The position numbers and the translations under genes were made by a program. From assembly GCA_027493955.1 (NCBI GenBank), contig JAOSJT010000001.1, positions 1,599,131 to 1,663,130 on the forward strand: DNA of 64,000 bases, read 5' to 3'. This document shows positions 1 to 64,000 of the stretch, one piece after another. Source of the stretch: Bacteroidia bacterium (GTDB lineage: Bacteria > Bacteroidota > Ignavibacteria > SZUA-365). The notes beneath the pieces are model-generated. The model was not told where the DNA came from. It searched no databases and was given only the letters and a program-made list of their open reading frames with translations. Positions within the stretch are counted from its first letter, which is position 1; each line of letters begins with the position of its first letter.

Positions 1-1191
1 CAATACCGCATCTGGAAATGCTTCTGCAATTTGGCCAACAGTTTTGTCGAGAACGATGAAGGCCTCTGCCCGTTGGAGGATGTGGGAAAGGTGGGCGTGG
101 TCAAACTGTTTGTAGGAATCAAGCAGTTGCATCAATGATGGATACGATTCTTCAAACAAGGATTTGACGATTGAAGTTGTCGTGGTACTTGAGTACAAGG
201 CCTTAAAGACCTTTTTCTTGAGTTCCTCTATCGTGTAGACCCTTTTCCTTTCCCGAAGTTCGTCAACAAGAAACTGATAAAGGGTACCGCCCTGCACCTT
301 CGATTGAAACGATTCCAGCTCCCCGGATTTCCGAAAACGCTTTGCCGCTGATAGCACACTCTTCAAAGCGTCGACATTCACAAATTGTGCGTAGATGCTT
401 GGAGCAAGTTTCCGAAATGAAAACTCTGAATTTCCTCTGATGAAGTCAGTGTTCGAGATGGCGAGAAATAGCGAAAGTTGGCTGTTCGAAAGATCGATTT
501 CCTCGAAGTGAATCCCTTCATATCTCAGGAATCCCCGAAGCCCCTTCCGCATATTAGTAATTGGCGTGTTGAGGCGGCACCCGTACTCGCCGACGAGGAA
601 AATGCCGATCTCATCCCTGAGATACCCAATCGATTGCATGTCCTGATGATGTAACGACTGAAGATAGGTGCTTGTAGCATAGTCAGGATGTGTCAAGTAA
701 GAAAGCTCCAGCCAGCGAGTAGCGGCCCCTTCGTCGATTGTGACCCCTCGAATCGAACGCCACAGAAACGGATGTCTCTCCACGCCGTTCATCCGTGAAT
801 ATTTCTGGATCGAAGACGACTGTCGCCGTCGGATTGCTTCGACCTTCTTGAACGGTGAGTTGGCGAAGCGATGATGGTACATGTACTCTGTAGACCGCAC
901 TCTTCGGACAGGGGGACGGCCCCTGACCACGACATCGTTGTCCACGAGATATTGGAGGTACTGCGTTGGATTGTGGATGGAGAGACTCTGGAGCACCTCG
1001 ACGTTTAGAGGAACGAAACCCTTGCTGTCCTCAAGGTCATCCTCAATTAGTAATCTGTCGGATAGAATGCCGAGTATCGAGATAAGCTTCTCCCGGTCGA
1101 AGTTCCGGATCGACGAAGGTGGATGGTCGTGGAGGAGCATGTCAATGTCAAGATCGGCAGGGATCTGGTAGTGTTCAGTCTCAATCGCCAT
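1..1191 (-). CDS. Family-A polymerase palm-like protein, C-terminus beyond window edge
   Basis: An open minus-strand frame of 397 codons starts at the ATG at 1189-1191 and runs off the left edge without a stop, so the C-terminus is missing. There is no good ribosome binding site. The middle reads YGCRLNTPITNMRKGLRGFL, then EIDLSNSQLSLFL, which resembles polymerase motif A (D-x-S-x). Near the edge come FEESYPSLMQLL and LSHILQRAEAFIVL, the pattern that in such proteins precedes a C-terminal HDS motif C, expected just outside the window. Proteins of this kind are common uncharacterised genes of Bacteroidota mobile elements. From the motifs I infer a polymerase- or primase-like replication role for the island. 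It is divergent from the restriction genes. I recognise the motifs, not a named family, so function is tentative. Confidence 0.5.
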   Translation of the reverse strand, partial: MAIETEHYQIPADLDIDMLLHDHPPSSIRNFDREKLISILGILSDRLLIEDDLEDSKGFVPLNVEVLQSLSIHNPTQYLQYLVDNDVVVRGRPPVRRVRSTEYMYHHRFANSPFKKVEAIRRRQSSSIQKYSRMNGVERHPFLWRSIRGVTIDEGAATRWLELSYLTHPDYATSTYLQSLHHQDMQSIGYLRDEIGIFLVGEYGCRLNTPITNMRKGLRGFLRYEGIHFEEIDLSNSQLSLFLAISNTDFIRGNSEFSFRKLAPSIYAQFVNVDALKSVLSAAKRFRKSGELESFQSKVQGGTLYQFLVDELRERKRVYTIEELKKKVFKALYSSTTTTSIVKSLFEESYPSLMQLLDSYKQFDHAHLSHILQRAEAFIVLDKTVGQIAEAFPDAVL

Positions 1192-1578
1192 TACAATCGA
1201 CCTGTCTCAGTTGATGGTGTTGTCCGGCTCTGTTGTCATCGCACCGTCCGCATGGCTCCGGCTTCCGCAAGCACAGACCTGATTGTCTTCCCGAAGTGCG
1301 GGTGCCGAAAGAGTCGGACGAGCGTAAAGCCGGGGAAGCTTCTGGATGAATCGGAGTTCTGCGGTATTTCGGTGGCAGACCATGTAGCTAAGATACGACG
1401 GAGCGGAAGAACTGAAAGCATGTTTGGTAACGTCGCTTGCTACGTTTGTCGGAGCGGAGAAAATATTCTGGGCAGGTTGCCCAATCCATGCAGATTCGGT
1501 ACTTTTCAATGACAATCCAGATTCTGAACTCTTCGTCTCGATTGTCCGAGCATAGCACAACCAGCAGAGGCACACGAC
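1192..1578. other. Intergenic region between divergent genes
   Basis: 387 bp lie between the polymerase-like gene (minus) and Mod (plus) and should hold both promoters. I could not pick out a convincing -35/-10 pair. Short frames on both strands here have low-complexity, shadow-like products and no ribosome binding site, so I call none of them. Confidence 0.4.
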
Positions 1579-3552
1579 ATGACCGAACTCATATGGGATG
1601 GTAAGTACAAAGACGGTAAAAAAGTCGCCCCCGTCCGAATCCCTCTCCCTTTCCAGACCATTGAGACGGTAAACGAGTCCACCGAGGATCGCAAGAAGAC
1701 CATCGATCTCTTCGCCTCTGGCAAGCCCACCGAGTGGCGTAACCGTCTTATCTGGGGGGACAAGAAGTACGTCCTGCCGAGCCTGCTTCCAGAGTTTGCT
1801 GGGAAGGTTGACCTAATCTATATCGATCCACCATTCAATGCTGGGGCAGATTTCACTTACAGGGCTACGATTGCAGATAATCCCGATACTGAAGAAGATG
1901 AACGTACAGAATTCGTCAAGGAACCAAGCATCATTGAGCAGAAGGCATACAGAGATACGTGGGGACGTGGTTTGGATTCATATCTTCAATGGTTCTACGA
2001 TACCATAGTGATTCTCCGAGACCTACTTTCACAAGACGGATCGCTCTATGTACATCTCGATTACAATATGATGCACTACGCAAAGGTAGCCCTTGATGAG
2101 GTGTTCGGTCAGGATTATTTTCAAAATGAAATAGTATGGAAACGCACAGGAGCACATAATTCAGCGAAGCGGTATGGTCCAGTCCATGACGTTATTCTAT
2201 TCTATACAAAGAGTGCAACCTTTGTCTGGAATCAACAATACCAAGACAACAGCAAATATGTCGAACAAAGATACGCTACGGTGGATGAGAACGGTCGGCG
2301 GTTTCAAGCAGTGAGTCTGATAGCGGCAGGCATCCGTTCGGGTTCGTCCGGTCGTTCTTGGAGGGGTATTGATGTAACTGCAAAAGGTAATCACTGGCGA
2401 TACACAATTGCCAAGTTGGATGAACTCGACAAGAACGGGGATATTTATTGGCCTGAGCGTGGTGGTCTTCCTCGACTAAAAATGTATGCCGAGGATGTGA
2501 AAGGTTCATTAGTACAAGACTGGTGGGACGATATTCCTCCTGTGAATTCGCAAGCCTCTGAGCGTCTTGGGTACCAAACTCAGAAACCAGAGGCTCTGCT
2601 TGAGAGACTGATACGAGCCTCGTCAAATGAAGGTAATTTGATTCTCGATTGCTTCTGTGGGTCAGGCACAACCGTCGCAGTATCAGAAAGGTTAAAGAGG
2701 CGATGGATATCGTGCGACCTCGGACGCTTTGCTATTCATACGACGAGAAAACGATTACTTCAAATGGAGGGGATCAGCCCTTTCGTCATACAAAACCTTG
2801 GAAAGTACGAACGACAGGCTTGGCAAGAATTAGAATTTCAACATCCCGAGAATCGATCAACTCAAGAGCAATTATATCGCTATTTTATCCTTGATCTTTT
2901 CAGAGCCGAACCGGTAAAGGGTTTTCTGTGGCTACACGGCAAGCGTGGCAAGAGGATGGTTCACGTCGGAGCTGTCGATGCTCCAATCTCTTTGGGAGAT
3001 GTCAAAGCAATCATTCAGGAGTTCTGGAAATCTGCGGGGAAAGCTACGGACATTAACACCAATGGAGTCGATATCCTCGGATGGGAATTCGCATTTGACA
3101 TCAATGAGACTGCGAGGCAACAGGCTATCGCCAGCAAGGTGGACATCAAATTCAAGAAGATTCCTCGTGAGGTACTGGAGCAGAAAGCTGTCGATGCTGG
3201 AGACATCAAGTTCTTCGAGCTTGCGGGTCTGGATGTGAAGACGAAGGCGACGGGCAAAGCTGTACGGTTGTCATTGAATGATTTCATCATTCCTCCCGAT
3301 GACGTGCCCGACGAGGTGCGATCAGCAATCACGCACTGGTCGCAGTGGATCGATTACTGGGCTGTGGACTGGGACTACAAGGATGACACCTTCCACAACG
3401 AATGGCAGACGTATCGCACAAAGAAAGAACCTAAGCTACTGCTTGAAGCAAAGCACGAGTACGAATCAAAGGGAAACTACATTGTCGTCATCAAGGTGAT
3501 CGACATACTCGGCAACGACACGACGAAGGCCATCAGCGTAAAGGTTGGTTAA
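1579..3552 (+). CDS. mod: Type III restriction-modification DNA methyltransferase (Mod)
   Basis: This 657-residue protein is a site-specific DNA adenine or cytosine N-methyltransferase that transfers methyl from S-adenosylmethionine. The catalytic motif IV DPPF is at residues 83-86 (IYIDPPFNAG). The SAM-binding motif I, CFCGSGTT, comes later, near 358-365. This IV-before-I order defines the beta class used by type III Mod subunits. The methylase core ends near residue 400, and about 250 further residues probably include target recognition. The last 40 residues (HEYESKGNYIVVIKVIDI, then a Gly-Asn and alternating V/K) look like the final strands of a PKD/Ig-like fold, which is unusual for an enzyme. 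A weak AGAGG precedes the ATG. The stop is 1 bp before the restriction subunit's ATG, so the two are surely co-translated. Confidence 0.9.
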   Translation: MTELIWDGKYKDGKKVAPVRIPLPFQTIETVNESTEDRKKTIDLFASGKPTEWRNRLIWGDKKYVLPSLLPEFAGKVDLIYIDPPFNAGADFTYRATIADNPDTEEDERTEFVKEPSIIEQKAYRDTWGRGLDSYLQWFYDTIVILRDLLSQDGSLYVHLDYNMMHYAKVALDEVFGQDYFQNEIVWKRTGAHNSAKRYGPVHDVILFYTKSATFVWNQQYQDNSKYVEQRYATVDENGRRFQAVSLIAAGIRSGSSGRSWRGIDVTAKGNHWRYTIAKLDELDKNGDIYWPERGGLPRLKMYAEDVKGSLVQDWWDDIPPVNSQASERLGYQTQKPEALLERLIRASSNEGNLILDCFCGSGTTVAVSERLKRRWISCDLGRFAIHTTRKRLLQMEGISPFVIQNLGKYERQAWQELEFQHPENRSTQEQLYRYFILDLFRAEPVKGFLWLHGKRGKRMVHVGAVDAPISLGDVKAIIQEFWKSAGKATDINTNGVDILGWEFAFDINETARQQAIASKVDIKFKKIPREVLEQKAVDAGDIKFFELAGLDVKTKATGKAVRLSLNDFIIPPDDVPDEVRSAITHWSQWIDYWAVDWDYKDDTFHNEWQTYRTKKEPKLLLEAKHEYESKGNYIVVIKVIDILGNDTTKAISVKVG

Positions 3553-3553
3553 T

Positions 3554-6136
3554 ATGGGAAAGAGCAAAAAGGCTTCGAAGGAAGACGACCTGTTCGGAAT
3601 CGCAGAACAGATGAAGACAGCCGTGTGCGTCCCTGCGATTCGCAACGCTGTCGATGTCTGGAGGTCATCGGGCTACAAAGGTGTCACCGACACAACTCAC
3701 GAACTTTTGAACTTTTGGTTCAAGACCGATCATCGCCTTCCGACTGGTAGAAGCTTCTCTTACTACGCCGCTCAGCGTGAATCTATAGAGACACTCGTGT
3801 ATCTCTACGAGGTGGCAAAGACGAGATCGAGGAAAGCTCTGCTTGAGCAATACGCTTACGATACGAAAGACCTCCGCTTGCCGCCGTATGACGATTTTGC
3901 CCGTTACTGTATCAAGATGGCGACTGGAAGCGGCAAGACAAAGGTCATGGCGTTATCGATTGTTTGGCATTACTTCAATGCCGTTAGGGAGGACTCAGAG
4001 GACTTTGCCAAGACCTATCTCGTGATCGCCCCAAACGTCATAGTCTTTGAACGACTTCGCACGGATTTCGCCAGCGGTCACATCTTCAAAGCCGATCCCA
4101 TGTTCCCGAAGCATTTCGAAATGTTCTGGGATTTCGAATGCTACATGCGTGGCGACGGCGAAAGGGCTTGCTCGGAAGGAGCACTGTTCCTCACTAACAT
4201 TCAGCAGTTCTACGAGCGTCCGAACTCTCAGAACGGCAATGAGCCGGATGTCATGACTGCGGTTTTGGGACAAAAACCCAAGACCGAGAAGATGGATATT
4301 TCGGACTTTGATGAACGAATTGAAAATCGTGATGGTCTGCTCCTTGTGGTGAACGATGAAGCTCACCACACACATGATGAGGAGAGTGAGTGGAACAACG
4401 TGATCCGAAGACTTCATACCAGCACAAGCATCGCATCCCAACTCGACTTCTCGGCGACTCCTCGGTACAGCAAGGGAGGGCTGTTCGCTTGGACTGTGTA
4501 CGATTACCCGCTCAAGCAGGCGATTCTTGACAACATCGTGAAACGCCCAGTGAAGGGAATCGCAAAGGTGACCGAGGCGAAATCAAATGTCGCATCAACT
4601 CGATACGCTGGATTCCTCATTGCTGGTGTAGAGAGGTGGAAGGAATATAACAAACAGCTTCAGCCGTTGAAGAAAAAACCAATCCTGTTCATCATGATGA
4701 ACAGCACCGCCGAAGCAGACGATATCGGGGAATGGCTCCGCACCAAATATCCGAAAGAATTCGCAGGCGATAGGACGCTTGTCATCCATACGAATCGGGT
4801 AGGCGAGATCGTCAAGGGAGAAGAAGATTCTGCCAGACGGCTTGCTCGTGAAGTTGACGAAGACGAATCGCCTGTCAACGCTATCGTCAGTGTGTTGATG
4901 TTGCGTGAAGGCTGGGATGTCCAAAACGTGACTGTCGTAGTTGGATTGAGACCATACACTGCCAAGGCGAACATACTGCCCGAACAGACAATTGGTCGTG
5001 GACTCCGACTGATGTTCCGCACCGCAGGAAGCGGATACACGGAACGAGTGGATATCATCGGGAACAAGGCGTTTCTCGAATTTGTCGAGGAGCTTGAAAC
5101 ACTCGAAGGACTCAAACTCGACACTTTCGAGCTTGGTAAAGACAAGTTAAAGATCATCACGATCCAGCCCATCGATGAGAAGCTGAAAGCAGATATCGGT
5201 GTGCCTGACATCTCACCTTCACTTGTGCGAAAGACATCCCTCGCCGATGATATCGCTGGACTTGATGTCACGAAATTCAAGATTAATCCGTTGCCACTGA
5301 CTGCTGAAGAGCAATCCAGCAAATCCTTCCAGTACGAGGGGAGAGATATTCTCACGGATGAGATTCTTTTCTCACGTGAATTCACACTTCCTCCCGCCCA
5401 AACCGCTCAGGAGGTCATTGGTTACTACGCCCGTCGGATTGCCGCCAACCTTAAGCTCCCCTCACAGTTTGCGGCCCTTACTCCCAAGCTGAAAGAGTTC
5501 TTTGAGAAGAAAGCCTTCGGAAAGGAAGTCGAACTCAACGATCCCGCAGTCGTGCAGGCAATGAGTTCCAATCTCGCCAGCTACGTTGTAACGAAGGAAT
5601 TCGAAAAAGCACTGCGAGACATCATCGTTGAAGAAAAGACACCAGTCTTGCTCACTCCCGAACGGTTGCTCTCCTCGACTCCTCCATTTCCCTTTTCATC
5701 GAAACGAAAGATCCTCGAATCGAAGAAGTGCGTGTTCAACTACGTGCCCTGCGACAACGAGCTTGAATACGCTTTCGCCAAGTTCCTCAATGCGGCAGAC
5801 GATGTGGAAGCGTTCGCCAAGATTCCTGAGCAGTTTGGATTCGCAATCGAGTACCCCGACTCGCTCTCGAACATCAGGAACTATTTCTCTGACTTTGTAG
5901 CCAGATTGACCGATGGCACCCGATGGATCATCGAGACGAAAGGCAGAGAGGACATCGAGGTGCGATTGAAGGATCAAGCGGCAGAACGGTGGTGTGAGAA
6001 TGCGACACTCCTCACTCAACATAGTTGGTCGTACCTCAAGGTTCCTCAGTCCGATTTTGAAAAGCTTAGGCCCAGTAGATTTGCAGAGCTTGCATCTTGC
6101 CTCAGCATTGACAAATTGGCCTTTACTAACGAGTAG
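3554..6136 (+). CDS. res: Type III restriction endonuclease subunit (Res)
   Basis: This 860-residue helicase-nuclease partners Mod: it translocates with ATP and cuts unmethylated DNA. Superfamily 2 motifs are in order: Walker A ATGSGKT near 122-128, DEAH box NDEAHH near 267, motif III-like DFSATPR, and motif VI QTIGRGLRL near 480. A C-terminal PD-(D/E)XK nuclease is visible as FSDFVARL, then WIIETKGRED (near 778-797). Length and order fit type III Res. An in-frame TTG lies at 3545, but I choose the ATG at 3554, directly after the Mod stop, because it avoids overlap. The next gene begins 11 bp after the stop, so all five cargo genes probably form one transcript. Confidence 0.9.
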   Translation: MGKSKKASKEDDLFGIAEQMKTAVCVPAIRNAVDVWRSSGYKGVTDTTHELLNFWFKTDHRLPTGRSFSYYAAQRESIETLVYLYEVAKTRSRKALLEQYAYDTKDLRLPPYDDFARYCIKMATGSGKTKVMALSIVWHYFNAVREDSEDFAKTYLVIAPNVIVFERLRTDFASGHIFKADPMFPKHFEMFWDFECYMRGDGERACSEGALFLTNIQQFYERPNSQNGNEPDVMTAVLGQKPKTEKMDISDFDERIENRDGLLLVVNDEAHHTHDEESEWNNVIRRLHTSTSIASQLDFSATPRYSKGGLFAWTVYDYPLKQAILDNIVKRPVKGIAKVTEAKSNVASTRYAGFLIAGVERWKEYNKQLQPLKKKPILFIMMNSTAEADDIGEWLRTKYPKEFAGDRTLVIHTNRVGEIVKGEEDSARRLAREVDEDESPVNAIVSVLMLREGWDVQNVTVVVGLRPYTAKANILPEQTIGRGLRLMFRTAGSGYTERVDIIGNKAFLEFVEELETLEGLKLDTFELGKDKLKIITIQPIDEKLKADIGVPDISPSLVRKTSLADDIAGLDVTKFKINPLPLTAEEQSSKSFQYEGRDILTDEILFSREFTLPPAQTAQEVIGYYARRIAANLKLPSQFAALTPKLKEFFEKKAFGKEVELNDPAVVQAMSSNLASYVVTKEFEKALRDIIVEEKTPVLLTPERLLSSTPPFPFSSKRKILESKKCVFNYVPCDNELEYAFAKFLNAADDVEAFAKIPEQFGFAIEYPDSLSNIRNYFSDFVARLTDGTRWIIETKGREDIEVRLKDQAAERWCENATLLTQHSWSYLKVPQSDFEKLRPSRFAELASCLSIDKLAFTNE

Positions 6137-6147
6137 AGCGTATTGCT

Positions 6148-8490
6148 ATGAGTAACAGTGATCTTCTTTCTGGACTCTTCGCATATCCCGCAACGCCCAC
6201 GCCAGTCGGTGCAACAATATGTACGGCATTGGATAAATGTCACCTCGACTCCAGATATCGTGGCCTCGTATCTTGGGAGGAATTGGATATCCCCGGCAGG
6301 TTGATCCAGACAGAAATACTCACAAAGATTGACTCAGGTAACATCTTCTTTGCTGATATCACATTTCCGAACTTCAATGTGGTTTTTGAGATAGGGTATG
6401 CAATCGGCTCGAAGAAAAGATGCATTATTACCAAAAACGCCGCTTTGAAAGACGACCAGCAGTTATTCCGTGAGATAGGTGTATTTGATACCCTTGGCTA
6501 TGCTCCATATCAAGATTCGAATGGCCTCTGCGAGATAATTACTGGAATGCGTGACAAGCTTGCGTTGTCATTTGAGATTGAATCGCTTAATAATTCTGCT
6601 CCAGTGTACCTCGTTCTCCCCGATGTAAAAACAGATCTCGAAACACACTTGATTTCGAGAATCAAGAAGGCGAGGCTGTTCTATCGTTCATTTGATCCTC
6701 AAGAGACTGGACGACTCTCAGCCCTCGACGCAATTGAGCAAGTATCTGTATCGCACGGTATCATTGTACCTTTTGTGAATAGCGTATACAAGAAGAGCGA
6801 CATTCACAATATGCGAGCGGCTTTTATTGCGGGACTCGCATTCGGCATGGAAAAGAAGATCCTGCTCCTTCAGAATGGCGATGATCCGATACCACTTGAT
6901 TACAGAGATTTCGTATCGAGATATCGCCATCCCGGAGAAATGGATAATCATATCTCCGAATTTGCATCGGCAATAACAGCTTCAATCCAGTCCTCAAGGC
7001 CCCCCATTATTGATCGTGCTGACAATCTTCTTAAGCGATTAGATCTGGGTGCTTCTTCTGCGGAAAACGAATTCCGTGACTTGGGTGAATACTATTTGGT
7101 TACGTCGGAGTATCAGAGCGTTGAACGAGGAGAGGTGCAGGTAGTAGCAGGAAGGAAGGGGTCTGGCAAGTCTGCATTGTTTTTCCAATTGAGAGATAAG
7201 ATTCGCCGGAACAAGCGGAATGTAGTCATAGATCTAAAACCGGAAGGATTTGAGCTTCTCAAATTCAAGGAACAAGTATTGGATTATCTCGAAGAGGGAA
7301 CGAGAGCACACACGATCACGGCTTTTTGGGAGTACCTTCTTCTTCTTGAGATATGTCACAAAATTCTGGACAAAGACAGAATTACTCATGTCAGAAATCA
7401 CAATCTGTACGAACCATATCAACGTTTATCTGAGCTATACGCTTCTGATTTGTACATTTCAGAAGGTGATTTCGCAGAAAGAATGCGTTTCATCACGCAA
7501 AAGATCACAGAAGAGTACTCGCTTCATCGTGGTGATGAAAAATCGGTTCATCGCCTTCAGACTGGCGAAATCACAAAATTGCTACACCGGCACGATGTTC
7601 CGGAACTGCGAAACATTCTCCTTAAGTATCTTCCCAACAAGGAATCACTTTGGTTGCTCTTAGACAACTTGGACAAGGGCTGGCCTCCGCATGGTATCAC
7701 GACTGACGATGTTTTGTCATTAAGGTGCTTATTGGACGCTATGGCAAAACTCCAAAGAGAGTTTCGTAACCGTGGCATTACGACCAATGGAGTTGTATTC
7801 ATCCGCAACGATGTCTATGAGAATTTAATTTCCTCACTTTCGGATAGAGGAAAGATATCACATGTTTTGCTTGACTGGACTGACACGGACCTGTTACTCG
7901 AAGTGCTTCGACGACGATTCATCAAGATTGGCATGGATGAATCTCTATCATTTGTGGATATATGGCATCAGATATGTGTCAGTCATATCAACGGACAGAA
8001 CAGCGAAGGCTACATCTTGGATCGTTCAATGATGAGGCCACGTTCGCTGATTGAGTATGTAAAGCAATGCAGAGGTCATGCGATCAATATGGGCCACTCA
8101 AAGATTGAGGTAGAGGATATAATACGGGCTGAAGAGGTGTATTCCACCAAGCTTGTCACCGACATAAGTCTCGAAATAGGGGACGTAATGCCTGTTGCAT
8201 CGGATGTCCTCTATGAATTGATAGAATCAACCTCGGAACTGTCGTATGAACAACTACAAACTGCGGTTTCACGATTGGATATAGACGAGACTCAAAGACT
8301 TGCGGTTATTGATCTGCTCATATGGTACGCAGTTATTGGATTTCGAAGAGAAAGCGGCGAACCAACATTTATCTACACCGTCGGATATGATATGAAGCGT
8401 TTTAATGCATTGCTTCGAAATAGAGAGGATTCTGGAGTGAAATACGTGATCAATCCTGCGTTTTGGTCTGGGTTGGAAATATCACACTAA
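6148..8490 (+). CDS. Double TIR/deoxyribosyltransferase-like domain fused to P-loop ATPase
   Basis: The product is 780 residues. Residues 1-145 form a Rossmann-like domain with the signature FFADITFPNFNVVFEIGYAI (about 67-87), the pattern shared by nucleoside 2-deoxyribosyltransferases and some TIR-like NAD-cleaving domains; the Glu in FEIGYA would be catalytic. Residues 150-290 form a second related domain (VSHGIIVPFVNS, then AAFIAGLAFGMEKKILLLQ). From about 300 there is a P-loop ATPase with Walker A GRKGSGKSA near 335-343 and a Walker B-like strand LWLLLDNLDKG near 502-512, resembling the Sll1717-type ATPase family. The layout of nucleotide-hydrolase effector plus ATPase sensor is typical of abortive-infection proteins. 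I infer a defence role from architecture and from its place 11 bp after Res. Substrate and trigger are unknown. Confidence 0.65.
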   Translation: MSNSDLLSGLFAYPATPTPVGATICTALDKCHLDSRYRGLVSWEELDIPGRLIQTEILTKIDSGNIFFADITFPNFNVVFEIGYAIGSKKRCIITKNAALKDDQQLFREIGVFDTLGYAPYQDSNGLCEIITGMRDKLALSFEIESLNNSAPVYLVLPDVKTDLETHLISRIKKARLFYRSFDPQETGRLSALDAIEQVSVSHGIIVPFVNSVYKKSDIHNMRAAFIAGLAFGMEKKILLLQNGDDPIPLDYRDFVSRYRHPGEMDNHISEFASAITASIQSSRPPIIDRADNLLKRLDLGASSAENEFRDLGEYYLVTSEYQSVERGEVQVVAGRKGSGKSALFFQLRDKIRRNKRNVVIDLKPEGFELLKFKEQVLDYLEEGTRAHTITAFWEYLLLLEICHKILDKDRITHVRNHNLYEPYQRLSELYASDLYISEGDFAERMRFITQKITEEYSLHRGDEKSVHRLQTGEITKLLHRHDVPELRNILLKYLPNKESLWLLLDNLDKGWPPHGITTDDVLSLRCLLDAMAKLQREFRNRGITTNGVVFIRNDVYENLISSLSDRGKISHVLLDWTDTDLLLEVLRRRFIKIGMDESLSFVDIWHQICVSHINGQNSEGYILDRSMMRPRSLIEYVKQCRGHAINMGHSKIEVEDIIRAEEVYSTKLVTDISLEIGDVMPVASDVLYELIESTSELSYEQLQTAVSRLDIDETQRLAVIDLLIWYAVIGFRRESGEPTFIYTVGYDMKRFNALLRNREDSGVKYVINPAFWSGLEISH

Positions 8491-8527
8491 AAAGACGCAC
8501 AGTATTAAATAGCAGTCGAGGTTTCCG

Positions 8528-8998
8528 ATGCCCAAAAGTGACACTCAAATGGTAGCAACTGCCGGGGAACACTTTGTAGCATTCCGTCTGGCCCAGCTTG
8601 GTTTCGTCGTGGCTATGCCGAGGCTCAATTCTCCTGCCGTTGATTTGATGGCAAGCAGTTTCGATGGATCAAAGATGGTCACGATTCAAGTAAAAACTGC
8701 CTCTTGGGCAGAAAGAACAAGGGGGCGAGGTAAAGATAAGCGGCTGGATCATGTCGAGTTCCCATTAGGACACAAAGCCGCCTCTCGCAGTGACCCGAAC
8801 TATTTTTATGCCTTTGTCGATCTGAGAGGAATGAACACCCATACGACACCCACCGTGTACATCGTTCCTTCTGAACATATAAAGCAATACTGTGGAGATT
8901 GGACGAGCAAGTATTCAATGATTCGGTGGCACCCAAAAACAGAGGAAGTGGATCAGTTCAAAGAAGAGTGGGGCCTTATCGTTGATGCGTTACGATAA
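8528..8998 (+). CDS. Small PD-(D/E)XK nuclease-like protein
   Basis: This 156-residue protein has the core of a PD-(D/E)XK fold: GEHFVAFRLAQLGF (Glu14) on the first helix, an acidic Asp39 in PAVDLMAS, and QVKT (Gln54-x-Lys56) on the next strand. Gln in place of the usual Glu is tolerated in several families of this fold, such as the DUF4365 and intron-endonuclease-like groups. A Lys/Arg-rich loop follows (RTRGRGKDKR), and the C-terminal half has aromatic strands. It lies 37 bp after the ATPase fusion, in the same operon. It could be a second nuclease effector or a small nuclease of the mobile element. The fold call is fairly safe; activity is inference. Confidence 0.55.
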   Translation: MPKSDTQMVATAGEHFVAFRLAQLGFVVAMPRLNSPAVDLMASSFDGSKMVTIQVKTASWAERTRGRGKDKRLDHVEFPLGHKAASRSDPNYFYAFVDLRGMNTHTTPTVYIVPSEHIKQYCGDWTSKYSMIRWHPKTEEVDQFKEEWGLIVDALR

Positions 8999-9036
8999 CA
9001 ATTCAAACCTGTTACCGTGATCTGACGGAGGGAAAT

Positions 9037-9699
9037 ATGGATTCAGCAATGAATGAATCTTTACTTCAAAATCTTGAGAATGTTGAACAGGTACTCAAGA
9101 AGTCGTACCAGCAACTCATGGAAATTATGTCCAAGAGTGGTTGCCACATGGACTTCTACACTATTGGGACGGTCAAGAGGTCATTATCATTGGCAAACGC
9201 TTTCATCCTACTCATTCGGAACCAAAATTATTTTGTCCCATCTGCACTGCTTCGTCTTCAGATTGACAATTGTTTGAGATATCATGCGACTTATCTTGTG
9301 GCTGATCCGAATATTTTCGCAGAAGCGATTATGAACGGCGAAAGAATTGATCATTATCGTGATCGAACGAACCACAAGATGCGGGATGGCTACCTCGTTG
9401 ATTCATTGTCGGATAAATACCCATGGGTACGTCTACTTTACGATGAGGCATGCAAAGATGTGCATCTTTCGGATAAGCACCTTCTTTCGATATTCTCATC
9501 GACAGATCAACAATCATTTACCGCTCGAATTGAAGTGTCTCCATTTGACCGGTACATTGATTTCGACGAGTGGAAGCATCTGATTGACGACTTCACCATG
9601 ATCACTGTTCTCTTGAATACTCTCGTAGAAGGTTGGATAAGAGAGAAACGCTCAAAGCAGAAAAGCACTGGGTCTACCGAAATAATACCTGATGGGTAG
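9037..9699 (+). CDS. Unrecognised helical protein in defence operon
   Basis: 220 residues. A GGAGG run lies shortly before the ATG (9028-9032), giving a good ribosome binding site. The sequence is mostly amphipathic helix. It contains VKRSLSLANAFILLIRNQNY followed by ALLRLQIDNCLRY, an arrangement seen in DUF5677/HEPN-like helical proteins. I do not see a clean R-x4-6-H ribonuclease motif of HEPN toxins, so that link is only a suggestion. It ends the plus-strand cargo run, 38 bp after the nuclease-like gene. I do not recognise a specific family. Confidence 0.5.
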   Translation: MDSAMNESLLQNLENVEQVLKKSYQQLMEIMSKSGCHMDFYTIGTVKRSLSLANAFILLIRNQNYFVPSALLRLQIDNCLRYHATYLVADPNIFAEAIMNGERIDHYRDRTNHKMRDGYLVDSLSDKYPWVRLLYDEACKDVHLSDKHLLSIFSSTDQQSFTARIEVSPFDRYIDFDEWKHLIDDFTMITVLLNTLVEGWIREKRSKQKSTGSTEIIPDG

Positions 9700-9717
9700 T
9701 GTCTTCAGCGTACAACA

Positions 9718-9873
9718 GTGGGTTACAGGAGCATTGTTACTGAGGTATTAACCCTTTTCTTCATCACCTCCGACGATCTCGTCGATGTTGCCCCCATGCC
9801 ACTCGACGAAGCCCAGCGGCGATCTCGGATCTCGAAGCTTCTCCGGACTGTTGATCAGGGAGCACTGGCATGA
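9718..9873 (+). CDS. Possible small ORF overlapping the next gene
   Basis: A GTG at 9718 opens a 51-residue frame in the same phase as the preceding gene. It ends ITSDDLVDVAPMPLDEAQ and then a basic helix (RRSRISKLLRTV). The TGA stop overlaps the ATG of the next small frame in an ATGA arrangement, typical of translational coupling. An ATG inside, at 9796, could also start it. Helical composition and the coupled stop/start argue for coding; there is no homology to rely on. Confidence 0.25.
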   Translation: MGYRSIVTEVLTLFFITSDDLVDVAPMPLDEAQRRSRISKLLRTVDQGALA

Positions 9874-10103
9874 AGAGACCCATGCCTCGCCACGACTACG
9901 ATATGTCCGGTGACGTATACGAGACCACGTTGCAAGTTTTGGCCTTCAACGTCATGCGACTCGTGGAATATGATCGACATCAGACAGGGACTCCAACGTC
10001 TCCGATTGCTCCAAGGGGTCTTGAGGACTTTATTAACAGGGCCATCATGTATCTCGCCGCATACCACCGTCTGCGGAAGGAGGAGAAACACCACACTGCA
10101 TGA
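9870..10103 (+). CDS. Small hypothetical protein, 77 residues
   Basis: The frame starts at the ATG that overlaps the preceding small frame's stop, with GGGAGC about 7 bases upstream. The product has a compact middle (YETTLQVLAFNVMRLVEYDR) and a helical end (LEDFINRAIMYLAAYHRLRK), with composition like a real soluble protein. I recognise no family. Its place between defence cargo and recombinase suggests a mobile-element accessory protein. Confidence 0.4.
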   Translation: MKRPMPRHDYDMSGDVYETTLQVLAFNVMRLVEYDRHQTGTPTSPIAPRGLEDFINRAIMYLAAYHRLRKEEKHHTA

Positions 10104-10432
10104 GGAAGATGTTGGACGGCCCTACTCAGCGATGGGAGTTCTTCCTTGCTGGTCGTAGTCGCATCCGGGCCGTGTGGCATCGTTCGATCCATTGATTCCG
10201 CATGAAGTTCTTCTCAGTCTCGAAGACATGTGATCCGGATCGCAACGGAGATTGGGACATCAAGAGATCGTCACCGGGAACACTTCTCTTCGACATCAGC
10301 ATTGAGATCTCTGGGAAGTCAATCTCATCATCTGCTTCCTGAAAGAATTCTTTCTGGCTCCAAGGACACCAGTCATGATCTCCTGCAACAGAGTAGATCG
10401 CTTCCATGCTGTATGATGATGTCTGAAGGAAC

Positions 10433-10735
10433 CACAGCTTGGAACCAAGGATCTGATTTCAATGATACAGGAACTATGCACCTCAAAGGAATGAAACACC
10501 CCCATGGTAGACAAACAGAGTCCCCAGAGGGATCACAGCTTGGAACCAGTGATCTGATTCCAATGACACAGGAACTATGCACCTCAAAGGAATGAAACAC
10601 CCCTATGGTAGACAAACAGCTTTCCCGGAGAGATCACAGCTTGGAACGAAGCATCTGATTCCAATGACACAGGAACAACTGCACTTCAAAAGGGAGGAAC
10701 ACCCCTATGTCAGACAAACAGCTTCCCCGGAGAGA
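10433..10735. repeat. 101-bp tandem direct repeats, three copies
   Basis: The string CACAGCTTGGAAC begins at 10433, 10534 and 10635, exactly 101 bp apart, and the intervening sequence matches closely (GGAATGAAACACCCC followed by a GACAAACAG run). The third unit decays near 10700-10735. Identity looks above 85 percent between the first two units. The period excludes protein repeats and CRISPR. Role unknown. Confidence 0.8.
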
Positions 10736-10894
10736 CCCTTCACTTGGGGGAAGAATGGTGGAAAGCTTCTCGCCTGTGACGAAGAAAGGCCGCAGATGCC
10801 CGGATCAGGCACCTACGGCGGTCTGGGAGCGGAGATCTGCGGTGCCGGAGGGGGAATCAGGCCCCCTGCTCCTGATCGGTCTTGTAGGAGGCAA

Positions 10895-11113
10895 GAAGCG
10901 GTTGGAACAAGTCGAGCAAATCCTTCGTCGCACGTGTTGGTTGGGTAAAAAAGTTCGATAACTTGATAGTTCGGTGTACCAGCAGGGACAAGGATGTGAA
11001 GGATGAACCAGTCAGTCTCGACTCAGACTTGTCGTCAGAGGAGGGGTTGGAAGCGAAGCATGAAGTCCTTGGTTTCGGAAGTTGGGATGAGGAAAAAGGT
11101 TCGATATCTGTCC
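10895..11113. repeat. Pair of diverged ~70-bp repeats next to the inverted-repeat end
   Basis: Segments 10895-10970 and 11041-11113 are recognisably related. Read on the minus strand, both encode a peptide of pattern F-F-x-x-P-T-x-x-T-K-D-x-x-x-x-F-Q-P-L-L. The second continues directly from the duplicated recombinase fragment, the first lies just beyond. They look like successive old copies of a recombinase C-terminus or element end. Confidence 0.55.
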
Positions 11114-11769
11114 CACGCTGTCCACAGTTCAGGACAATCGCCGTTCTTTTCACCGAGAACGGCGATTCCGTTTCTGCACATCGTCGCTATAACTGCAATG
11201 GAGTCAAGCGGTTGGCGATACTCGACATGGAGAGCACCCTCTGTCCAAACGCAGTTCGAGAATACAGCGGAGGTGATCGTCCACCGAGTATCGGCATCTC
11301 CCAGCAAGAACCTGTCCCGCAGTGAGTTCTGAAGTTCGAGAATTTGCCTACCGATTCGGATCGAGTGTCCGTTCATCGACCTAAGGATTCTCAGATCTGC
11401 TTCGATCCCTTCGATCTCGCTCTCCACTTCTTCCCGGTAACTGCGATACTCAGTTGCAGAGATAAGACCGCTGAGCTTGTCTCGGTACATCATCTCGACC
11501 TGCTTGCGAAGACCCAGAATGCGGTCTCTCTCTTTGGACTCCTGCTCCTCCTTCAAGGCGTCCTGCTCGTGCGAGTTCGTATCGAGTGCTCTACTGAGGG
11601 TTTTAAGAACATCTTCGTCCAATCGTAGATTCTGAAGCCGATCCGCAATCGCCGAGGTTATCGATTCGTCCTTGATGTGAGGTCTGGTACACCGTTGCGG
11701 TCGCCCAGTGCAATGCCAGTAAAGGAATTTTCCCTTCTTGAGGTCGGCACTCATCGTGCGATTGCACTG
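11035..11769 (-). pseudogene. Inverted duplicate of serine recombinase 3' end
   Basis: On the minus strand this encodes the recombinase C-terminal region from the zinc ribbon's CNRTMSADLKKGK through GEKNGDCPELW, residue for residue identical to the complete gene at 12409-14043. It lacks the catalytic N-terminus. After the shared part it continues with a different 28-residue tail ending FMLRFQPLL and a stop. As it stands it is a 5'-truncated fragment. If the segment between the two repeat arms were inverted, this tail would become the end of a complete recombinase, so it may be an alternate 3' exon-like end rather than dead sequence. Confidence 0.8.
11121..11769 (-). repeat. Left arm of 649-bp inverted repeat
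   Basis: The arm is the reverse complement of 13336-13984. Every position I compared agrees and the lengths are equal. The outer end is TCCACAG at 11121 and the inner end is CACTG at 11769. Beyond both ends similarity stops abruptly. Confidence 0.9.
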
Positions 11770-11830
11770 AATACAATCTGAAAGGGTAGTTATTACATCA
11801 GCAACAACTACACTTTCAAATGGAGGTAAA

Positions 11831-12016
11831 ATGAAAAAGAAACCGAAAGACCTTTCTGAGTTCAGAGCGTTTCGGATTGTTGAAAACGTGAACCTGTCTG
11901 GAGTTGAACACAGACCTATTGACGAAGTCTGTTTCGTTCGATTTTCGGTGATTGAGGACTTCGATTTTGCCGAGACACGGATTCAGCCGATCAAAGAATC
12001 TTCAGTTTCAACGTGA
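11831..12016 (+). CDS. Small hypothetical protein inside inverted-repeat segment
   Basis: 61 residues, with a near-ideal ribosome binding site (GGAGGTAAA directly before the ATG). The product begins MKKKPKDLSEFRAFRI and is charged, with no membrane segment. It is convergent with the next gene and overlaps it by 26 bp. It lies in the 1.57-kb segment between the repeat arms, so its orientation would flip on inversion. Family not recognised. Confidence 0.45.
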   Translation: MKKKPKDLSEFRAFRIVENVNLSGVEHRPIDEVCFVRFSVIEDFDFAETRIQPIKESSVST

Positions 12017-12227
12017 TACGAGCAACGAGGATATCACTGCCATCAACAGTTCCGAGTTCATGAATCACATCGGTCACTTCCATGTCGCCATCTTTTCCGG
12101 AGAGTTTCTCCCCGATTCTGGGAATGATGGGTGTGAAACCAATCGGATACACTTTGTCGGCCTTTCCTGTCGGACCTGAAAAAGTCACAACATACTGAAG
12201 GTTCGGTGATGCGGAATTTGTAGCCAT
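11991..12227 (-). CDS. Small hypothetical protein, 78 residues
   Basis: I choose the ATG at 12225-12227 because GGAGATAAA sits directly upstream. The longer frame to 12317 has no such site. The product (MATNSASPNLQYVVTFSG, then KADKVYPIGFTPIIPRIGEK) looks like a small beta-rich protein. Together with the convergent 61-residue frame it is the only other content between the repeat arms besides the recombinase N-terminus. Function unknown. Confidence 0.5.
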   Translation of the reverse strand: MATNSASPNLQYVVTFSGPTGKADKVYPIGFTPIIPRIGEKLSGKDGDMEVTDVIHELGTVDGSDILVARITLKLKIL

Positions 12228-12408
12228 TTTATCTCCTATTAGTGAGGGTTGCAGGTCGCTCCTGCAAGCATGGGAAATTATGATTCCTTCCAATGCCATC
12301 CAACCATTCGTTTCCACGGAGATGGGTCAAGACTGAGCAGTATCATCAAGAGCTTCGACATTCGGGATCTGTGCCACCTCATATGACAGATCGCAAGAAT
12401 TTGAAAAA

Positions 12409-14043
12409 ATGCTGAAAAATCGCTATTTTAAAGCAAAAAGAATGCGAGTAGCAGAAAACAAAGTCCTCGGTGTACTGTACGCTCGTGTCTCCTCGCAGGA
12501 ACAACTTCGAGAAGGATACAGTGTTGACGCACAGCAACGCCTCCTTCGACGATATGCGAAAGAGAACGGCATCCGGATCGTTGAGGAGTACATTGAAGTC
12601 CAATCGGCAAAACTTGCTTCTCGGCAGAAATTCCATGCAATGATCCAGTATCTGAGGTCGAGAGAGCCGGAAGTTGCAGACGGTTCTTCCAGACTTGCGA
12701 TTTTAGTCGAGCGTACCGATAGACTTTACAGAAATTTCAAAGACTTCGTCACCTTGGATGACCTCAAGGTGGAGATTCACATCGTCAGCGAGAACATCGT
12801 GATCAGCCGTGATTCTCGTTCAAACGAGAAATTCATTCATGGCATCCAAGTTCTCCTTGCGAAAAATTATTTGGATAATCTCAGCCAAGAAATCCGAAAG
12901 GGACTAACTGAGAAAGCGAAGCAGGGATTCTATCCGGGGCATGCACCAGTGGGGTATCGCACGGTACGTGTTGATGGTAAAAGCCTCATGGTGGTTGATG
13001 AAAAGGAAGCTGAAGTTATCCGAAATCTTTTCACATCATATGTCAACCAGTGCCGTTCGCTCAATGCCCTGCAAGAAAAATTCTTGGGCACCGTCCTCCG
13101 TAGACCAAGTTCTGTTGACTATCGACTGACACGTTCCAACATCAGTCGGATTCTCAACAACCCGATCTATTGCGGTCAATTCATCTGGAAGAAGAAGCTC
13201 TATCATGGAGTACATGTCCCAATCATAGACAAAGCGTTGTTCCAGAGGACGCAGGAGATTCTCAGGGAGAACCAGAAGACACCGAGCAAGAACCGCACGA
13301 GGAAATGGGCGTACCAAGGTCTGATGAAGTGCGGGCAGTGCAATCGCACGATGAGTGCCGACCTCAAGAAGGGAAAATTCCTTTACTGGCATTGCACTGG
13401 GCGACCGCAACGGTGTACCAGACCTCACATCAAGGACGAATCGATAACCTCGGCGATTGCGGATCGGCTTCAGAATCTACGATTGGACGAAGATGTTCTT
13501 AAAACCCTCAGTAGAGCACTCGATACGAACTCGCACGAGCAGGACGCCTTGAAGGAGGAGCAGGAGTCCAAAGAGAGAGACCGCATTCTGGGTCTTCGCA
13601 AGCAGGTCGAGATGATGTACCGAGACAAGCTCAGCGGTCTTATCTCTGCAACTGAGTATCGCAGTTACCGGGAAGAAGTGGAGAGCGAGATCGAAGGGAT
13701 CGAAGCAGATCTGAGAATCCTTAGGTCGATGAACGGACACTCGATCCGAATCGGTAGGCAAATTCTCGAACTTCAGAACTCACTGCGGGACAGGTTCTTG
13801 CTGGGAGATGCCGATACTCGGTGGACGATCACCTCCGCTGTATTCTCGAACTGCGTTTGGACAGAGGGTGCTCTCCATGTCGAGTATCGCCAACCGCTTG
13901 ACTCCATTGCAGTTATAGCGACGATGTGCAGAAACGGAATCGCCGTTCTCGGTGAAAAGAACGGCGATTGTCCTGAACTGTGGAGATGGGGGGAATCGAA
14001 CCCCCGTCCGAAATGCAGAACCTGCAACTTGCTACGCTCGTAG
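12409..14043 (+). CDS. Large serine recombinase / integrase
   Basis: This 544-residue site-specific recombinase of the large serine (resolvase/invertase) family is the likely integrase of the island. The catalytic Ser is in LYARVSS (Ser28 from the first ATG), with the conserved REGYSVDAQQ downstream. A recombinase domain follows (GHAPVGYRTVRVDG), then a zinc ribbon with C308-x2-C311 and a later Cys pair, and a long coiled coil near 380-450 (EQDALKEEQESKERDRILG). The last 19-20 codons are antisense to ssrA (WGESNPRPK), showing that the gene was joined to the attachment site there; the native tail may be the one at 11035. An alternative start is the ATG at 12442; neither has a strong ribosome binding site. 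The 3' 649 bp are duplicated in inverted orientation. Confidence 0.92.
   Translation: MLKNRYFKAKRMRVAENKVLGVLYARVSSQEQLREGYSVDAQQRLLRRYAKENGIRIVEEYIEVQSAKLASRQKFHAMIQYLRSREPEVADGSSRLAILVERTDRLYRNFKDFVTLDDLKVEIHIVSENIVISRDSRSNEKFIHGIQVLLAKNYLDNLSQEIRKGLTEKAKQGFYPGHAPVGYRTVRVDGKSLMVVDEKEAEVIRNLFTSYVNQCRSLNALQEKFLGTVLRRPSSVDYRLTRSNISRILNNPIYCGQFIWKKKLYHGVHVPIIDKALFQRTQEILRENQKTPSKNRTRKWAYQGLMKCGQCNRTMSADLKKGKFLYWHCTGRPQRCTRPHIKDESITSAIADRLQNLRLDEDVLKTLSRALDTNSHEQDALKEEQESKERDRILGLRKQVEMMYRDKLSGLISATEYRSYREEVESEIEGIEADLRILRSMNGHSIRIGRQILELQNSLRDRFLLGDADTRWTITSAVFSNCVWTEGALHVEYRQPLDSIAVIATMCRNGIAVLGEKNGDCPELWRWGESNPRPKCRTCNLLRS
13336..13984 (+). repeat. Right arm of 649-bp inverted repeat
   Basis: This arm carries recombinase codons from the zinc ribbon to the attachment junction. 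It ends at TGGA (13981-13984), the last four bases of the tmRNA gene on the other strand. The distance between the arms is 1566 bp. Confidence 0.9.
13938..13969. other. Perfect 12-bp hairpin beside the attachment junction
   Basis: Arms AATCGCCGTTCT (13938-13949) and AGAACGGCGATT (13958-13969) flank an 8-base loop, 12-15 bp from the ssrA junction. The mirrored copy is at 11136-11167. No T-run follows on either strand, so a terminator is unlikely; it could be a recombinase accessory or folding site. It lies inside the recombinase coding sequence. Confidence 0.6.
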
Positions 14044-14336
14044 TCAGTCTTTTAGGTTTCGCCCGCGTACTGCCCGACAGACAGGACGTGTGCGCGAACT
14101 AGTCAGGAGATGTGTTTTGGCCCCCTCCCCTGGCGCTTGGGGTGCCTAGTCCGTCTTTTGCGACGTCACTTCCTTTAGCCGACGGGCGCGCCTCCGGAGG
14201 ACGTGGCGGTCAATTAAGCCGCCAGTGCGTAATCGTAGTTGGCAATTATACCAGTTGACACAGGATTAACGTGCTTATGTCAGGCACGGAACGCGTTTGC
14301 ATGACCCCGACATCCCGTCGAAACCATTGCATCCCC
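13981..14336 (-). ncRNA. ssrA: Transfer-messenger RNA (tmRNA)
   Basis: tmRNA rescues stalled ribosomes and tags their products for proteolysis. The 5' end GGGGATGCAATGGTTTCGAC starts at 14336, with the hallmark GGTTTCGACGGG. The 3' end has a T-arm (GGGGGTTCGATTCCCCC) and closes with CATCTCC, which pairs with 5' GGGGATG to make the tRNA-Ala-like acceptor stem (one G-U). The tag frame at 14214-14243 reads ANYDYALAA then TAA. CCA is not encoded. Length, about 356, is normal. The island recombinase is joined at its 3' end, which remains intact, as expected when integration restores the gene. Confidence 0.95.
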
Positions 14337-14350
14337 AGTATGGGTCTCAT

Positions 14351-14379
14351 AAAATACTGTACTCAGCGCTGCGAGGCAA
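14351..14379 (-). promoter_or_regulatory. ssrA promoter
   Basis: On the minus strand, TTGCCT (14374-14379) is separated by exactly 17 bp from TATTTT (14351-14356), 14 bp before the mature tmRNA 5' end. The expected start point leaves a short leader for RNase P to remove. Confidence 0.5.
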
Positions 14380-14542
14380 TGCATTTTCCGATGCACATCC
14401 GATGCGCTGGAAGTGTCGCGCATCCGCGGCGCAACGCGAGCATGAAGAGACGGAATCGCTCATGAGATACGGGACAATGGAAAGCGCTGGAATCCGGATG
14501 TAAGGCGGCACGGCAGCATACCGTCTCGTGCATGTCCGCTTG

Positions 14543-15421
14543 TTACGGCGCGAAAACCAGCCGGAGCAACACCGTCCGGTCCTTCCAGGACTGCTCCCCG
14601 ACCGCCAGCGTGTGCACACCGACGTCCAGCCGCAACCGCTCCGTAGGTGCGAGCACCGCTCCGAGCATAAGCGTCGCAGCGTTGTGCTCCGCGCCGTGTC
14701 CTGGGGCGCTCTCGAAATGCGCTTCCACGCGCGGCTGGATGAACGCGGAGAGCTGATAACCGATACCGCCGGCGACATGCAGATGCAAATCCGGATCCGG
14801 ACTGCGGGTATAGCCGTAATGGACGCCCGCCTGCAGGGTGCCCGCCACGCGCCGCGCGGCCACGCTCGCAACAAGCAGCTGATCCATGCCGAACGCCACG
14901 CCTTCCGCGGCTTCGAGCGGTACGGACACTGACGGCACCCAGGAGAGATTCCAATCCCCGGCCCCTTCGTAGAGTTGCATTTTCATGCCCATGCGCAAAT
15001 CCCCAAACCCGCTGCTGTACTCCCGCGGCGCACCCGCACAGTACTCGGCGCACCATTGCAGCTCACCCATGATGTCAATGTGCTCGGTGACGCCGTATGC
15101 CGCACCGGCGCTCAACACCTGTGAACGCTCGGCGTAGCCATCGGCGGGAAGGACGATGAGGCCGAAAGAGCCGTGCAGCACTCTGTCGGCGTACAGCGTG
15201 GAAAGTTCGAGCGTCCCGGCCCCGAGCAGACGGCTGTCCTCCACCATGAGGCCCGCGGTGCCGGCATCCTGCGCATGGAGGTCCTGCGCAATCAAGACGG
15301 TACCGAGCAGCAGAAGACAGGCGCGGAAGCCCCGTCGGAAGCACGATGTGCGATGGATTGAACGTGCGATGCTTTCGTGATATTCGAGGAGGTTGGAGGC
15401 GGGACGAAGGTGCTGTGTCAT
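14543..15421 (-). CDS. Outer-membrane beta-barrel protein (transporter-like)
   Basis: About 292 residues. After a basic N-terminus comes a signal peptide (ACLLLLGTVLIAQDLHAQ), then alternating short strands with many Gly and aromatic residues (GFGDLRMGMKMQLYEG, LQAGVHYGY, LSAFIQPRVEAHFES), ending with VLLRLVFAP, a typical barrel end with a near-terminal aromatic. It resembles the loosely defined 'MetA/phenol-pathway transporter' outer-membrane family; substrate unknown. ATG codons at 15433 and 15421 are both possible. I prefer 15421, with GGAA upstream, since 15433 has no ribosome binding site. The gene has its own strong promoter and a palindromic operator, so its expression is probably induced by a specific signal. 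Confidence 0.7.
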   Translation of the reverse strand: MTQHLRPASNLLEYHESIARSIHRTSCFRRGFRACLLLLGTVLIAQDLHAQDAGTAGLMVEDSRLLGAGTLELSTLYADRVLHGSFGLIVLPADGYAERSQVLSAGAAYGVTEHIDIMGELQWCAEYCAGAPREYSSGFGDLRMGMKMQLYEGAGDWNLSWVPSVSVPLEAAEGVAFGMDQLLVASVAARRVAGTLQAGVHYGYTRSPDPDLHLHVAGGIGYQLSAFIQPRVEAHFESAPGHGAEHNAATLMLGAVLAPTERLRLDVGVHTLAVGEQSWKDRTVLLRLVFAP

Positions 15422-15437
15422 AGAAAATTCCATACGT

Positions 15438-15483
15438 TATTTAGATCTGATCTAAATATATATAACAGGAACACGCATGTCAA
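15438..15483 (-). promoter_or_regulatory. Strong sigma-70-type promoter with overlapping palindromic operator
   Basis: On the minus strand, TTGACA (15478-15483), a 17-bp spacer and TATATT (15455-15460) make a near-consensus promoter for the outer-membrane protein gene. Arms TATTTAGATC and GATCTAAATA around a central T form a perfect 21-bp palindrome (15438-15458) that overlaps the -10 element and the start point. This is the classic place for a repressor. The arms resemble DtxR/MntR-type sites, but the regulator is not in the window. Confidence 0.7.
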
Positions 15484-15922
15484 GACCTTTTTCTCGTTAT
15501 ACCGGACACGACATATCCGAATTCCTGTGCGAATGGGAGCATGGCGGATGTGCTCCGCACCTCGCTCAGCCCCACGTCGATTACGGAAATCCGGACTTCA
15601 CTCCGCGAAGGCGGCTCGCGGTGACCGCTATGCATCGGCCGGGTACCGGGATCTTTGTCCGAGCACTTTCAGGCACGCAGTGTGCGGATCATACGGGTTC
15701 GGCAGGCTGCCGGGAGTGACATCTCGTGAATGTCACTCCGTTGCTCTCCCATGCGCCCGAATGACGTCACATGACTATGCGGTGCGGGCAGCGGCGTGAA
15801 GACGCCTCCTCCCTCCAGCACTACCGGACGATATGGTGTCGCCGCATTGTACACGGCGTTTTGCTTCCTCCCCAAATCCTGAGTCAGGCATCGGCGGAGA
15901 GCTCCCCGCGTACTCTGCAGGT
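15484..15922. other. Intergenic region, no supported gene
   Basis: About 440 bp lie between the outer-membrane protein promoter and the end of the next minus-strand gene. An 80-codon plus-strand frame at 15477-15719 has an AGGA upstream, but it overlaps the -35 element of the promoter and its product looks like random high-G+C sequence. I see no clear terminator. Confidence 0.4.
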
Positions 15923-18900
15923 CTAGCGTGCGATCAGCTTCCCGGTGCGTACTGCTCCCCGCGCGTCGGTGACGCTGTAGAGATACAAGCCCGCAGGGAG
16001 CAACCCGCGCTCAATGGTCACGCTGTCCGATCTCTCCCCCTTGCACTCAAATACGGTGATGCCAAGCGGCGAATACACGCGCAGCGCATAGGGTTTGGGA
16101 AGATCTCCGACATCGATGGTGACCTGCGCGGAGAAGGGATTCGGAAATACGTTGAGATTTTGCGGCACCGGTGTCCCGACGGAGGAGGGGACATTGGAGT
16201 GCCGCGGCGTGGGAAACATGAAGGTGAGCGCATCGCTGCCGTCGGGATAGCGGCCGTAACTGATGTTGCGCTGTTGCGCGGGAAACGTCAGGCTATCCAA
16301 TCGCACCCAGCCGCTGTCCCGTCGTTGATACATGCCGAGTACTTCGCCATCCGCGCTGAGCTTGATATCCGCATGCAATGGTCCCTGCTCGGGTTGCTCG
16401 TCTGCCCAGAGCAGCAGAAATCCTCCCGGGGCTGCGGTCGTCGCCTCCGGCGCGTCCAGCGGTACCTGCCATTTCCGCGGATTGGAGAAATCATCCGTGA
16501 AGTACAGACCGCCGATGTCACGCGGAAGATGGCTGCTATTGTACACTTCACACCAATCGTCGTATTCGCCGTACTCGTCCGCCAGTATCGTGCCATTCGA
16601 GGCGAGCACTTCGTTCATGTACAAGCCGTCACGTACCGGCGTGCGGCTGTTCTCCCATCCCGGAGAACCCATGCGCACATAGCTCTCGCGCCAATCGGAC
16701 ACGGAGCCGCCATCGCGCCCGTGTTCGAGTTCCATGGTCGCTCCTTTTCCGTCCGCCAGTGGCGGCCATGGCCAGTCGTCCTCATAGCGGACGGTGTGGA
16801 TGCGTGTATGGCTGCTGTCGTACAGATTGACGGTGGCGCTTTTGTTGCTGAGCCGGAGCACGGAATGGCCAAGCAGTCTGACCTGTACGGCATGCAATCG
16901 TCTGAAGCGTACCGTGTCTTCACACAACAATATGTACCTGCCTGACGCGATCAAGACACCGTCGGGAAAGGTGAAGATACCGCCATCATGCTCCAACGTC
17001 CACCCGCCGAGAGCGACGGTGTCCGGACCGGCGTTGTACAGTTCTATCCAATCGCCGGTGTCGTACTTCGCGGAGGAGTGATAATTGATTTCGTTGATAC
17101 GCACCGCCGCGCCGGGTGGCGCGTTGTGCCGGTAGTAGGCTCCGATATCGGCGCGCGAGCCGTCAGGATCCTTCGACGACGCCGGATCGCCGGCATCAAT
17201 ACAGGGCGAGGCTGGCTGAAGCGCGAAATTCCCGACGCTGGTATTGACGAACAGCGGATCCGCGTGAAGGTTCCCTTCACCGGGCAGGAGTTCACCATCC
17301 GATAACGAATATCGAACCGTAAGGACGGATTTCTCATCACGGAACAGCGTCGCCTCGCGCGACGCCGCGAGAATGGTATTCAGCACTTCCGCGCTGCCGC
17401 CGCCGCGGGAGGTGTTCTTCTCATAACAGGCCAAGGCGAGAGTGTTGCCGTGAAGCGTGTTTTGATCGAGCACGGCATGAGAGTTGCTGTCCTTGACCGC
17501 CACACCCATGGCGCAGTTGAACAACACATTGCGCCGCAGCAGCACCGTGGAGGCCTGCCCCACCGATACCGCCTTGTCGCTGCAATCGTGGATGATATTC
17601 TGCTCGATCACGAGGTTGCGCGAACCTTCACCGATGTCTATACCGTCGCTATTGGGTGCTGTAAAATCGTAAATGCGGTTGGCGCGAATGATACCTCCCG
17701 TGACGCCGTCATAGTCTATGCCGTCTGTGTCCGGTGCATTGTTGCCGCGGAGGTCGCAATATTCGACGATGGCCCGGGTCGTATTCGTGATATTCATCAG
17801 ATCTCCGGTCTGCCGCGTGCGAAAGGACGAATGCCCGATGTACACGCTCCCGCCGTCGGAGAAAAACGGCTGCATCGCGTCCTCGATATGCGTGTCTGCA
17901 ATGCGCACGTCACTATCGAATGCGGAGATGGTGGAGAACTGTCTCGCTCTGTCACTGCCGTAACCGCTGCCGAAAATGTGCGCATGCTGCAACACGATGG
18001 AATCGCTCGCGCTCTCGGCAGCGACAACGCCCCAGCGCGGCATGCTGTTGTACCACGGCCGTCTGCCCGCCGATCCGGGATCGGACACAATGCGCACCGG
18101 TTCCGCTTCGCTTCCGTCAATACGCAGTCCGCCGCGCACGTACAATGACGCGTTGTCCGCCATGTACACCGTGCTTCCCTGCCCGATGCGAAGGATCGCA
18201 CCCGGCGTGATACGCACATCCCCCACAGCATACCACGGACCAATGGATGCGACAAGGGTGGTATCCCGGCTGATTACTGCGGGAATGATGCTGCCCCTGT
18301 CGGCTTCGAATACCGCCGTGAGACTGCTGTCTCCGGAAAGCCGCAGGGAGATCTCCGCACCGGCCGACGGCAATCCCGCCCATCCGCTGAAGCGATATCC
18401 TGGTTTCGGTACGGCGCTCACTCTGAGTGCTGCATTTCTGAAGTGATAGCCGCTGTATACGGCGTCGTCCAGCATGACGCCCTCGAGCAAGATCAGTCCT
18501 TCGCCCGACCGTTCCAGTGTCAGACGCACACTGTCGCTCAGGCCGAACTGCGATGCGAGATGTTGTCTGAAATACGAGGGTCTTTCACGTAGAAAGTTTC
18601 GGATTGCGTCCACATTCCCCCGCCACACCTGCATGGTCACCGGGGAGCCCCATTTCTGAATATGGCGCGGCATTTCAGGGAGAAACATCTGCTCGAGACT
18701 ATCGAGCTTCCGCGTCGTGTTTCCCGGCGCATAGTCGGTATTCAGGTACACGGCGCAGCGCTGCGCGAAGGCGTCCCGGAACGCGACATTGCGCAGCAAT
18801 CCGCGGAAGATGGCGGTGCACCACTCCGGCAGCTCCGTTCCCTCGCTCACCGTATGTAGCGTGTTGTCCATGTAGTCATCGCCGCCCAGCTGACCGAAAG

Positions 18901-20470
18901 CGTGCTCCATATCCGCGGCAACCCAACGCCAACGGCTTCCTCCGTCTCTGTCGCGCCAGTACTTGTTGTTCAGATCGAAGAGCCGGTAGCCGATGAACAG
19001 TTTGTGAAACATATAGTTGATGAACTCGTGCACATCCATTTTCGCCGCTACGTGCGCATAGAGCAGGTCATCGCGCAGATCATTCTCCCGGACGAAGCGC
19101 AGCACATCGCGAAAATCTTCCGCTCCGCCACTGACGACCACGAGACTGTCCTCCAGGAGATCCACATTCGCCGGGCTCACCGCATTGTTCTGCCCGAGTG
19201 TGCTGTTGTCCACTCGCTCACGCAATTCATAGACGCCGTGGTACGCTCCGTTGATATACACGACGCAGGGTTTGTATTCCTGATAGTCAATATCCATGCT
19301 CCCCTTCGCGAGTTGAACGGCCAGGCCGTCTCGGAAATACGCGAGGTTGTAATCATTCCCTCCATTGCGAAGAAGCAAAGAAGTGAAGGTGGTGGTATTT
19401 CTCCCCTCGAACAGTGGATAGTCGATCAGCGGCTGACCATAATCCGCGCGGAAGCGGATGGCGATTGGTCGTTGCGGCAGCGCGTAGATTGTAGATCCGA
19501 ACACCCGGGCACCGGCACTGGAGGCAAAACCGCGCTCACCCGTCTCATTGAAATATTCTACGGAGACAGGGACTTCCCTTTCCTTTATGGCGTTGCGCAA
19601 TATGCCGTAGTCGAAATCGAAAAAATGCCCGGGATCGCCGGATAACGACACGACGGGCAGAGTCGGCGATTGTTCGATGAAATAGCTGCGCGTGACGACG
19701 GGACCCGGTAGTTTCCCGTTCCGATACACTCGTGCCTTGATCACATACGTCCGGAATACACTGAAGGAATCCGGAAATACCGGTGAAGCCGCGTGCGGTG
19801 TGGATCCGTCGAAGGTGAAGCGTACCACGGCATCCGGCCCCGGGGCGGTGATGCGCAGCGTCTGCGCTGTGGAATAAAAGCCCTCGCGAAGGGAAAACGT
19901 GGGCTCCGCTGCGAGGTCCAGCGTCGCTGCACCGTAAACGGAGTTCCGTTCTCCCGGCGTCACCTCACTGAAAAAGATCCATCGGTCGGGATTACCCGGG
20001 TCCCGGCCAAAAGCAATATCCGTACTCTGTACGCCGAAATGCCGCTCGTCCACCACCGCTCCCGCGCTGTCGTACAGCCCCACGTACTCCCCGTCGCCAC
20101 TGAGCGCAAAATTCGCATGCAACGCTGTGATGGTGATTTCACCCATGCGGTATTCGGAATACGCCTTCTCACCGATAACGAGATTGAACCCGTCCGCCCA
20201 CACGACAAGGTATTCGTCCGACTGCAGGGTCATGGAGGGTAAGCGCCATTTGGCGGGATTCGCGGGATTGTCCGTAATGCTGTACCCCGTCAGATCCACG
20301 GGGTCCGCGGACGCGTTGTACAGCTCGATGAAATCGGCGAAGCGTCCGAAATCCGGGTCATACGCGGAGGCCGCGTTCAACGCAAGCACCTCGTTGATGC
20401 GCACCTGCGCCGTGGCGTGCGAGCACAACAGAAAAAAGAGAATCGCGACGAAACGGTTATTGCCTGACAA
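15923..20470 (-). CDS. Giant T9SS-secreted lamin-tail / CotH / beta-helix protein
   Basis: 1515 residues, exported by a signal peptide (residues 1-22) and then T9SS. Domains in order: lamin-tail domain (about 22-165, starting VRINEVLALN); chitobiase-like C-terminal domain (180-265, VVRFTFDGSTP); CotH-kinase-like domain (270-625, with YKPCVVYINGAYHGVYELRE and WRWVAADMEHAFGQ); a short repeat domain (GYRFSGWAGLP); right-handed beta-helix (740-1110, ending CIDAGDPASS); two more lamin-tail domains (VRINEINYH; LYMNEVLASN); and a T9SS sorting domain (NVFPNPFSAQV onward). The start is a TTG at 20470, inside the upstream gene's last 14 bp; no nearby ATG precedes the signal peptide. CotH domains of spore proteins phosphorylate proteins; whether this one is active is unknown. 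Confidence 0.88.
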   Translation of the reverse strand: MSGNNRFVAILFFLLCSHATAQVRINEVLALNAASAYDPDFGRFADFIELYNASADPVDLTGYSITDNPANPAKWRLPSMTLQSDEYLVVWADGFNLVIGEKAYSEYRMGEITITALHANFALSGDGEYVGLYDSAGAVVDERHFGVQSTDIAFGRDPGNPDRWIFFSEVTPGERNSVYGAATLDLAAEPTFSLREGFYSTAQTLRITAPGPDAVVRFTFDGSTPHAASPVFPDSFSVFRTYVIKARVYRNGKLPGPVVTRSYFIEQSPTLPVVSLSGDPGHFFDFDYGILRNAIKEREVPVSVEYFNETGERGFASSAGARVFGSTIYALPQRPIAIRFRADYGQPLIDYPLFEGRNTTTFTSLLLRNGGNDYNLAYFRDGLAVQLAKGSMDIDYQEYKPCVVYINGAYHGVYELRERVDNSTLGQNNAVSPANVDLLEDSLVVVSGGAEDFRDVLRFVRENDLRDDLLYAHVAAKMDVHEFINYMFHKLFIGYRLFDLNNKYWRDRDGGSRWRWVAADMEHAFGQLGGDDYMDNTLHTVSEGTELPEWCTAIFRGLLRNVAFRDAFAQRCAVYLNTDYAPGNTTRKLDSLEQMFLPEMPRHIQKWGSPVTMQVWRGNVDAIRNFLRERPSYFRQHLASQFGLSDSVRLTLERSGEGLILLEGVMLDDAVYSGYHFRNAALRVSAVPKPGYRFSGWAGLPSAGAEISLRLSGDSSLTAVFEADRGSIIPAVISRDTTLVASIGPWYAVGDVRITPGAILRIGQGSTVYMADNASLYVRGGLRIDGSEAEPVRIVSDPGSAGRRPWYNSMPRWGVVAAESASDSIVLQHAHIFGSGYGSDRARQFSTISAFDSDVRIADTHIEDAMQPFFSDGGSVYIGHSSFRTRQTGDLMNITNTTRAIVEYCDLRGNNAPDTDGIDYDGVTGGIIRANRIYDFTAPNSDGIDIGEGSRNLVIEQNIIHDCSDKAVSVGQASTVLLRRNVLFNCAMGVAVKDSNSHAVLDQNTLHGNTLALACYEKNTSRGGGSAEVLNTILAASREATLFRDEKSVLTVRYSLSDGELLPGEGNLHADPLFVNTSVGNFALQPASPCIDAGDPASSKDPDGSRADIGAYYRHNAPPGAAVRINEINYHSSAKYDTGDWIELYNAGPDTVALGGWTLEHDGGIFTFPDGVLIASGRYILLCEDTVRFRRLHAVQVRLLGHSVLRLSNKSATVNLYDSSHTRIHTVRYEDDWPWPPLADGKGATMELEHGRDGGSVSDWRESYVRMGSPGWENSRTPVRDGLYMNEVLASNGTILADEYGEYDDWCEVYNSSHLPRDIGGLYFTDDFSNPRKWQVPLDAPEATTAAPGGFLLLWADEQPEQGPLHADIKLSADGEVLGMYQRRDSGWVRLDSLTFPAQQRNISYGRYPDGSDALTFMFPTPRHSNVPSSVGTPVPQNLNVFPNPFSAQVTIDVGDLPKPYALRVYSPLGITVFECKGERSDSVTIERGLLPAGLYLYSVTDARGAVRTGKLIAR

Positions 20471-22124
20471 AGCGTTGTACCAAGTTGTGGTGAGCCGAGG
20501 TGATACGAAGAATGTACATGCCGGGTTGCAATGCGCTTACGTCGAGCGCGTGCACCGTCCCGGCGTCCGGTATCGCCTCGAAGCGGAGCAGGCGCCCGTC
20601 GAGACTGAATATGCGGAGTTGAGCGGGGCGTCCCGCAAAGGCGGGCACACGGATCCGCAATCCCTCATCAACGGGATGTGGATACAGCTCGGCTTCGGCG
20701 AGCGGTACCGGCGGCGGCACGGACGCCGTCGCGCCGTCGAGCAAGGCGACGAAGCCCCGAATGTTGCGTCCTATGCGCGGCGGGCGGAGATGCACATAAA
20801 TCTCGCGCGTCGTCGCGTTATTCGTGAGCAGATGCTGATCGAAGCGAATCTCGTCCGATTCGAATCCACCCGCGACGAACAAACGATCCTTGCCGATGAC
20901 GGCGACATCGTTGCCGGTGTCGTTCAGCGCGCCGCCGAAGCCCCTGCTCCAGATCTCGTTGCCCGCCGAATCATATTTGAGTACAAACGCCTGCTGATAG
21001 TAATAATTGAGATTCCAGATGTTGCCCAGCGTATCGCCCGCAAAATCAAGCCGTCTGCTGAAAAAATAGCCGCTCACATACGGGCTGCCTTCCTGGTCCA
21101 TGCTCATACCCCGGACGATATCCATACTCTGCATTTCCTCGGACCCTCCGCAGGAACGCGTCCATTCGGTGCGCAGGGTGGCGTCATATTTCGTGAGCAG
21201 AATTTTCGAATCCGCCAGGGGCCAACCCCAACCCATGTAGTAGTTGATGCGCTCGCCGGCGGCGTAGACGTGTGCATCGAAGGCCTGCAACGCGTTGATG
21301 CGCGAGAAGGTCGTGTCGGTAATGCCCCGCTGCCACTCCCCTGCGGCGGAATACTTCAGGATGAAACCCTGACGTTCCTGCCCGGTGTCGAGTGTCGGTC
21401 CGCCTTCCACCTCGAGTGCGCCCCACAGCGAACCCGCCGCGTAACAATTCCCGGCAGCGTCCACGGTCACGCGTGACAGACGCACTTCCGAGCCGGTGCT
21501 TTTCCTTTCCCAGAGAGTACTCACACCGTGGCCTAACTTTCTCACGAACACCGTCGTGGATCTGGGTCCCTGGGCCTCGATGATTTGCCCGCCGATAAGT
21601 TTGTTGCCCGCGTCATCCACGACGACGCTGTGTATTTCGTCATGCCCGCCGGTGCCGATATGCGTCACAGCGCTGAACCGGAAGTCTGGCGACAAAAGGA
21701 CAAGGGCCGCGTCGGTTTCACCCTGGTTCGGCATGTTGAAGCCCCCGATGGTCAGAATCAGACTGGTGGAGGTGACAGCGAGGTACATATTTCCAGACGC
21801 ATCGGACGCTGCATCGGTAACGGCATCGTCGCCACCGCCGCCGAAACCGGTGGCCCAGACGACGTCGCCCTGATCGTTCATGAGGGCGAAGAACGCGTCC
21901 CACTGTCCGTTGTTCTTCAGGGTGAAAGTACCGAGCTTCAGCTCCTTCCCGTCATACCTGCCGCCGATAAGCACATCGTCGAATTGCGCATAGCGGCGTG
22001 TGAAGAGCACTTCGACGTTGCCGGAGTTGTCTCCGAGGGATGTGGCCCATTGGGATTTCTGCGCGAGCAGCACATCGACGAAGAGCAGAGTACATGCGAT
22101 CACAAAGCATAACCGTCTGGACAT
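20457..22124 (-). CDS. T9SS-secreted beta-propeller protein, paralog 1
   Basis: I choose the ATG at 22122-22124 with AAGGAACC upstream rather than the longer frame. The product, about 555 residues, has a signal peptide (SRRLCFVIACTLLFVDVLLA), then repeated blades of the SBBP/PQQ-like type (DDAVTDAASDASGNMYLAV; RLSRVTVDAAGNCYAAGSL; DVAVIGKDRLFVAGGF). It ends with a sorting domain (ELYPHPVDEGLRIRVP to YILRITSAHHNLVQRFVRQ). It closely parallels the next gene upstream in length, blade order and phrases such as GWGWPLADSKILL, so the two are tandem duplicates. It overlaps the giant CotH protein by 14 bp, which suggests co-expression. Cell-surface role; ligand unknown. Confidence 0.82.
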   Translation of the reverse strand: MSRRLCFVIACTLLFVDVLLAQKSQWATSLGDNSGNVEVLFTRRYAQFDDVLIGGRYDGKELKLGTFTLKNNGQWDAFFALMNDQGDVVWATGFGGGGDDAVTDAASDASGNMYLAVTSTSLILTIGGFNMPNQGETDAALVLLSPDFRFSAVTHIGTGGHDEIHSVVVDDAGNKLIGGQIIEAQGPRSTTVFVRKLGHGVSTLWERKSTGSEVRLSRVTVDAAGNCYAAGSLWGALEVEGGPTLDTGQERQGFILKYSAAGEWQRGITDTTFSRINALQAFDAHVYAAGERINYYMGWGWPLADSKILLTKYDATLRTEWTRSCGGSEEMQSMDIVRGMSMDQEGSPYVSGYFFSRRLDFAGDTLGNIWNLNYYYQQAFVLKYDSAGNEIWSRGFGGALNDTGNDVAVIGKDRLFVAGGFESDEIRFDQHLLTNNATTREIYVHLRPPRIGRNIRGFVALLDGATASVPPPVPLAEAELYPHPVDEGLRIRVPAFAGRPAQLRIFSLDGRLLRFEAIPDAGTVHALDVSALQPGMYILRITSAHHNLVQRFVRQ

Positions 22125-22404
22125 ACAGGGTTCCTTTTTCTCGTGTTGAGATTGCCGTGCATCGTCAGACATCGATGCGAGGCGTGTGTGACAGGCAGCT
22201 GTCCTGAGACAGCGCTTCCACCGGACAATCAATCCGCGAGGGTATCGAAGAGCGCCTGTGCAGTGGTGAGGTCATATCGTACAAGAATACGGCAATGCCG
22301 GAAGAAGTTCAATGACAATCCGGCCCCCCGGAATTACGCGGGCTGCCAAGCGATGCGCTTCACCCCGAACGCCGCAGCACGGGATCGCGGAGCGGTGTGT
22401 GTGC

Positions 22405-24072
22405 TCACGTACCACGAACGAACCTGTGCGACATGGTGTGCGGACCGTATCGCGCCGCCAGGACATATATACCCGGCGGCAGCGTGGAAACATCGAGGAG
22501 AAGAGGCGGGCCTGTGTGCAGTCCGCAACGCATCAGCACAGTACGGCCGTCCATCGCGTGCACGGAAACGGTGTAGAGTGAACCGATCGCCGCCCCGGAT
22601 TCGACACGCAGGAAGTGTTGAACGGGATTGGGGTAGAGCACCATCGCATCCGGCGACACAGGCGGTCTGCGGTCCGTTTTTCGCATGCTGAAGCGCGCAA
22701 GAAACGACCGCGCGTCTCTCCCCGTTCGGGCGGGACATTGATGAACGTAGACTTCGCGGGTCGGCGCGGTATTTATCACGGACATCGATTCCAATTCCAG
22801 GAAATCTGATTCGAAGGTACCAGCAAGGATATACCGATCATCCATCACGACGACACTGGAAGCACCATCATTAAGAGGACCGCCAAAACCGGCCCCACGG
22901 ACTTCCCTTCCCGTCGAATCGTAGACCAGCACGAACGCCTGAGTATAGAAATAGGGCTTGTTATATTCGTTGCGAATCGAATCCCCCGCGAAGCGTATCG
23001 CGGGTGTGTGGAAGGAACCAGCGAGATACACCGATCCATCCGGCCCGACTTGCACATCCCGGACAATATCAAGACTTCGCATCGGCTCTGTTCCACCGGC
23101 GGCGCACTGCCATATCTTCTGCAATCTTCCGTCGTAGCGCGCGAGGAGGATTTTCGAATCGGCATTGGGCCAGCCCCAGCCGAAATACGATTGTACATTC
23201 TCTCCGGCCGCATAGACGGCGGAGCCATGGATGGTAAGTGCATTGATCGACGAGAACGTCGAGTCCGTGACACCTCCACGCCACTCTCCATCCGTAGTAT
23301 AGGAGACAAGAAATGCCCGGTAATTGCCATCGAGCGAATACCTGTCATCAAACGTGAGGGGGTAGTACATTGAACCCGCAATAAAACATACTCCATCCGA
23401 ATCCACCGCGAGTGAACGGATTGCGGCTTCCCGGCTCACGGCACGACGCTGCCAGAGCAATGTTTTGTGCGCATCGAATTTGCTGACGGTCACGTTTGAT
23501 TGTACCGGATGCGTATCCTGTGTGTGTGTGGCTGCGAAGACGCTCCCGCTATTATCAACTGCGAGGCCCGATATTCTGTCGTCTCCTGCAGTCCCGACAT
23601 GCCAGATCCAATCAACTCTGCCATCGGGACAGGCCTTGATCAAAGCGGCATCACGCTCTCCGCGATTGAGGAATACCGAGCCACCGAGAGTAATGGTCAG
23701 GCTCTCAAAGCATACACCGACATACACATTTCCCTCGCCATCCGCCGCTACGGCAGAGGCGTAATCCACACCTGCGTCACCGATACTCATGGCATGCAGC
23801 ACATTGCCGTTCCGGTCGAGGTAAGCCACGAAGGCGTCGCTCTGACCCGCATTCAGAAGAGTGAAGCCGCCCATGGTCAGCGTTCGTCCGGTGAAGCTGC
23901 CGGCGATGACTACGCCCCCATCCGGGAGGCGATGCATCATATCGATTTCTGTGCTTCCGGTCGCATCGCCAAAGCCCTGCAACCAGCCGACTGTCTGAGC
24001 GAACGCCGGACAGGACAATAGTACAAACAGAATTACAGAAACTGGGAGCAATCTGCTCATATGCATACTCAT
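22405..24072 (-). CDS. T9SS-secreted beta-propeller protein, paralog 2
   Basis: 555 residues: signal peptide (LLPVSVILFVLLSCPAFAQ), propeller blades (YASAVAADGEGNVYVGV; ISGLAVDNSGSVFAATH), the shared phrase GWGWPNADSKILLARYD, and a sorting domain (LYPNPVQHFLRVESG to RYGPHTMSHRFVRGT). It lies 280 bp upstream of its paralog in the same orientation. Three in-frame ATGs (24072, 24066, 24060) could start it; none has a strong ribosome binding site. Divergence is extensive, so the duplication is old. Confidence 0.82.
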   Translation of the reverse strand: MSMHMSRLLPVSVILFVLLSCPAFAQTVGWLQGFGDATGSTEIDMMHRLPDGGVVIAGSFTGRTLTMGGFTLLNAGQSDAFVAYLDRNGNVLHAMSIGDAGVDYASAVAADGEGNVYVGVCFESLTITLGGSVFLNRGERDAALIKACPDGRVDWIWHVGTAGDDRISGLAVDNSGSVFAATHTQDTHPVQSNVTVSKFDAHKTLLWQRRAVSREAAIRSLAVDSDGVCFIAGSMYYPLTFDDRYSLDGNYRAFLVSYTTDGEWRGGVTDSTFSSINALTIHGSAVYAAGENVQSYFGWGWPNADSKILLARYDGRLQKIWQCAAGGTEPMRSLDIVRDVQVGPDGSVYLAGSFHTPAIRFAGDSIRNEYNKPYFYTQAFVLVYDSTGREVRGAGFGGPLNDGASSVVVMDDRYILAGTFESDFLELESMSVINTAPTREVYVHQCPARTGRDARSFLARFSMRKTDRRPPVSPDAMVLYPNPVQHFLRVESGAAIGSLYTVSVHAMDGRTVLMRCGLHTGPPLLLDVSTLPPGIYVLAARYGPHTMSHRFVRGT

Positions 24073-24306
24073 CGAGCTTAGAGTGTTACTTTACGAGCCA
24101 CGGCTATCATCGCACAGGCGGGTTTCGTTGGCTGAATAGTTTTCAGGCACGTGTGGGACAGCAATCCCTTCATAGACACAATACGCGGCCTGCGGTTACA
24201 ACGTTCTGGCACGACACCCCGTCCTCCGCAGATTACAGAAAATCTCCCCAACTGCTCCGGAACGAACGGGTCGTTTGAATAGCGCCGTTTCTTCGGAGCA
24301 TTGCTT

Positions 24307-26469
24307 CTACAGCAGCAGCATTTTTCTGGTGACCGCGGAACCGTTGTCGCGGAGTGTAACGAAATACACGCCGGGCTTGAGCGACCCGAGGTTAAGATTT
24401 ACACTGTGTCGTCCCGCCATCCTGGATTCATCCTCGATCAAACAGGCCACCGGCCTCCCGAGAGCATCCGTTATGTGGAGCGATATTGTCGTTCTCTCCG
24501 CAAGTTCGAAATCGATGGTTGTGGATGAACTGAAAGGATTAGGGTGATTGCCCGTAAGGTGAATACGCCGTGGAAGAGCGAGCCTCGGGTCCTCAATTCC
24601 AAGAGGCTCCGCGGGTTCGAACACAAACAGTCCCGAATGCGCGCCTGCGAGCATTATTGCGCCGTCGCTTCGTACAGCCACATCCATGCCGCTGATCGGC
24701 ATCGCGATATGTGCAATAGTGGTGAACGCGTTGCCATCAAATTCCAGCACTATGACACCCTGATTATAACCACAGAGATATACATATCCGTCATGTCCGA
24801 CATCCACAGCGCGCGCTATCTTCATACCTTTGAAGTTGGCCAGATACGAAAAGGCGCTTCCATCAAAATGGTACGCGGTGAGACCCTCACTCCCGGTCGC
24901 GATAAACACCGTACCGTCGGGGCCGACAGCGACATCTTCGCTCACACGCGATCCGGACAGCGATGCCAAAATACGGAAGGAGTCACCCAGAAATTGATAC
25001 GCTCGTAAAACCTCCGACTGCCCCGACCGTTGCAACGCCACAAACACCACACCATCCTCCCCCACCGCGACACTCAAAGCCATTCCGCTGTCCTGTGCGT
25101 GTGCCAGTAAAGTGAATGTGGCGCCATCAAATCTGTATGCGCGAATCCCATCATCACCGTTCGCGACGAACACCGTACCGTCAGGACCAATGTCCATACC
25201 GTAGACATCCATCACTTCCTGTGTGCGGGCACGCTGCTCAAACCTTTCACCCACAAGATGTGTTGCGATCACACCTCCGTCTGCAATTACCGCAAAGAGG
25301 ACACCATCCTTACCGCAGGCAACCGCACCCGCCGTCCCGTCCTGGTTCGATACATCGAGATGCGTCAGCACACCATCCTTGTACCTGTAGGCGCGTAGTC
25401 CACCCCAGGCGTTGGCGACGTACACAGTTCCGTCAGGCCCCAGACACACATTTTGTGATGCTCCGCCATCGTTCTGACGGGCTAGCTCAGCCAGCGCACC
25501 GTTCTCGATGTGCACTGCCTTCAATCCTCCAAACGCACTCACAATAAACAGTACGCCCGGACCTGCAGCAGCGATGTGTTTCGGTACATCGGTATCGAAG
25601 CTACTCGCCACCTCGCTGAAGGAAGAGCCGTTGACCGTGTACACCGTAATCGTACCGGTGGTCTGCACGAGGTAGATCGTACCATCTTTCGCAAGCGCCA
25701 TGTGTTCGGGATAGTCCGCCAGTCTTGCCTGAGCGACCGTGGTAAACCCATTTTCATCAAAGGACAACGCAAACAGTTCCCTGTCTCCTGTGGCCGCAAA
25801 CACTGTACCCGAGACGTCGACGGCTACATTTGACACCATTCCTCCCAGATACACGGCGAATACAGGCTCAAGAACATCGCCGGTGACTTTCAGTGCAATG
25901 ATGCTGTCCTGATGAGCTACGAAGATATTGCCATGAGCGTCGACCGCGACATCCTGAGCATACAAGTCCCATTTTGTCTCGGCTAAGGGTATAAACCTGA
26001 CTCCATCGTAGCGCAGGGTCTTTACACCCCCACGCCCGCATGCAACGAAAACAGTAGCATCCTCTCCGACAGAGAGTGCTCTCACCGCCTCATTCGACGG
26101 GAAATGTGCGGTACCCGCCAGGGTCTGTCCGTCGAATACATAGGCCCGCACACCATCCTGGCCTTGCGCGGCGAACACCGTACCGTCGGCACTGATATCA
26201 ATATCCAGAAACCCTCCGCCAATACGAATATGACCGGTATTCGTAATGGCTGTCCCGACATTTCGATAGGCGCGAAGTGCTCCATCGGAGTACCCTACTC
26301 CCTGATTGTACCCGACAAATATTGTTCCATCGGGTCCGACAGCGACACAGCTGCCCATCCCGAACTCTGTATTACGAGCCTTGAGCGTAAGCTCCTTCAC
26401 GCCTTGCGCGCTGAGAACGACGGAATAGACGCAGAGCAAACAGCTGATGAAGGACATGCACCGTAACAT
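24307..26469 (-). CDS. T9SS-secreted multi-blade propeller protein
   Basis: 720 residues, with an excellent ribosome binding site (AAGGAGGGTGT before the ATG). After a signal peptide (FISCLLCVYSVVLSAQ) come at least twelve blades with the repeated phrase V-x-P-D-G-T-V-F/Y-V-A (for example DIGPDGTVFVANGDDGIRAY). The sorting domain begins LTGNHPNPFSSSTTIDFELA and ends GVYFVTLRDN and then a basic tail. The repeats look like NHL/SMP-30-type propeller blades. It is a surface or released protein without visible catalytic residues, most likely for binding. Confidence 0.82.
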   Translation of the reverse strand: MLRCMSFISCLLCVYSVVLSAQGVKELTLKARNTEFGMGSCVAVGPDGTIFVGYNQGVGYSDGALRAYRNVGTAITNTGHIRIGGGFLDIDISADGTVFAAQGQDGVRAYVFDGQTLAGTAHFPSNEAVRALSVGEDATVFVACGRGGVKTLRYDGVRFIPLAETKWDLYAQDVAVDAHGNIFVAHQDSIIALKVTGDVLEPVFAVYLGGMVSNVAVDVSGTVFAATGDRELFALSFDENGFTTVAQARLADYPEHMALAKDGTIYLVQTTGTITVYTVNGSSFSEVASSFDTDVPKHIAAAGPGVLFIVSAFGGLKAVHIENGALAELARQNDGGASQNVCLGPDGTVYVANAWGGLRAYRYKDGVLTHLDVSNQDGTAGAVACGKDGVLFAVIADGGVIATHLVGERFEQRARTQEVMDVYGMDIGPDGTVFVANGDDGIRAYRFDGATFTLLAHAQDSGMALSVAVGEDGVVFVALQRSGQSEVLRAYQFLGDSFRILASLSGSRVSEDVAVGPDGTVFIATGSEGLTAYHFDGSAFSYLANFKGMKIARAVDVGHDGYVYLCGYNQGVIVLEFDGNAFTTIAHIAMPISGMDVAVRSDGAIMLAGAHSGLFVFEPAEPLGIEDPRLALPRRIHLTGNHPNPFSSSTTIDFELAERTTISLHITDALGRPVACLIEDESRMAGRHSVNLNLGSLKPGVYFVTLRDNGSAVTRKMLLL

Positions 26470-26638
26470 ACACCCTCCTTGAAGTGACGATACGCGAAGG
26501 TCCTCCCAATTGCGATCACGTTACCCGTGCATTACGGCGAGGACCGTTCCGATACGCGTAAGGTACAACGACGCTGCATCAGATTCAACGGAGACAGAAT
26601 TCCAGATATGGACTATAGCGGACATACGATATCCGCTT

Positions 26639-28531
26639 TTACTCCTCCAGCGTCGCCAGATTGCCGGGATCCTCGCCGAGTGCGCGGGCGCGGAGGACGC
26701 GGCGCATGATCTTGCCGCTGCGGGTTTTGGGGAGCGCATCCACGAAGTCGATTTTTTCCGGCTTGCCGATAGGCCCCATCTCATGCCCGACGTGTTTCTT
26801 GAGTTCGTCCTCGAGATGCTCGTGCCGGGCAATGCCGGTTTTGAGAATGACGAAGGCGTGAATGGCATTGCCCTTGATTTCGTGGGGCAGACCGATAGCC
26901 GCCGCCTCGGATACTGCGGGATGCGACACCAGCGCACTTTCGATTTCCGCTGTGCCAAGGCGGTAACCACTGACCTTGATCACATCGTCCACACGACCGA
27001 TCACCCAGTAATAGCCATCGACATCGCGGCGGGCGGAATCTCCCGTCATATACGCACCGGGGAAGCGCGTCCAGTACTGACTGACATAGCGCTCCGGATC
27101 CTTGTATATGGTGCGAAGCATGGCCGGCCAGGGATTTTTGATGATGAGATAGCCCTCTTCATCGGCCGCAACGGATTCACCCTGCTCGTTGACGATGTCC
27201 ATGTGCAAACCGGGAAATGGCTTACCTCCGGAGCCGGGTTTGAGGGGATCGCAAGGCAGCGGCGTGATCATGAACATGCCGGTTTCCGTCTGCCACCAGG
27301 TATCCATGACGGGACAGCGTCCGCCTCCAATGACGCGGTGATACCATTTCCACGCCTCGGGATTGATCGGTTCGCCCACGGAGCCGAGGAGACGCAGCGT
27401 GGACAAATCGTGCCTTTCCGCCCATGCGTCGCCGAAGCGCATGAGCCCGCGAATTGCCGTGGGGGCTGTGTACAGAATGTTGATGCCATAGCGTTCGATC
27501 ATCTGCCACCAGCGATTGGGATAGGGGAAGGTCGGCGCTCCTTCGTACATGAAGCTCGTCGCGCCATTCAGCAGCGGACCGTACACTATGTAGCTGTGAC
27601 CGGTGATCCATCCCGGATCGGCAGCGCACCAGTAGCGATCCTGGTCCTGAATGTCGAAGACGTATTTCAGCGTCGTGTAGGTGCCCACCATGTAGCCGCC
27701 ATGCGTATGAAGAATGGCCTTGGGTCTGCCGGTGGTGCCGGAAGTGTAGAGCATGAACAGCGGATCTTCCGCATCCACGATTTCGAGACTGCACGCGCTC
27801 GAGGCGATGGGTAGCTGCATGAGGTCGTGATACCAGAGATCGCGTCCCTGCTCCATATTCACCGGCTGACCGGTACGCCGCACGACCAGCACGCTCTGCA
27901 CGGTGGCTGCGCGTTGCAGGGCTTCATCGGCGATCTCTTTGAGCGGCACAATTTTTCCGCGCTGAAAGGCACCGTCGGCTACGATGAGCACTTTCGATTT
28001 GCTGTCCTCGAGCCGCTCGTGCAGTGCCTCGACGGAAAAGCCGCCGTACACGACCGAGTGCACCGCGCCGATGCGTGCGCAGGCGAGCATGCCGAGCACG
28101 AGTTCGGGGATGCGCCCCATGTACAGCGTGACGCGGTCGCCTTTTTCCACGCCAAAGCTCTTGAGGATGTTGGCGAACTTGCAGACTTCCCGTTTGAGGG
28201 CGAAATAGGAAAGCGAACGGAATTCACCGTCCTCCCCTTCCCAGATCAGCGCGAGCTTGTTGCGCCTGGCGGTGAGCACGTGGCGATCAACACAGTTGTA
28301 AACGATGTTGGTCTTCGCGCCGGTGAACCACTTATAAAACGGGGCATCCGAACCGTCCAGTACCTTTTCCCACGGAGCGAACCAGTGCAGTTCCGACGCA
28401 TGCCTCGCCCAGAAACCCTCGTAATCGCCCTCCGCTTCCGCGCTCAGCAGTGCACGTTCGCGCACATGCGGCTCTCCCAGATAGTCGAATGAGGGATAAA
28501 ACACTTCGCCAGAGAGACTCGCTTCGCTCAT
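26639..28531 (-). CDS. acs: Acetyl-CoA synthetase (acetate-CoA ligase, AMP-forming)
   Basis: The enzyme makes acetyl-CoA from acetate, ATP and CoA through an acetyl-adenylate. At 630 residues it has full family length. The P-loop-like A3 motif YTSGTTGRPK lies near 259-268, the A5 motif WWQTETG in the middle, GRVDDVIKVSGYRLG before the C-terminal domain, and the catalytic, acetylatable Lys in KTRSGKIMRR near 603-612. GGAG lies five bases before the ATG. The PTRSGKIMRR-type site suggests control by lysine acetylation, known for this family. It appears to be a single-gene unit. Confidence 0.95.
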   Translation of the reverse strand: MSEASLSGEVFYPSFDYLGEPHVRERALLSAEAEGDYEGFWARHASELHWFAPWEKVLDGSDAPFYKWFTGAKTNIVYNCVDRHVLTARRNKLALIWEGEDGEFRSLSYFALKREVCKFANILKSFGVEKGDRVTLYMGRIPELVLGMLACARIGAVHSVVYGGFSVEALHERLEDSKSKVLIVADGAFQRGKIVPLKEIADEALQRAATVQSVLVVRRTGQPVNMEQGRDLWYHDLMQLPIASSACSLEIVDAEDPLFMLYTSGTTGRPKAILHTHGGYMVGTYTTLKYVFDIQDQDRYWCAADPGWITGHSYIVYGPLLNGATSFMYEGAPTFPYPNRWWQMIERYGINILYTAPTAIRGLMRFGDAWAERHDLSTLRLLGSVGEPINPEAWKWYHRVIGGGRCPVMDTWWQTETGMFMITPLPCDPLKPGSGGKPFPGLHMDIVNEQGESVAADEEGYLIIKNPWPAMLRTIYKDPERYVSQYWTRFPGAYMTGDSARRDVDGYYWVIGRVDDVIKVSGYRLGTAEIESALVSHPAVSEAAAIGLPHEIKGNAIHAFVILKTGIARHEHLEDELKKHVGHEMGPIGKPEKIDFVDALPKTRSGKIMRRVLRARALGEDPGNLATLEE

Positions 28532-28555
28532 ATGCGCTCCATAGATGATATCGCC

Positions 28556-28571
28556 GAGGATGTATATCCTC
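28556..28571. promoter_or_regulatory. Short inverted repeat upstream of acs
   Basis: GAGGAT and ATCCTC flank GTAT, 25 bp before the acs start. Arms of six bases are short, so this could be chance; placement fits an operator. Confidence 0.25.
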
Positions 28572-28778
28572 TATTCTGCGGACAAATGGGGAAAAATGCA
28601 AGGGGGGCGTCGTGGTTCATCCGAAGTTCCAGTCCTTTGAGATCGTGCCTGCCCACGGTAGACTCCAAAGGAAACGAGCACGGCCGTTGTCCTCGTTCGC
28701 ATTAGTCAGTTCGTCCGTCCCTTCGCGAAAAGCACCCCGGCACTGCGCAGCATTTATCCCGACGAGATTTTTCGCATA

Positions 28779-28809
28779 TTTGCGACATGTTTGCGACAAT
28801 ATTTGCGAC
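28779..28809. repeat. Three helically phased TTTGCGAC direct repeats
   Basis: TTTGCGAC occurs at 28779, 28790 and 28802, spacing 11 and 12 bp, so the copies fall on one face of the helix. They lie just upstream of the gene remnant at 28852 and may be its old regulator site. Confidence 0.55.
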
Positions 28810-28851
28810 CTGTCCCTGTCGGAAATCTCGATCCAACCTTCTGGAAAAGCG

Positions 28852-29025
28852 ATGAGCGAATATCAGTACCATGGATTTCTTGCGGCGGATACTCCGCTGA
28901 ATGCGGAGAACATGGCATCGTTGCGCCGCATTTCGTCCAGCGCGCGTATCACTCTCTTCAGCTTTGCAAATAGCTATAGTTGCGGGAACGTGCCTGCTGG
29001 TGATCCGGCTGCGGGCACGGCGTGA
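28852..29025 (+). pseudogene. Remnant of a conserved hypothetical gene
   Basis: A 57-codon frame begins MSEYQYHGFLAADTPLNAEN and continues LRRISSSARIT and FANSYSCGN. This matches, from memory, the N-terminus of a widespread conserved family with the pattern 'Y-F-A-x-D-R-P-L-T, L-R-x-L-S-x-R-A-x-I-T-P-T-S-F-x-N-x-Y-x-W-G-D-F-x-G-D-P'. The match breaks at GNVPAGDPAAGTA and a stop follows; the several hundred residues of the usual protein are absent before the next gene. I therefore read it as a 5' fragment left by deletion. Confidence 0.45.
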
Positions 29026-29094
29026 GATTCACCATTGCCAGCATCATACCCGAAGCGGCTTCACAGCGTGTATCGTGCCGATTCTTCCCTCCGC

Positions 29095-30702
29095 TCATAA
29101 ATCAGCAGACATCAACAGCGCGATTTGGTGAATGTTGTAATCGTGATATGCATTGTTCGACTGATTTCGGACGAACGCGTATGCGAGCCCCAGCGAAAGC
29201 CCTTTACCATCGTTCCCGCGAAAGAGTGGATATAACGCCTGAAACTGCATCTGCAACCGCAAATCACGGCGCTGCGGCGCACCTGGCAATACGACGCCGA
29301 GCATGTCCGTCGCCGTGCGTGGATAGCGTTTATCGAGGAATTGAATAAGATTCGTCGTACGGATGTTGCCCGGCAAAGCGCCTTCGAGCTGCAGACGTAT
29401 TTCATGCGATTGATATCCGTAGTGGTCGTCGAAGATATCGTCTTCGGAGGTGCCGAACAACGCCTCCTCGCTGATGAAGCGGGCGTCGTTGGCGGGATTG
29501 CTCCGCCGGAGATACGAGAGCGAGATTTCTGCATTCGGAAGCACATCCCAGGCGACCCCCGCCGAGAGCACGTACTGCGTGGCGGACGGTGTGGAAAACT
29601 GCGAGATTACGGCCTTCGGTGTCTTGACACTCCCCTTGCCCTTTCCGGCCTTCTTGTCGTCAACCCAGGTAGTATCGCTGACTGTCTTGAGATAGGACTT
29701 GAAGCCCGCGTGCACTCCGGCGAACAACTCGACACCCCCACCGATCGGACGATTCAACAACAGTCCGCCGAGATTTTCGAAATGCGTGAACTGCTCGAGG
29801 TTCGGGTAGCGCTTATAGGCAAAGGTGTAATGCGGACGAAGCATGATTCCTGCGATCAGGTGCATGCGCAATCGTAGAAGTAAGGAGGCACGCTGATAAT
29901 CATAAAAATCCCACATCTCCTGATCGAAGCGTCCACCCATCTGCGGAATGATGAAGAGATAGGAGACAAGACTATCGCTGAACACCTCAGGTACGGCGGC
30001 TTCGATCGTGGTTGCTTCGGACCCTGCTGTCCATTCCGCTTCTCCATCTTCAGTTTCCTTTGTTACGGGATCATCGTCTGCGCCGCTACTTGCATAGTCA
30101 GATGCATCCGCGGACTCGTCATCATGTGCATCTTCGATATTTTCGGTACCTTCATCGTCCTCGGAATTTTCATCATTTTCCGAATCCTCGCCATCTTTCG
30201 AATCTTCGCTATCGTCATCGGAGTCCTCGTCGTCATAGGAATCTTTATGGGTATCCTCAACATTATCGGAATCTTCAACATCATCGGAATCTTCGCCGTC
30301 TTCGGTCCGAGCCTCAGTGGTGGCCTTGTAATCCGGCATGAAATCACCGCCGAACGCATCTGGAATCTGCGGTAGGGCGGTACCTTCCGCTGTCTCGTCG
30401 TCGTTACGATAATTCAGTTGTATCTGCGTGTATGCACCGATGGTGTGGACGTGATAGGTCCGCTCGTTGTAGGTGCGGAACAGTACGACGGCGCCGTAAT
30501 AAAATGCCTGCACGTAGGTATAGTCGCTCTGCGTATCGGTCGACAACGCCCCGAAGATGCTGTGATACATGTCCGCACGTTTTTCCCGGAAGGAGAAGCT
30601 GTTGTCGTCGTACATGCTCGATGTAAAAATTGAAACGCTCTGTGCCCCGGCATAGGTGGCGGGCAGCAGTATGAGCAATGCCAGGAGCAGCGTACGTTTC
30701 AT
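29095..30702 (-). CDS. Outer-membrane barrel with long acidic tract, in polysaccharide operon
   Basis: About 535 residues. The true start is the ATG at 30700-30702, which overlaps the upstream stop as ATGA and begins a clear signal peptide (MKRTLLLALLILLPATYAGA). Residues 22-110 form a first set of strands. Roughly residues 130-210 are almost purely Asp, Glu and Ser (for example EDSDDDSEDSKDGEDSEN). The rest is barrel-like (LLLRLRMHLIAGIMLRPHY; GLSLGLAYAFVRNQSNN), ending IALLMSADL. By position it takes the place of the PgaA export porin, but there is no TPR domain. The acidic tract could bind the cationic, partly deacetylated polymer or calcium; this is inference. Confidence 0.65.
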   Translation of the reverse strand: MKRTLLLALLILLPATYAGAQSVSIFTSSMYDDNSFSFREKRADMYHSIFGALSTDTQSDYTYVQAFYYGAVVLFRTYNERTYHVHTIGAYTQIQLNYRNDDETAEGTALPQIPDAFGGDFMPDYKATTEARTEDGEDSDDVEDSDNVEDTHKDSYDDEDSDDDSEDSKDGEDSENDENSEDDEGTENIEDAHDDESADASDYASSGADDDPVTKETEDGEAEWTAGSEATTIEAAVPEVFSDSLVSYLFIIPQMGGRFDQEMWDFYDYQRASLLLRLRMHLIAGIMLRPHYTFAYKRYPNLEQFTHFENLGGLLLNRPIGGGVELFAGVHAGFKSYLKTVSDTTWVDDKKAGKGKGSVKTPKAVISQFSTPSATQYVLSAGVAWDVLPNAEISLSYLRRSNPANDARFISEEALFGTSEDDIFDDHYGYQSHEIRLQLEGALPGNIRTTNLIQFLDKRYPRTATDMLGVVLPGAPQRRDLRLQMQFQALYPLFRGNDGKGLSLGLAYAFVRNQSNNAYHDYNIHQIALLMSADL

Positions 30703-31970
30703 TGGGCTTTGTCCTCCAGTGCGAAGCGTGTTGTCTTTGCCCACGACATCTGTTCCTTCCTGATCACGTCCTTGTAGAACGCCATACCCACGACGAGGAG
30801 CCAGAGCTGACAGTATGTCAGGTACATTACACCGATGAGGACAAAGGCCAGCGGCGTGTCTTCCCAGTCGTAGGAAAGTGCCAACATAATTTCGGCAAAA
30901 AACAGTACGATCGCCATCACCCACACCAGCGTATACGGACCCGGCAGTGGAACCGCGAGCACCCCGGTGACAGATAACAGGAACAGCACATCCGATATCA
31001 AAATCGCTACGAAGAAAATGTAGTAGAGTGCGATGGAATACAGCAATTCAAAGCGCAACCGTAAACCCCGGATGCTTTTGCGTTCGTTCAGGAACTTCTT
31101 CGAGACGTAGTTATTCCCGCGCACCCATCGCGTGCGCTGCCGCAGCCACACACTCCACGTTTCGGGCTCCTGCTCCCAGGTTACCGAGTACGGCAGGAAT
31201 TTAATTTTCCATCCGGCGATGTACATTCGGATGCTGAGCTCGGAATCCTCGGTAATTGCGCCCTCATCCCAGCCGTTCATTTCATCGAGCACTTCCCTGC
31301 GGACAAGGAAGTTGGTGCCGGGCAGCGTCGCGATTCGGAGCAGCTTCCAACGGCCTGCCTGGAGAATCGACTGAAAACTCAGCGTCTCGATGTTGATGAA
31401 GCGCGTGAGCAGTGTCCGCTTTTTATTTACAGTGCGGAATTTCCCGATCACTGCTCCGAGTTCCTTTTGCCGGAGAAGCTGCGCGGCCAGGTAGCGAAGG
31501 GCGTCGGGCTCAGGTGTATTGTCTGCATCGTACACGGCGATGTATGGATGCGACGCTTGCGTCAATCCAAGATTCAGTGCCCGGGACTTCCCCTGCCCGC
31601 CCTGTTCTGCCGGTACCTCGTAGCAGATAACGCGGGGATCACGGAGCGCTATGGAACGCACTATCTCGCCGGTGCGGTCGCTGCTCCCATCATTGATGAC
31701 AATGATTTCCAGTCGGTCGGCGGGATAGCGCAATGCGCACATAGCCTCAAGGGTGCGCTCGATCACCATCTCCTCGTTGTGCGCCGGTATGAGTATGGAC
31801 ACTGCCGGATAATCGTATTCCATGCCGTCAACCTCCCTCTGCTCACGAAGCGATGCGCTGTGATGGAAATATCCCGCCAAAGTAAGGACCAACTGCCATG
31901 CAATCATGAACCAGATGAGAATTACCGCAACGACGAACAATCCGCTGGCGATTTGCTGAACAAGGTCCAT
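30699..31970 (-). CDS. Processive family-2 glycosyltransferase (PgaC/IcaA-like)
   Basis: 423 residues, an inner-membrane polysaccharide synthase. An N-terminal membrane helix (LFVVAVILIWFMIAWQLVLT) leads into a GT2 domain with DGSSD (nucleotide binding), DADN (DxD metal site), TEDSE (catalytic base) and QRTRWVRG (Q-x-x-R-W, mark of processive synthases). Three or four C-terminal helices follow. Of the known synthases it is closest in layout to poly-beta-1,6-GlcNAc synthases rather than cellulose synthase, as no PilZ domain is present. Its start overlaps the deacetylase stop by one base (TAATG), and its stop overlaps the next start (ATGA). The donor sugar cannot be read from sequence. Confidence 0.88.
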   Translation of the reverse strand: MDLVQQIASGLFVVAVILIWFMIAWQLVLTLAGYFHHSASLREQREVDGMEYDYPAVSILIPAHNEEMVIERTLEAMCALRYPADRLEIIVINDGSSDRTGEIVRSIALRDPRVICYEVPAEQGGQGKSRALNLGLTQASHPYIAVYDADNTPEPDALRYLAAQLLRQKELGAVIGKFRTVNKKRTLLTRFINIETLSFQSILQAGRWKLLRIATLPGTNFLVRREVLDEMNGWDEGAITEDSELSIRMYIAGWKIKFLPYSVTWEQEPETWSVWLRQRTRWVRGNNYVSKKFLNERKSIRGLRLRFELLYSIALYYIFFVAILISDVLFLLSVTGVLAVPLPGPYTLVWVMAIVLFFAEIMLALSYDWEDTPLAFVLIGVMYLTYCQLWLLVVGMAFYKDVIRKEQMSWAKTTRFALEDKAQ

Positions 31971-34900
31971 TATGCCGTTCCTCGTGTTTCAGGATACATG
32001 GTCGTGCGCGCGTGACGCTTTCTCCGAAGGCGGACGAGCGCATACAGCAGGAGCAGGAAGAAGAGCGACACTCCGCCGAAGAGCACGATGATCGTCGACG
32101 ACCACAGACTCGTCACGTTGATGCTGTACGCGACCGTACCTGCCGTCACGACGCGTACCGTGTGCTTCCCGGCCGGCAGACGCAAGGAATAGCGCTCGAT
32201 GCCCTCACGTACACTCACCTCCACCCGCTTTCCATCGACCCAAATCTCAAGTGGCTCCTTGTTGATGGCAATGTAGCAACGTTCGTCACTTTCGTAGGCG
32301 AAGGAGATACTCCGTTCGCCCTCCTCGATCGCCAATACATTTCCGGTGCAGCTGATCAGCGTCGCATGCAAGGTGTTCGCGTCGAAAAGTCGTTCTCCTT
32401 TGTCACCGACAACAATTCTGTGCTCGCCTGCGGGAATCAGGAAACGCCCGTCGCCCGCGGCCGTGCGGACAGCACCGTCAACGAGGATGAATTTCTGTTG
32501 CTCACTCAACTGCAGCGTGAGGGAATGCGGGGATGATACGATGTACCCATCCTCGCTGCGTCGCACCGATGCTCGACCCGTGCTCGCGAACGCGAGCATC
32601 GGGAAGTCCTGCGGATTGATGCTCGATTCGGCATAGACAAGTGTACGATCCACTTCGCTGCTGGTGACGTGATACAGCATGAACGCTTCTATCCCGGACT
32701 GCATGAGTGTGGGAAACGGCGTGGGGGTGCTTTCATTGCGGAAAGAAAGAATATTGACATCGAGAGCGAAATCGTCGCCCAGTAATTTCCGGTAGGCCGC
32801 CGAGATGGCCCGATACCGACGCGGATCTTCGGACCATCGCGCCATGGGATCCTCGACGACGAGCGTAAAGTCGAATTCTTTACGCAATGCGATGATGCGC
32901 AACATGTCGACACCCTGGGAGCGCCGGAGATCGGGCGAACCAAGCTGATCAAGCATGGTCACCGACACGCCGAAGCCCGGTCGCGCGCGACGGATGTCTT
33001 CGGCGAGCGCGAGCAGCTTCCGATGCATTTCCACCACCACATCAACGCGGTAGTCTTCGAACAGCTTCCAGGCCGCAGAGTTGTTTTTCCAGTATTTTGG
33101 CGACGCGGGATCAAAGAGGGTGAGCGGATCGAAGCCGTACCGCTTTCGAAACTCAGCGCGCGCACTCGGATGCAGAGGCGCGAAGCTTCCCGGTTCTGCA
33201 GGACCGCGCACGTCGGACTCGAAATACACTTCCGCGATATTGACGCCATCAAAATCGTGTTGTGTGAGAAACTCCCGGTAGTGGCGCAGCATCACTGCGA
33301 CACATGCTTTGTCTGTCATTGCAAGAGGGTAGCGCCACGATGCACGATTATCCGTGCCTCTCGCGTTCCGCTCACGCCACTCGGGGTGCAATTCCCAGAA
33401 CTTGTGGCTGATCTGCGGCGGCTCGAGCCACGCGTGCACGAGAATACCGTTCTCATGGCAGAGCCGGATCAATCGCGCATAATCATAGGTGTACGTCCGG
33501 TAGTCGTGCCAACTCCCGACGTAGATCGCACGCACACCGTGCGTTGCCCAACGTCGCACAAGCGTCTCGATGGGGATCGCACTGCGGAATCCCGGATCGA
33601 AATACAGCTCCAGCGCGTCGCGACGGAATGCCGGGTGAAGATCCATCTGTCCGGCGATATACTGATTGAAATAGGGGAAACGGCTGTAACCGGCATCGCT
33701 GTAGGGATCGAAGCGGGTACCGAAATACAGCAACTTCCCTTTCCCGAATCGCCTGGCGATCACCACCGGAGCCTCTGTTTCACGATCCACGGCAAGCACG
33801 ATATCCTCCGACTGCACGTCGAACTTCTGAAATGGCGCAGGACGCTGCCAGAGCACCCGTTCCTCGGGATAGAGTCTCTCGCTGATTCCCGTCAACGTAC
33901 TGACGCCGCCGGTGTATTGTAGACCGAGTTCAAGCGCGAACTCCGTCTTTCCATCGAGAATCACATTCCCTCCATGGCGAACCCATTCAATAATGCTGCT
34001 GAACTGCGGATTCTCGAGGCGTTCCACCGCGGCGTAGGGTACGACGAGAAGGTTCCACCGGCTTGCGTCCATCCGTGCGCCTACATGGAGCGTGTCAACT
34101 TCCACTCCGAGTGTGCGCAAGGCAGAGATAAAACTCCGTTGATCCTGCATACCACCACCGGTGGCGAGGCTATCCCACAGCACGGCTGCCCGCATCACCT
34201 CGCGGGTGTCTTCGTCGCCGAATATGGCGTCGTACCACGAATGAAGAGTGCGCTTCACACGATCAACGAAACTGTCCTCGATGTGCCGGATCTCGGTCGT
34301 GGTTGCCAGGTACAGCTGCCCTTCCGTCAGTGTGATGGTTTTCTTGAATACGCCGGTTTTTCGCTCCGGCGAGACTACCGTTCGCTGCACTTCGCCATCG
34401 CGATCAAACCAGTATTCCCGCAGGTACTGATCGTTGAGTTCGATGGCGAAGCTGCCACCGCCAGTAATGATCACCTTATCCCGCAGGTGTACCTTGTTAC
34501 GCTGTTTTTGAAGATCGATGAACGTGTACCCGAGTTCCTTGATGCCTCTGACCAATCGGCGGAGATTCTCCAATGGCACAAAAGAATGGAAAAAGCACGA
34601 GGCGTACCCGTCTCGAAGTCCGAGGTTTACGCGCGCCGATGCGATCATATGTTCAACCCGGTCGCGTGCGACCGAAGGGTCGTGCGGATCGAACGGGACA
34701 TAGCCGAGATTTTCCGCATACAGCTTTTGATTGTGCATGTCACGATAGATCGTGTAGGGAAATATCTGTGTATGATCCGCGTTATTGATCGCGCAGCGCT
34801 GTTCCATTGCGGAGGAAAATATTCCGGCCACCGCATCGTACGTGATCATGGAGGCCGTGTAATGCGGGGTCTCCCACATGATGGGGTAGATGCCGTTACG

Positions 34901-35920
34901 TATACACTCCTCCAACGCATCGGTCACTTTGCCGCGCACATATTCAATCGTTTCGCCCTCAATGGGGCCACCACGAGAAATATCCCAGAACTCATAATCC
35001 GTCCCTGTGATGCCTTTGTATTGGTGCGTCGCACCGTGCATCACGACTGTCCCGCCCTTTCGCACCATGTACTGGATTGCATCCACCAGGTCGGGTTTGT
35101 CGGTCAGACTTATGCGGACCCCTTCCTCCGGATTCACATAGTAGGGCACGAGCCCCACGAGAAACGGTACGCCTTCATCGTGCAGTACATCGGCCACCTT
35201 GCGCAGACGCTCGGGATTCTCGAGGGGATGGACGTCTTCAATGCGTATCATCGCTCTATGCCTACGCGGATGATGTTCGCCGAATATGTCGTGCATGATA
35301 TCCGCGAAGAGAAGATAGCGGTCTTGCTCATCCGCGAGGGCGAAGGGAGAATCCGCCACATACCAGAACGCGCCGCTCCGGAGGATGTACGGCGTACTCC
35401 CCTTGCGCCGGGACTGCGCGGTGGCGATTTCGCGGCAGCGCGCCGGATTCGTAATTCGACAGAGCGTGAGGTTAGGCTCTGTTTTCGTGAATGCATCTTT
35501 TCCTCTTTGCACGCGCGTCCAACCCGCTGTAGTGTCCACGCGTTCCGGTACGAAACCGTAGCGCTTCGAAAGGTCCCGCACACGACCGAATGCTGTCATG
35601 CCCGTATGCAACCACACCGCGGTACGATTTCTATCAAACATATCCTTGATGAACACTGCGGGGGGCTCACAGCGCAGCGTATAACCGATAAAAAACACGA
35701 CGTCATAGGTATCCATTTCACCGACACGGTACTCCTCCACTGAACGCACGGTTGTCTGTGTCTTAAAATGTCCTGTCAGCTGAGCGAGCTGGAATGCATC
35801 ACCTCTTCCGAGATTTTCCTCAACATCCTTGCCCTCAAACAGAACGAGCACACGTTGCTGGGCGTGCACTCGTGGGAGCGCGAGCAACAGGAAGACCAAT
35901 AACAGATATCGCGGGCTCAT
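31970..35920 (-). CDS. PgaB-like polysaccharide deacetylase / glycoside hydrolase, membrane-anchored
   Basis: 1316 residues. A signal peptide (LLLVFLLLALPRVHAQ) is followed by a domain of unknown role (22-235), then a DUF2334/NodB-like deacetylase (about 240-490) with the metal motifs MIRIEDVHP and VMHGATHQY, then WETPHY. A ThuA/trimerisation-like segment is near 560-735. A TIM-barrel hydrolase domain follows (about 745-1075; RAIYVGSWHDYRTY, FDGVNIAEVYFESD), similar in order to PgaB, whose N-terminal half deacetylates and C-terminal half cleaves poly-GlcNAc. A beta domain and one membrane helix (IIVLFGGVSLFFLLLLYALV) with a basic tail end the protein, so it is anchored, unlike lipidated PgaB. 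It sits between a T9SS gene and the synthase with overlapping stops and starts. Confidence 0.78.
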   Translation of the reverse strand: MSPRYLLLVFLLLALPRVHAQQRVLVLFEGKDVEENLGRGDAFQLAQLTGHFKTQTTVRSVEEYRVGEMDTYDVVFFIGYTLRCEPPAVFIKDMFDRNRTAVWLHTGMTAFGRVRDLSKRYGFVPERVDTTAGWTRVQRGKDAFTKTEPNLTLCRITNPARCREIATAQSRRKGSTPYILRSGAFWYVADSPFALADEQDRYLLFADIMHDIFGEHHPRRHRAMIRIEDVHPLENPERLRKVADVLHDEGVPFLVGLVPYYVNPEEGVRISLTDKPDLVDAIQYMVRKGGTVVMHGATHQYKGITGTDYEFWDISRGGPIEGETIEYVRGKVTDALEECIRNGIYPIMWETPHYTASMITYDAVAGIFSSAMEQRCAINNADHTQIFPYTIYRDMHNQKLYAENLGYVPFDPHDPSVARDRVEHMIASARVNLGLRDGYASCFFHSFVPLENLRRLVRGIKELGYTFIDLQKQRNKVHLRDKVIITGGGSFAIELNDQYLREYWFDRDGEVQRTVVSPERKTGVFKKTITLTEGQLYLATTTEIRHIEDSFVDRVKRTLHSWYDAIFGDEDTREVMRAAVLWDSLATGGGMQDQRSFISALRTLGVEVDTLHVGARMDASRWNLLVVPYAAVERLENPQFSSIIEWVRHGGNVILDGKTEFALELGLQYTGGVSTLTGISERLYPEERVLWQRPAPFQKFDVQSEDIVLAVDRETEAPVVIARRFGKGKLLYFGTRFDPYSDAGYSRFPYFNQYIAGQMDLHPAFRRDALELYFDPGFRSAIPIETLVRRWATHGVRAIYVGSWHDYRTYTYDYARLIRLCHENGILVHAWLEPPQISHKFWELHPEWRERNARGTDNRASWRYPLAMTDKACVAVMLRHYREFLTQHDFDGVNIAEVYFESDVRGPAEPGSFAPLHPSARAEFRKRYGFDPLTLFDPASPKYWKNNSAAWKLFEDYRVDVVVEMHRKLLALAEDIRRARPGFGVSVTMLDQLGSPDLRRSQGVDMLRIIALRKEFDFTLVVEDPMARWSEDPRRYRAISAAYRKLLGDDFALDVNILSFRNESTPTPFPTLMQSGIEAFMLYHVTSSEVDRTLVYAESSINPQDFPMLAFASTGRASVRRSEDGYIVSSPHSLTLQLSEQQKFILVDGAVRTAAGDGRFLIPAGEHRIVVGDKGERLFDANTLHATLISCTGNVLAIEEGERSISFAYESDERCYIAINKEPLEIWVDGKRVEVSVREGIERYSLRLPAGKHTVRVVTAGTVAYSINVTSLWSSTIIVLFGGVSLFFLLLLYALVRLRRKRHARTTMYPETRGTA

Positions 35921-38241
35921 CGCAGCACCACAACATGTTTCACCGATGCACCGGCCGCGGAATGGAGAATCAGCGTGTATACACCGGCAGAGGGGAATGC
36001 CGACGCGGGGATATTCACACTCTCCAAAGCAGCTGTTCGATCAGGGCTCACTTTATGAACAATTCTTCCGAGAGCATCCAGTACTGTCAGTTCCGTCTCC
36101 TCGGTAGTTTCGCGCAGACGGATATGCACGTCTCCCCCGGACGGCTGAGGCCATGCGTCGAAATCCAGATGGCTCGGCAAGGCAGGAACGACAAGTTCCC
36201 GGCTGAAGCTGATCTCGCCGTTGGTACCAATGGACTTCAATCGATATCTCCGCAATTCCCGGAGATCATCACAGTCACGCCATGCATAACGACCGCCGCT
36301 GAGACCGCGCGTCGGAAAAAATGCCGCACTCGCCCATTCGCCCTGGATTGCTCGCTGGAGTTCCGTTCCGAAATGCGCCGTTTCCGCGAGGGTCTCCCAC
36401 TCGATGCGTACGCAGTCGCCCTCATGCCGCCCGGTAAAACTGAGCAGCTCGACGGGATAGGGATAGCTGGCGTTATACAGTAACTGCCCGACATCACCGA
36501 CGGCATAGACGACGCCCCCATGAGCGTCCGCACCGTACATCGTATGCATCGCGTGCGATATTTCCCGCACCCACGTTTGACCATTGTCGCTCGTGCGCAT
36601 GATAACACCCGCTTCGCCTACCGCGGCATATTCATTCGGCGAGGGATGCACCAGCCGGAATAGGGGGACCGTGGTGGGCAGTATCAAGGACGTCCAGTGC
36701 ACACCACCGTCCGTGGTGAATATCGCTTCTCCACCGTCCCCGCAGATCATACCATCGCTGCCGTCACGGATGACACTGAAAAGCGCATCCTGCGTCCATC
36801 CCTGTTGTGAGGACCAAGTGTATCCGCCGTTGGTGGTGCTCAGAATGGTACCGCCCGCTCCGACAATGGTACCATTGTCAGCGTCAGTAAAATGCACACC
36901 GAACAGTGGTTGCAGAGTACCGCTGGCCACGGTGTACCATCCGGCTCCGCCGTTGGTCGTTTTGAGAACGCGCCCGCTTCCACCCACGATATAGCCGATG
37001 CCATTATCCAGCAAATCGATGCCGTTAAGCGCAACGGTCCCACCACCGGCGACCTGCGACCAACTGGTCCCGGCATTCGTGCTGCGTAGTATGACACCAC
37101 CGTTCCCGCAAGCCACAACAGTACTACCACCGATATTGTCCACAGCGAACAGCGAGGCAATCGAACCGCTTGCAACTTGCTGCCACGGCTGGCCGAGGCC
37201 ATTCGTTGTGATGATGGTCCCGTCGCTTCCAACAGCCCACGCCTTGTGGGATGGAGTGGTGCTTACGGCATTGAGCGTCGAACGCGTGCCCACGGTGACC
37301 ATGGTGAACGTACTCCCATTCGATGACCGTAGTATATCTCCAAACAACCCGACAGCAATGACGGTACTGCCGGATACGGCGATTCCTTCCAATCCATTCA
37401 CAGTTCCGGAATTGACCGGTGTCCACAATGAACCGCCGTTGGTGGTACGAAGCAAAGTACCACCCTCTCCCGCCGCCCAGCCGTTCTGAGTATCAATGAA
37501 AACCAAGCGGTTGATATCCTGCGAGGTCCCGCTGTTCGTGCCCTGCCAGCTTTGACCACCGTTCGTGGTGCGAAGAATGCGGCCACCCGTACCCGAGGCC
37601 CAGCCGTATTGAGCGTTGATAAAAAATAGTCCTAACAGATCGCTGTTCATGCCAGGCGGGTACACCGGCGACCAGGTGACGCCTCCGTCCGTTGATCGGA
37701 TAATCGTATTCGCACTTCCGACCGCTACGCCATTCATGGCACCCGTAAAAAACACGGCGTTGAGGTTATTGGTGGTGCCCGTGCTTCGGGAAATCCAGGT
37801 TACCCCACCATCAGTTGTCGCATGCAGCATGCCGGAGTCACCGACAAACCATGCGCTGCTTGCCGACACCGCGTGAATGACGTTGATACCGGCCGTCGTG
37901 CCGCTATTCTGTGACTGCCAACTCGCGCCTCCATCGACGGTTCTGAGCACGACACCGTTATCGCCGACAATCCAGGCGACCTGCGCATCGACGGCGCATA
38001 CACCTCGAAAAAAATCTTCACGCAGCGTTGTCTGCGGCTGCCAACTCGTCCCCGCATTGACGGATTTCAGTATCATCCCCGCTCCGCCCACCGCCCAACC
38101 GGTACCGCTGTTCGGCGCAAACATCGTGTTCCACAGATCATTGCTCTGCGGAACGGGATTACACCACTGCCACTGTGCGCGTAGCAATGGCGCAAAGGTG
38201 GATGTCAGAAATACAGCAATCACAAGGAAAAGACTCTTCAT
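35917..38241 (-). CDS. T9SS-secreted Ycf48-like propeller protein (first of pair)
   Basis: About 774 residues, starting at ATG 38239-38241 with GAGAGG upstream; a TTG two codons earlier is less likely. A signal peptide (SLFLVIAVFLTSTFAPLLRA) is followed by about fourteen blades with the phrase G-G-x-I-L-R-T-x-N-G-G-x-S-W, the Ycf48/Hcf136 and sortilin-type motif. A Ig-like segment (VELLSFTGRHEGDCVRIEWE) and a sorting domain (FDAWPQPSGGDVHIRL to KHVVVLR) close it. The stop overlaps the deacetylase start (ATGA), linking this surface protein to the polysaccharide genes. Confidence 0.85.
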   Translation of the reverse strand: MKSLFLVIAVFLTSTFAPLLRAQWQWCNPVPQSNDLWNTMFAPNSGTGWAVGGAGMILKSVNAGTSWQPQTTLREDFFRGVCAVDAQVAWIVGDNGVVLRTVDGGASWQSQNSGTTAGINVIHAVSASSAWFVGDSGMLHATTDGGVTWISRSTGTTNNLNAVFFTGAMNGVAVGSANTIIRSTDGGVTWSPVYPPGMNSDLLGLFFINAQYGWASGTGGRILRTTNGGQSWQGTNSGTSQDINRLVFIDTQNGWAAGEGGTLLRTTNGGSLWTPVNSGTVNGLEGIAVSGSTVIAVGLFGDILRSSNGSTFTMVTVGTRSTLNAVSTTPSHKAWAVGSDGTIITTNGLGQPWQQVASGSIASLFAVDNIGGSTVVACGNGGVILRSTNAGTSWSQVAGGGTVALNGIDLLDNGIGYIVGGSGRVLKTTNGGAGWYTVASGTLQPLFGVHFTDADNGTIVGAGGTILSTTNGGYTWSSQQGWTQDALFSVIRDGSDGMICGDGGEAIFTTDGGVHWTSLILPTTVPLFRLVHPSPNEYAAVGEAGVIMRTSDNGQTWVREISHAMHTMYGADAHGGVVYAVGDVGQLLYNASYPYPVELLSFTGRHEGDCVRIEWETLAETAHFGTELQRAIQGEWASAAFFPTRGLSGGRYAWRDCDDLRELRRYRLKSIGTNGEISFSRELVVPALPSHLDFDAWPQPSGGDVHIRLRETTEETELTVLDALGRIVHKVSPDRTAALESVNIPASAFPSAGVYTLILHSAAGASVKHVVVLR

Positions 38242-38251
38242 GAACAACCTC

Positions 38252-40351
38252 TCAGAAACAGAGCACAGGACGGGACACCACTCGATCCGTAGTAACCAAC
38301 ATGATACGATACAGGCCGGGTCCCGGAAACGCGCTGCGCGGAATGCTCAGCGGTGTTCCATCAATAACCGCATGCGTAATAGTGGTCAGATCACAGACCT
38401 CGCGACCAAGCGCATCGTAGACCGCGAATTTTCGAATACTCCGTGTCGCCTCCTTGGAGAGCGTGAGATGCACGGATTCCCGAAAGGGATTGGGATATGG
38501 CGTCGAGAGCAATTCCGGTGTGCGAGGCGGCAGTGGTGAATCAGACATCGGCGTATCATGCCACGCCAACACAGTCGCGTAATCCCCGGTAATCCATCCA
38601 TGATCCGGCGCCACAAAATCCAGACCGAACAGATCGTAGGAGGTGCGCGCATACACCGGTGTCCAGGTGACACCGGCATTCGTGCTTCGAAGCACTGTCC
38701 CGGCTTCACCCGTAGCCCACAGCGCGTCGCGCGATGGAGCATCGACAACATAGAGCGGCTGTGTTGTCCCGGTCGTTTGCTTCTCCCAAGTCGCCCCAGC
38801 GTTGCTCGTGTGAAGAATCGTCCCCTCTTCACCGCAGATCCACCCTTCACTGGAGTTCACGAAAACAGGCCAATACAACGTTGTGTTTGTCCCGCTCGCC
38901 TGTCGTTGCCAACGTTCACCGCCATCGCTGCTGCGAAGTATCAGACCTCCGTCGCCGGCGATGACAATATCCGCGGACGAGATGGCGTCGATACCAAAGA
39001 GATAATCCTGTGTGCCGCTCTGCTGTGCGTTCCATGATAGACCGCCGTCGGTCGTTTTCAGAATGAGGCCAAGCTCTCCCACCGCCCAGGCAGTACGCTC
39101 ATCGAGACAATCGATCGCTAGCAGAAGGTTCCCCTTGTCGTTCTGCTGCTGCTGCCACAGCGCGCCACCATCGCTGGTATGCAAAATGATGCCGAACTCT
39201 CCGACGGCCCATGCCTCCCGCGCTGAAACCGCCTTGCCGCCGTAGAGATCGTTGCCGTAGCCGGGAGTTTCCTCCCGCCACGACACCCCTCCGTCTGTTG
39301 TATGGAGTATAAGACCATCTTCGCCGTAACTCCAGCCGTTCTCGTAATCCGCGAACGTCACCCAATTCGCTGATTTTCGCGAAGCGGGGTTCATCAGGAC
39401 CCAGGTCTTGCCCGCGTCTGTGGAGCGAAGCATGTGACCGAATTCACCCACAGCGAGCATGCTTGCACCGGTTTCGGCTATACCTTCGAGGACGGAATTC
39501 GGCAGAAGTGACGGAAGTAACGACCAGTCCGCTCCGCTATTTGTGGTGTGCAACATCGTACCGCCGTCCCCGACGATCCATGCCTCCGATGCCGATCGCG
39601 TGAGCAGACCATTGAGATGGCGGTCGGATCCACAGTTCTGCTTGTCCCATCGGAATCCTCCATTCGCGGTGTGGTAAATGCTGCCGCGCGTCCCACATAT
39701 CCAGCCATTGCCTGCATCGGCGAACTCCACGGCGAACAGGTCCTCTGGTGGTGACAGTTTTGTCGCATAGAAGGTGGCTCCCGCGTCATTGCTCCGGAGG
39801 ACGATGCCGCTCTCTCCGACGATCACAACCAGGTTGGAACCGATAACCGCGATGCTGTTCAGGGAAAGATTGACACCGCTATACACCGTTGCCCACGACA
39901 GCCCCGCGTCTGTGGTACGGATGATGGTTCCCGCATCCCCGCACGCTATGCCGATGTCCGCGCTCGGAAACTCGATGGCGTTCAGTCCCTGCCTGGTGAT
40001 GGACTGATTGTCGGACCAGTCACTGCCTCCGTTGAGGCTCTGGAGCAGTATACCGTTATCGGCCACAGCCCACAATATTCCCGAAGCTGCTTCCGCAACC
40101 TGGATAACGTTATCCGTGAGACCGTGCATGGTATTGCTCCACCGCAATCCGCCGTCGGAGCTGAGGAGCATGGTGCCGTACTGCCCAGTCGCGACGAATG
40201 ATCCAGCACTCGTAGCGTGTACGCACATGAGCATGTTACCCTGCGGTGGCGGGTTCTGCCAGGTCAGCGTCTGTGCCTGGAGACTCGAGACGAGCGCCAG
40301 TGCAAGGACAAGTAACAGCGTGAAGAAACGAGGGTGGCGGTCATTTGTCAT
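38252..40351 (-). CDS. T9SS-secreted Ycf48-like propeller protein (second of pair)
   Basis: About 699 residues. I take the ATG at 40349-40351; a GTG at 40369 is in frame. A signal peptide (FTLLLVLALALVSSLQAQ) precedes repeated blades (GTMLLSSDGGLRWS; GTIIRTTDAGLSWA; GLILKTTDGGLSWN) and a sorting domain (STPYPNPFRESVHLTLS to GLYRIMLVTTDRVV). It resembles the downstream Ycf48-like neighbour in blades and length and is separated from it by 10 bp, so the two head the five-gene polysaccharide operon. Confidence 0.85.
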   Translation of the reverse strand: MTNDRHPRFFTLLLVLALALVSSLQAQTLTWQNPPPQGNMLMCVHATSAGSFVATGQYGTMLLSSDGGLRWSNTMHGLTDNVIQVAEAASGILWAVADNGILLQSLNGGSDWSDNQSITRQGLNAIEFPSADIGIACGDAGTIIRTTDAGLSWATVYSGVNLSLNSIAVIGSNLVVIVGESGIVLRSNDAGATFYATKLSPPEDLFAVEFADAGNGWICGTRGSIYHTANGGFRWDKQNCGSDRHLNGLLTRSASEAWIVGDGGTMLHTTNSGADWSLLPSLLPNSVLEGIAETGASMLAVGEFGHMLRSTDAGKTWVLMNPASRKSANWVTFADYENGWSYGEDGLILHTTDGGVSWREETPGYGNDLYGGKAVSAREAWAVGEFGIILHTSDGGALWQQQQNDKGNLLLAIDCLDERTAWAVGELGLILKTTDGGLSWNAQQSGTQDYLFGIDAISSADIVIAGDGGLILRSSDGGERWQRQASGTNTTLYWPVFVNSSEGWICGEEGTILHTSNAGATWEKQTTGTTQPLYVVDAPSRDALWATGEAGTVLRSTNAGVTWTPVYARTSYDLFGLDFVAPDHGWITGDYATVLAWHDTPMSDSPLPPRTPELLSTPYPNPFRESVHLTLSKEATRSIRKFAVYDALGREVCDLTTITHAVIDGTPLSIPRSAFPGPGLYRIMLVTTDRVVSRPVLCF

Positions 40352-40858
40352 AGGCGTATCGGTTGACACGTGTGCCCGACCGGACGAAGCGCATTCCCGG
40401 GAGATCGTGGGAATGCCTTGCAGGTGCGGGAGATACGTGTGCAGATGAACGGGATATCAGCAGTCTGATGACACCGTCCGCGTCACATCATTGTCGCGCC
40501 ATGAGGGTTCATGGATGATCCTGATACAGCGAGGAATTCTTCGTGAACAGAGGATACGCACATGTATCCGTAATCGGCATACCCCTGCACAGTCTGTGAT
40601 GCTTTTTCGCGTTCTCTATGCCGGGTGTATCTGGTTACAATCAGACCGACTGCAATCTACCGTAAAATTCGGCACAAAACACTGTATACGCTACGAAAGG
40701 ATTACGCGTTCCCGAATCAATAAAATAATTTGCGATACAAGCACGGCGCCCCTTGCAGTGAGAAGCTTCAGTTACTCCTCCCGCTGATCCGGAAATACCG
40801 AATCCTGTTTCCCCGATGTAAGCCTCAGCACCAAGCCATGCATGCGCATAGAAAGAAA
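40352..40858. other. Upstream region of the polysaccharide operon, no supported gene
   Basis: About 500 bp precede the operon on the minus strand. It includes an A/T-rich stretch near 40660-40740 (AATCAATAAAATAATTTGCG) that is a likely promoter area. Short frames here have no ribosome binding site. Confidence 0.4.
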
Positions 40859-40890
40859 TTCCGGGGGCTGGAATTCCCGCGCCCCCGGGA
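40859..40890 (-). terminator. Terminator of the lipoprotein gene
   Basis: CCGGGGGC (40861-40868) and GCCCCCGG (40881-40888) form a strong stem, directly after the lipoprotein stop on the minus strand, followed by AATTTCTTTC. Confidence 0.6.
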
Positions 40891-40898
40891 AATCTCAC

Positions 40899-41651
40899 TC
40901 AATGCAGTTTCATGTCCGTCAATTCCACGCTATACTCCTTGCGTGCGGCGTCGTAGGATACGGTGTATTTGCGCGGATACTGTTTGCCGGTCTTCTTGAA
41001 TGCCGCCGGCTGCCGGATGTCTGCCGTAACATTCGGCCTGGTCTCCAGATACTCTTTCGTTATCATCGGTTCGAAGAAAAAGAGCTCTCCGCGATAGAAG
41101 CCATAAATGAAGGTCTTCGTAAAGGGTGTCCCGGTAAATTCCGCCGAGGTAGTGTCGACGTAATGCGTGCCCATGTTCGGCACGGCCTCGACACCGGAAA
41201 TGTAGTGCGGCGGCATGAACTGAGGCTCCGGCATGATCATGTCCGGTCCGGGTTGTACAGCGGTAAGCGCGTTGTGATCCACCACATAGAAATGGACATC
41301 GAAGTGCGGTTTACCGTACAACGGCATGGGTTCGTGTCCCTGCGGATTCCAGTCGAAGCCGACGTGGTCAAATGGTGACGTTCCGGATTTTTTCGGCAGA
41401 TTGAGCATAAGCATTTTCATGTCAACTGGGAGGGTGCTGAGTACGGTTTCATTGAAACGCACCCCGACGGCAAGGAGCGAACCGTCCGGCGCGACGCGTT
41501 CATAGGATGTGACCTGACCTTCGCCCAGCGCGGCCGACTGTCCGTCGTGCGTCACCGGCTGCGCGGGCTGCGCGGGATCATCATCGCTGCACGCGGTGAC
41601 GATCACGAGCATAGCGAACATGCCCGCAAAAAGGAACGGTAATCTATTCAT
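40899..41651 (-). CDS. TTHB210-like (DUF5602) lipoprotein
   Basis: About 250 residues. I choose the ATG at 41649-41651 with AAGGTG upstream; the GTG at 41660 overlaps that site. The N-terminus is a lipoprotein signal with lipobox IVTACSDDD, so the Cys becomes lipidated and the protein is tethered to a membrane. The folded part contains GHEPMPLYGKPHFDVHFY and later FIYGFYRGELFFFEPMITKE, matching the TTHB210-like domain of unknown function. It is divergent from the TPR lipoprotein and has its own terminator. Confidence 0.7.
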   Translation of the reverse strand: MNRLPFLFAGMFAMLVIVTACSDDDPAQPAQPVTHDGQSAALGEGQVTSYERVAPDGSLLAVGVRFNETVLSTLPVDMKMLMLNLPKKSGTSPFDHVGFDWNPQGHEPMPLYGKPHFDVHFYVVDHNALTAVQPGPDMIMPEPQFMPPHYISGVEAVPNMGTHYVDTTSAEFTGTPFTKTFIYGFYRGELFFFEPMITKEYLETRPNVTADIRQPAAFKKTGKQYPRKYTVSYDAARKEYSVELTDMKLH

Positions 41652-41867
41652 CAGTTTCACCTTTCGGTATTGTTGGATGGATTGTTAGCCGGATGCGAGA
41701 GCATCCGTGTCAGGCAATAGTAATGTAAATGAGTATAAATAGTATTTCCCATTATTGCAATTCGTCGAACGGAACCACTCCCGTCTCAGCCATGCTGTAT
41801 TCCGGTCATACCCTCCGTGCAGCCCCACCGGATACGGGTGATGCGCCTTCCTATGGTGCCGCGCCAG

Positions 41868-41896
41868 TTGACAAGCTCCCCGTTTTTCCGTATCCT
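41868..41896 (+). promoter_or_regulatory. Promoter of the TPR lipoprotein gene
   Basis: TTGACA (41868-41873), 17 bp, then TATCCT (41891-41896), about 50 bp before the start codon. Confidence 0.6.
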
Positions 41897-41948
41897 TATC
41901 CGGTCTACATCCATATAATCACTTGTTACCGCTGAAAGGAACGCCGCC

Positions 41949-43580
41949 ATGCGCCTCTACAGCTCAGGTCTGCTGCTGTGCACTCTGATCTTTGCCGGAT
42001 GCACACAAAACGAAACACAACCGACCGTTCCCTTGCGGGAGGATGTTGCCGGATTTCACCGCACCGTGTCGACGCAAAACGATCTTGCGCAGAGGTATTT
42101 CGACCAGGGTCTCACGCTCTATTACGGCTTCAACCACGATGCCGCTATCGAATCCTTCAATCAGGCAGCGGCGCTGGACTCCAACTGTGCCATGGCCTAC
42201 TGGGGACGGGCGATTTCCGCGGGTCCCAACATCAACAATCCGCTGATGGACTCCGCCGCAGCCATGTCGGCGTTCGAAGCGGTCTCTCGGGCAGCCGCGC
42301 TTGCTGACGGCTGCACGGAAGTCGAACGGGCACTCATCGGTGCACTTCAAGCGCGCTATGCATGGCCTGCTCCCGAGAATCGCGCTGGCCTTGATTCGGC
42401 ATACGCCATTGCGATGAGAAAAGTCTATTCTGATTTTCCGGACGACGTCGATGTCGCGACGCTCTACGCCGACGCGATGATGAATCTCCGTCCCTGGGAT
42501 CTGTGGACGCCTGGAGGTATACCTCAACCCGGCACACTGGACATCGTCGCAGCATTGGAAGCAGCCATGGCCATGGTCGCCGATCACCCCGGTGCCTGCC
42601 ACTTTTACGTTCACACAATGGAAGCGTCGCCCGATCCGGGGAAAGCACTCCCGGCAGCAAATATTCTCCGCAACAGAATTCCCGGTGCGGGCCATCTGGT
42701 GCACATGCCATCGCATATTGACATACGGCTCGGGCATTACGCCAACTCCATTGAGGCAAATCTCCGGGGCATCAAAGCCGACAGCTCCTCTGGCTCCACC
42801 AACAGCTTCTACACGATTTACAGGGCGCATAACTACCATTTCCTTGCATATTCCGCTATGTTCGACGGACAGCGCGAACTGGCAATGAACGCCGCTCGCA
42901 GTATCGGACAGACTATACCGATGGAACTGGTCCGCGCGTTCCCGGATTACCTCGACGCGTTCATGGCCATCCCGATCCACGTCATGGTGAGGTTCGGATT
43001 GTGGGACGACATACTTACGGAAGCGCGTCCCGCCGACGATATGCCTGCCCACATCACCTTCTGGCATTACGGCCGCACTGTGGCATATGCGGCTCTCGGA
43101 CGTGTCGGAGAAGCGCAGGCGGAATTCGGAAAATTCAAAGCTGCTGCGAAAACCGTCCCCGAGAGCCGGCTGCTCGGCAACAATAGCGTGAAGAGCATCC
43201 TCGACGTCGGTCTGGCGATGGCGGAAGGGGAACTGGAGTATCGCAAGAAAAATTATCCAAAAGCGTTCGCGTCGCTGCGGACAGCGGTCCGGCTTGATGA
43301 CTCCCTGCGCTACGACGAGCCCTGGGGCTGGATGATGCCGGTCAGGCACGCACTTGGAGCGCTGCTGCTCGAACAAGGCAAGCTGGCAGAGGCGGAAGCG
43401 GTGTATCGAGAGGATCTGCGGTTGCATCCGGAGAACGGCTGGGCTCTGCGGGGACTGACGGAATGTTTACACAAGCTGAAGAAGCACGACATGGCGCAAG
43501 AAACCGATGCGCGTTTCCGGGAGGCCTGGACCAGAGCGGATATCACGATCGAGGCGTCGTGCTATTGCAGAACGAACTAA
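41949..43580 (+). CDS. TPR-repeat lipoprotein
   Basis: 543 residues with AAGGA eight bases before the ATG. The lipobox LIFAGC gives a lipidated N-terminus. Tetratricopeptide repeats are clear near the start (LTLYYGFNHDAAIESFNQAA, then MAYWGRAISAGPN) and near the end (ALLLEQGKLAEAEAVYREDL and GWALRGLTECLHKLKK). The middle contains His-rich conserved stretches, CHFYVHTMEASPDPGKAL and LVHMPSHIDIRLGHY, typical of a family of large TPR proteins of unknown role. His clusters could bind metal. It has its own promoter and terminator, so it is a single-gene unit. Confidence 0.8.
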   Translation: MRLYSSGLLLCTLIFAGCTQNETQPTVPLREDVAGFHRTVSTQNDLAQRYFDQGLTLYYGFNHDAAIESFNQAAALDSNCAMAYWGRAISAGPNINNPLMDSAAAMSAFEAVSRAAALADGCTEVERALIGALQARYAWPAPENRAGLDSAYAIAMRKVYSDFPDDVDVATLYADAMMNLRPWDLWTPGGIPQPGTLDIVAALEAAMAMVADHPGACHFYVHTMEASPDPGKALPAANILRNRIPGAGHLVHMPSHIDIRLGHYANSIEANLRGIKADSSSGSTNSFYTIYRAHNYHFLAYSAMFDGQRELAMNAARSIGQTIPMELVRAFPDYLDAFMAIPIHVMVRFGLWDDILTEARPADDMPAHITFWHYGRTVAYAALGRVGEAQAEFGKFKAAAKTVPESRLLGNNSVKSILDVGLAMAEGELEYRKKNYPKAFASLRTAVRLDDSLRYDEPWGWMMPVRHALGALLLEQGKLAEAEAVYREDLRLHPENGWALRGLTECLHKLKKHDMAQETDARFREAWTRADITIEASCYCRTN

Positions 43581-43617
43581 ACGCAAGGCCACAACCGCCG
43601 GTCCGCGGCTGAGACGA

Positions 43618-43648
43618 AACGGCGGCTCCAACTTCAGGAGCCGCTGTT
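43618..43648 (+). terminator. Terminator of the TPR lipoprotein gene
   Basis: A 12-bp stem AACGGCGGCTCC / GGAGCCGCTGTT with a 7-base loop, 38 bp after the stop, then CTTCT. Confidence 0.65.
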
Positions 43649-43763
43649 CTTCTGATCCGGGAAACTCAGGCCCGAACGTCTTGCGCATCGTACCTTTACA
43701 GCTCGCTTCCGTAGCTCGTCTTCGATAAAGCGACGATGGGGTATTCAAAGCTATCGGCAGGTT

Positions 43764-43791
43764 TTGACAGCCACAGCTCGTATGCTATTTT
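43764..43791 (+). promoter_or_regulatory. Promoter of the FG-GAP-type gene
   Basis: TTGACA (43764-43769), 16 bp, TATTTT (43786-43791), 36 bp before the start codon. Confidence 0.45.
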
Positions 43792-43827
43792 GCATCGTTC
43801 CCTCACTGCTGTATACAGGAGGATTCC

Positions 43828-45489
43828 ATGCTGTTATCCGCTCCACGCAACCGCCGGTCTCCGCTTCAACACTCTAACCGAATCACACGCTTCGCAAAAG
43901 GCATGTGCATCGTCCTGCTTCTGCTCCCCCTCCAGGCTTCAGGACAAACTCCACAGCTTCTCTGGAGCTTCGACACGCGCGACGCGTCCTTCGGGCAAAC
44001 TGCTGCGGGCGACATCGATGGCGACGGGAAGCTGGAACTCGTATTCGGCTGCTATCGGAACGACAGCAGCATTTACGCGCTCAACGCCGAGGACGGTTCG
44101 CTGCTCTGGAAATTCAATGCCGCGAAACCCGGGCGCGACGGCTGCAACGATGTCGCGACGCTGATCGTTGATATCGATGATGACGGTATTCCCGAGGTCA
44201 TCGTCCCGAGTTCCTGCAATCCGACCACGTTCTGCTTCGACGGCAAGACCGGTGCCGTCAAATGGTCCGCGGTCACGAGGGGCAGCGACTCGCCACCGAC
44301 CATTGCCGATATCGACGGTGACGGAAAGCTGGAAATTCTGCACGGCGAATTCGGGGGGTGGGTCCGCTGCCTGAACGCCGAGGACGGCAGCCTCGCCTGG
44401 GACCTGGCCGTGGATATGCGATCCTGGATACAGACGGCGCCGACACTGCTCGATGCGGACGGCGACGGGAACATGGACTTCGTCGTGGCCACCTGGAACA
44501 GCAACGCAGGCGACACCAACACGATCCGGGCCTACCGATGCAGCGACCGCGCGCTGCTCTGGAGCGTTCCGCTGGCGGACGTGGTGTATCATGGCACAGC
44601 CGTAGCCGACTTCGATCGGGACGGAAAACCGGAGTTGGCCTTCGGCGATTACAGCGGCACGCTTTATGTGCTCAACGCCGAGGACGGCAGCATCGCGTGG
44701 ACAAAACCCAGTCTCGGCACCGGGCATTACATCGGAGCGCCCGTCACCGCCGGCGACATCAACGGCGACGGGAACTGCGAGCTAATCGCGATAAGCTGGT
44801 ACAAGGTTAGCGCCTACAACGGGGATGGAAGCGTGCTCTGGGAGCACGACATCGACGGGTACGGGACCGCCTTTCGCGGCGCGGCGCTGGCGGATGTGGA
44901 TGGTGACGCACTGTTGGATGCGGTGTTCGGCACGAGCAAAGGTGCGCTTATCGCATTGCGAGGAAGCGATGGTGCACCGCTGTGGACCGTCGATCTCGCG
45001 GCGCGGTACGGCGATTCCCGTTTCGCGCTCGATCATGCGCCGATCATCGCTGATTTCGACAAAGACGGCAAGCTCGATGTCTTCATCGTCGGCGGGCACA
45101 CTGAGTATCCTGACTTTTCCGCGAATTTCGGACGCGCGTATGCGTTATCCATCGGCCGCGGCGCAGGACCCGAGTGGTTGATGTTTCAACAGAACTCCTA
45201 TCGGAACGCCAGCCTCTGCACCGGCAGCGTCAATACAGTACGGCTTACCTCCGAAGACCGGCCGGCGGCGCCGGCTCTCTTTCCGCATCCTGTCGGCGAT
45301 GTACTCAACGTGCGGCACGAGGGGCTGCGTACCGGCCGCATCCTCGACGAAACAGGGCGCATCGTAGCCAGTGAATACGCGGACGGAGGTACGATGTCAA
45401 TCAACATCGCTTCACTTCCTTCGGGTGCGTACTTTCTTGTAATGGAGGTGGACGGGATGCCGCAAGTGCGAAGTTTTATCAAGCGTTGA
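43828..45489 (+). CDS. T9SS-secreted FG-GAP/VCBS propeller protein
   Basis: 553 residues with AGGAGG upstream of the ATG. A signal peptide (GMCIVLLLLPLQASGQ) precedes seven blades, each with a calcium-binding D-x-D-G-D-G-x-x-E/D loop (AGDIDGDGKLELVFG; IVDIDDDGIPEVIV; ADFDRDGKPELAFGD), the FG-GAP/VCBS mark. PQQ-like phrases such as LYVLNAEDGSIAW recur three times. The sorting domain (ALFPHPVGDVLNVRHEG to VRSFIKR) is short. It is probably a calcium-stabilised adhesin-like surface protein. Confidence 0.85.
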   Translation: MLLSAPRNRRSPLQHSNRITRFAKGMCIVLLLLPLQASGQTPQLLWSFDTRDASFGQTAAGDIDGDGKLELVFGCYRNDSSIYALNAEDGSLLWKFNAAKPGRDGCNDVATLIVDIDDDGIPEVIVPSSCNPTTFCFDGKTGAVKWSAVTRGSDSPPTIADIDGDGKLEILHGEFGGWVRCLNAEDGSLAWDLAVDMRSWIQTAPTLLDADGDGNMDFVVATWNSNAGDTNTIRAYRCSDRALLWSVPLADVVYHGTAVADFDRDGKPELAFGDYSGTLYVLNAEDGSIAWTKPSLGTGHYIGAPVTAGDINGDGNCELIAISWYKVSAYNGDGSVLWEHDIDGYGTAFRGAALADVDGDALLDAVFGTSKGALIALRGSDGAPLWTVDLAARYGDSRFALDHAPIIADFDKDGKLDVFIVGGHTEYPDFSANFGRAYALSIGRGAGPEWLMFQQNSYRNASLCTGSVNTVRLTSEDRPAAPALFPHPVGDVLNVRHEGLRTGRILDETGRIVASEYADGGTMSINIASLPSGAYFLVMEVDGMPQVRSFIKR

Positions 45490-45532
45490 CGGGTGCATTT
45501 TGTGAGCTTCGCACAGCGATCTGGAGAATTCC

Positions 45533-45997
45533 TCAGGCAGAAGCCTTCCCCACAGGCAGCTTGAAAACCAGCTTCCTGACAGTTTCACCCGGCGCATGCA
45601 GCGGTAGGCCGGGCATGTGGCCATCGTCAGGAAAAAACACGGCGAACGTTCCCGGCACCATTTCCAACAGTGAGCGCTTCCCCGTGAGAAGCTGGAAATC
45701 ATTCTCGTCGTCATAGTCGCCCGCCACTTCACAGAACGCCCGTGCCCGCACTCCAATGCATTCGCTTCCTTCCAAAGGCACATGGACGTCGATATACCGG
45801 CGATGGCATTCGAGCGTTTCATCCTCGCGCGAAGCTGTATCGTACTGCGCTACGATGCATCGCGCTCCCCCGGTAAGTTCGGTTGAGCCGGGTTCGATTG
45901 CTGAGAGATCCGTTGCGTCGAGAAAGTCCGCGACGATGCGCAGCCCCTCGTGCACGCACGAGTACGAAAGGAGATTGGATATGTCGTCAAAAAGCAT
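45533..45997 (-). CDS. YhcH/YjgK/YiaL-family (DUF386) protein
   Basis: 154 residues from the ATG at 45995-45997, with AAGGAGAG upstream. The cupin-like family signature is present: ETLECHRRYIDVHVPLEG near the middle, EVAGDYDDENDF, and FAVFFPDDGHMPGL, which supplies conserved metal-binding His/Asp/Glu. E. coli relatives act in sialic-acid or sugar-acid metabolism as probable anomerases or isomerases. Here no sugar catabolism genes are adjacent. It follows the BNR-repeat T9SS gene by 47 bp and converges with the FG-GAP gene. Confidence 0.85.
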   Translation of the reverse strand: MLFDDISNLLSYSCVHEGLRIVADFLDATDLSAIEPGSTELTGGARCIVAQYDTASREDETLECHRRYIDVHVPLEGSECIGVRARAFCEVAGDYDDENDFQLLTGKRSLLEMVPGTFAVFFPDDGHMPGLPLHAPGETVRKLVFKLPVGKASA

Positions 45998-46044
45998 AGG
46001 TTGCTCTCCTTGCAGAAAATGTGAGTGTACCGTGTCGTCCGTCG

Positions 46045-48249
46045 TCAACGATCCCTAAGCACGAGAGGTTGAGTCTGTGTTCGTCCATTCACACTGAAGT
46101 TGACAAAGTACAGCCCCGCAACGGGTCGTCTGCTACTGAAATAGAGATAGAGGGAGTGCACATATTTACCCGCGTTCCTCCGGCCCTCGAAAAGGACGAG
46201 CAGTTCTCTTCCAGTGATATCGGAGATGGTCATGCGCGCGTATCCGTCTTTGTCCAGCGAATACGGGATGGTGACGTTGCTCAGCGCAGGATTCGGCCAA
46301 GGGATACCCAGAGTGAAATCACGAGGTATATAGCTGCCAGGCAGTGCGTGTGTGCTGCGATACAGACCCTCGCTGCTTCCGAGTATCAGGTAATTGTCCT
46401 GGTCCACAACTGCCGACGCAATGCGATATCGATGATCCTCCACTGGCACGATACGCTCCCAACTCCGGCCCCGGTTGCTTGTAAGGTACAGAAAGTAGCT
46501 GTCTCCGAGCAATACGGTCGCCCAGGAAGATACCGAAACAAATGCGGGATTATATAGTGGATATTCCGGATGCAGCGGTACGGTTTCCCAGCTCACACCG
46601 CCATCGTTGCTGCGTGCGATGGCCTCCCGCTCGTACACAAATACATAGTCTCCGCTACCACCTACCGCAGAGATACCTCTCCCGTGGCGCAACAGCTTCC
46701 AGGTATCGCTGTCCGACCGCCTGAGAAACAACGAATCGTCACTGAGGATAAACACTCCCATTGCGTTGGCGTACACATCACGCGGGTATTCTAATGGGCG
46801 ATCCTGCCTCCAGGTCTCGCCTCCGTCGTCGCTGATCATCAATCCTCGAGCGCAGCCATACACTCGTAACCCTTCGCCTTTCATGAGCCGGCAAAGATTG
46901 CCTGGATGGAATGAATCAAATTTCGGGGTGCGCCAGGTTCTGGTGGAATCGTTCGTGTAGAGCAGGTCCAATCCAGGCGTGGTAATATCATACCCATGAT
47001 GTCCCTCGATAGAATAGACGGTAAACGACCACGCGGGATACGTACCGAGTACAAGATTTCCGGGACTGATCGAAAGACCGAGATGCACCGTGCACAGCCC
47101 TGTCGTCGTTGCCCGCCAACTGCGTCCGTCATCCATAGAGGAATACAGACCGCCGTCTTGTGTCCCGGCATACACGCCGCCATCCTGATCGCCAAACAAA
47201 TGCAGTATGCTTCGCTTCGCCAGTCCATTCGAACATTCCTCCCAGTTCAGACCCTCATCGAATGAACGATAGATGCTCCCGTGCATCGCGGCATACACCG
47301 TACCGTCCGGAGCCTGACAGAAATCATGCACAGCACCGGACGACACCGAGGTTGGCATCCAGGTCTTCGCGCTGTCCATCGAACGTATTATTCCTTCCTG
47401 CCGGGATGCCGATCCCATCAGCATGTTCCCGTCAGACAGCAATGCGAACCGTCTTTCACCGTTCACCCAGGAACTGACAGGAAAAACTTCGATGTCAACA
47501 CCATCCGCTGCGATGCGGAGTACTTCATCCCTGTCCGTACCGACGGTATCGGTTCCAAGCACCAACACTCCTCCGGCAGGGTCGGGGATAAGCTCGGAGA
47601 ATGATGAATGCTGCAGCGGAAGCTTCAGCCAATTTTTTCCGCCATCTCCACTTCGGAAGAGGCCCCGGGAACATTTCGCGAACAGTACCGAATCATTGAG
47701 CACCACCAACTCGTAATCGGTGTCACAACGCTCCATCGGTGGACTACGTTGCAGCGTTTCCCAACTGCGCCCGTCATCCGTTGAACGGTGCAGCCCGCCG
47801 CCGCCTTCGCTGTACATTGCGCCATCGGTCGTCCGCACGACGGCGCGACCATAGAATTTCCTGGTGCTGTCGGGAAGCAGCGTCCAGTTTTCACCACCGT
47901 CTGTGGACACTTTCACATCAGTTCCGCTAAGCAGGTCATGAACAAGAAAAGCGAGGATACGTCCGCCCGGCGTGACGTACATCGGCCATACCGCTTCATC
48001 CCTCAGCGAAGTTTGCGTCCACGAATCACCACCGTCCGTCGAGCGCATGACGCCGTTCAGCGACGTCCCGGCCAGCAGCACACCCTGTTTCGTGCAGACA
48101 ATCGACAGCACCACTTCGCCTCGCGGTCCATCGATGGACTCGAACTCCAGGGGATGCCGGGGTACGGTATGCTCGCGTCTGAACGATTCCTGAGCGGGGC
48201 ACCATGCAACGGTGAATGCAGTCAGAACAACACACAGCAGAACTCGCAT
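46045..48249 (-). CDS. T9SS-secreted BNR/sortilin-like propeller protein
   Basis: About 734 residues. I choose the ATG at 48247-48249 (GGAGG upstream), which starts a signal peptide (MRVLLCVVLTAFTVAWCPAQ); the open frame extends further but without a site. BNR Asp-box repeats S-T-D-G-G-x-S-W recur at least eight times (MRSTDGGDSWTQ; FRSGDGGKNWLK; YSSMDDGRSWRA). It ends in a sorting domain (GIPWPNPALSNVTIPYSL to QPLVLRD). BNR repeats are found in sialidases and sortilins, but no sialidase catalytic residues are evident, so a binding role is more likely. Confidence 0.83.
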   Translation of the reverse strand: MRVLLCVVLTAFTVAWCPAQESFRREHTVPRHPLEFESIDGPRGEVVLSIVCTKQGVLLAGTSLNGVMRSTDGGDSWTQTSLRDEAVWPMYVTPGGRILAFLVHDLLSGTDVKVSTDGGENWTLLPDSTRKFYGRAVVRTTDGAMYSEGGGGLHRSTDDGRSWETLQRSPPMERCDTDYELVVLNDSVLFAKCSRGLFRSGDGGKNWLKLPLQHSSFSELIPDPAGGVLVLGTDTVGTDRDEVLRIAADGVDIEVFPVSSWVNGERRFALLSDGNMLMGSASRQEGIIRSMDSAKTWMPTSVSSGAVHDFCQAPDGTVYAAMHGSIYRSFDEGLNWEECSNGLAKRSILHLFGDQDGGVYAGTQDGGLYSSMDDGRSWRATTTGLCTVHLGLSISPGNLVLGTYPAWSFTVYSIEGHHGYDITTPGLDLLYTNDSTRTWRTPKFDSFHPGNLCRLMKGEGLRVYGCARGLMISDDGGETWRQDRPLEYPRDVYANAMGVFILSDDSLFLRRSDSDTWKLLRHGRGISAVGGSGDYVFVYEREAIARSNDGGVSWETVPLHPEYPLYNPAFVSVSSWATVLLGDSYFLYLTSNRGRSWERIVPVEDHRYRIASAVVDQDNYLILGSSEGLYRSTHALPGSYIPRDFTLGIPWPNPALSNVTIPYSLDKDGYARMTISDITGRELLVLFEGRRNAGKYVHSLYLYFSSRRPVAGLYFVNFSVNGRTQTQPLVLRDR

Positions 48250-48390
48250 TCCTGGCCTCCAGGGCGCATGATAGTGAAATACGGCTTTTCTATCGGAATA
48301 TATGAATAAAATTGATCGCATGCCGACTTCTCGTCTGCCATACTCCTCTCCCCACAAACCTGCTGTCGGAAGTTGCCCTTCTGTGCACAG

Positions 48391-48413
48391 TATGTCACCA
48401 TCATTGTGACATA
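48391..48413. promoter_or_regulatory. Inverted repeat between divergent genes (candidate operator)
   Basis: Perfect arms TATGTCAC and GTGACATA flank a 7-base spacer, directly next to the palindrome CTGTGCACAG (48381-48390). The symmetric TGTCA/TGACA halves recall CRP/FNR-family sites. It lies between the BNR gene and the YeiH-type gene and could control either. Confidence 0.5.
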
Positions 48414-48568
48414 GAATGCACAGAATTACACGGCGTACAGAGTGACATTGCGAAAGTTAGGGAGCGGAGCATTCCACCAAGGCAACATCTACCGATGATC
48501 CATGCAGAATCCGCACCCTCTGGCCAGTTCCTGCATCAAACTGAATTGTGGAGTTTACGCAATATCCG

Positions 48569-49519
48569 ATGGTATCAATGAAAAGACTCAATGATCGTTC
48601 GCTGGCGGGAGCCTGGATCGCAGGAGCCATCGTATTCGCCATTGCGACGAGTTCTCCGGCCATAGCCCTGATCGCCGCCACGGTCATATCACTGAGTTTC
48701 GGCAATCCGGTTCGCGCCGTGACGGGAAAGACCGCGAAATACGCGCTGCAGGCGGCCGTCGTGTTGCTGGGCTTTGGCCTCCAACCGGATGTGCTGTTTC
48801 GTGTCGGTGCTTCGTCGATTCTGCTCACCCTCGGCAGTATCGCGGTGACGCTCGCGCTGGGGTTGTGGATAGGAAAGATGTTCCGCGTGGAGAAAAACCT
48901 ATCCGTGCTTCTGAGCAGCGGGACGGCGATCTGAGGAGGCAGTGCCATCGCCGCGGTATCTCCAGCCATAGGCGCCTCACATGCGCACACGGCAGTCGCG
49001 CTCGCCGTGGTGTTCGTGCTCAATGCCGTCGCATTGATGATCTTTCCGCCCATCGGACACGCTCTCGGGATGTCGCAGGAGGCCTTCGGGCTCTGGGCGG
49101 CCATAGCTATACACGACACGAGCAGCGTCGTTGGGGCCGCGGCGGTATTCGGTGCGCAGGCGCTCGCGGTCGGGACCACGGTCAAGCTAACACGGGCATT
49201 GTGGATTTTCCCGCTGTCCTTTCTTGCCTCCCGTTTTACGGGAACGACCTCGACAGCCCGCTTCCCGTGGTTTCTCGTCGGCTTCGTGCTGGCGGCAATC
49301 GCACGCGGCTATGTGCCTGCTCCGGAACAGCTTTACGACGTCCTCTCTTCCACCGGGCGACATGTCATGGTCGGCACACTCTTCCTGATCGGGGCGGGAC
49401 TCACGCGCGATGACCTCCGTCGCATCGGCGCCAAACCTCTGGCCGCGGCCGTACTGCTCTGGGTGCTCGTTTCCGCACTTTCTCTCGCGGGAATACAGAC
49501 GGGGTGGCTGGGGCTGTAG
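48569..49519 (+). CDS. YeiH-type membrane transporter with in-frame TGA at conserved Cys
   Basis: Read through one TGA (48932-48934), the frame gives about 317 residues of a YeiH/PSE-family protein (putative sulfate exporter, about 10 membrane helices). The family motif GTAICGxSAI appears as LLSSGTAI-TGA-GGSAIAAVSP, so the TGA replaces exactly the conserved Cys. Both halves keep membrane helices and family motifs (NPVRAVTGKTAKYALQAAVV; AIAIHDTSSVVGAAA; HVMVGTLFLIGAGL), with no frameshift or further stop. Possible readings are a selenocysteine codon, a fresh nonsense mutation, or a sequencing error. The start could be the ATG at 48569 or 48578. GGAGG follows the TGA directly but has no in-frame start near it, so reinitiation is unlikely. 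Confidence 0.8.
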
Positions 49520-49887
49520 GATGTACGATGAACGACGTACGATGTACGATTTGAGGGTTCTCACTGCAACACCCTCACTCTGCAGCTCGCGACGCTGTCG
49601 TGCATTGGCTTTCATGGACTCAGCCGCCGACAGGTCCGTCCGAACGCGGCACTGCATCCGCTAAATGTACGTTCCGCGCTCCGCACTCCGCGCTTCGCTC
49701 CCCACAGGCCCGATCCGAACGCAAGCACTGAACCATGGCAGACGACGCAGCGACTCGGGGCGTAACCATTTTCCCGCTGAGGTGTCTTATACGCATGCAC
49801 AAGATCCACGCATTCTTGCGTTCGGCCATCCGCGTGTTCGTCTGACGAAGAATCCCATGAAGCTGATCATACATCTTGGAGCACATC
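49520..49887. other. Intergenic region with GATGTAC-type short repeats
   Basis: Immediately after the transporter stop, 49521-49550 is built of ATGTACGAT-like units. The rest is the upstream part of the duplicated lipoprotein unit; similarity to 50740-50943 is clear from about 49700. No gene is supported. Confidence 0.45.
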
Positions 49888-50412
49888 ATGAAACAGATTC
49901 TGACTCTCGCGGCTGTGGTATTGACTCTCAGCCTCCTCCTGGCCTGCAACAGCCACGATGATGTCGTTACGCCTGAAACCAGTGATACGCCTTCGGGGAA
50001 ACTCGTCAGCGCCACGGAATGCAAAAGTACCCTGTTCAAAACTGACGCCACAGTGTTCGGTTCCGACGAAAGCGCGGTCGAGTACAGCTACAACACCGCA
50101 GCCCGCACTCTCACGCTGAAGCATATCAACACGGCATTCAACTGCTGCCCAGGAACGCTCTCCGCTTCCGTACGCATCGAAGGAGACCTCATCACCATCG
50201 TCGAAAAGGAAAGCGAAGCGTCATGCCACTGCAACTGCCTGTATGATATTGAGATTGCGATCATGAATCTGCCACGCAAGTCCTGGAACGTGGTGGTCGT
50301 TGAACCCTATCTCACCTCGCCTGATCTGCCGCTGTCCTTCGCCATCGATCTCGCGACGACTCCCAGCGGTCGTCACGCCGTCCCGCGCAGTATGTATCCC
50401 TGGGGGATCTGA
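49888..50412 (+). CDS. Cys-rich lipoprotein, tandem copy 1
   Basis: 174 residues from the ATG at 49888 with GGAG six bases upstream. It starts with a lipoprotein signal (LAAVVLTLSLLLACNS). The mature part carries six or more cysteines (SATECKSTLF; NCCPGTL; ASCHCNCLYDIEI) and ends MYPWGI. The C-x-C-x-C-L-Y-D element recurs in lipoproteins of Bacteroidota of unknown function and may bind metal or form disulfides. Copy 2 lies 1056 bp downstream. Export to the outer membrane is inferred. Confidence 0.7.
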   Translation: MKQILTLAAVVLTLSLLLACNSHDDVVTPETSDTPSGKLVSATECKSTLFKTDATVFGSDESAVEYSYNTAARTLTLKHINTAFNCCPGTLSASVRIEGDLITIVEKESEASCHCNCLYDIEIAIMNLPRKSWNVVVVEPYLTSPDLPLSFAIDLATTPSGRHAVPRSMYPWGI

Positions 50413-50943
50413 ACGCAGCGGTGCGAAAGCGGACTGCGCGTTATGCAGCAGACAGGTGCGGGACAGACGCCACTCCCGAATTCCCGCGCAGTATGGCTCG
50501 TGCGGTCCGTTTCGCCGACGGTCGCAACGCAAAAGCATCCGGTCCATGCACGGTACAGCATCCTGCTGCATCGCCGGAGCCCTCTCTTCGGGTGTACGTC
50601 AATGCCGATGTACAAATCTAGAACGGCAAATGATTCTTCTATAGCTCGCGGTTTCAAATTCATGGCAACGCTCCTCTTGGATCAGTAGTGATGATGTAAT
50701 ATGGGCATCAACGACGGTGAGGTTTGCCATTTCTTTTCAACGTACGGTCGCTGCTCGCCGCATGCTCGATACAGACGCAAGCACTCAAACGACGCGGACG
50801 CGACCTCGACCCGGCTCAAGACCGTTTTTCCGTTGATATGTCTGATCCGCCTGCAGAAGATACACGCATTCGTGCGTTCAGCCATCCGCGTATTCATCTG
50901 ATGAAGAATCCCACGAAGCTGAACATACATATTGGAACACATC
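50413..50943. other. Spacer between duplicated lipoprotein genes
   Basis: About 530 bp whose right half repeats the sequence upstream of copy 1. The duplication therefore covered the whole transcription unit and not only the gene. I see no further gene; short frames are shadows. Confidence 0.45.
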
Positions 50944-51468
50944 ATGAAACAGTTTCTGACTCTCGCGGCAGTGGTATTGACTCTCAGCCTCTTCCTGGCG
51001 TGCAACAGCGACGATGACGTCGTTACGCCTGAAACCGGTGATACGCCTTCGGGGAAACTCGTCAGCGCCACGGAATGCAAAAGTACCCTGTTCAAAACTG
51101 ACGCAACGATGTTCGGTTCCGACGAGAGCGCGGTCGAGTACAGCTACAACGCCGCAGCCCGCACTCTGACGCTGAAGCATATCAACACGGCATTCAACTG
51201 CTGCCCCGGTACGCTCTCCGCTACGGTACACATCGAAGGCGACCTCATCACCATACTCGAAAAGGAGAGCGAAGCGTCGTGTAACTGCAACTGCCTGTAT
51301 GATATCGATATTGAGATCAGGAATCTGCCTCGCAAGTCCTGGAATGTGATGGTCGTTGAACCCTATCTCACCTCACCGGATCTGCCGCTGTCCTTCGCCA
51401 TCGATCTCGCGACGACACCGAGCGGTCGTCACGCTGTCCCGCGCAGTATGTACCCCTGGGGGATCTGA
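50944..51468 (+). CDS. Cys-rich lipoprotein, tandem copy 2
   Basis: 174 residues, about 90 percent identical to copy 1, with the same start context, lipobox (LFLACNS), Cys motifs (SCNCNCLYDIDI in place of SCHCNCLYDIEI) and MYPWGI end. Differences are mostly conservative and silent changes are frequent, which suggests both copies are under selection. Upstream sequence is conserved too, down to the start codon, so both are probably expressed alike. Confidence 0.7.
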   Translation: MKQFLTLAAVVLTLSLFLACNSDDDVVTPETGDTPSGKLVSATECKSTLFKTDATMFGSDESAVEYSYNAAARTLTLKHINTAFNCCPGTLSATVHIEGDLITILEKESEASCNCNCLYDIDIEIRNLPRKSWNVMVVEPYLTSPDLPLSFAIDLATTPSGRHAVPRSMYPWGI

Positions 51469-51625
51469 ATGCGGCGGCGTGAAGGCAGACGGCGTGTCAC
51501 GAATCAGACAGGCACGAGACCAATGCCAGACCCGTATTCCTGGGCAGGACGGCTTGTGCGGTCCGTCTCGACGACGGTCGCAAGGTTAAAGCAGCCGGCA
51601 CATGCACGGTACAGCATCCTGTTGT

Positions 51626-52144
51626 CTAGTTGGAAGCATCTCCCCGGGCCCCGTTGCGGGGCAAACGAAAATCCTGGTATAAACGAACGATCAGCACCGC
51701 CAGACCCGCGAGGAAGAGCAGCATCAGGATCCAGGCTTCGCTTCCCAGTGATGGCGGCTGCTTGAAATTCGCCCTGAAAGAAATCAGTAACATGGCGTTC
51801 ATAAAAAGCAGCGTGGCGGCCGACATACGGTGCATGTTGCGCTGCAACACTGCGTATGCCTCTTCCCTGCGCTCCGGAGCGAGCCAGTACTCGCGGTGTG
51901 GGATATTCACCATGCTGACCGGGAAACGCCGCACCATCCAGGTTATTCCGGCAAACATGCCGAACATCAGCAGCAGAAGCAGACCATAAAACAGGAAGAA
52001 ACCGTCCTTGGTCATCCAGCCATCCGCTTCTCCCGAGGCATTGAAATGTGAGGCCAGGCGCTCAGGCAACTGCGGGTAGAACCAGACCGAGAGCATTGCG
52101 GCAAGTATCAGAAGAGAAACATTGAGACGCATCGCGGTGCGCAT
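51626..52144 (-). CDS. DUF1648-type four-helix membrane protein
   Basis: About 172 residues from the ATG at 52144; a TTG at 52162 is in frame. The N-terminus shows the DUF1648 motif (YPQLPERLASHFNASGEADG with a W soon after), as in SdpI-like immunity and membrane proteins. Four hydrophobic segments follow: FFLFYGLLLLLMFGMFAGIT, ATLLFMNAMLLISF and AWILMLLFLAGLAVLIV besides the first at the N-terminus. It is short compared with SdpI, so only the first domain is present. Function unknown. Confidence 0.7.
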   Translation of the reverse strand: MRTAMRLNVSLLILAAMLSVWFYPQLPERLASHFNASGEADGWMTKDGFFLFYGLLLLLMFGMFAGITWMVRRFPVSMVNIPHREYWLAPERREEAYAVLQRNMHRMSAATLLFMNAMLLISFRANFKQPPSLGSEAWILMLLFLAGLAVLIVRLYQDFRLPRNGARGDASN

Positions 52145-52215
52145 TGATGGTACATGCGACAAGATACGGAATTCGCGATTTCCTCATCTCTCTTACATGC
52201 ACTTCGGCAAGCGGA

Positions 52216-53403
52216 TCACGATACGCCGAGCATGACCGAGAGTGTTTTTTCGTTCAATTCCGTTTGCCTTCCTTCAGGGTCCCAATGCTGCGTGCAGCCG
52301 CAATGGTCAAGGAGCACGCATTGCGCCGGGATGTCGAGGTCCCGCAGTTCCAATCCCCCGGTGATGAGGTGCAGCACACAGGCGACACCGACGACGCCCA
52401 CATCCTTCCCCCTCGCCCAACTGCGCAACCAGCGAGAAAAATCCGATGAGTGCGGTATGATATGCACGGTGGCGCCCTGTGCGGCGGCCAGAGCGCGGAT
52501 ACGCTGTACCCTGCACTCGGGGGTACACCCGGTGCATATCATGTCGAGGTTTTCCTTCCTCGCTTTGCAGTGAACGGCATGTTCCCCGCGCAAGCAGGCG
52601 GGAAGCAGGACCGCCCTGGCGCCGGTTTCGCGATACCGCCGAAGGAAGGAGCGATTCATCAACTCCGCGCCGAGCATGCTCAGATGATATTCTTCGCGTT
52701 TGCGATCGCAGAGCAGGTAGTCTTCACGATTGCGATGCGCCGGTGCGGAGTGCCTGCGCCAATCATTCACCCAGGCCGTGTATTCACCCAGGCGCCGCGC
52801 GGCGGAATCGAAAAACGAGTCGGCATACTGAAGAGCATTTTCCAAATGCCATTCGCGCTCGAAGGCGTCGAGAGCGGTCAGGTAGTCGATGATTGTATGG
52901 AGTCTGCGTACTTCCTCGCGATATTCCCCCGTCGCGTCCATCCAAAGGAGCAACTTGTGCAGCGAGAAAGCGCATGGGGTATGGTCGCCGTGGTCGGAGC
53001 TGTCACTCCCGCTCAGAAAACGCGATGCGAGCACGCCGCGCAGCGGATCTATCCACCGCTTCACCTTCGGGAAGCGACGACGCAGGCGATACAACCCGCA
53101 CAGGACCGATGCCACCGGGAGCGGCACATGCTGCGCCCTACCGCCATACAAGCGCCACAGTACCCCGAGCGTGAGAATGTCATAGGTGTACTCCAGCTCG
53201 TTGCGCAGGGGCTCACGCTCTTCGGCAGCTATCCATTCCATGTAGCGTTCAAGCATGGCCTCGATCGTCTTCGCGCGCAATTGGAGCATCTCATCGGCGA
53301 GGATGGCGACATCACGGTAGTAGCGGTCCGAACTCCTGCCGACGCCGCGCAGGGAATACGTTACTGGTGCCTTCTCTTCTCTCTCTTCCGGTATCCTGAA
53401 CAT
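52216..53403 (-). CDS. DUF116-family protein
   Basis: 395 residues from the ATG at 53401-53403, with GAGG upstream. The C-terminal half has the DUF116 signatures: RAVLLPACLRGEHAVHCKAR, MICTGCTPECRVQRI, IIPHSSDFSRWLRS, VGVACVLHLITGG and LLDHCGCTQHW. The many conserved Cys could bind a metal or a cluster. The N-terminal half is helical and not recognised. Family function is unknown; no operon partner is obvious. Confidence 0.8.
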   Translation of the reverse strand: MFRIPEEREEKAPVTYSLRGVGRSSDRYYRDVAILADEMLQLRAKTIEAMLERYMEWIAAEEREPLRNELEYTYDILTLGVLWRLYGGRAQHVPLPVASVLCGLYRLRRRFPKVKRWIDPLRGVLASRFLSGSDSSDHGDHTPCAFSLHKLLLWMDATGEYREEVRRLHTIIDYLTALDAFEREWHLENALQYADSFFDSAARRLGEYTAWVNDWRRHSAPAHRNREDYLLCDRKREEYHLSMLGAELMNRSFLRRYRETGARAVLLPACLRGEHAVHCKARKENLDMICTGCTPECRVQRIRALAAAQGATVHIIPHSSDFSRWLRSWARGKDVGVVGVACVLHLITGGLELRDLDIPAQCVLLDHCGCTQHWDPEGRQTELNEKTLSVMLGVS

Positions 53404-53498
53404 TTCAACCTCGTTCAAACAGCAACAACCGGTATACGGCAAGCACAGCCGGCTGTTTCATCGCTGGATGAGAAATTGGGCGTGAACAAGACCAAAAA

Positions 53499-53517
53499 AC
53501 CGCGCGGAGCGCGGTTA
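53499..53517 (-). terminator. Terminator of the SDR/LOG/SirB1 transcript
   Basis: On the minus strand, stem AACCGCGC / GCGCGGTT with a 3-base loop leads into a T-run of six, 35 bp after the SirB1-like stop. Confidence 0.8.
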
Positions 53518-53551
53518 TGAACATTCTGACGGGGACGTACGCGATGGGGAA

Positions 53552-54451
53552 TCAGGAATAATCGTCGTCGTCCTCTTCGTCCACATCGTCGTCCATGGTG
53601 TTGTTCACCTTGAAATCCGGATTGATGTAGCTGATAATCTCGCCGACACGCGCGGCCTCGGCATCGTCTCCCTGCTGTTGCCAGGCGAGGTAGAGATTGC
53701 GCCACATCCGTTCCAGGATATCCCGCGCGGAAACGGGAGCGAGCATTTCCGGCGTCAACTTGATGCCGGAGGAAGAAAGCATCAGGCGGCACTGGTCACG
53801 GGTGATGATGATACCGCTGTTGAACGCATCGACGAAGAACATGCGGGATCCATCGTCGTACTGCACGAGGAAATGCATGGGCATGCCGATGCCGTTCAGA
53901 ATGAGACCAAGCCGCTTCCCCAGAAGAAGCATCAATACGGAGAGCGTAATGGGAATGCCCTTGCGATAGTCGATCACCTTGGTCAGGAAACTGTTGTTCG
54001 GATTGTAGTAGTCTTCACGATTGCCGAGAAAACCGAGATCGCTGAACAGGTAGCTCCGCATTTTCATGAAGGTGTCGAGTGGCGTCGCACGTGTACCGGC
54101 GAGAATATGAATATCGCCCGCCATCTCGTCGAGCCGCTGCTTATAGGTGGCGATGGTAACCTCGGGATGGCCGTACTTCGCAATCGCGAAGGCCCCTTCT
54201 TCAAGATCGATAGTCGTCTGGTTATCGGAATACCCCGTGAGACGGCTGAGCGCGTTTTTCTTGCGAATATCATTCACCAGATCATCCACCAGGCCGCGGT
54301 GGACATTGCCGTGGATCTCGGTGAGTTCCTTTAAGTCCGCGACACACCCCTCTCCCAGCTCCAGTATCCGATCACGCACGGCTTTCTGTACCGAGGCCTG
54401 CGGATCGTCGAGCAGAGAGTAGAGGGCAAATAATTCGCGCGAAGGGCTCAT
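53552..54451 (-). CDS. SirB1-family transglutaminase-like protein
   Basis: 299 residues. The SirB1/transglutaminase-like core is clear: FSDLGFLGNREDYYNPNNSF, VIDYRKGIPITLSVLML, then MPMHFLVQYDDGS and FFVDAFNSG. In this family the usual catalytic Cys is often lost; here ITLSV replaces it, so no protease activity is expected. The C-terminus ends in an acidic tail (DDDVDEEDDDDYS). The start overlaps the LOG-family stop as ATGA, so the two are co-translated. Role unknown. Confidence 0.8.
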   Translation of the reverse strand: MSPSRELFALYSLLDDPQASVQKAVRDRILELGEGCVADLKELTEIHGNVHRGLVDDLVNDIRKKNALSRLTGYSDNQTTIDLEEGAFAIAKYGHPEVTIATYKQRLDEMAGDIHILAGTRATPLDTFMKMRSYLFSDLGFLGNREDYYNPNNSFLTKVIDYRKGIPITLSVLMLLLGKRLGLILNGIGMPMHFLVQYDDGSRMFFVDAFNSGIIITRDQCRLMLSSSGIKLTPEMLAPVSARDILERMWRNLYLAWQQQGDDAEAARVGEIISYINPDFKVNNTMDDDVDEEDDDDYS

Positions 54452-55272
54452 TTTGAGAGATACCTCTCCGTCAGTTTTTTCCGAAGGTAATTAAACGCTT
54501 CTCTGGGAGTATTGCAAATCCGAAACAGGGAGAGATCCTCGGGGCTGATGACGTGCAGGCGGGCGAGTTCGTGGAAATTCAGTACGCGTGTCCAGAAATC
54601 CTCTCCGTACAGCACGATGAACACATCCTTCTTCAGCTTCTGGGTCTGGACCAGGGTGAGGATTTCCATGAGCTCGTCCATGGTACCGAAACCTCCCGGA
54701 AAAACGACGAGCGCCTTTGAAGGATACACGAACCAGAACTTGCGCATAAAGAAGTAATGAAACTCGAAATTGAGTTCCGGTGGAATGTATCTGTTCGCGA
54801 ATTGTTCGAAGGGCAGACTGATGTTGAGCCCTATGGACTTGGCACCTGCCGCGTGTGCGCCACGATTCGCGGCTTCCATGATGCCCGGTCCCCCACCGCT
54901 GCAGATAACAAAGCGCTGGCTATCCAACGTGAGCGACCATTCGGAGAGGAGACGCGCGAGCTCTACCGCATCTTCATAATAGCGGGAAAGTTCCACCAAC
55001 ACTTCCGCTCGCTGGAGCTGGTCGAGCAGGTGCTTGGGGGTTTTCTTTTTCCCGGAATTCCGTATCGCCTGCAGTGTATCGTCCTTCTCCAGCACGGCTT
55101 CTTCGCGCGAGCGCAGACGCGCGGATCCGAAAAACACGATGGTGTCACGCACACGTTGTTGCCGCAAACGCCGCTGAGGTTCGAGATATTCGGCGAGGAT
55201 GCGGAGAATACGTGCATCAGGACTGTTGAGGAATTCGATATCCTTGTAGGCTTTTACGGGAGATTCGTGCAT
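54448..55272 (-). CDS. LOG-family nucleotide phosphoribohydrolase-like protein
   Basis: 274 residues, a Rossmann-like protein of the LOG/TIGR00730 type. Motifs are GGGPGIMEAANRGAHAAG and PGGFGTMDELMEILT, the substrate and catalytic loops that in cytokinin-activating LOG enzymes release ribose 5-phosphate from nucleoside monophosphates. The N-terminal extension (about 90 residues, with a DTIVFFGSAR strand) is normal for the larger bacterial subgroup. The substrate in this organism is unknown; nucleotide salvage (PpnN-like) is possible. Confidence 0.88.
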   Translation of the reverse strand: MHESPVKAYKDIEFLNSPDARILRILAEYLEPQRRLRQQRVRDTIVFFGSARLRSREEAVLEKDDTLQAIRNSGKKKTPKHLLDQLQRAEVLVELSRYYEDAVELARLLSEWSLTLDSQRFVICSGGGPGIMEAANRGAHAAGAKSIGLNISLPFEQFANRYIPPELNFEFHYFFMRKFWFVYPSKALVVFPGGFGTMDELMEILTLVQTQKLKKDVFIVLYGEDFWTRVLNFHELARLHVISPEDLSLFRICNTPREAFNYLRKKLTERYLSK

Positions 55273-55327
55273 AAGGCGCTCGCTTCAGGTGAAAGGAAAC
55301 CGTTGAAGGACTTCGCAAGGGCAGGGA

Positions 55328-56035
55328 TCAGAATTCTCCGCCCGTCACGGGGATAATGTGGCCGGTAATGTACGACGCCGAAGTCGCCAGAAAAAGAGCC
55401 GCCTCGGCAACATCGCGCGGGGTGCCGTAGCGTTGCATCGGGAAGCGGTCGGCGGAAATGTGATCTCGCTCCTCTTCGCCGGGTATGAGGATCACGCCGG
55501 GCGCAATACCGTTGACGCGTACCCGGGGCGCGAGCGCCTTGGCCAGCGCCCGTGTCAGCATGACGGCGCCGGCCTTGGATACGTTGTAGGGGATGTGCCT
55601 TTTCCATGGCTCGAAGCCCCCGGCGGACAAAATATTGACGACATTGCCTCCGGCTGCGCGCAACAGCGGCAGCAGCGCCTGCGTCAGGAAAAACAGTGCC
55701 TTGGTATTCACATCCTGCGTGAAGTCCCACATCTCCTCGGTCACATCCTCGATTGTCGCTGCGGGAAAGACACCGGCGTTGTTCACAAGTACATCGAGAC
55801 GATCCGTGAACGTGGCGGTTTCAGCGGCCATGCCCCGGATTTCTTCCACACGCCGAAGATCGCCACGAACGGTAAACACCCGCACATCCTTTTCCCGAAG
55901 CACACGTTCCGCTTCCGCCAGTCCGTCCAGCGACGCATGCGCATGAAGGATGATATCGTAACCCGCGTCGCCAAACGCGTAAGCCAATTGTCTGCCGAGA
56001 CGGCGTCCGGATCCGGTGATGAGTGCTACAGGCAA
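55328..56035 (-). CDS. Short-chain dehydrogenase/reductase (pteridine reductase-like)
   Basis: 235 residues. The NADP-binding TGSGRRLGRQLAYAFG at the N-terminus, VNNAG, and the catalytic Ser with YNVSK place it in the classical SDR family. The R-R-L-G in the first loop and the spacing resemble pteridine reductases (FolM/PTR1-like). The start is apparently a TTG at 56035; no ATG fits before the Rossmann strand. It ends GHIIPVTGGEF, which is typical. The LOG gene begins 55 bp downstream. Substrate not certain. Confidence 0.85.
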   Translation of the reverse strand: MPVALITGSGRRLGRQLAYAFGDAGYDIILHAHASLDGLAEAERVLREKDVRVFTVRGDLRRVEEIRGMAAETATFTDRLDVLVNNAGVFPAATIEDVTEEMWDFTQDVNTKALFFLTQALLPLLRAAGGNVVNILSAGGFEPWKRHIPYNVSKAGAVMLTRALAKALAPRVRVNGIAPGVILIPGEEERDHISADRFPMQRYGTPRDVAEAALFLATSASYITGHIIPVTGGEF

Positions 56036-56221
56036 TGAGATGGACGATGAATGATGAACGATGTACGACTTAGGATTTTTCCGCTTCTGGCGGCACGATG
56101 TGCGATGTACGATGTATCTGTTTCTGGCGGATCACCTCCGAATGAAGATGTGAGCAACGATGCATGCAAGATACGGACTCCAGGCGCGTGGTGCCATGTT
56201 GGGTATTCGGATGGGTACAGA

Positions 56222-56245
56222 AAAGGGCCTCGCGTGAGGCCCTTT
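56222..56245 (-). terminator. Terminator of secG
   Basis: AAAGGGCCTC / GAGGCCCTTT with loop GCGT; T-run on the minus strand. It lies 26 bp after the secG stop. Confidence 0.75.
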
Positions 56246-56270
56246 CCGATACGATCTGCGTCCTTTCCGA

Positions 56271-56684
56271 TTATTGCCCGGGGGCCTGATCGGAAGGCGG
56301 GGGTGTTTGCTGCGCGGGTGCTTGCTGCGCGGGTGCTTGTTGCGCGGGGGCCTGTTGCGCGGGGGCCTGCATCTGCTCGGACTTCTGCACGGGCGACATG
56401 GGCGCATTCGGATTGCCACGCTGAATGATGCTCTCTTCCGTGCCTTCGGACGGGAGGAAGAACATGTTGAGCATGAAAATCAGAATGGTCATCGCGATGG
56501 CAAGGCCCCAGGTGGTCTTCGCAAGGATATCCGAAGCGTGTCGCACACCCAGCATGCTGCCGAAGCCGCCACCGGCACCGCCAAACGCGCTGGAAAGGCC
56601 GCCACCCTTGGGATTCTGCATCAGGATCGCGACCGTCATGACCGCGCCAATGAGAATGATCAACAGCATCAGGAACACGTACAT
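56271..56684 (-). CDS. secG: Preprotein translocase subunit SecG
   Basis: 137 residues. SecG is the small accessory subunit of the SecYEG channel. Two membrane helices (VFLMLLIILIGAVMTVAILM and GLAIAMTILIFMLNMFFLP) enclose the conserved loop QNPKGGGLSSAFGG. The C-terminal tail is unusual, with four APAQQ repeats and a Pro/Gln-rich end, lengthening the protein well past the usual 75-110 residues. The repeats are near-identical 15-bp DNA units. GGAG lies 11 bases before the ATG. Confidence 0.93.
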   Translation of the reverse strand: MYVFLMLLIILIGAVMTVAILMQNPKGGGLSSAFGGAGGGFGSMLGVRHASDILAKTTWGLAIAMTILIFMLNMFFLPSEGTEESIIQRGNPNAPMSPVQKSEQMQAPAQQAPAQQAPAQQAPAQQTPPPSDQAPGQ

Positions 56685-56949
56685 AATTTCAATTCTCCAG
56701 TTTCATTCAATACGAAAATGAAATATACGGGCATACCACGAAAAAGGCAACAGGAAAAATCCGCATATCCGCATGCGCGAAAGACGTATACGCGAAAGAC
56801 GTCTGATCACGGACATTCACTGCTTCGCATGGAGACCGCGGGATAGTGCTTCTCCGTACGAGACCGTCGTAGCGTTCTGCCGGATGCGCTTCGGGCTCGT
56901 CCTCAATAGCCGGTGCGCAAGTTCCGAGGAACCGACATTCACCGTGCGC

Positions 56950-58098
56950 TCACTTCAGTACGAGGAAGGTTCCCCCCGCCACACCCCTCGGTGTGATGAC
57001 TCTGCAGAAGTACATGCCGCCGGAGAAGCGTTCCGTGTCGAGGGTCTGTCGCGGATTGCCGCCGTGTATGGACATGCGACACATCTCGCGTCCCGCGGCA
57101 TCGGTGACGAGCAGCATACCCGCGTCCGAAGGCAGTAGTGCCGCTTCGATGGTGATGCGGTCATGGGTCGGGTTCGGCCACGCAGACAGCGTGAGCTGTC
57201 GCGGAAGCATCATCTCCTCTCCCGTGCCGAGGACGACGTTCGTGATCCGCGCCTGCCCGGCATGCACGACGCGGCGTTGCAACGGATCCTCGTGGTGATA
57301 GGAAACGAAGGCGACGAAACTGATCAGGTCATAGAGCCCGAAATTGTTGCGGTCCAAGATATGATGGAGGCCGCTGCTCCAGTTCCATCTGTACACTGTG
57401 CCGGTTTCGGGTGTCGCGGGTATGACGCCGCTCACACCCCAGGCACCCGTGGGTATCGCGCTGACAACATTGTGATGGGCGTACCCTATGATGGGATTTC
57501 CCGCGCCGCTATAAGGATGTCCCGGCGTACCGTTAAAATAGTTGACCTGATCATACCCTTTGCCCATTCCGACGATGCTATCCTCAATGACGAAGAGGTT
57601 CAGCCGAAAATCACCGGGCGACGGGATACGCGAAAACTCCACCTCGAGTGTGCAGTCTATTTGCCCCACTTCGGCATAGTAGGTGGAGGTGATGCGGATA
57701 TCGCAGAATTGTTCGTCACCCAAACGCGCAGTGACGAGACTATCCCATTTGGATCGTATCGTACCGAGATTCGCATACGGCGCCACGTGCAGCGGAAACA
57801 AGGTGCGGTCAATGACTCCGCTCGGCGCAAAATTGACGAAGGCCGACGCCACGGTGGCACTGCCCGGCGCTGTCATGGAATCCACGCCGAATCCGGCATG
57901 ATGCGTCACCCAGATCACGGAAGGATGGTCCTTCACGATCTGCGCGGCAATAATATCGCCATCCGGACAGAAACCGCATTGTGCCGTGGAAAATTCTTCC
58001 AGCAGCACCTGACGCGCTGATTGTGCATGCACTGTGCTGACGGCGAGGGTCAGCATGAACAATGTGAAAGCGGCAAGGAACAACGATTTTCGCACCAT
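56950..58098 (-). CDS. T9SS-secreted Omp28-like thioredoxin-fold protein
   Basis: 382 residues from the ATG at 58096-58098 (GGAGA just upstream). A signal peptide (SLFLAAFTLFMLTLAVSTVHA) leads into an Omp28-type domain with a thioredoxin-like active site in LLEEFSTAQCGFCPDG (C-x-x-C). The middle has YAEVGQIDCTLEVEF, a Ig-like part. The sorting domain is LSAWPNPTHDRITIEAAL to VAGGTFLVLK. C-x-x-C in a secreted protein suggests disulfide exchange on cargo. It is divergent from dxr. Confidence 0.85.
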   Translation of the reverse strand: MVRKSLFLAAFTLFMLTLAVSTVHAQSARQVLLEEFSTAQCGFCPDGDIIAAQIVKDHPSVIWVTHHAGFGVDSMTAPGSATVASAFVNFAPSGVIDRTLFPLHVAPYANLGTIRSKWDSLVTARLGDEQFCDIRITSTYYAEVGQIDCTLEVEFSRIPSPGDFRLNLFVIEDSIVGMGKGYDQVNYFNGTPGHPYSGAGNPIIGYAHHNVVSAIPTGAWGVSGVIPATPETGTVYRWNWSSGLHHILDRNNFGLYDLISFVAFVSYHHEDPLQRRVVHAGQARITNVVLGTGEEMMLPRQLTLSAWPNPTHDRITIEAALLPSDAGMLLVTDAAGREMCRMSIHGGNPRQTLDTERFSGGMYFCRVITPRGVAGGTFLVLK

Positions 58099-58531
58099 GT
58101 TCTCTCCTGAATAGTATGAGGGTAACATAGGTCGAATTTCACTTCCCCGCAATACCGGCTTATCGAGTCGCAGCGACCTGACGCTTCTCTGAATCCTCCG
58201 GATAATCCATCCCGGCTCCGTCATCGAACCCATTTCTCTCTATCGCGTGCATGTCGCAACGTACGTCCATACCAAAGCGAAAGGATACGCGCAAAGGGCG
58301 ATGCGCCATGGAGCGAACGCGCCGGCGGCGGGACCGGTGACCGTGCGCAGGCGCGTCGCCGCCCGCTTCCCCGCCGCATGTGCGACGATGCGGGGTGCGC
58401 TACGACGGCTCGTTTCCCGCGGACGTCACTTGCGGGTATGCGGCCGATCGGGTGCCAATACGGAGGCGAGACAGTCATGGCACGGGGACTGTCATGGTGG
58501 CGCCTGTTACGGCAGGGGACGGCAAAATATG
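58099..58531. other. Intergenic region, divergent promoters
   Basis: About 430 bp between the Omp28-like gene and dxr. No convincing small gene; G+C is high and frames on both strands look random. The dxr promoter lies at its right end. Confidence 0.4.
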
Positions 58532-58560
58532 TTGCACAGCGGCGGAGTGCTGCGTAACTT
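58532..58560 (+). promoter_or_regulatory. Probable dxr-rseP promoter
   Basis: TTGCAC (58532-58537), 17 bp, TAACTT (58555-58560). The start point would lie within a few bases of the ATG at 58573, giving a very short leader with no ribosome binding site. Confidence 0.4.
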
Positions 58561-58572
58561 GTTAAGTTTAGC

Positions 58573-59760
58573 ATGAAACACGGCAAAATACATAGCATCG
58601 CCGTCTTCGGAGCGACAGGATCCATAGGGCAGAGCACCCTGGAGGTGGCACGACGTCATCCGGATATTTTTGACGTGCGCTATCTGTCCGGCAATCGCAA
58701 TGTACCGCTGCTTTGCGAGATGGTGCGTGCGTTTCGTCCTGCGGCCACCGCTGTGGTGGATGCCGTCGCGTACCGTGAGGTGCAGGCAAACGTCGGACAT
58801 CTCACCGAGGTTCTTGGGGGCGAGGAAGCGCTGGTGGAACTGGCCGCCCGTACGGACTACGACATCATGGTCAGCAGTCTGGTTGGCTCCGCCGGCCTGC
58901 TCCCCACCGTCACCGCGATACAGGGCGGGAAGCGCATTGCGCTGGCCAACAAGGAGACTCTGGTGGTTGCCGGCGAATACATCACCGCGCTCACACGCGC
59001 ACATGGTGTTGACCTGCTGCCCATCGACAGCGAGCACAGCGCCATTATGCAATGCATTGTCGGTGAGCCCGCGCACAGCGTGTCGCGCATCATCCTCACC
59101 GCCAGCGGCGGTCCCTTCCGCGGCTGGGAAGCCGGACAACTCGACGCCGTCACTCCAGCCCAGGCGCTGCGGCATCCCAACTGGAGCATGGGTAACAAGA
59201 TCACCATTGATTCCGCCACATTGATGAACAAGGGGCTTGAGGTGATTGAAGCCCATTGGCTTTTCGGAAAGCAGGTCTCGGACATATCCGTCGTTGTGCA
59301 CCCGCAATCCATCATTCATTCGCTGGTGGAATTCTCCGATGGCTCGGTCAAGGCCCAACTTGGGGTTCCGGACATGAAGCTGCCGATTCTCTACGCATTG
59401 ACTTACCCCGAAAGAATCCCGAGCACGCACGAGCGCCTCGACCTCGCCGCCATCGGTTCCCTCACCTTCGAGCAGCCGGATACAGATTCCTTCCCCTGCC
59501 TTCGGCTCGCCTACGAAGCGCTCGATCGCGGCGGAACGGCACCCGCTATTCTGAATGCGGCGAACGAAGTCGCGGTAGCCGCGTTTCTGGCAGGGACATT
59601 GAACTTCCGCGGGATTCCGGCGGTTATTGAAGAGTGTCTCGGGCTCCTCCCGATTTCCGGCGCGGAGCGTCTCGATGACATACTTGCAGCCGACACACGG
59701 GCACGGGAAACCGCGTCCCGCATTATCGCATCACACAGAGCTTTTCAGACAGCCAGGTAA
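58573..59760 (+). CDS. dxr: 1-deoxy-D-xylulose 5-phosphate reductoisomerase
   Basis: The enzyme converts DXP to MEP with NADPH, the committed step of the MEP isoprenoid pathway, and is the target of fosmidomycin. The 395-residue protein has AVFGATGSIGQSTLEV (NADPH), LANKETLVVAG, the metal-binding PIDSEHSAIMQC, ITLTASGGPFR-like LTASGGPF, HPNWSMGNKITIDSATLMNKG (substrate loop) and ILNAANEVAVAAF. Length is standard. rseP follows by 12 bp, a conserved pairing in many bacteria. Confidence 0.97.
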   Translation: MKHGKIHSIAVFGATGSIGQSTLEVARRHPDIFDVRYLSGNRNVPLLCEMVRAFRPAATAVVDAVAYREVQANVGHLTEVLGGEEALVELAARTDYDIMVSSLVGSAGLLPTVTAIQGGKRIALANKETLVVAGEYITALTRAHGVDLLPIDSEHSAIMQCIVGEPAHSVSRIILTASGGPFRGWEAGQLDAVTPAQALRHPNWSMGNKITIDSATLMNKGLEVIEAHWLFGKQVSDISVVVHPQSIIHSLVEFSDGSVKAQLGVPDMKLPILYALTYPERIPSTHERLDLAAIGSLTFEQPDTDSFPCLRLAYEALDRGGTAPAILNAANEVAVAAFLAGTLNFRGIPAVIEECLGLLPISGAERLDDILAADTRARETASRIIASHRAFQTAR

Positions 59761-59772
59761 CGGCACTTTCCT

Positions 59773-61095
59773 ATGGACGCACTCGGACAAATCCTCAGCC
59801 AGATATTTTATTTTATAATCATCATCGGGGTACTGGTACTCATTCACGAACTGGGCCATTTCCTCGCTGCGAAAGCCTTCGGTATGCGGGTCGAGCGTTT
59901 TTCCATCGGTTTCCCTCCACGCGCCTTTGGAAAACAGATCGGCGACACCGATTACTGCGTCTCGTGGCTGCCCATCGGCGGTTATGTGAAAATCTCCGGT
60001 ATGGTAGACGAGAGTCTGGACACCGAGCAACTCGCGAAGGATCCGGAGCCCTGGGAGTTCCGTGCGAAGCCTGTATGGCAACGCATCATCGTCATAGTTG
60101 CCGGCGTCGTCATGAACATCCTTCTCGCGATCGCGATTTTCTGGGGCATCAATCTCACACAGGGCACACAGGTTCATAAAGTTACGACTATCGGCAACGT
60201 CCAAGCCGGATCCGTTGCCGAGAAATACGGACTGCTTGCCGGCGACCGCATCACCGCCATCAACAACAGAGGGATGAAGACCTGGGAAGACATTCGCGAG
60301 AGCGTCGTGTATGCACAACTCGCGGATGACCTGCGGATCCGTGTCGAACGTGCGGGCGGCGTACTCACGCTCGACATTCCGAACAAGGCCATCGCCCGCC
60401 TGGAATCGGGAGAGCTCGGAATCACACCCGAGGGCGCAACGACGTACATCGCCGCTGTCGAGCCCGGATTGCCCGCCTCCCGCGTCGGTCTCGCCGAAGG
60501 CGACGTCATCGTCAGCATCAATGGCGAGAACGTTTTTACCCCGACGGACGTCGTACGCATTATTGGTGCCAGTCCTCAAAAACCAGTCAAGATGATCTGG
60601 ACCCGCGAAGGCAAACGCATGGCCTCTATGGTCACCCCGACGGAACACGGAAAAATCGGCATCATCCCGGTTCTCTCCATCGCGGGCCCGACCGAGGTGA
60701 TGCATTACGGCGTCTTCGAAGCGCTGAGCGTGGGTGTGCGCGGACTTGTGCGCGTCACGGACATTTTCTTGACGAATATCTGGCACATCATCATCGGCGA
60801 AGCGAGTTTCAAGAACAGCATCGGCGGACCGGTTAAAATCGCGGAGATGGCCGCACAGTCAGCGGAAGCCGGGATATACAGTTTCCTGAGTCTCATGGCG
60901 CTGCTCAGCATCAGTCTCGCCATCATCAATATTTTCCCCATCCCCGCACTCGACGGTGGTCATCTCGTTTTTCTCATCTACGAGGGTCTCTTCCGCAGGG
61001 AAGTGCCCACGAAAATCAAGATCGCGCTGCAGCAGGTGGGCATGGTACTGCTCCTGGCGCTGATGCTCTTCGTGATTTACAACGACATTTTTTGA
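59773..61095 (+). CDS. rseP: Site-2 membrane zinc protease RseP
   Basis: 440 residues, an intramembrane metalloprotease. HELGHF (25-30) binds zinc in the first helix; the third ligand is in NIFPIPALDGGHLVFL near 388-403. Two PDZ domains lie in the periplasmic loop (VTTIGNVQAGSVAEKYGL and AAVEPGLPASRVGLAEGD). Known relatives cleave anti-sigma factors or signal-peptide remnants; no such partner is in the window. It shares a transcript with dxr. Confidence 0.95.
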   Translation: MDALGQILSQIFYFIIIIGVLVLIHELGHFLAAKAFGMRVERFSIGFPPRAFGKQIGDTDYCVSWLPIGGYVKISGMVDESLDTEQLAKDPEPWEFRAKPVWQRIIVIVAGVVMNILLAIAIFWGINLTQGTQVHKVTTIGNVQAGSVAEKYGLLAGDRITAINNRGMKTWEDIRESVVYAQLADDLRIRVERAGGVLTLDIPNKAIARLESGELGITPEGATTYIAAVEPGLPASRVGLAEGDVIVSINGENVFTPTDVVRIIGASPQKPVKMIWTREGKRMASMVTPTEHGKIGIIPVLSIAGPTEVMHYGVFEALSVGVRGLVRVTDIFLTNIWHIIIGEASFKNSIGGPVKIAEMAAQSAEAGIYSFLSLMALLSISLAIINIFPIPALDGGHLVFLIYEGLFRREVPTKIKIALQQVGMVLLLALMLFVIYNDIF

Positions 61096-61116
61096 GAGTA
61101 CGCCACAGGTATACAG

Positions 61117-61140
61117 AACGGCCGCCCGCGGGCGGCCGTT
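61117..61140. terminator. Bidirectional terminator between rseP and rex
   Basis: AACGGCCGCCC / GGGCGGCCGTT form an 11-bp stem followed by TCATTTTTC on the plus strand, in the 67 bp between the two convergent stops. Confidence 0.75.
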
Positions 61141-61162
61141 TCATTTTTCACACACGGGATAC

Positions 61163-61813
61163 TCAGGCGCCGATAGCCGACTGGGCGTCATCAGCCTGGT
61201 TTTTCAGATAGTGCGAAAGCGCCATGAAGCCACCGATAATCTGTTCGTTCCTGACCTTCACACCTTCGACCACAGTCAATTCCTGCGGTGTGAAGTTCCA
61301 CACTGCCTTGACGCCCGCTTTGACGGCGATGTCGGTAATCTCCTGCGCGGAGTCTTTCGGCACACAGAGAATGATGAGCTTGATACGATGCTTTTGAATC
61401 ATCGAGGTGAGCCGGAAAACCGAGGTCACCTCTATCCCGCCGACAATGCTCCCGATTCTGTTGGGATCGTTGTCGAGTATGCCCACTATATCGAGACCGT
61501 ATTGTCTAAAACCCGAGTAGGTGGCAAGGGCTGTCCCGAGATGTCCGGCGCCGATGACCAGCGCTTCCGTTCTCTCCAGGAGACCGAGAAATTCTTCTAT
61601 TCTTCGCCGAAGCACGGCGATAGAATAGCCCTGGTTCTGCTTGCCACGAATTTTCAGATCGGCCATGTCCTTACGGACCAGGGTTTCATTGATCTCCAGG
61701 ATCTCGGAAAGCTCGCGCGACGAGATGTACTCCCTCCCGAGCGCTTCGAAAGCACTGAGTATCTGATGGTAGCGCGGGAGGCGCCGAAATGCCGCTTTGG
61801 AAATTCTATCCAT
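61163..61813 (-). CDS. rex: Redox-sensing transcriptional repressor Rex
   Basis: 216 residues. Rex binds DNA when NADH is low and lets go when NADH rises, controlling fermentative and respiratory genes. The N-terminal winged helix is clear (SRELSEILEINETLVRKDMA), with the typical lead RLPRYHQIL. The NADH domain has VIGAGHLGTALATY (GAGHLG at 88-93) and GILDNDPNRIG. The C-terminal swapped helix has VRNEQIIGGFMALSHYL. GAGGACAGG precedes the ATG. Confidence 0.95.
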   Translation of the reverse strand: MDRISKAAFRRLPRYHQILSAFEALGREYISSRELSEILEINETLVRKDMADLKIRGKQNQGYSIAVLRRRIEEFLGLLERTEALVIGAGHLGTALATYSGFRQYGLDIVGILDNDPNRIGSIVGGIEVTSVFRLTSMIQKHRIKLIILCVPKDSAQEITDIAVKAGVKAVWNFTPQELTVVEGVKVRNEQIIGGFMALSHYLKNQADDAQSAIGA

Positions 61814-61960
61814 GGCCTGTCCTCTGTCTCAAGTCACGAAAATGCGGTTGCTTCATACGGAAATGCTGTCGCCTACTCCGCTGAAAGAAAAATTTCCCCA
61901 GCCAAACGAGAACATTTTCACGATCAAGATAGAGTAATTCGCGACACGATACAATATGCG

Positions 61961-61979
61961 CTGCGAAAAATATTCACAG
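61961..61979. promoter_or_regulatory. Rex-box-like inverted repeat
   Basis: CTGCGAA-AAATA-TTCACAG resembles the Rex consensus TTGTGAA-N4-TTCACAA with one arm mismatch and one extra spacer base. It lies about 150 bp before rex and may be autoregulatory. Confidence 0.3.
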
Positions 61980-61984
61980 CGTTT

Positions 61985-63742
61985 TCAGCGTGGGGCGGGA
62001 CGCAATTCAAGACGAGCGGGCTGATCGGGGACGGGAACATCCGGGACAGAGATTATGCCGGAGGGTGAGGCCTGGACCCGGGTGCTGTACATGACTGATC
62101 CGCCGGTTTTTACGTCGCAGATGTACCAGCCCCCCTGCCGGACGACGAAGCGCTGAAGTCTCCGAGGCGTGATGGTGGCGGTGAGCGATCCGGTGGGTAC
62201 ATACAATGAATCCCGTAGTTCGATGACGGAACGACGAAGCCCCACAGACCAGAATTCCCGCGTGTCGATAACGGGTTCGAACCAATCCACAGAAACATTC
62301 ATTGCGCCGCGCCGTGCGCTATCATCGGGGAGGCTGTTATCGGAGACTGCGCTGAACGCCGGCCAGCTTCGATTCGCGCGGTATCGGTATAATGCGGCCG
62401 CATCCTGCTGTGGAGACCAGAGGTAATTTCCGTTCGAATCATGATCGCGTTCATCCCAGAATGCGGCCACCCCGCTCGATGCGGAATCGGCCGTGCGAAG
62501 CACGGAAGCTAGCTGCTGCCAACCGACGACACTGTCTCTGCTGCCGCCGAAAAGACGGATATGCGGAAGCGCATCGGTGGTGAGCAGTCGAAGTTGCCGC
62601 GATGCATCCAGAGCTTCGTACACACGGGTTCCGTCAAACATGACAGGCTGGCGTTCCGGCCGCCCCCACAGTGCGTCGAACGCGTTACGCGCCCATTTGC
62701 CGCGCGGAGTTTCGGCGCTGTCGCGCACATCGAAACGCAGTCGTGGTATGGTCGCCATCGCCGCAGCGACGAGCCGTGGTTCCGCCAATGATGTAAAGAA
62801 TGCGCCGCTGCCGCCCATCGAATTGCCGCTCAGATACACGCGTGTCGAGTCCAGAGGAAGCTCACGCAATGCCCAGCGAAGTGTCCACAATACTCGCCGC
62901 CGGGTGAAATCCGTGGCAACGGCACCTTGCGGCGGAGTACCCATGCGCCCGAATATATCGATACCAAGGTTGTAGCCGAACCAGAACGTGCTGCCCGCAT
63001 GTCCCGGCAGGTGGTCGTCAAGAGAAAGAATGTACTCTTGCGGGTTCCCGCTGCCCGCGAGATGTGTCAGGAAGTGATCTCCACGTCCATGCATGCGCAC
63101 AAGGAGGGGATGCTGTGGCGCTTTGCCATTCTTTCGCAACGCAAAATGAAAAGGCAAACAGGGGACGTTCGCCATGGCGGGGTACTGCGTGGCATCCACA
63201 TTGGACACCCAGTGCACAAATATATCCACGGCCTTGCCGTCGCGGGTTATGCGATTCTGAAAGACCGGTCTGGGAGAGTCGGCGCGTTCACGCACACCGG
63301 AGGCCGTCGCATTGCGGCCGGGCCTGACTTGTCGCAACTCCCCTTTTCGATCCGTTGCCGTCACCGCGTAGTACCAGGTGCCGGATTGCGCGACCGTCAT
63401 GACGAAGCATTCATCGTTTGCAGATAAGGTGCCGGCCGGTCCCGGGAATCGAAAGTACACGGGCGCACTGAGAATGGCACTGAGGCGCCTGTCGCGCGAC
63501 TGTCCCGGCCGGATGGTGAACACCTGTTCCGCTCTGCTCAACGCGAGCGTCGTACGCAGGGGTTTGCGGGAGCGGTACACTGTGTAGTGCGCGGCGGAGG
63601 GTCCGACGGATTTCCACTTGAGAAAGGTCTGCCCCGCGGTATGATAGACGAACAGGCCGGTCACCTGCGCCGTCGCACTCATGCCGAAGGCGAGCAATGC
63701 AATGGCTGCGAGTATCAGTCGGAGAGGAGACAGGAGCCGCAT
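61985..63742 (-). CDS. Secreted alpha/beta-hydrolase (esterase-like)
   Basis: 585 residues. A signal peptide (LRLILAAIALLAFGMSATAQ) is followed by a fibronectin-like N-terminal part (YTVYRSRKPLRTTLA), then a hydrolase domain with the nucleophile elbow YLSGNSMGGSG (Ser in G-N-S-M-G), an oxyanion region LLVRMHGRG, and a downstream acid/His region (GSRDSVVGWQQ; WDERDHDSNGNY). It belongs to the feruloyl-esterase-like/D family of large secreted esterases. No T9SS domain is evident at the C-terminus. It overlaps the upstream gene by 28 bp. Confidence 0.75.
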   Translation of the reverse strand: MRLLSPLRLILAAIALLAFGMSATAQVTGLFVYHTAGQTFLKWKSVGPSAAHYTVYRSRKPLRTTLALSRAEQVFTIRPGQSRDRRLSAILSAPVYFRFPGPAGTLSANDECFVMTVAQSGTWYYAVTATDRKGELRQVRPGRNATASGVRERADSPRPVFQNRITRDGKAVDIFVHWVSNVDATQYPAMANVPCLPFHFALRKNGKAPQHPLLVRMHGRGDHFLTHLAGSGNPQEYILSLDDHLPGHAGSTFWFGYNLGIDIFGRMGTPPQGAVATDFTRRRVLWTLRWALRELPLDSTRVYLSGNSMGGSGAFFTSLAEPRLVAAAMATIPRLRFDVRDSAETPRGKWARNAFDALWGRPERQPVMFDGTRVYEALDASRQLRLLTTDALPHIRLFGGSRDSVVGWQQLASVLRTADSASSGVAAFWDERDHDSNGNYLWSPQQDAAALYRYRANRSWPAFSAVSDNSLPDDSARRGAMNVSVDWFEPVIDTREFWSVGLRRSVIELRDSLYVPTGSLTATITPRRLQRFVVRQGGWYICDVKTGGSVMYSTRVQASPSGIISVPDVPVPDQPARLELRPAPR

Positions 63743-64000
63743 TTGCGTGGAGAGCAGAATTCAGAATAGAGTTCGATCATGCCCTGCTGCGTCTTGGAAT
63801 CGAATGGCACGGTACGGCCGAGCACGGGTGCGGTAATGCGCGTGATACGGTTCGGGGCCGCAGCCCTCATGGTAAAATACACCGCACGCGCACGTCGTGC
63901 CAATGAAGCGTTGTCGCGCAGCTCACTCAAGAGGTTCAGTACGGGCGAGAGCACGTTCATGGCGAGTTCGGTAACGCGTTCGGGGCCCGGAGATGCGGCC
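63715..64000 (-). CDS. DUF2851-like protein, N-terminus beyond window edge
   Basis: Only the last 94 or so codons are inside; the frame stays open to the right edge, so an ATG at 63960 need not be the start. The end (NVLSPVLNLLSEL; APNRITRI; QQGMIELYSEFCSPRKCGSC) matches the C-terminal pattern of DUF2851, with the final Cys pair C-S-P-R-K-C-x-x-C. This family is common in Bacteroidota; function unknown. Confidence 0.55.
   Translation of the reverse strand, partial: AASPGPERVTELAMNVLSPVLNLLSELRDNASLARRARAVYFTMRAAAPNRITRITAPVLGRTVPFDSKTQQGMIELYSEFCSPRKCGSCLLSD

Follow-up and report, generated by a model that had tools for sequence, protein, structure and literature searches.

Elements and phages with large serine recombinases of the A118, TP901-1 and phiC31 type insert at a single site and are then bounded by attL and attR, and the element described here shares with them this mode of insertion, the domain order of the recombinase and, by sequence, the recombinase family. 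It differs from them in that attP lies within the recombinase coding sequence, at tRNA and tmRNA targets, and in that the element holds, in its interior, a second attP in inverted orientation. An attP inside the integrase gene, which is severed by integration, is likewise found in the archaeal 'suicidal' tyrosine integrases of the SSV type (SSV1, pTN3 and pT26-2), for which it has been proposed that other integrases come to the rescue and that parts of the gene are exchanged between elements through homologous inversion, self-disrupting recombinases being described as exclusively archaeal (PMC8371274). Here, in contrast, the enzyme is a bacterial serine recombinase, only a short C-terminal tail is lost, and an intact gene end is present in the same element.

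In the integration-dependent immunity of mycobacteriophages such as BPs, attP is also located in a coding sequence and integration alters the C-terminus of the protein (PMC4557955, PMC9934374), but the protein affected there is the repressor, whereas here it is the integrase itself. The nearest geometry is that of the yeast 2-micron plasmid with its Flp/FRT system, a circle that is likewise split by an identical pair of inverted repeats with a recombinase site in each copy (PMC3147054, PMC6594588), although Flp is a tyrosine recombinase acting on identical, freely recombining sites without chromosomal integration, and recombination between two attP sites is not expected here. No description of a serine integrase with attP in its own gene, or of an inverted attP duplicate, was found in the open-licence literature, which is weak evidence of absence.

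Anatomy of the element inserted in ssrA

The features of the locus are collected in Table 1, with positions counted from the first letter of the window (the whole stretch of DNA analysed, 64,000 nucleotides). Arms B and B' proved, when compared base by base, to be exact reverse complements over 649 bp with 0 mismatches, which is far beyond chance, and both end at a TCCA(CA)/TGTGGA junction, so that the perfect repeat and its TGGA/TCCA limits stand as they had been described in the original prediction. A search of the genome against itself showed that positions 11000-11126 recur, inverted and without mismatch, about 15 kb upstream, the first sign of a second inverted repeat of 1,364 bp and 100% identity (arms A and A'), which adjoins the 649-bp repeat and overlaps it by the six bases TCCACA at 11121-11126. 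Because this second repeat abuts them, the 649-bp arms are not the terminal repeats of the element, as had been supposed: position 11121 marks an attP that lies inverted in the interior of the element, which continues to -3562, the second repeat having been overlooked since part of it lies outside the window.

The sequence to the left of -3562 starts with a terminator-like hairpin, and in the relative G003 an unbroken ssrA is followed by the same hairpin and the same downstream sequence, which represents the empty site. When both flanks of the element were joined and compared with G003, one 481-bp match of 85.9% identity ran straight across the junction, indicating that the entire 17.5 kb are an insertion and that the left junction at 11121 is internal. 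The insertion is a precise one at an RNA gene, its attR-side arm end coinciding with the 3' end of the tmRNA detected by ARAGORN, and the sites at -3562, 11121 and 13979 fit attL, an inverted attP and attR, respectively, of an element spanning -3562 to 13984. An element restricted to 11121-13984 was rejected, given that its left flank recurs in inverted form 15 kb upstream and that the flank matching the empty site begins at -3563. Two tandem elements in direct orientation were also rejected, since such a layout would not yield an inverted attP.

The two ends of the element, A and B', are different sequences, as opposed to those of a transposon with terminal inverted repeats, and each of them has its inverted partner inside the element. 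Closed in silico, the element gives a 17,541-bp circle in which two identical 2,007-bp inverted repeats, with one attP each, split M1 from M2; this is the arrangement of a 2-micron-type circle with site-bearing repeats, and the circular form would also resemble a chloroplast genome in having two identical inverted repeats. An ORF of 102 aa (L007:13691-13999) is unbroken across the A/M1 boundary at -2199 and the recombinase is unbroken across the M2/B' boundary, whereas both ORFs are truncated at the boundaries at 9762 and 11769, indicating that the inserted piece is 9763-11769, an inverted copy of the attP region. This 2,007-bp duplicate comprises the recombinase 3' end, attP and the other element end, and because it is carried along, an intact 3' end with attP remains in the integrated element, in the opposite direction. 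Taken together, these sequence features argue strongly for the anatomy given in Table 1.

Regarding the surroundings of the duplicate, positions 9720-9762 and 11770-11820, if joined, would fold as one long hairpin (-19.8 kcal/mol), and this pairing of its flanks places the inverted duplicate in the loop of the former hairpin. Three 101-bp tandem repeats, about 88% alike, occupy 10427-10735 in the mostly non-coding arm A' and are possibly origin iterons or a binding array. Here as at the att junctions in L023, L025, L021, L022 and L026, a hairpin of unrelated sequence is found just inside the element at each RNA gene, as if the element brought a new terminator to the RNA gene that it enters. 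In the relatives G008 and G011, contigs start with the ssrA 3' end (G008:C332:1-66, L084, and G011:C309:1-46, L085), as they might if other elements were integrated in ssrA there.

Table 1. Features of the element in ssrA and of its surroundings (negative positions lie upstream of the window).
Feature	Positions	Strand	Remarks
Window	C1:1599131-1663130		genome is a single 5.24-Mb contig
Whole element	-3562..13984		17.5 kb, inside ssrA, partly upstream of the window
attL core, L/TGTGGA/A	-3562..-3557		outside the window
M1, cargo segment between A and A'	1..9762 in the window		starts at -2198; 11,961 bp in total
Type III restriction-modification genes	1579..6136	+	cargo in M1; methylase 1579-3552, restriction subunit 3545-6136
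Large protein, weak TIR-type match	6148-8490	+	cargo; below curated cut-off where one exists
Weak PDDEXK_5 match	8528-8998	+	cargo; below curated cut-off where one exists
Weak DUF5677 match	9037-9699	+	cargo; below curated cut-off where one exists
Arm A' of the second inverted repeat	9763..11126	-	mate A at -3562..-2199 (C1:1595568-1596931), outside the window
Native 28-residue tail TAWDRYRTFFLIPTSETKDFMLRFQPLL and stop, coding sequence	11035..11121	-	beyond the internal attP; kept in relatives
Core of internal, inverted, intact attP, B'/TGTGGA/A	11121..11126	-
Arm B, inverted spare copy of recombinase 3' part	11121..11769	-	in frame with the native tail
M2, unique 1,566-bp segment between B and B'	11770..13335		carries the recombinase 5' part
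Large serine recombinase gene, integrated form	12409..14043	+	544 aa; residues 1-525 native, remainder ssrA antisense
Arm B', recombinase 3' part up to attR	13336..13984	+	from repeat comparison
Hairpin just inside the element	13939..13968	-	z-score -5.7; candidate replacement terminator for ssrA
attR core, B'/TGTGGA/ssrA	13979..13984	+
ssrA (tmRNA) gene	13980..14336	-	ARAGORN; tag ANYDYALAA; integration target

The recombinase and its two C-terminal tails

The recombinase has the catalytic domain, Recombinase domain, zinc ribbon and coiled coil of a large serine recombinase: Pfam detected Resolvase (PF00239), Recombinase (PF07508) and the zinc ribbon (PF13408), long helices are present in the structure model, and the protein matches the PHROG integrase family phrog_95 and, by sequence, the A118 integrase structure 4kis. 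Because the integrase gene itself contains attP, it is severed on integration, but as a serine recombinase that loses its last 28 codons only, the enzyme is not a split tyrosine recombinase of the SSV type. Flipping 11770-13335 in silico yielded a left-facing recombinase of 553 aa ending FQPLL, the same protein as that encoded in the circle. The two C-terminal forms that had been predicted thus exist, and inversion of the 1.57 kb does rebuild the predicted left-facing gene; however, FQPLL had been taken for the alternate tail, whereas the in silico circle encodes this end, which is therefore the native tail, kept in relatives, and the ssrA-antisense tail is a product of integration.

The native tail is retained in a second element of the same genome (P2, see below), in a fossil copy in arm A and in the relative G087. 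Relatives without tRNA fusion end in a comparable native helical tail, such as IWGALVNDVRTFFLDKM, and tRNA-fused ones end in antisense-tRNA residues. Two viral contigs, L048 and L050, are 90% identical up to L048 base 11444, where the tmRNA starts, and L050 reads on into a native tail; this divergence at the tmRNA indicates that the tail swap by integration occurs in nature. Codon differences between the two tails and the fossil copy are concentrated in the third position (12/24, 12/25 and 15/30 in the pairwise comparisons), a slight yet consistent indication that the protein is constrained. With AlphaFold2, run on the spare C-terminal half together with its relatives, the tail (residues 217-244) is predicted to be mostly part of two helices, with a block pLDDT of 85-93, and a fold search of the PDB with the C-terminal model gave weak matches only, the best two being serine integrase complexes.

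The fossil copy just mentioned is an integrase end found in arm A, at 10890-10980 on the minus strand and in its copy near C1:1595714-1595804, in which a tRNA-Glu-type core (GGTACACC) is followed by a tail like that of P2 (NFFTQPTRATKDLLDLFQPLL). From these remains, an older integrase/attP module seems to have been replaced by the present one.

A second element and relatives in other genomes

The same genome encodes a second recombinase (C1:2985111-2986574), 43% identical to that of the first element (P1), with an inverted partial copy nearby. This second element (P2) is located at the 3' end of a tRNA-Glu gene, with the core TTTGGTACACC at attL, at the internal attP and at attR, and its repeats of 887 bp and 1,945 bp overlap at the internal site, in a mirror image of the layout of the first. 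The internal copy encodes the tail RFRAFFLSPTRATRELIDLFQPLLRG, the corresponding tail in the first element being RYRTFFLIPTSETKDFMLRFQPLL. Away from the att edge its B arms show no difference, and its A arms differ by one interior base and by five bases near the inner edge. The arms are thus separate copies, and this distribution of differences is consistent with a homogenised interior. Past the second element, at C1:2995962-3016260 (L024, L072), there are two further remnants of recombinase 3' ends, both in its orientation and one of them with its native tail, which makes the tRNA-Glu locus a tandem array of related elements.

Spare inverted 3' ends of recombinase genes, which it had been proposed to seek beside ssrA in related genomes, were found at tRNA-Asn genes in two of them. 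In G087 there is a 127-bp inverted copy with one mismatch, which reads into the tail NEIRTFFSENPNAEF, and in G320 a 275-bp inverted copy of 91% identity, with a frame open to the contig end; within the DNA examined, both have the 3'-end repeat alone. A third case is probably G011, whose contig opens with a 55-bp reverse complement of the recombinase interior, as expected where a short-read assembly breaks at a repeat; a match to the tail in this genome was discounted, since it runs through the tRNA.

Among 23 recombinases surveyed, the frame enters a tRNA or tmRNA in 12 (P1, P2, G011, G087, G320, G099, G176, G063, G067, G247, G648 and G150). Spare ends are present in five of these 12 (P1, P2, G011, G087 and G320) and in none of the 11 others (one-sided Fisher p = 0.024, in a small, post hoc sample), and as some contigs are short the lack of a spare end is uncertain in individual cases. 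The tail-swapped orientation is found in all readable integrated copies (P1, P2, G087 and G320). As many of the tRNA-fused relatives have no spare end, it is not required. A shared motif at the inner repeat boundaries was looked for and not found, the boundaries differing in every case. None of 20 relatives on viral contigs has an inverted repeat within the stretches examined, and searches of plasmid and phage records returned distant relatives only.

With respect to cargo, a SmaI-type endonuclease and a methylase are encoded in M2 of the second element, and between recombinase and spare end there are homologous type III genes with an AbiV-type gene in G011 and an OLD-TOPRIM ATPase in G320, whereas M2 of G087 is essentially the recombinase alone. 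From this gene content, P1, P2, G011 and G320 look like defence-carrying elements. Both elements of the genome also encode related proteins that match no Pfam family, of 683 aa (-860..1191 in window numbering, minus strand) and 520 aa (L024:2551-4113, minus strand), in which the motifs IDLSNSQ and HDALL/HDSIS recall polymerase motifs, and which are possibly a replication protein.

Possible roles of the inverted spare end

The location of attP inside the recombinase gene, the tail swap, the inverted intact 3' end with its attP and the recurrence of this arrangement can be read directly from the sequences compared here. We infer from them an inversion that would restore the native-tailed enzyme, and a selection for this restoration. 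Integration at the 3' end of the tmRNA gene, or of a tRNA gene in relatives, cuts off the last 28 codons of the recombinase, and antisense codons of the RNA gene take over, as the sequences show. Recombination between B and B' would then flip the 1.57-kb segment and rejoin the recombinase to its native tail, either through homologous recombination of the host or with the internal attP and attR as substrates of the recombinase, both of which, as the original prediction held, are plausible. The integrated element could in this way alternate between a tail-swapped and a native-tailed integrase, which would keep it from being stranded by an integrase whose action cuts the integrase gene, and in the circular form the two identical repeats would offer two equivalent attP sites. 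We assign a probability of roughly 0.5 to this reading, namely that a bacterial serine integrase whose attP falls within the 3' end of its gene keeps, in an inverted spare end, an intact tail that is available while integrated and recoverable by inversion. What speaks most strongly against it is that every element whose state can be read (P1, P2, G087 and G320) has the swapped tail, and that the spare end is missing from many relatives.

The spare end might instead be a by-product, the attP region having been copied in inverted orientation by template switching or break repair in a replicating circle, with no selected role and with the likeness of the arms due to gene conversion or recent origin. 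The boundaries that differ from case to case with no common motif, the 100% identity of the P1 arms, which fits a recent event, and the lack of a spare end in many relatives are all consistent with such an origin, but the arrangement recurs with highly diverged recombinases, always covering attP together with the 3' end of the recombinase gene and restricted to cases in which that gene is severed, and the spare frame of G320 has stayed open despite a 9% difference between the arms, so that we regard a mere by-product as rather unlikely. An assembly artefact, in which a fold-back chimera would have created the inverted second copy of the 649-bp arm, is hardly credible, even with P1 arms 100% identical, because the topology recurs in P2, G087 and G320 with arms that are not identical and hence are separate copies, and because a fold-back would not put an exact attP between two nested repeats.

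Two further explanations would give the repeats a role other than repair of the integrase. Serine integrases are not known to recombine attP with attP under normal conditions, and it is improbable that recombination between the attP repeats of the putative circle reorients one of the two replication forks with respect to the other and thereby amplifies the element. Such a replication or copy-number device would be akin to that of the 2-micron plasmid, with which the circle shares its geometry of two identical inverted repeats holding a recombinase site (PMC3147054, PMC6594588), and the large protein of unassigned family common to both elements is a candidate replication protein, but G087 and G320 have only the 3'-end repeat in the DNA examined. 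A switch of cargo expression, by which the repeats would turn the defence genes of M1 or M2 towards or away from a putative promoter, is suggested by the defence-type cargo lying between the repeats in P1, P2, G011 and G320; it is very improbable, given that M2 of G087 contains little besides the recombinase and that the repeats are in every case centred on attP, a placement that cargo switching would not require.

When attP is part of the integrase gene itself, the question arises of how the element escapes again, to which the archaeal literature has answered with rescue by a related integrase from outside. The bacterial serine recombinases compared here share this self-severing design, which is common among those that target tRNA and tmRNA genes, and a subset of them has a built-in spare end. 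More tentatively, this subset may form a class of bacterial serine integrases that sever their own gene and bring along an inverted copy for its repair, in which inversion between the spare and the severed 3' end toggles between a tail-swapped, settled state and a native-tailed state that is mobile or integration-competent, with the C-terminal tail as the switch. The question of escape becomes directly testable with one recombinase, and if the proposed recovery of the native tail by inversion is true, this would be a natural two-state serine integrase producing two C-termini from one locus, which would be relevant to the control of directionality.
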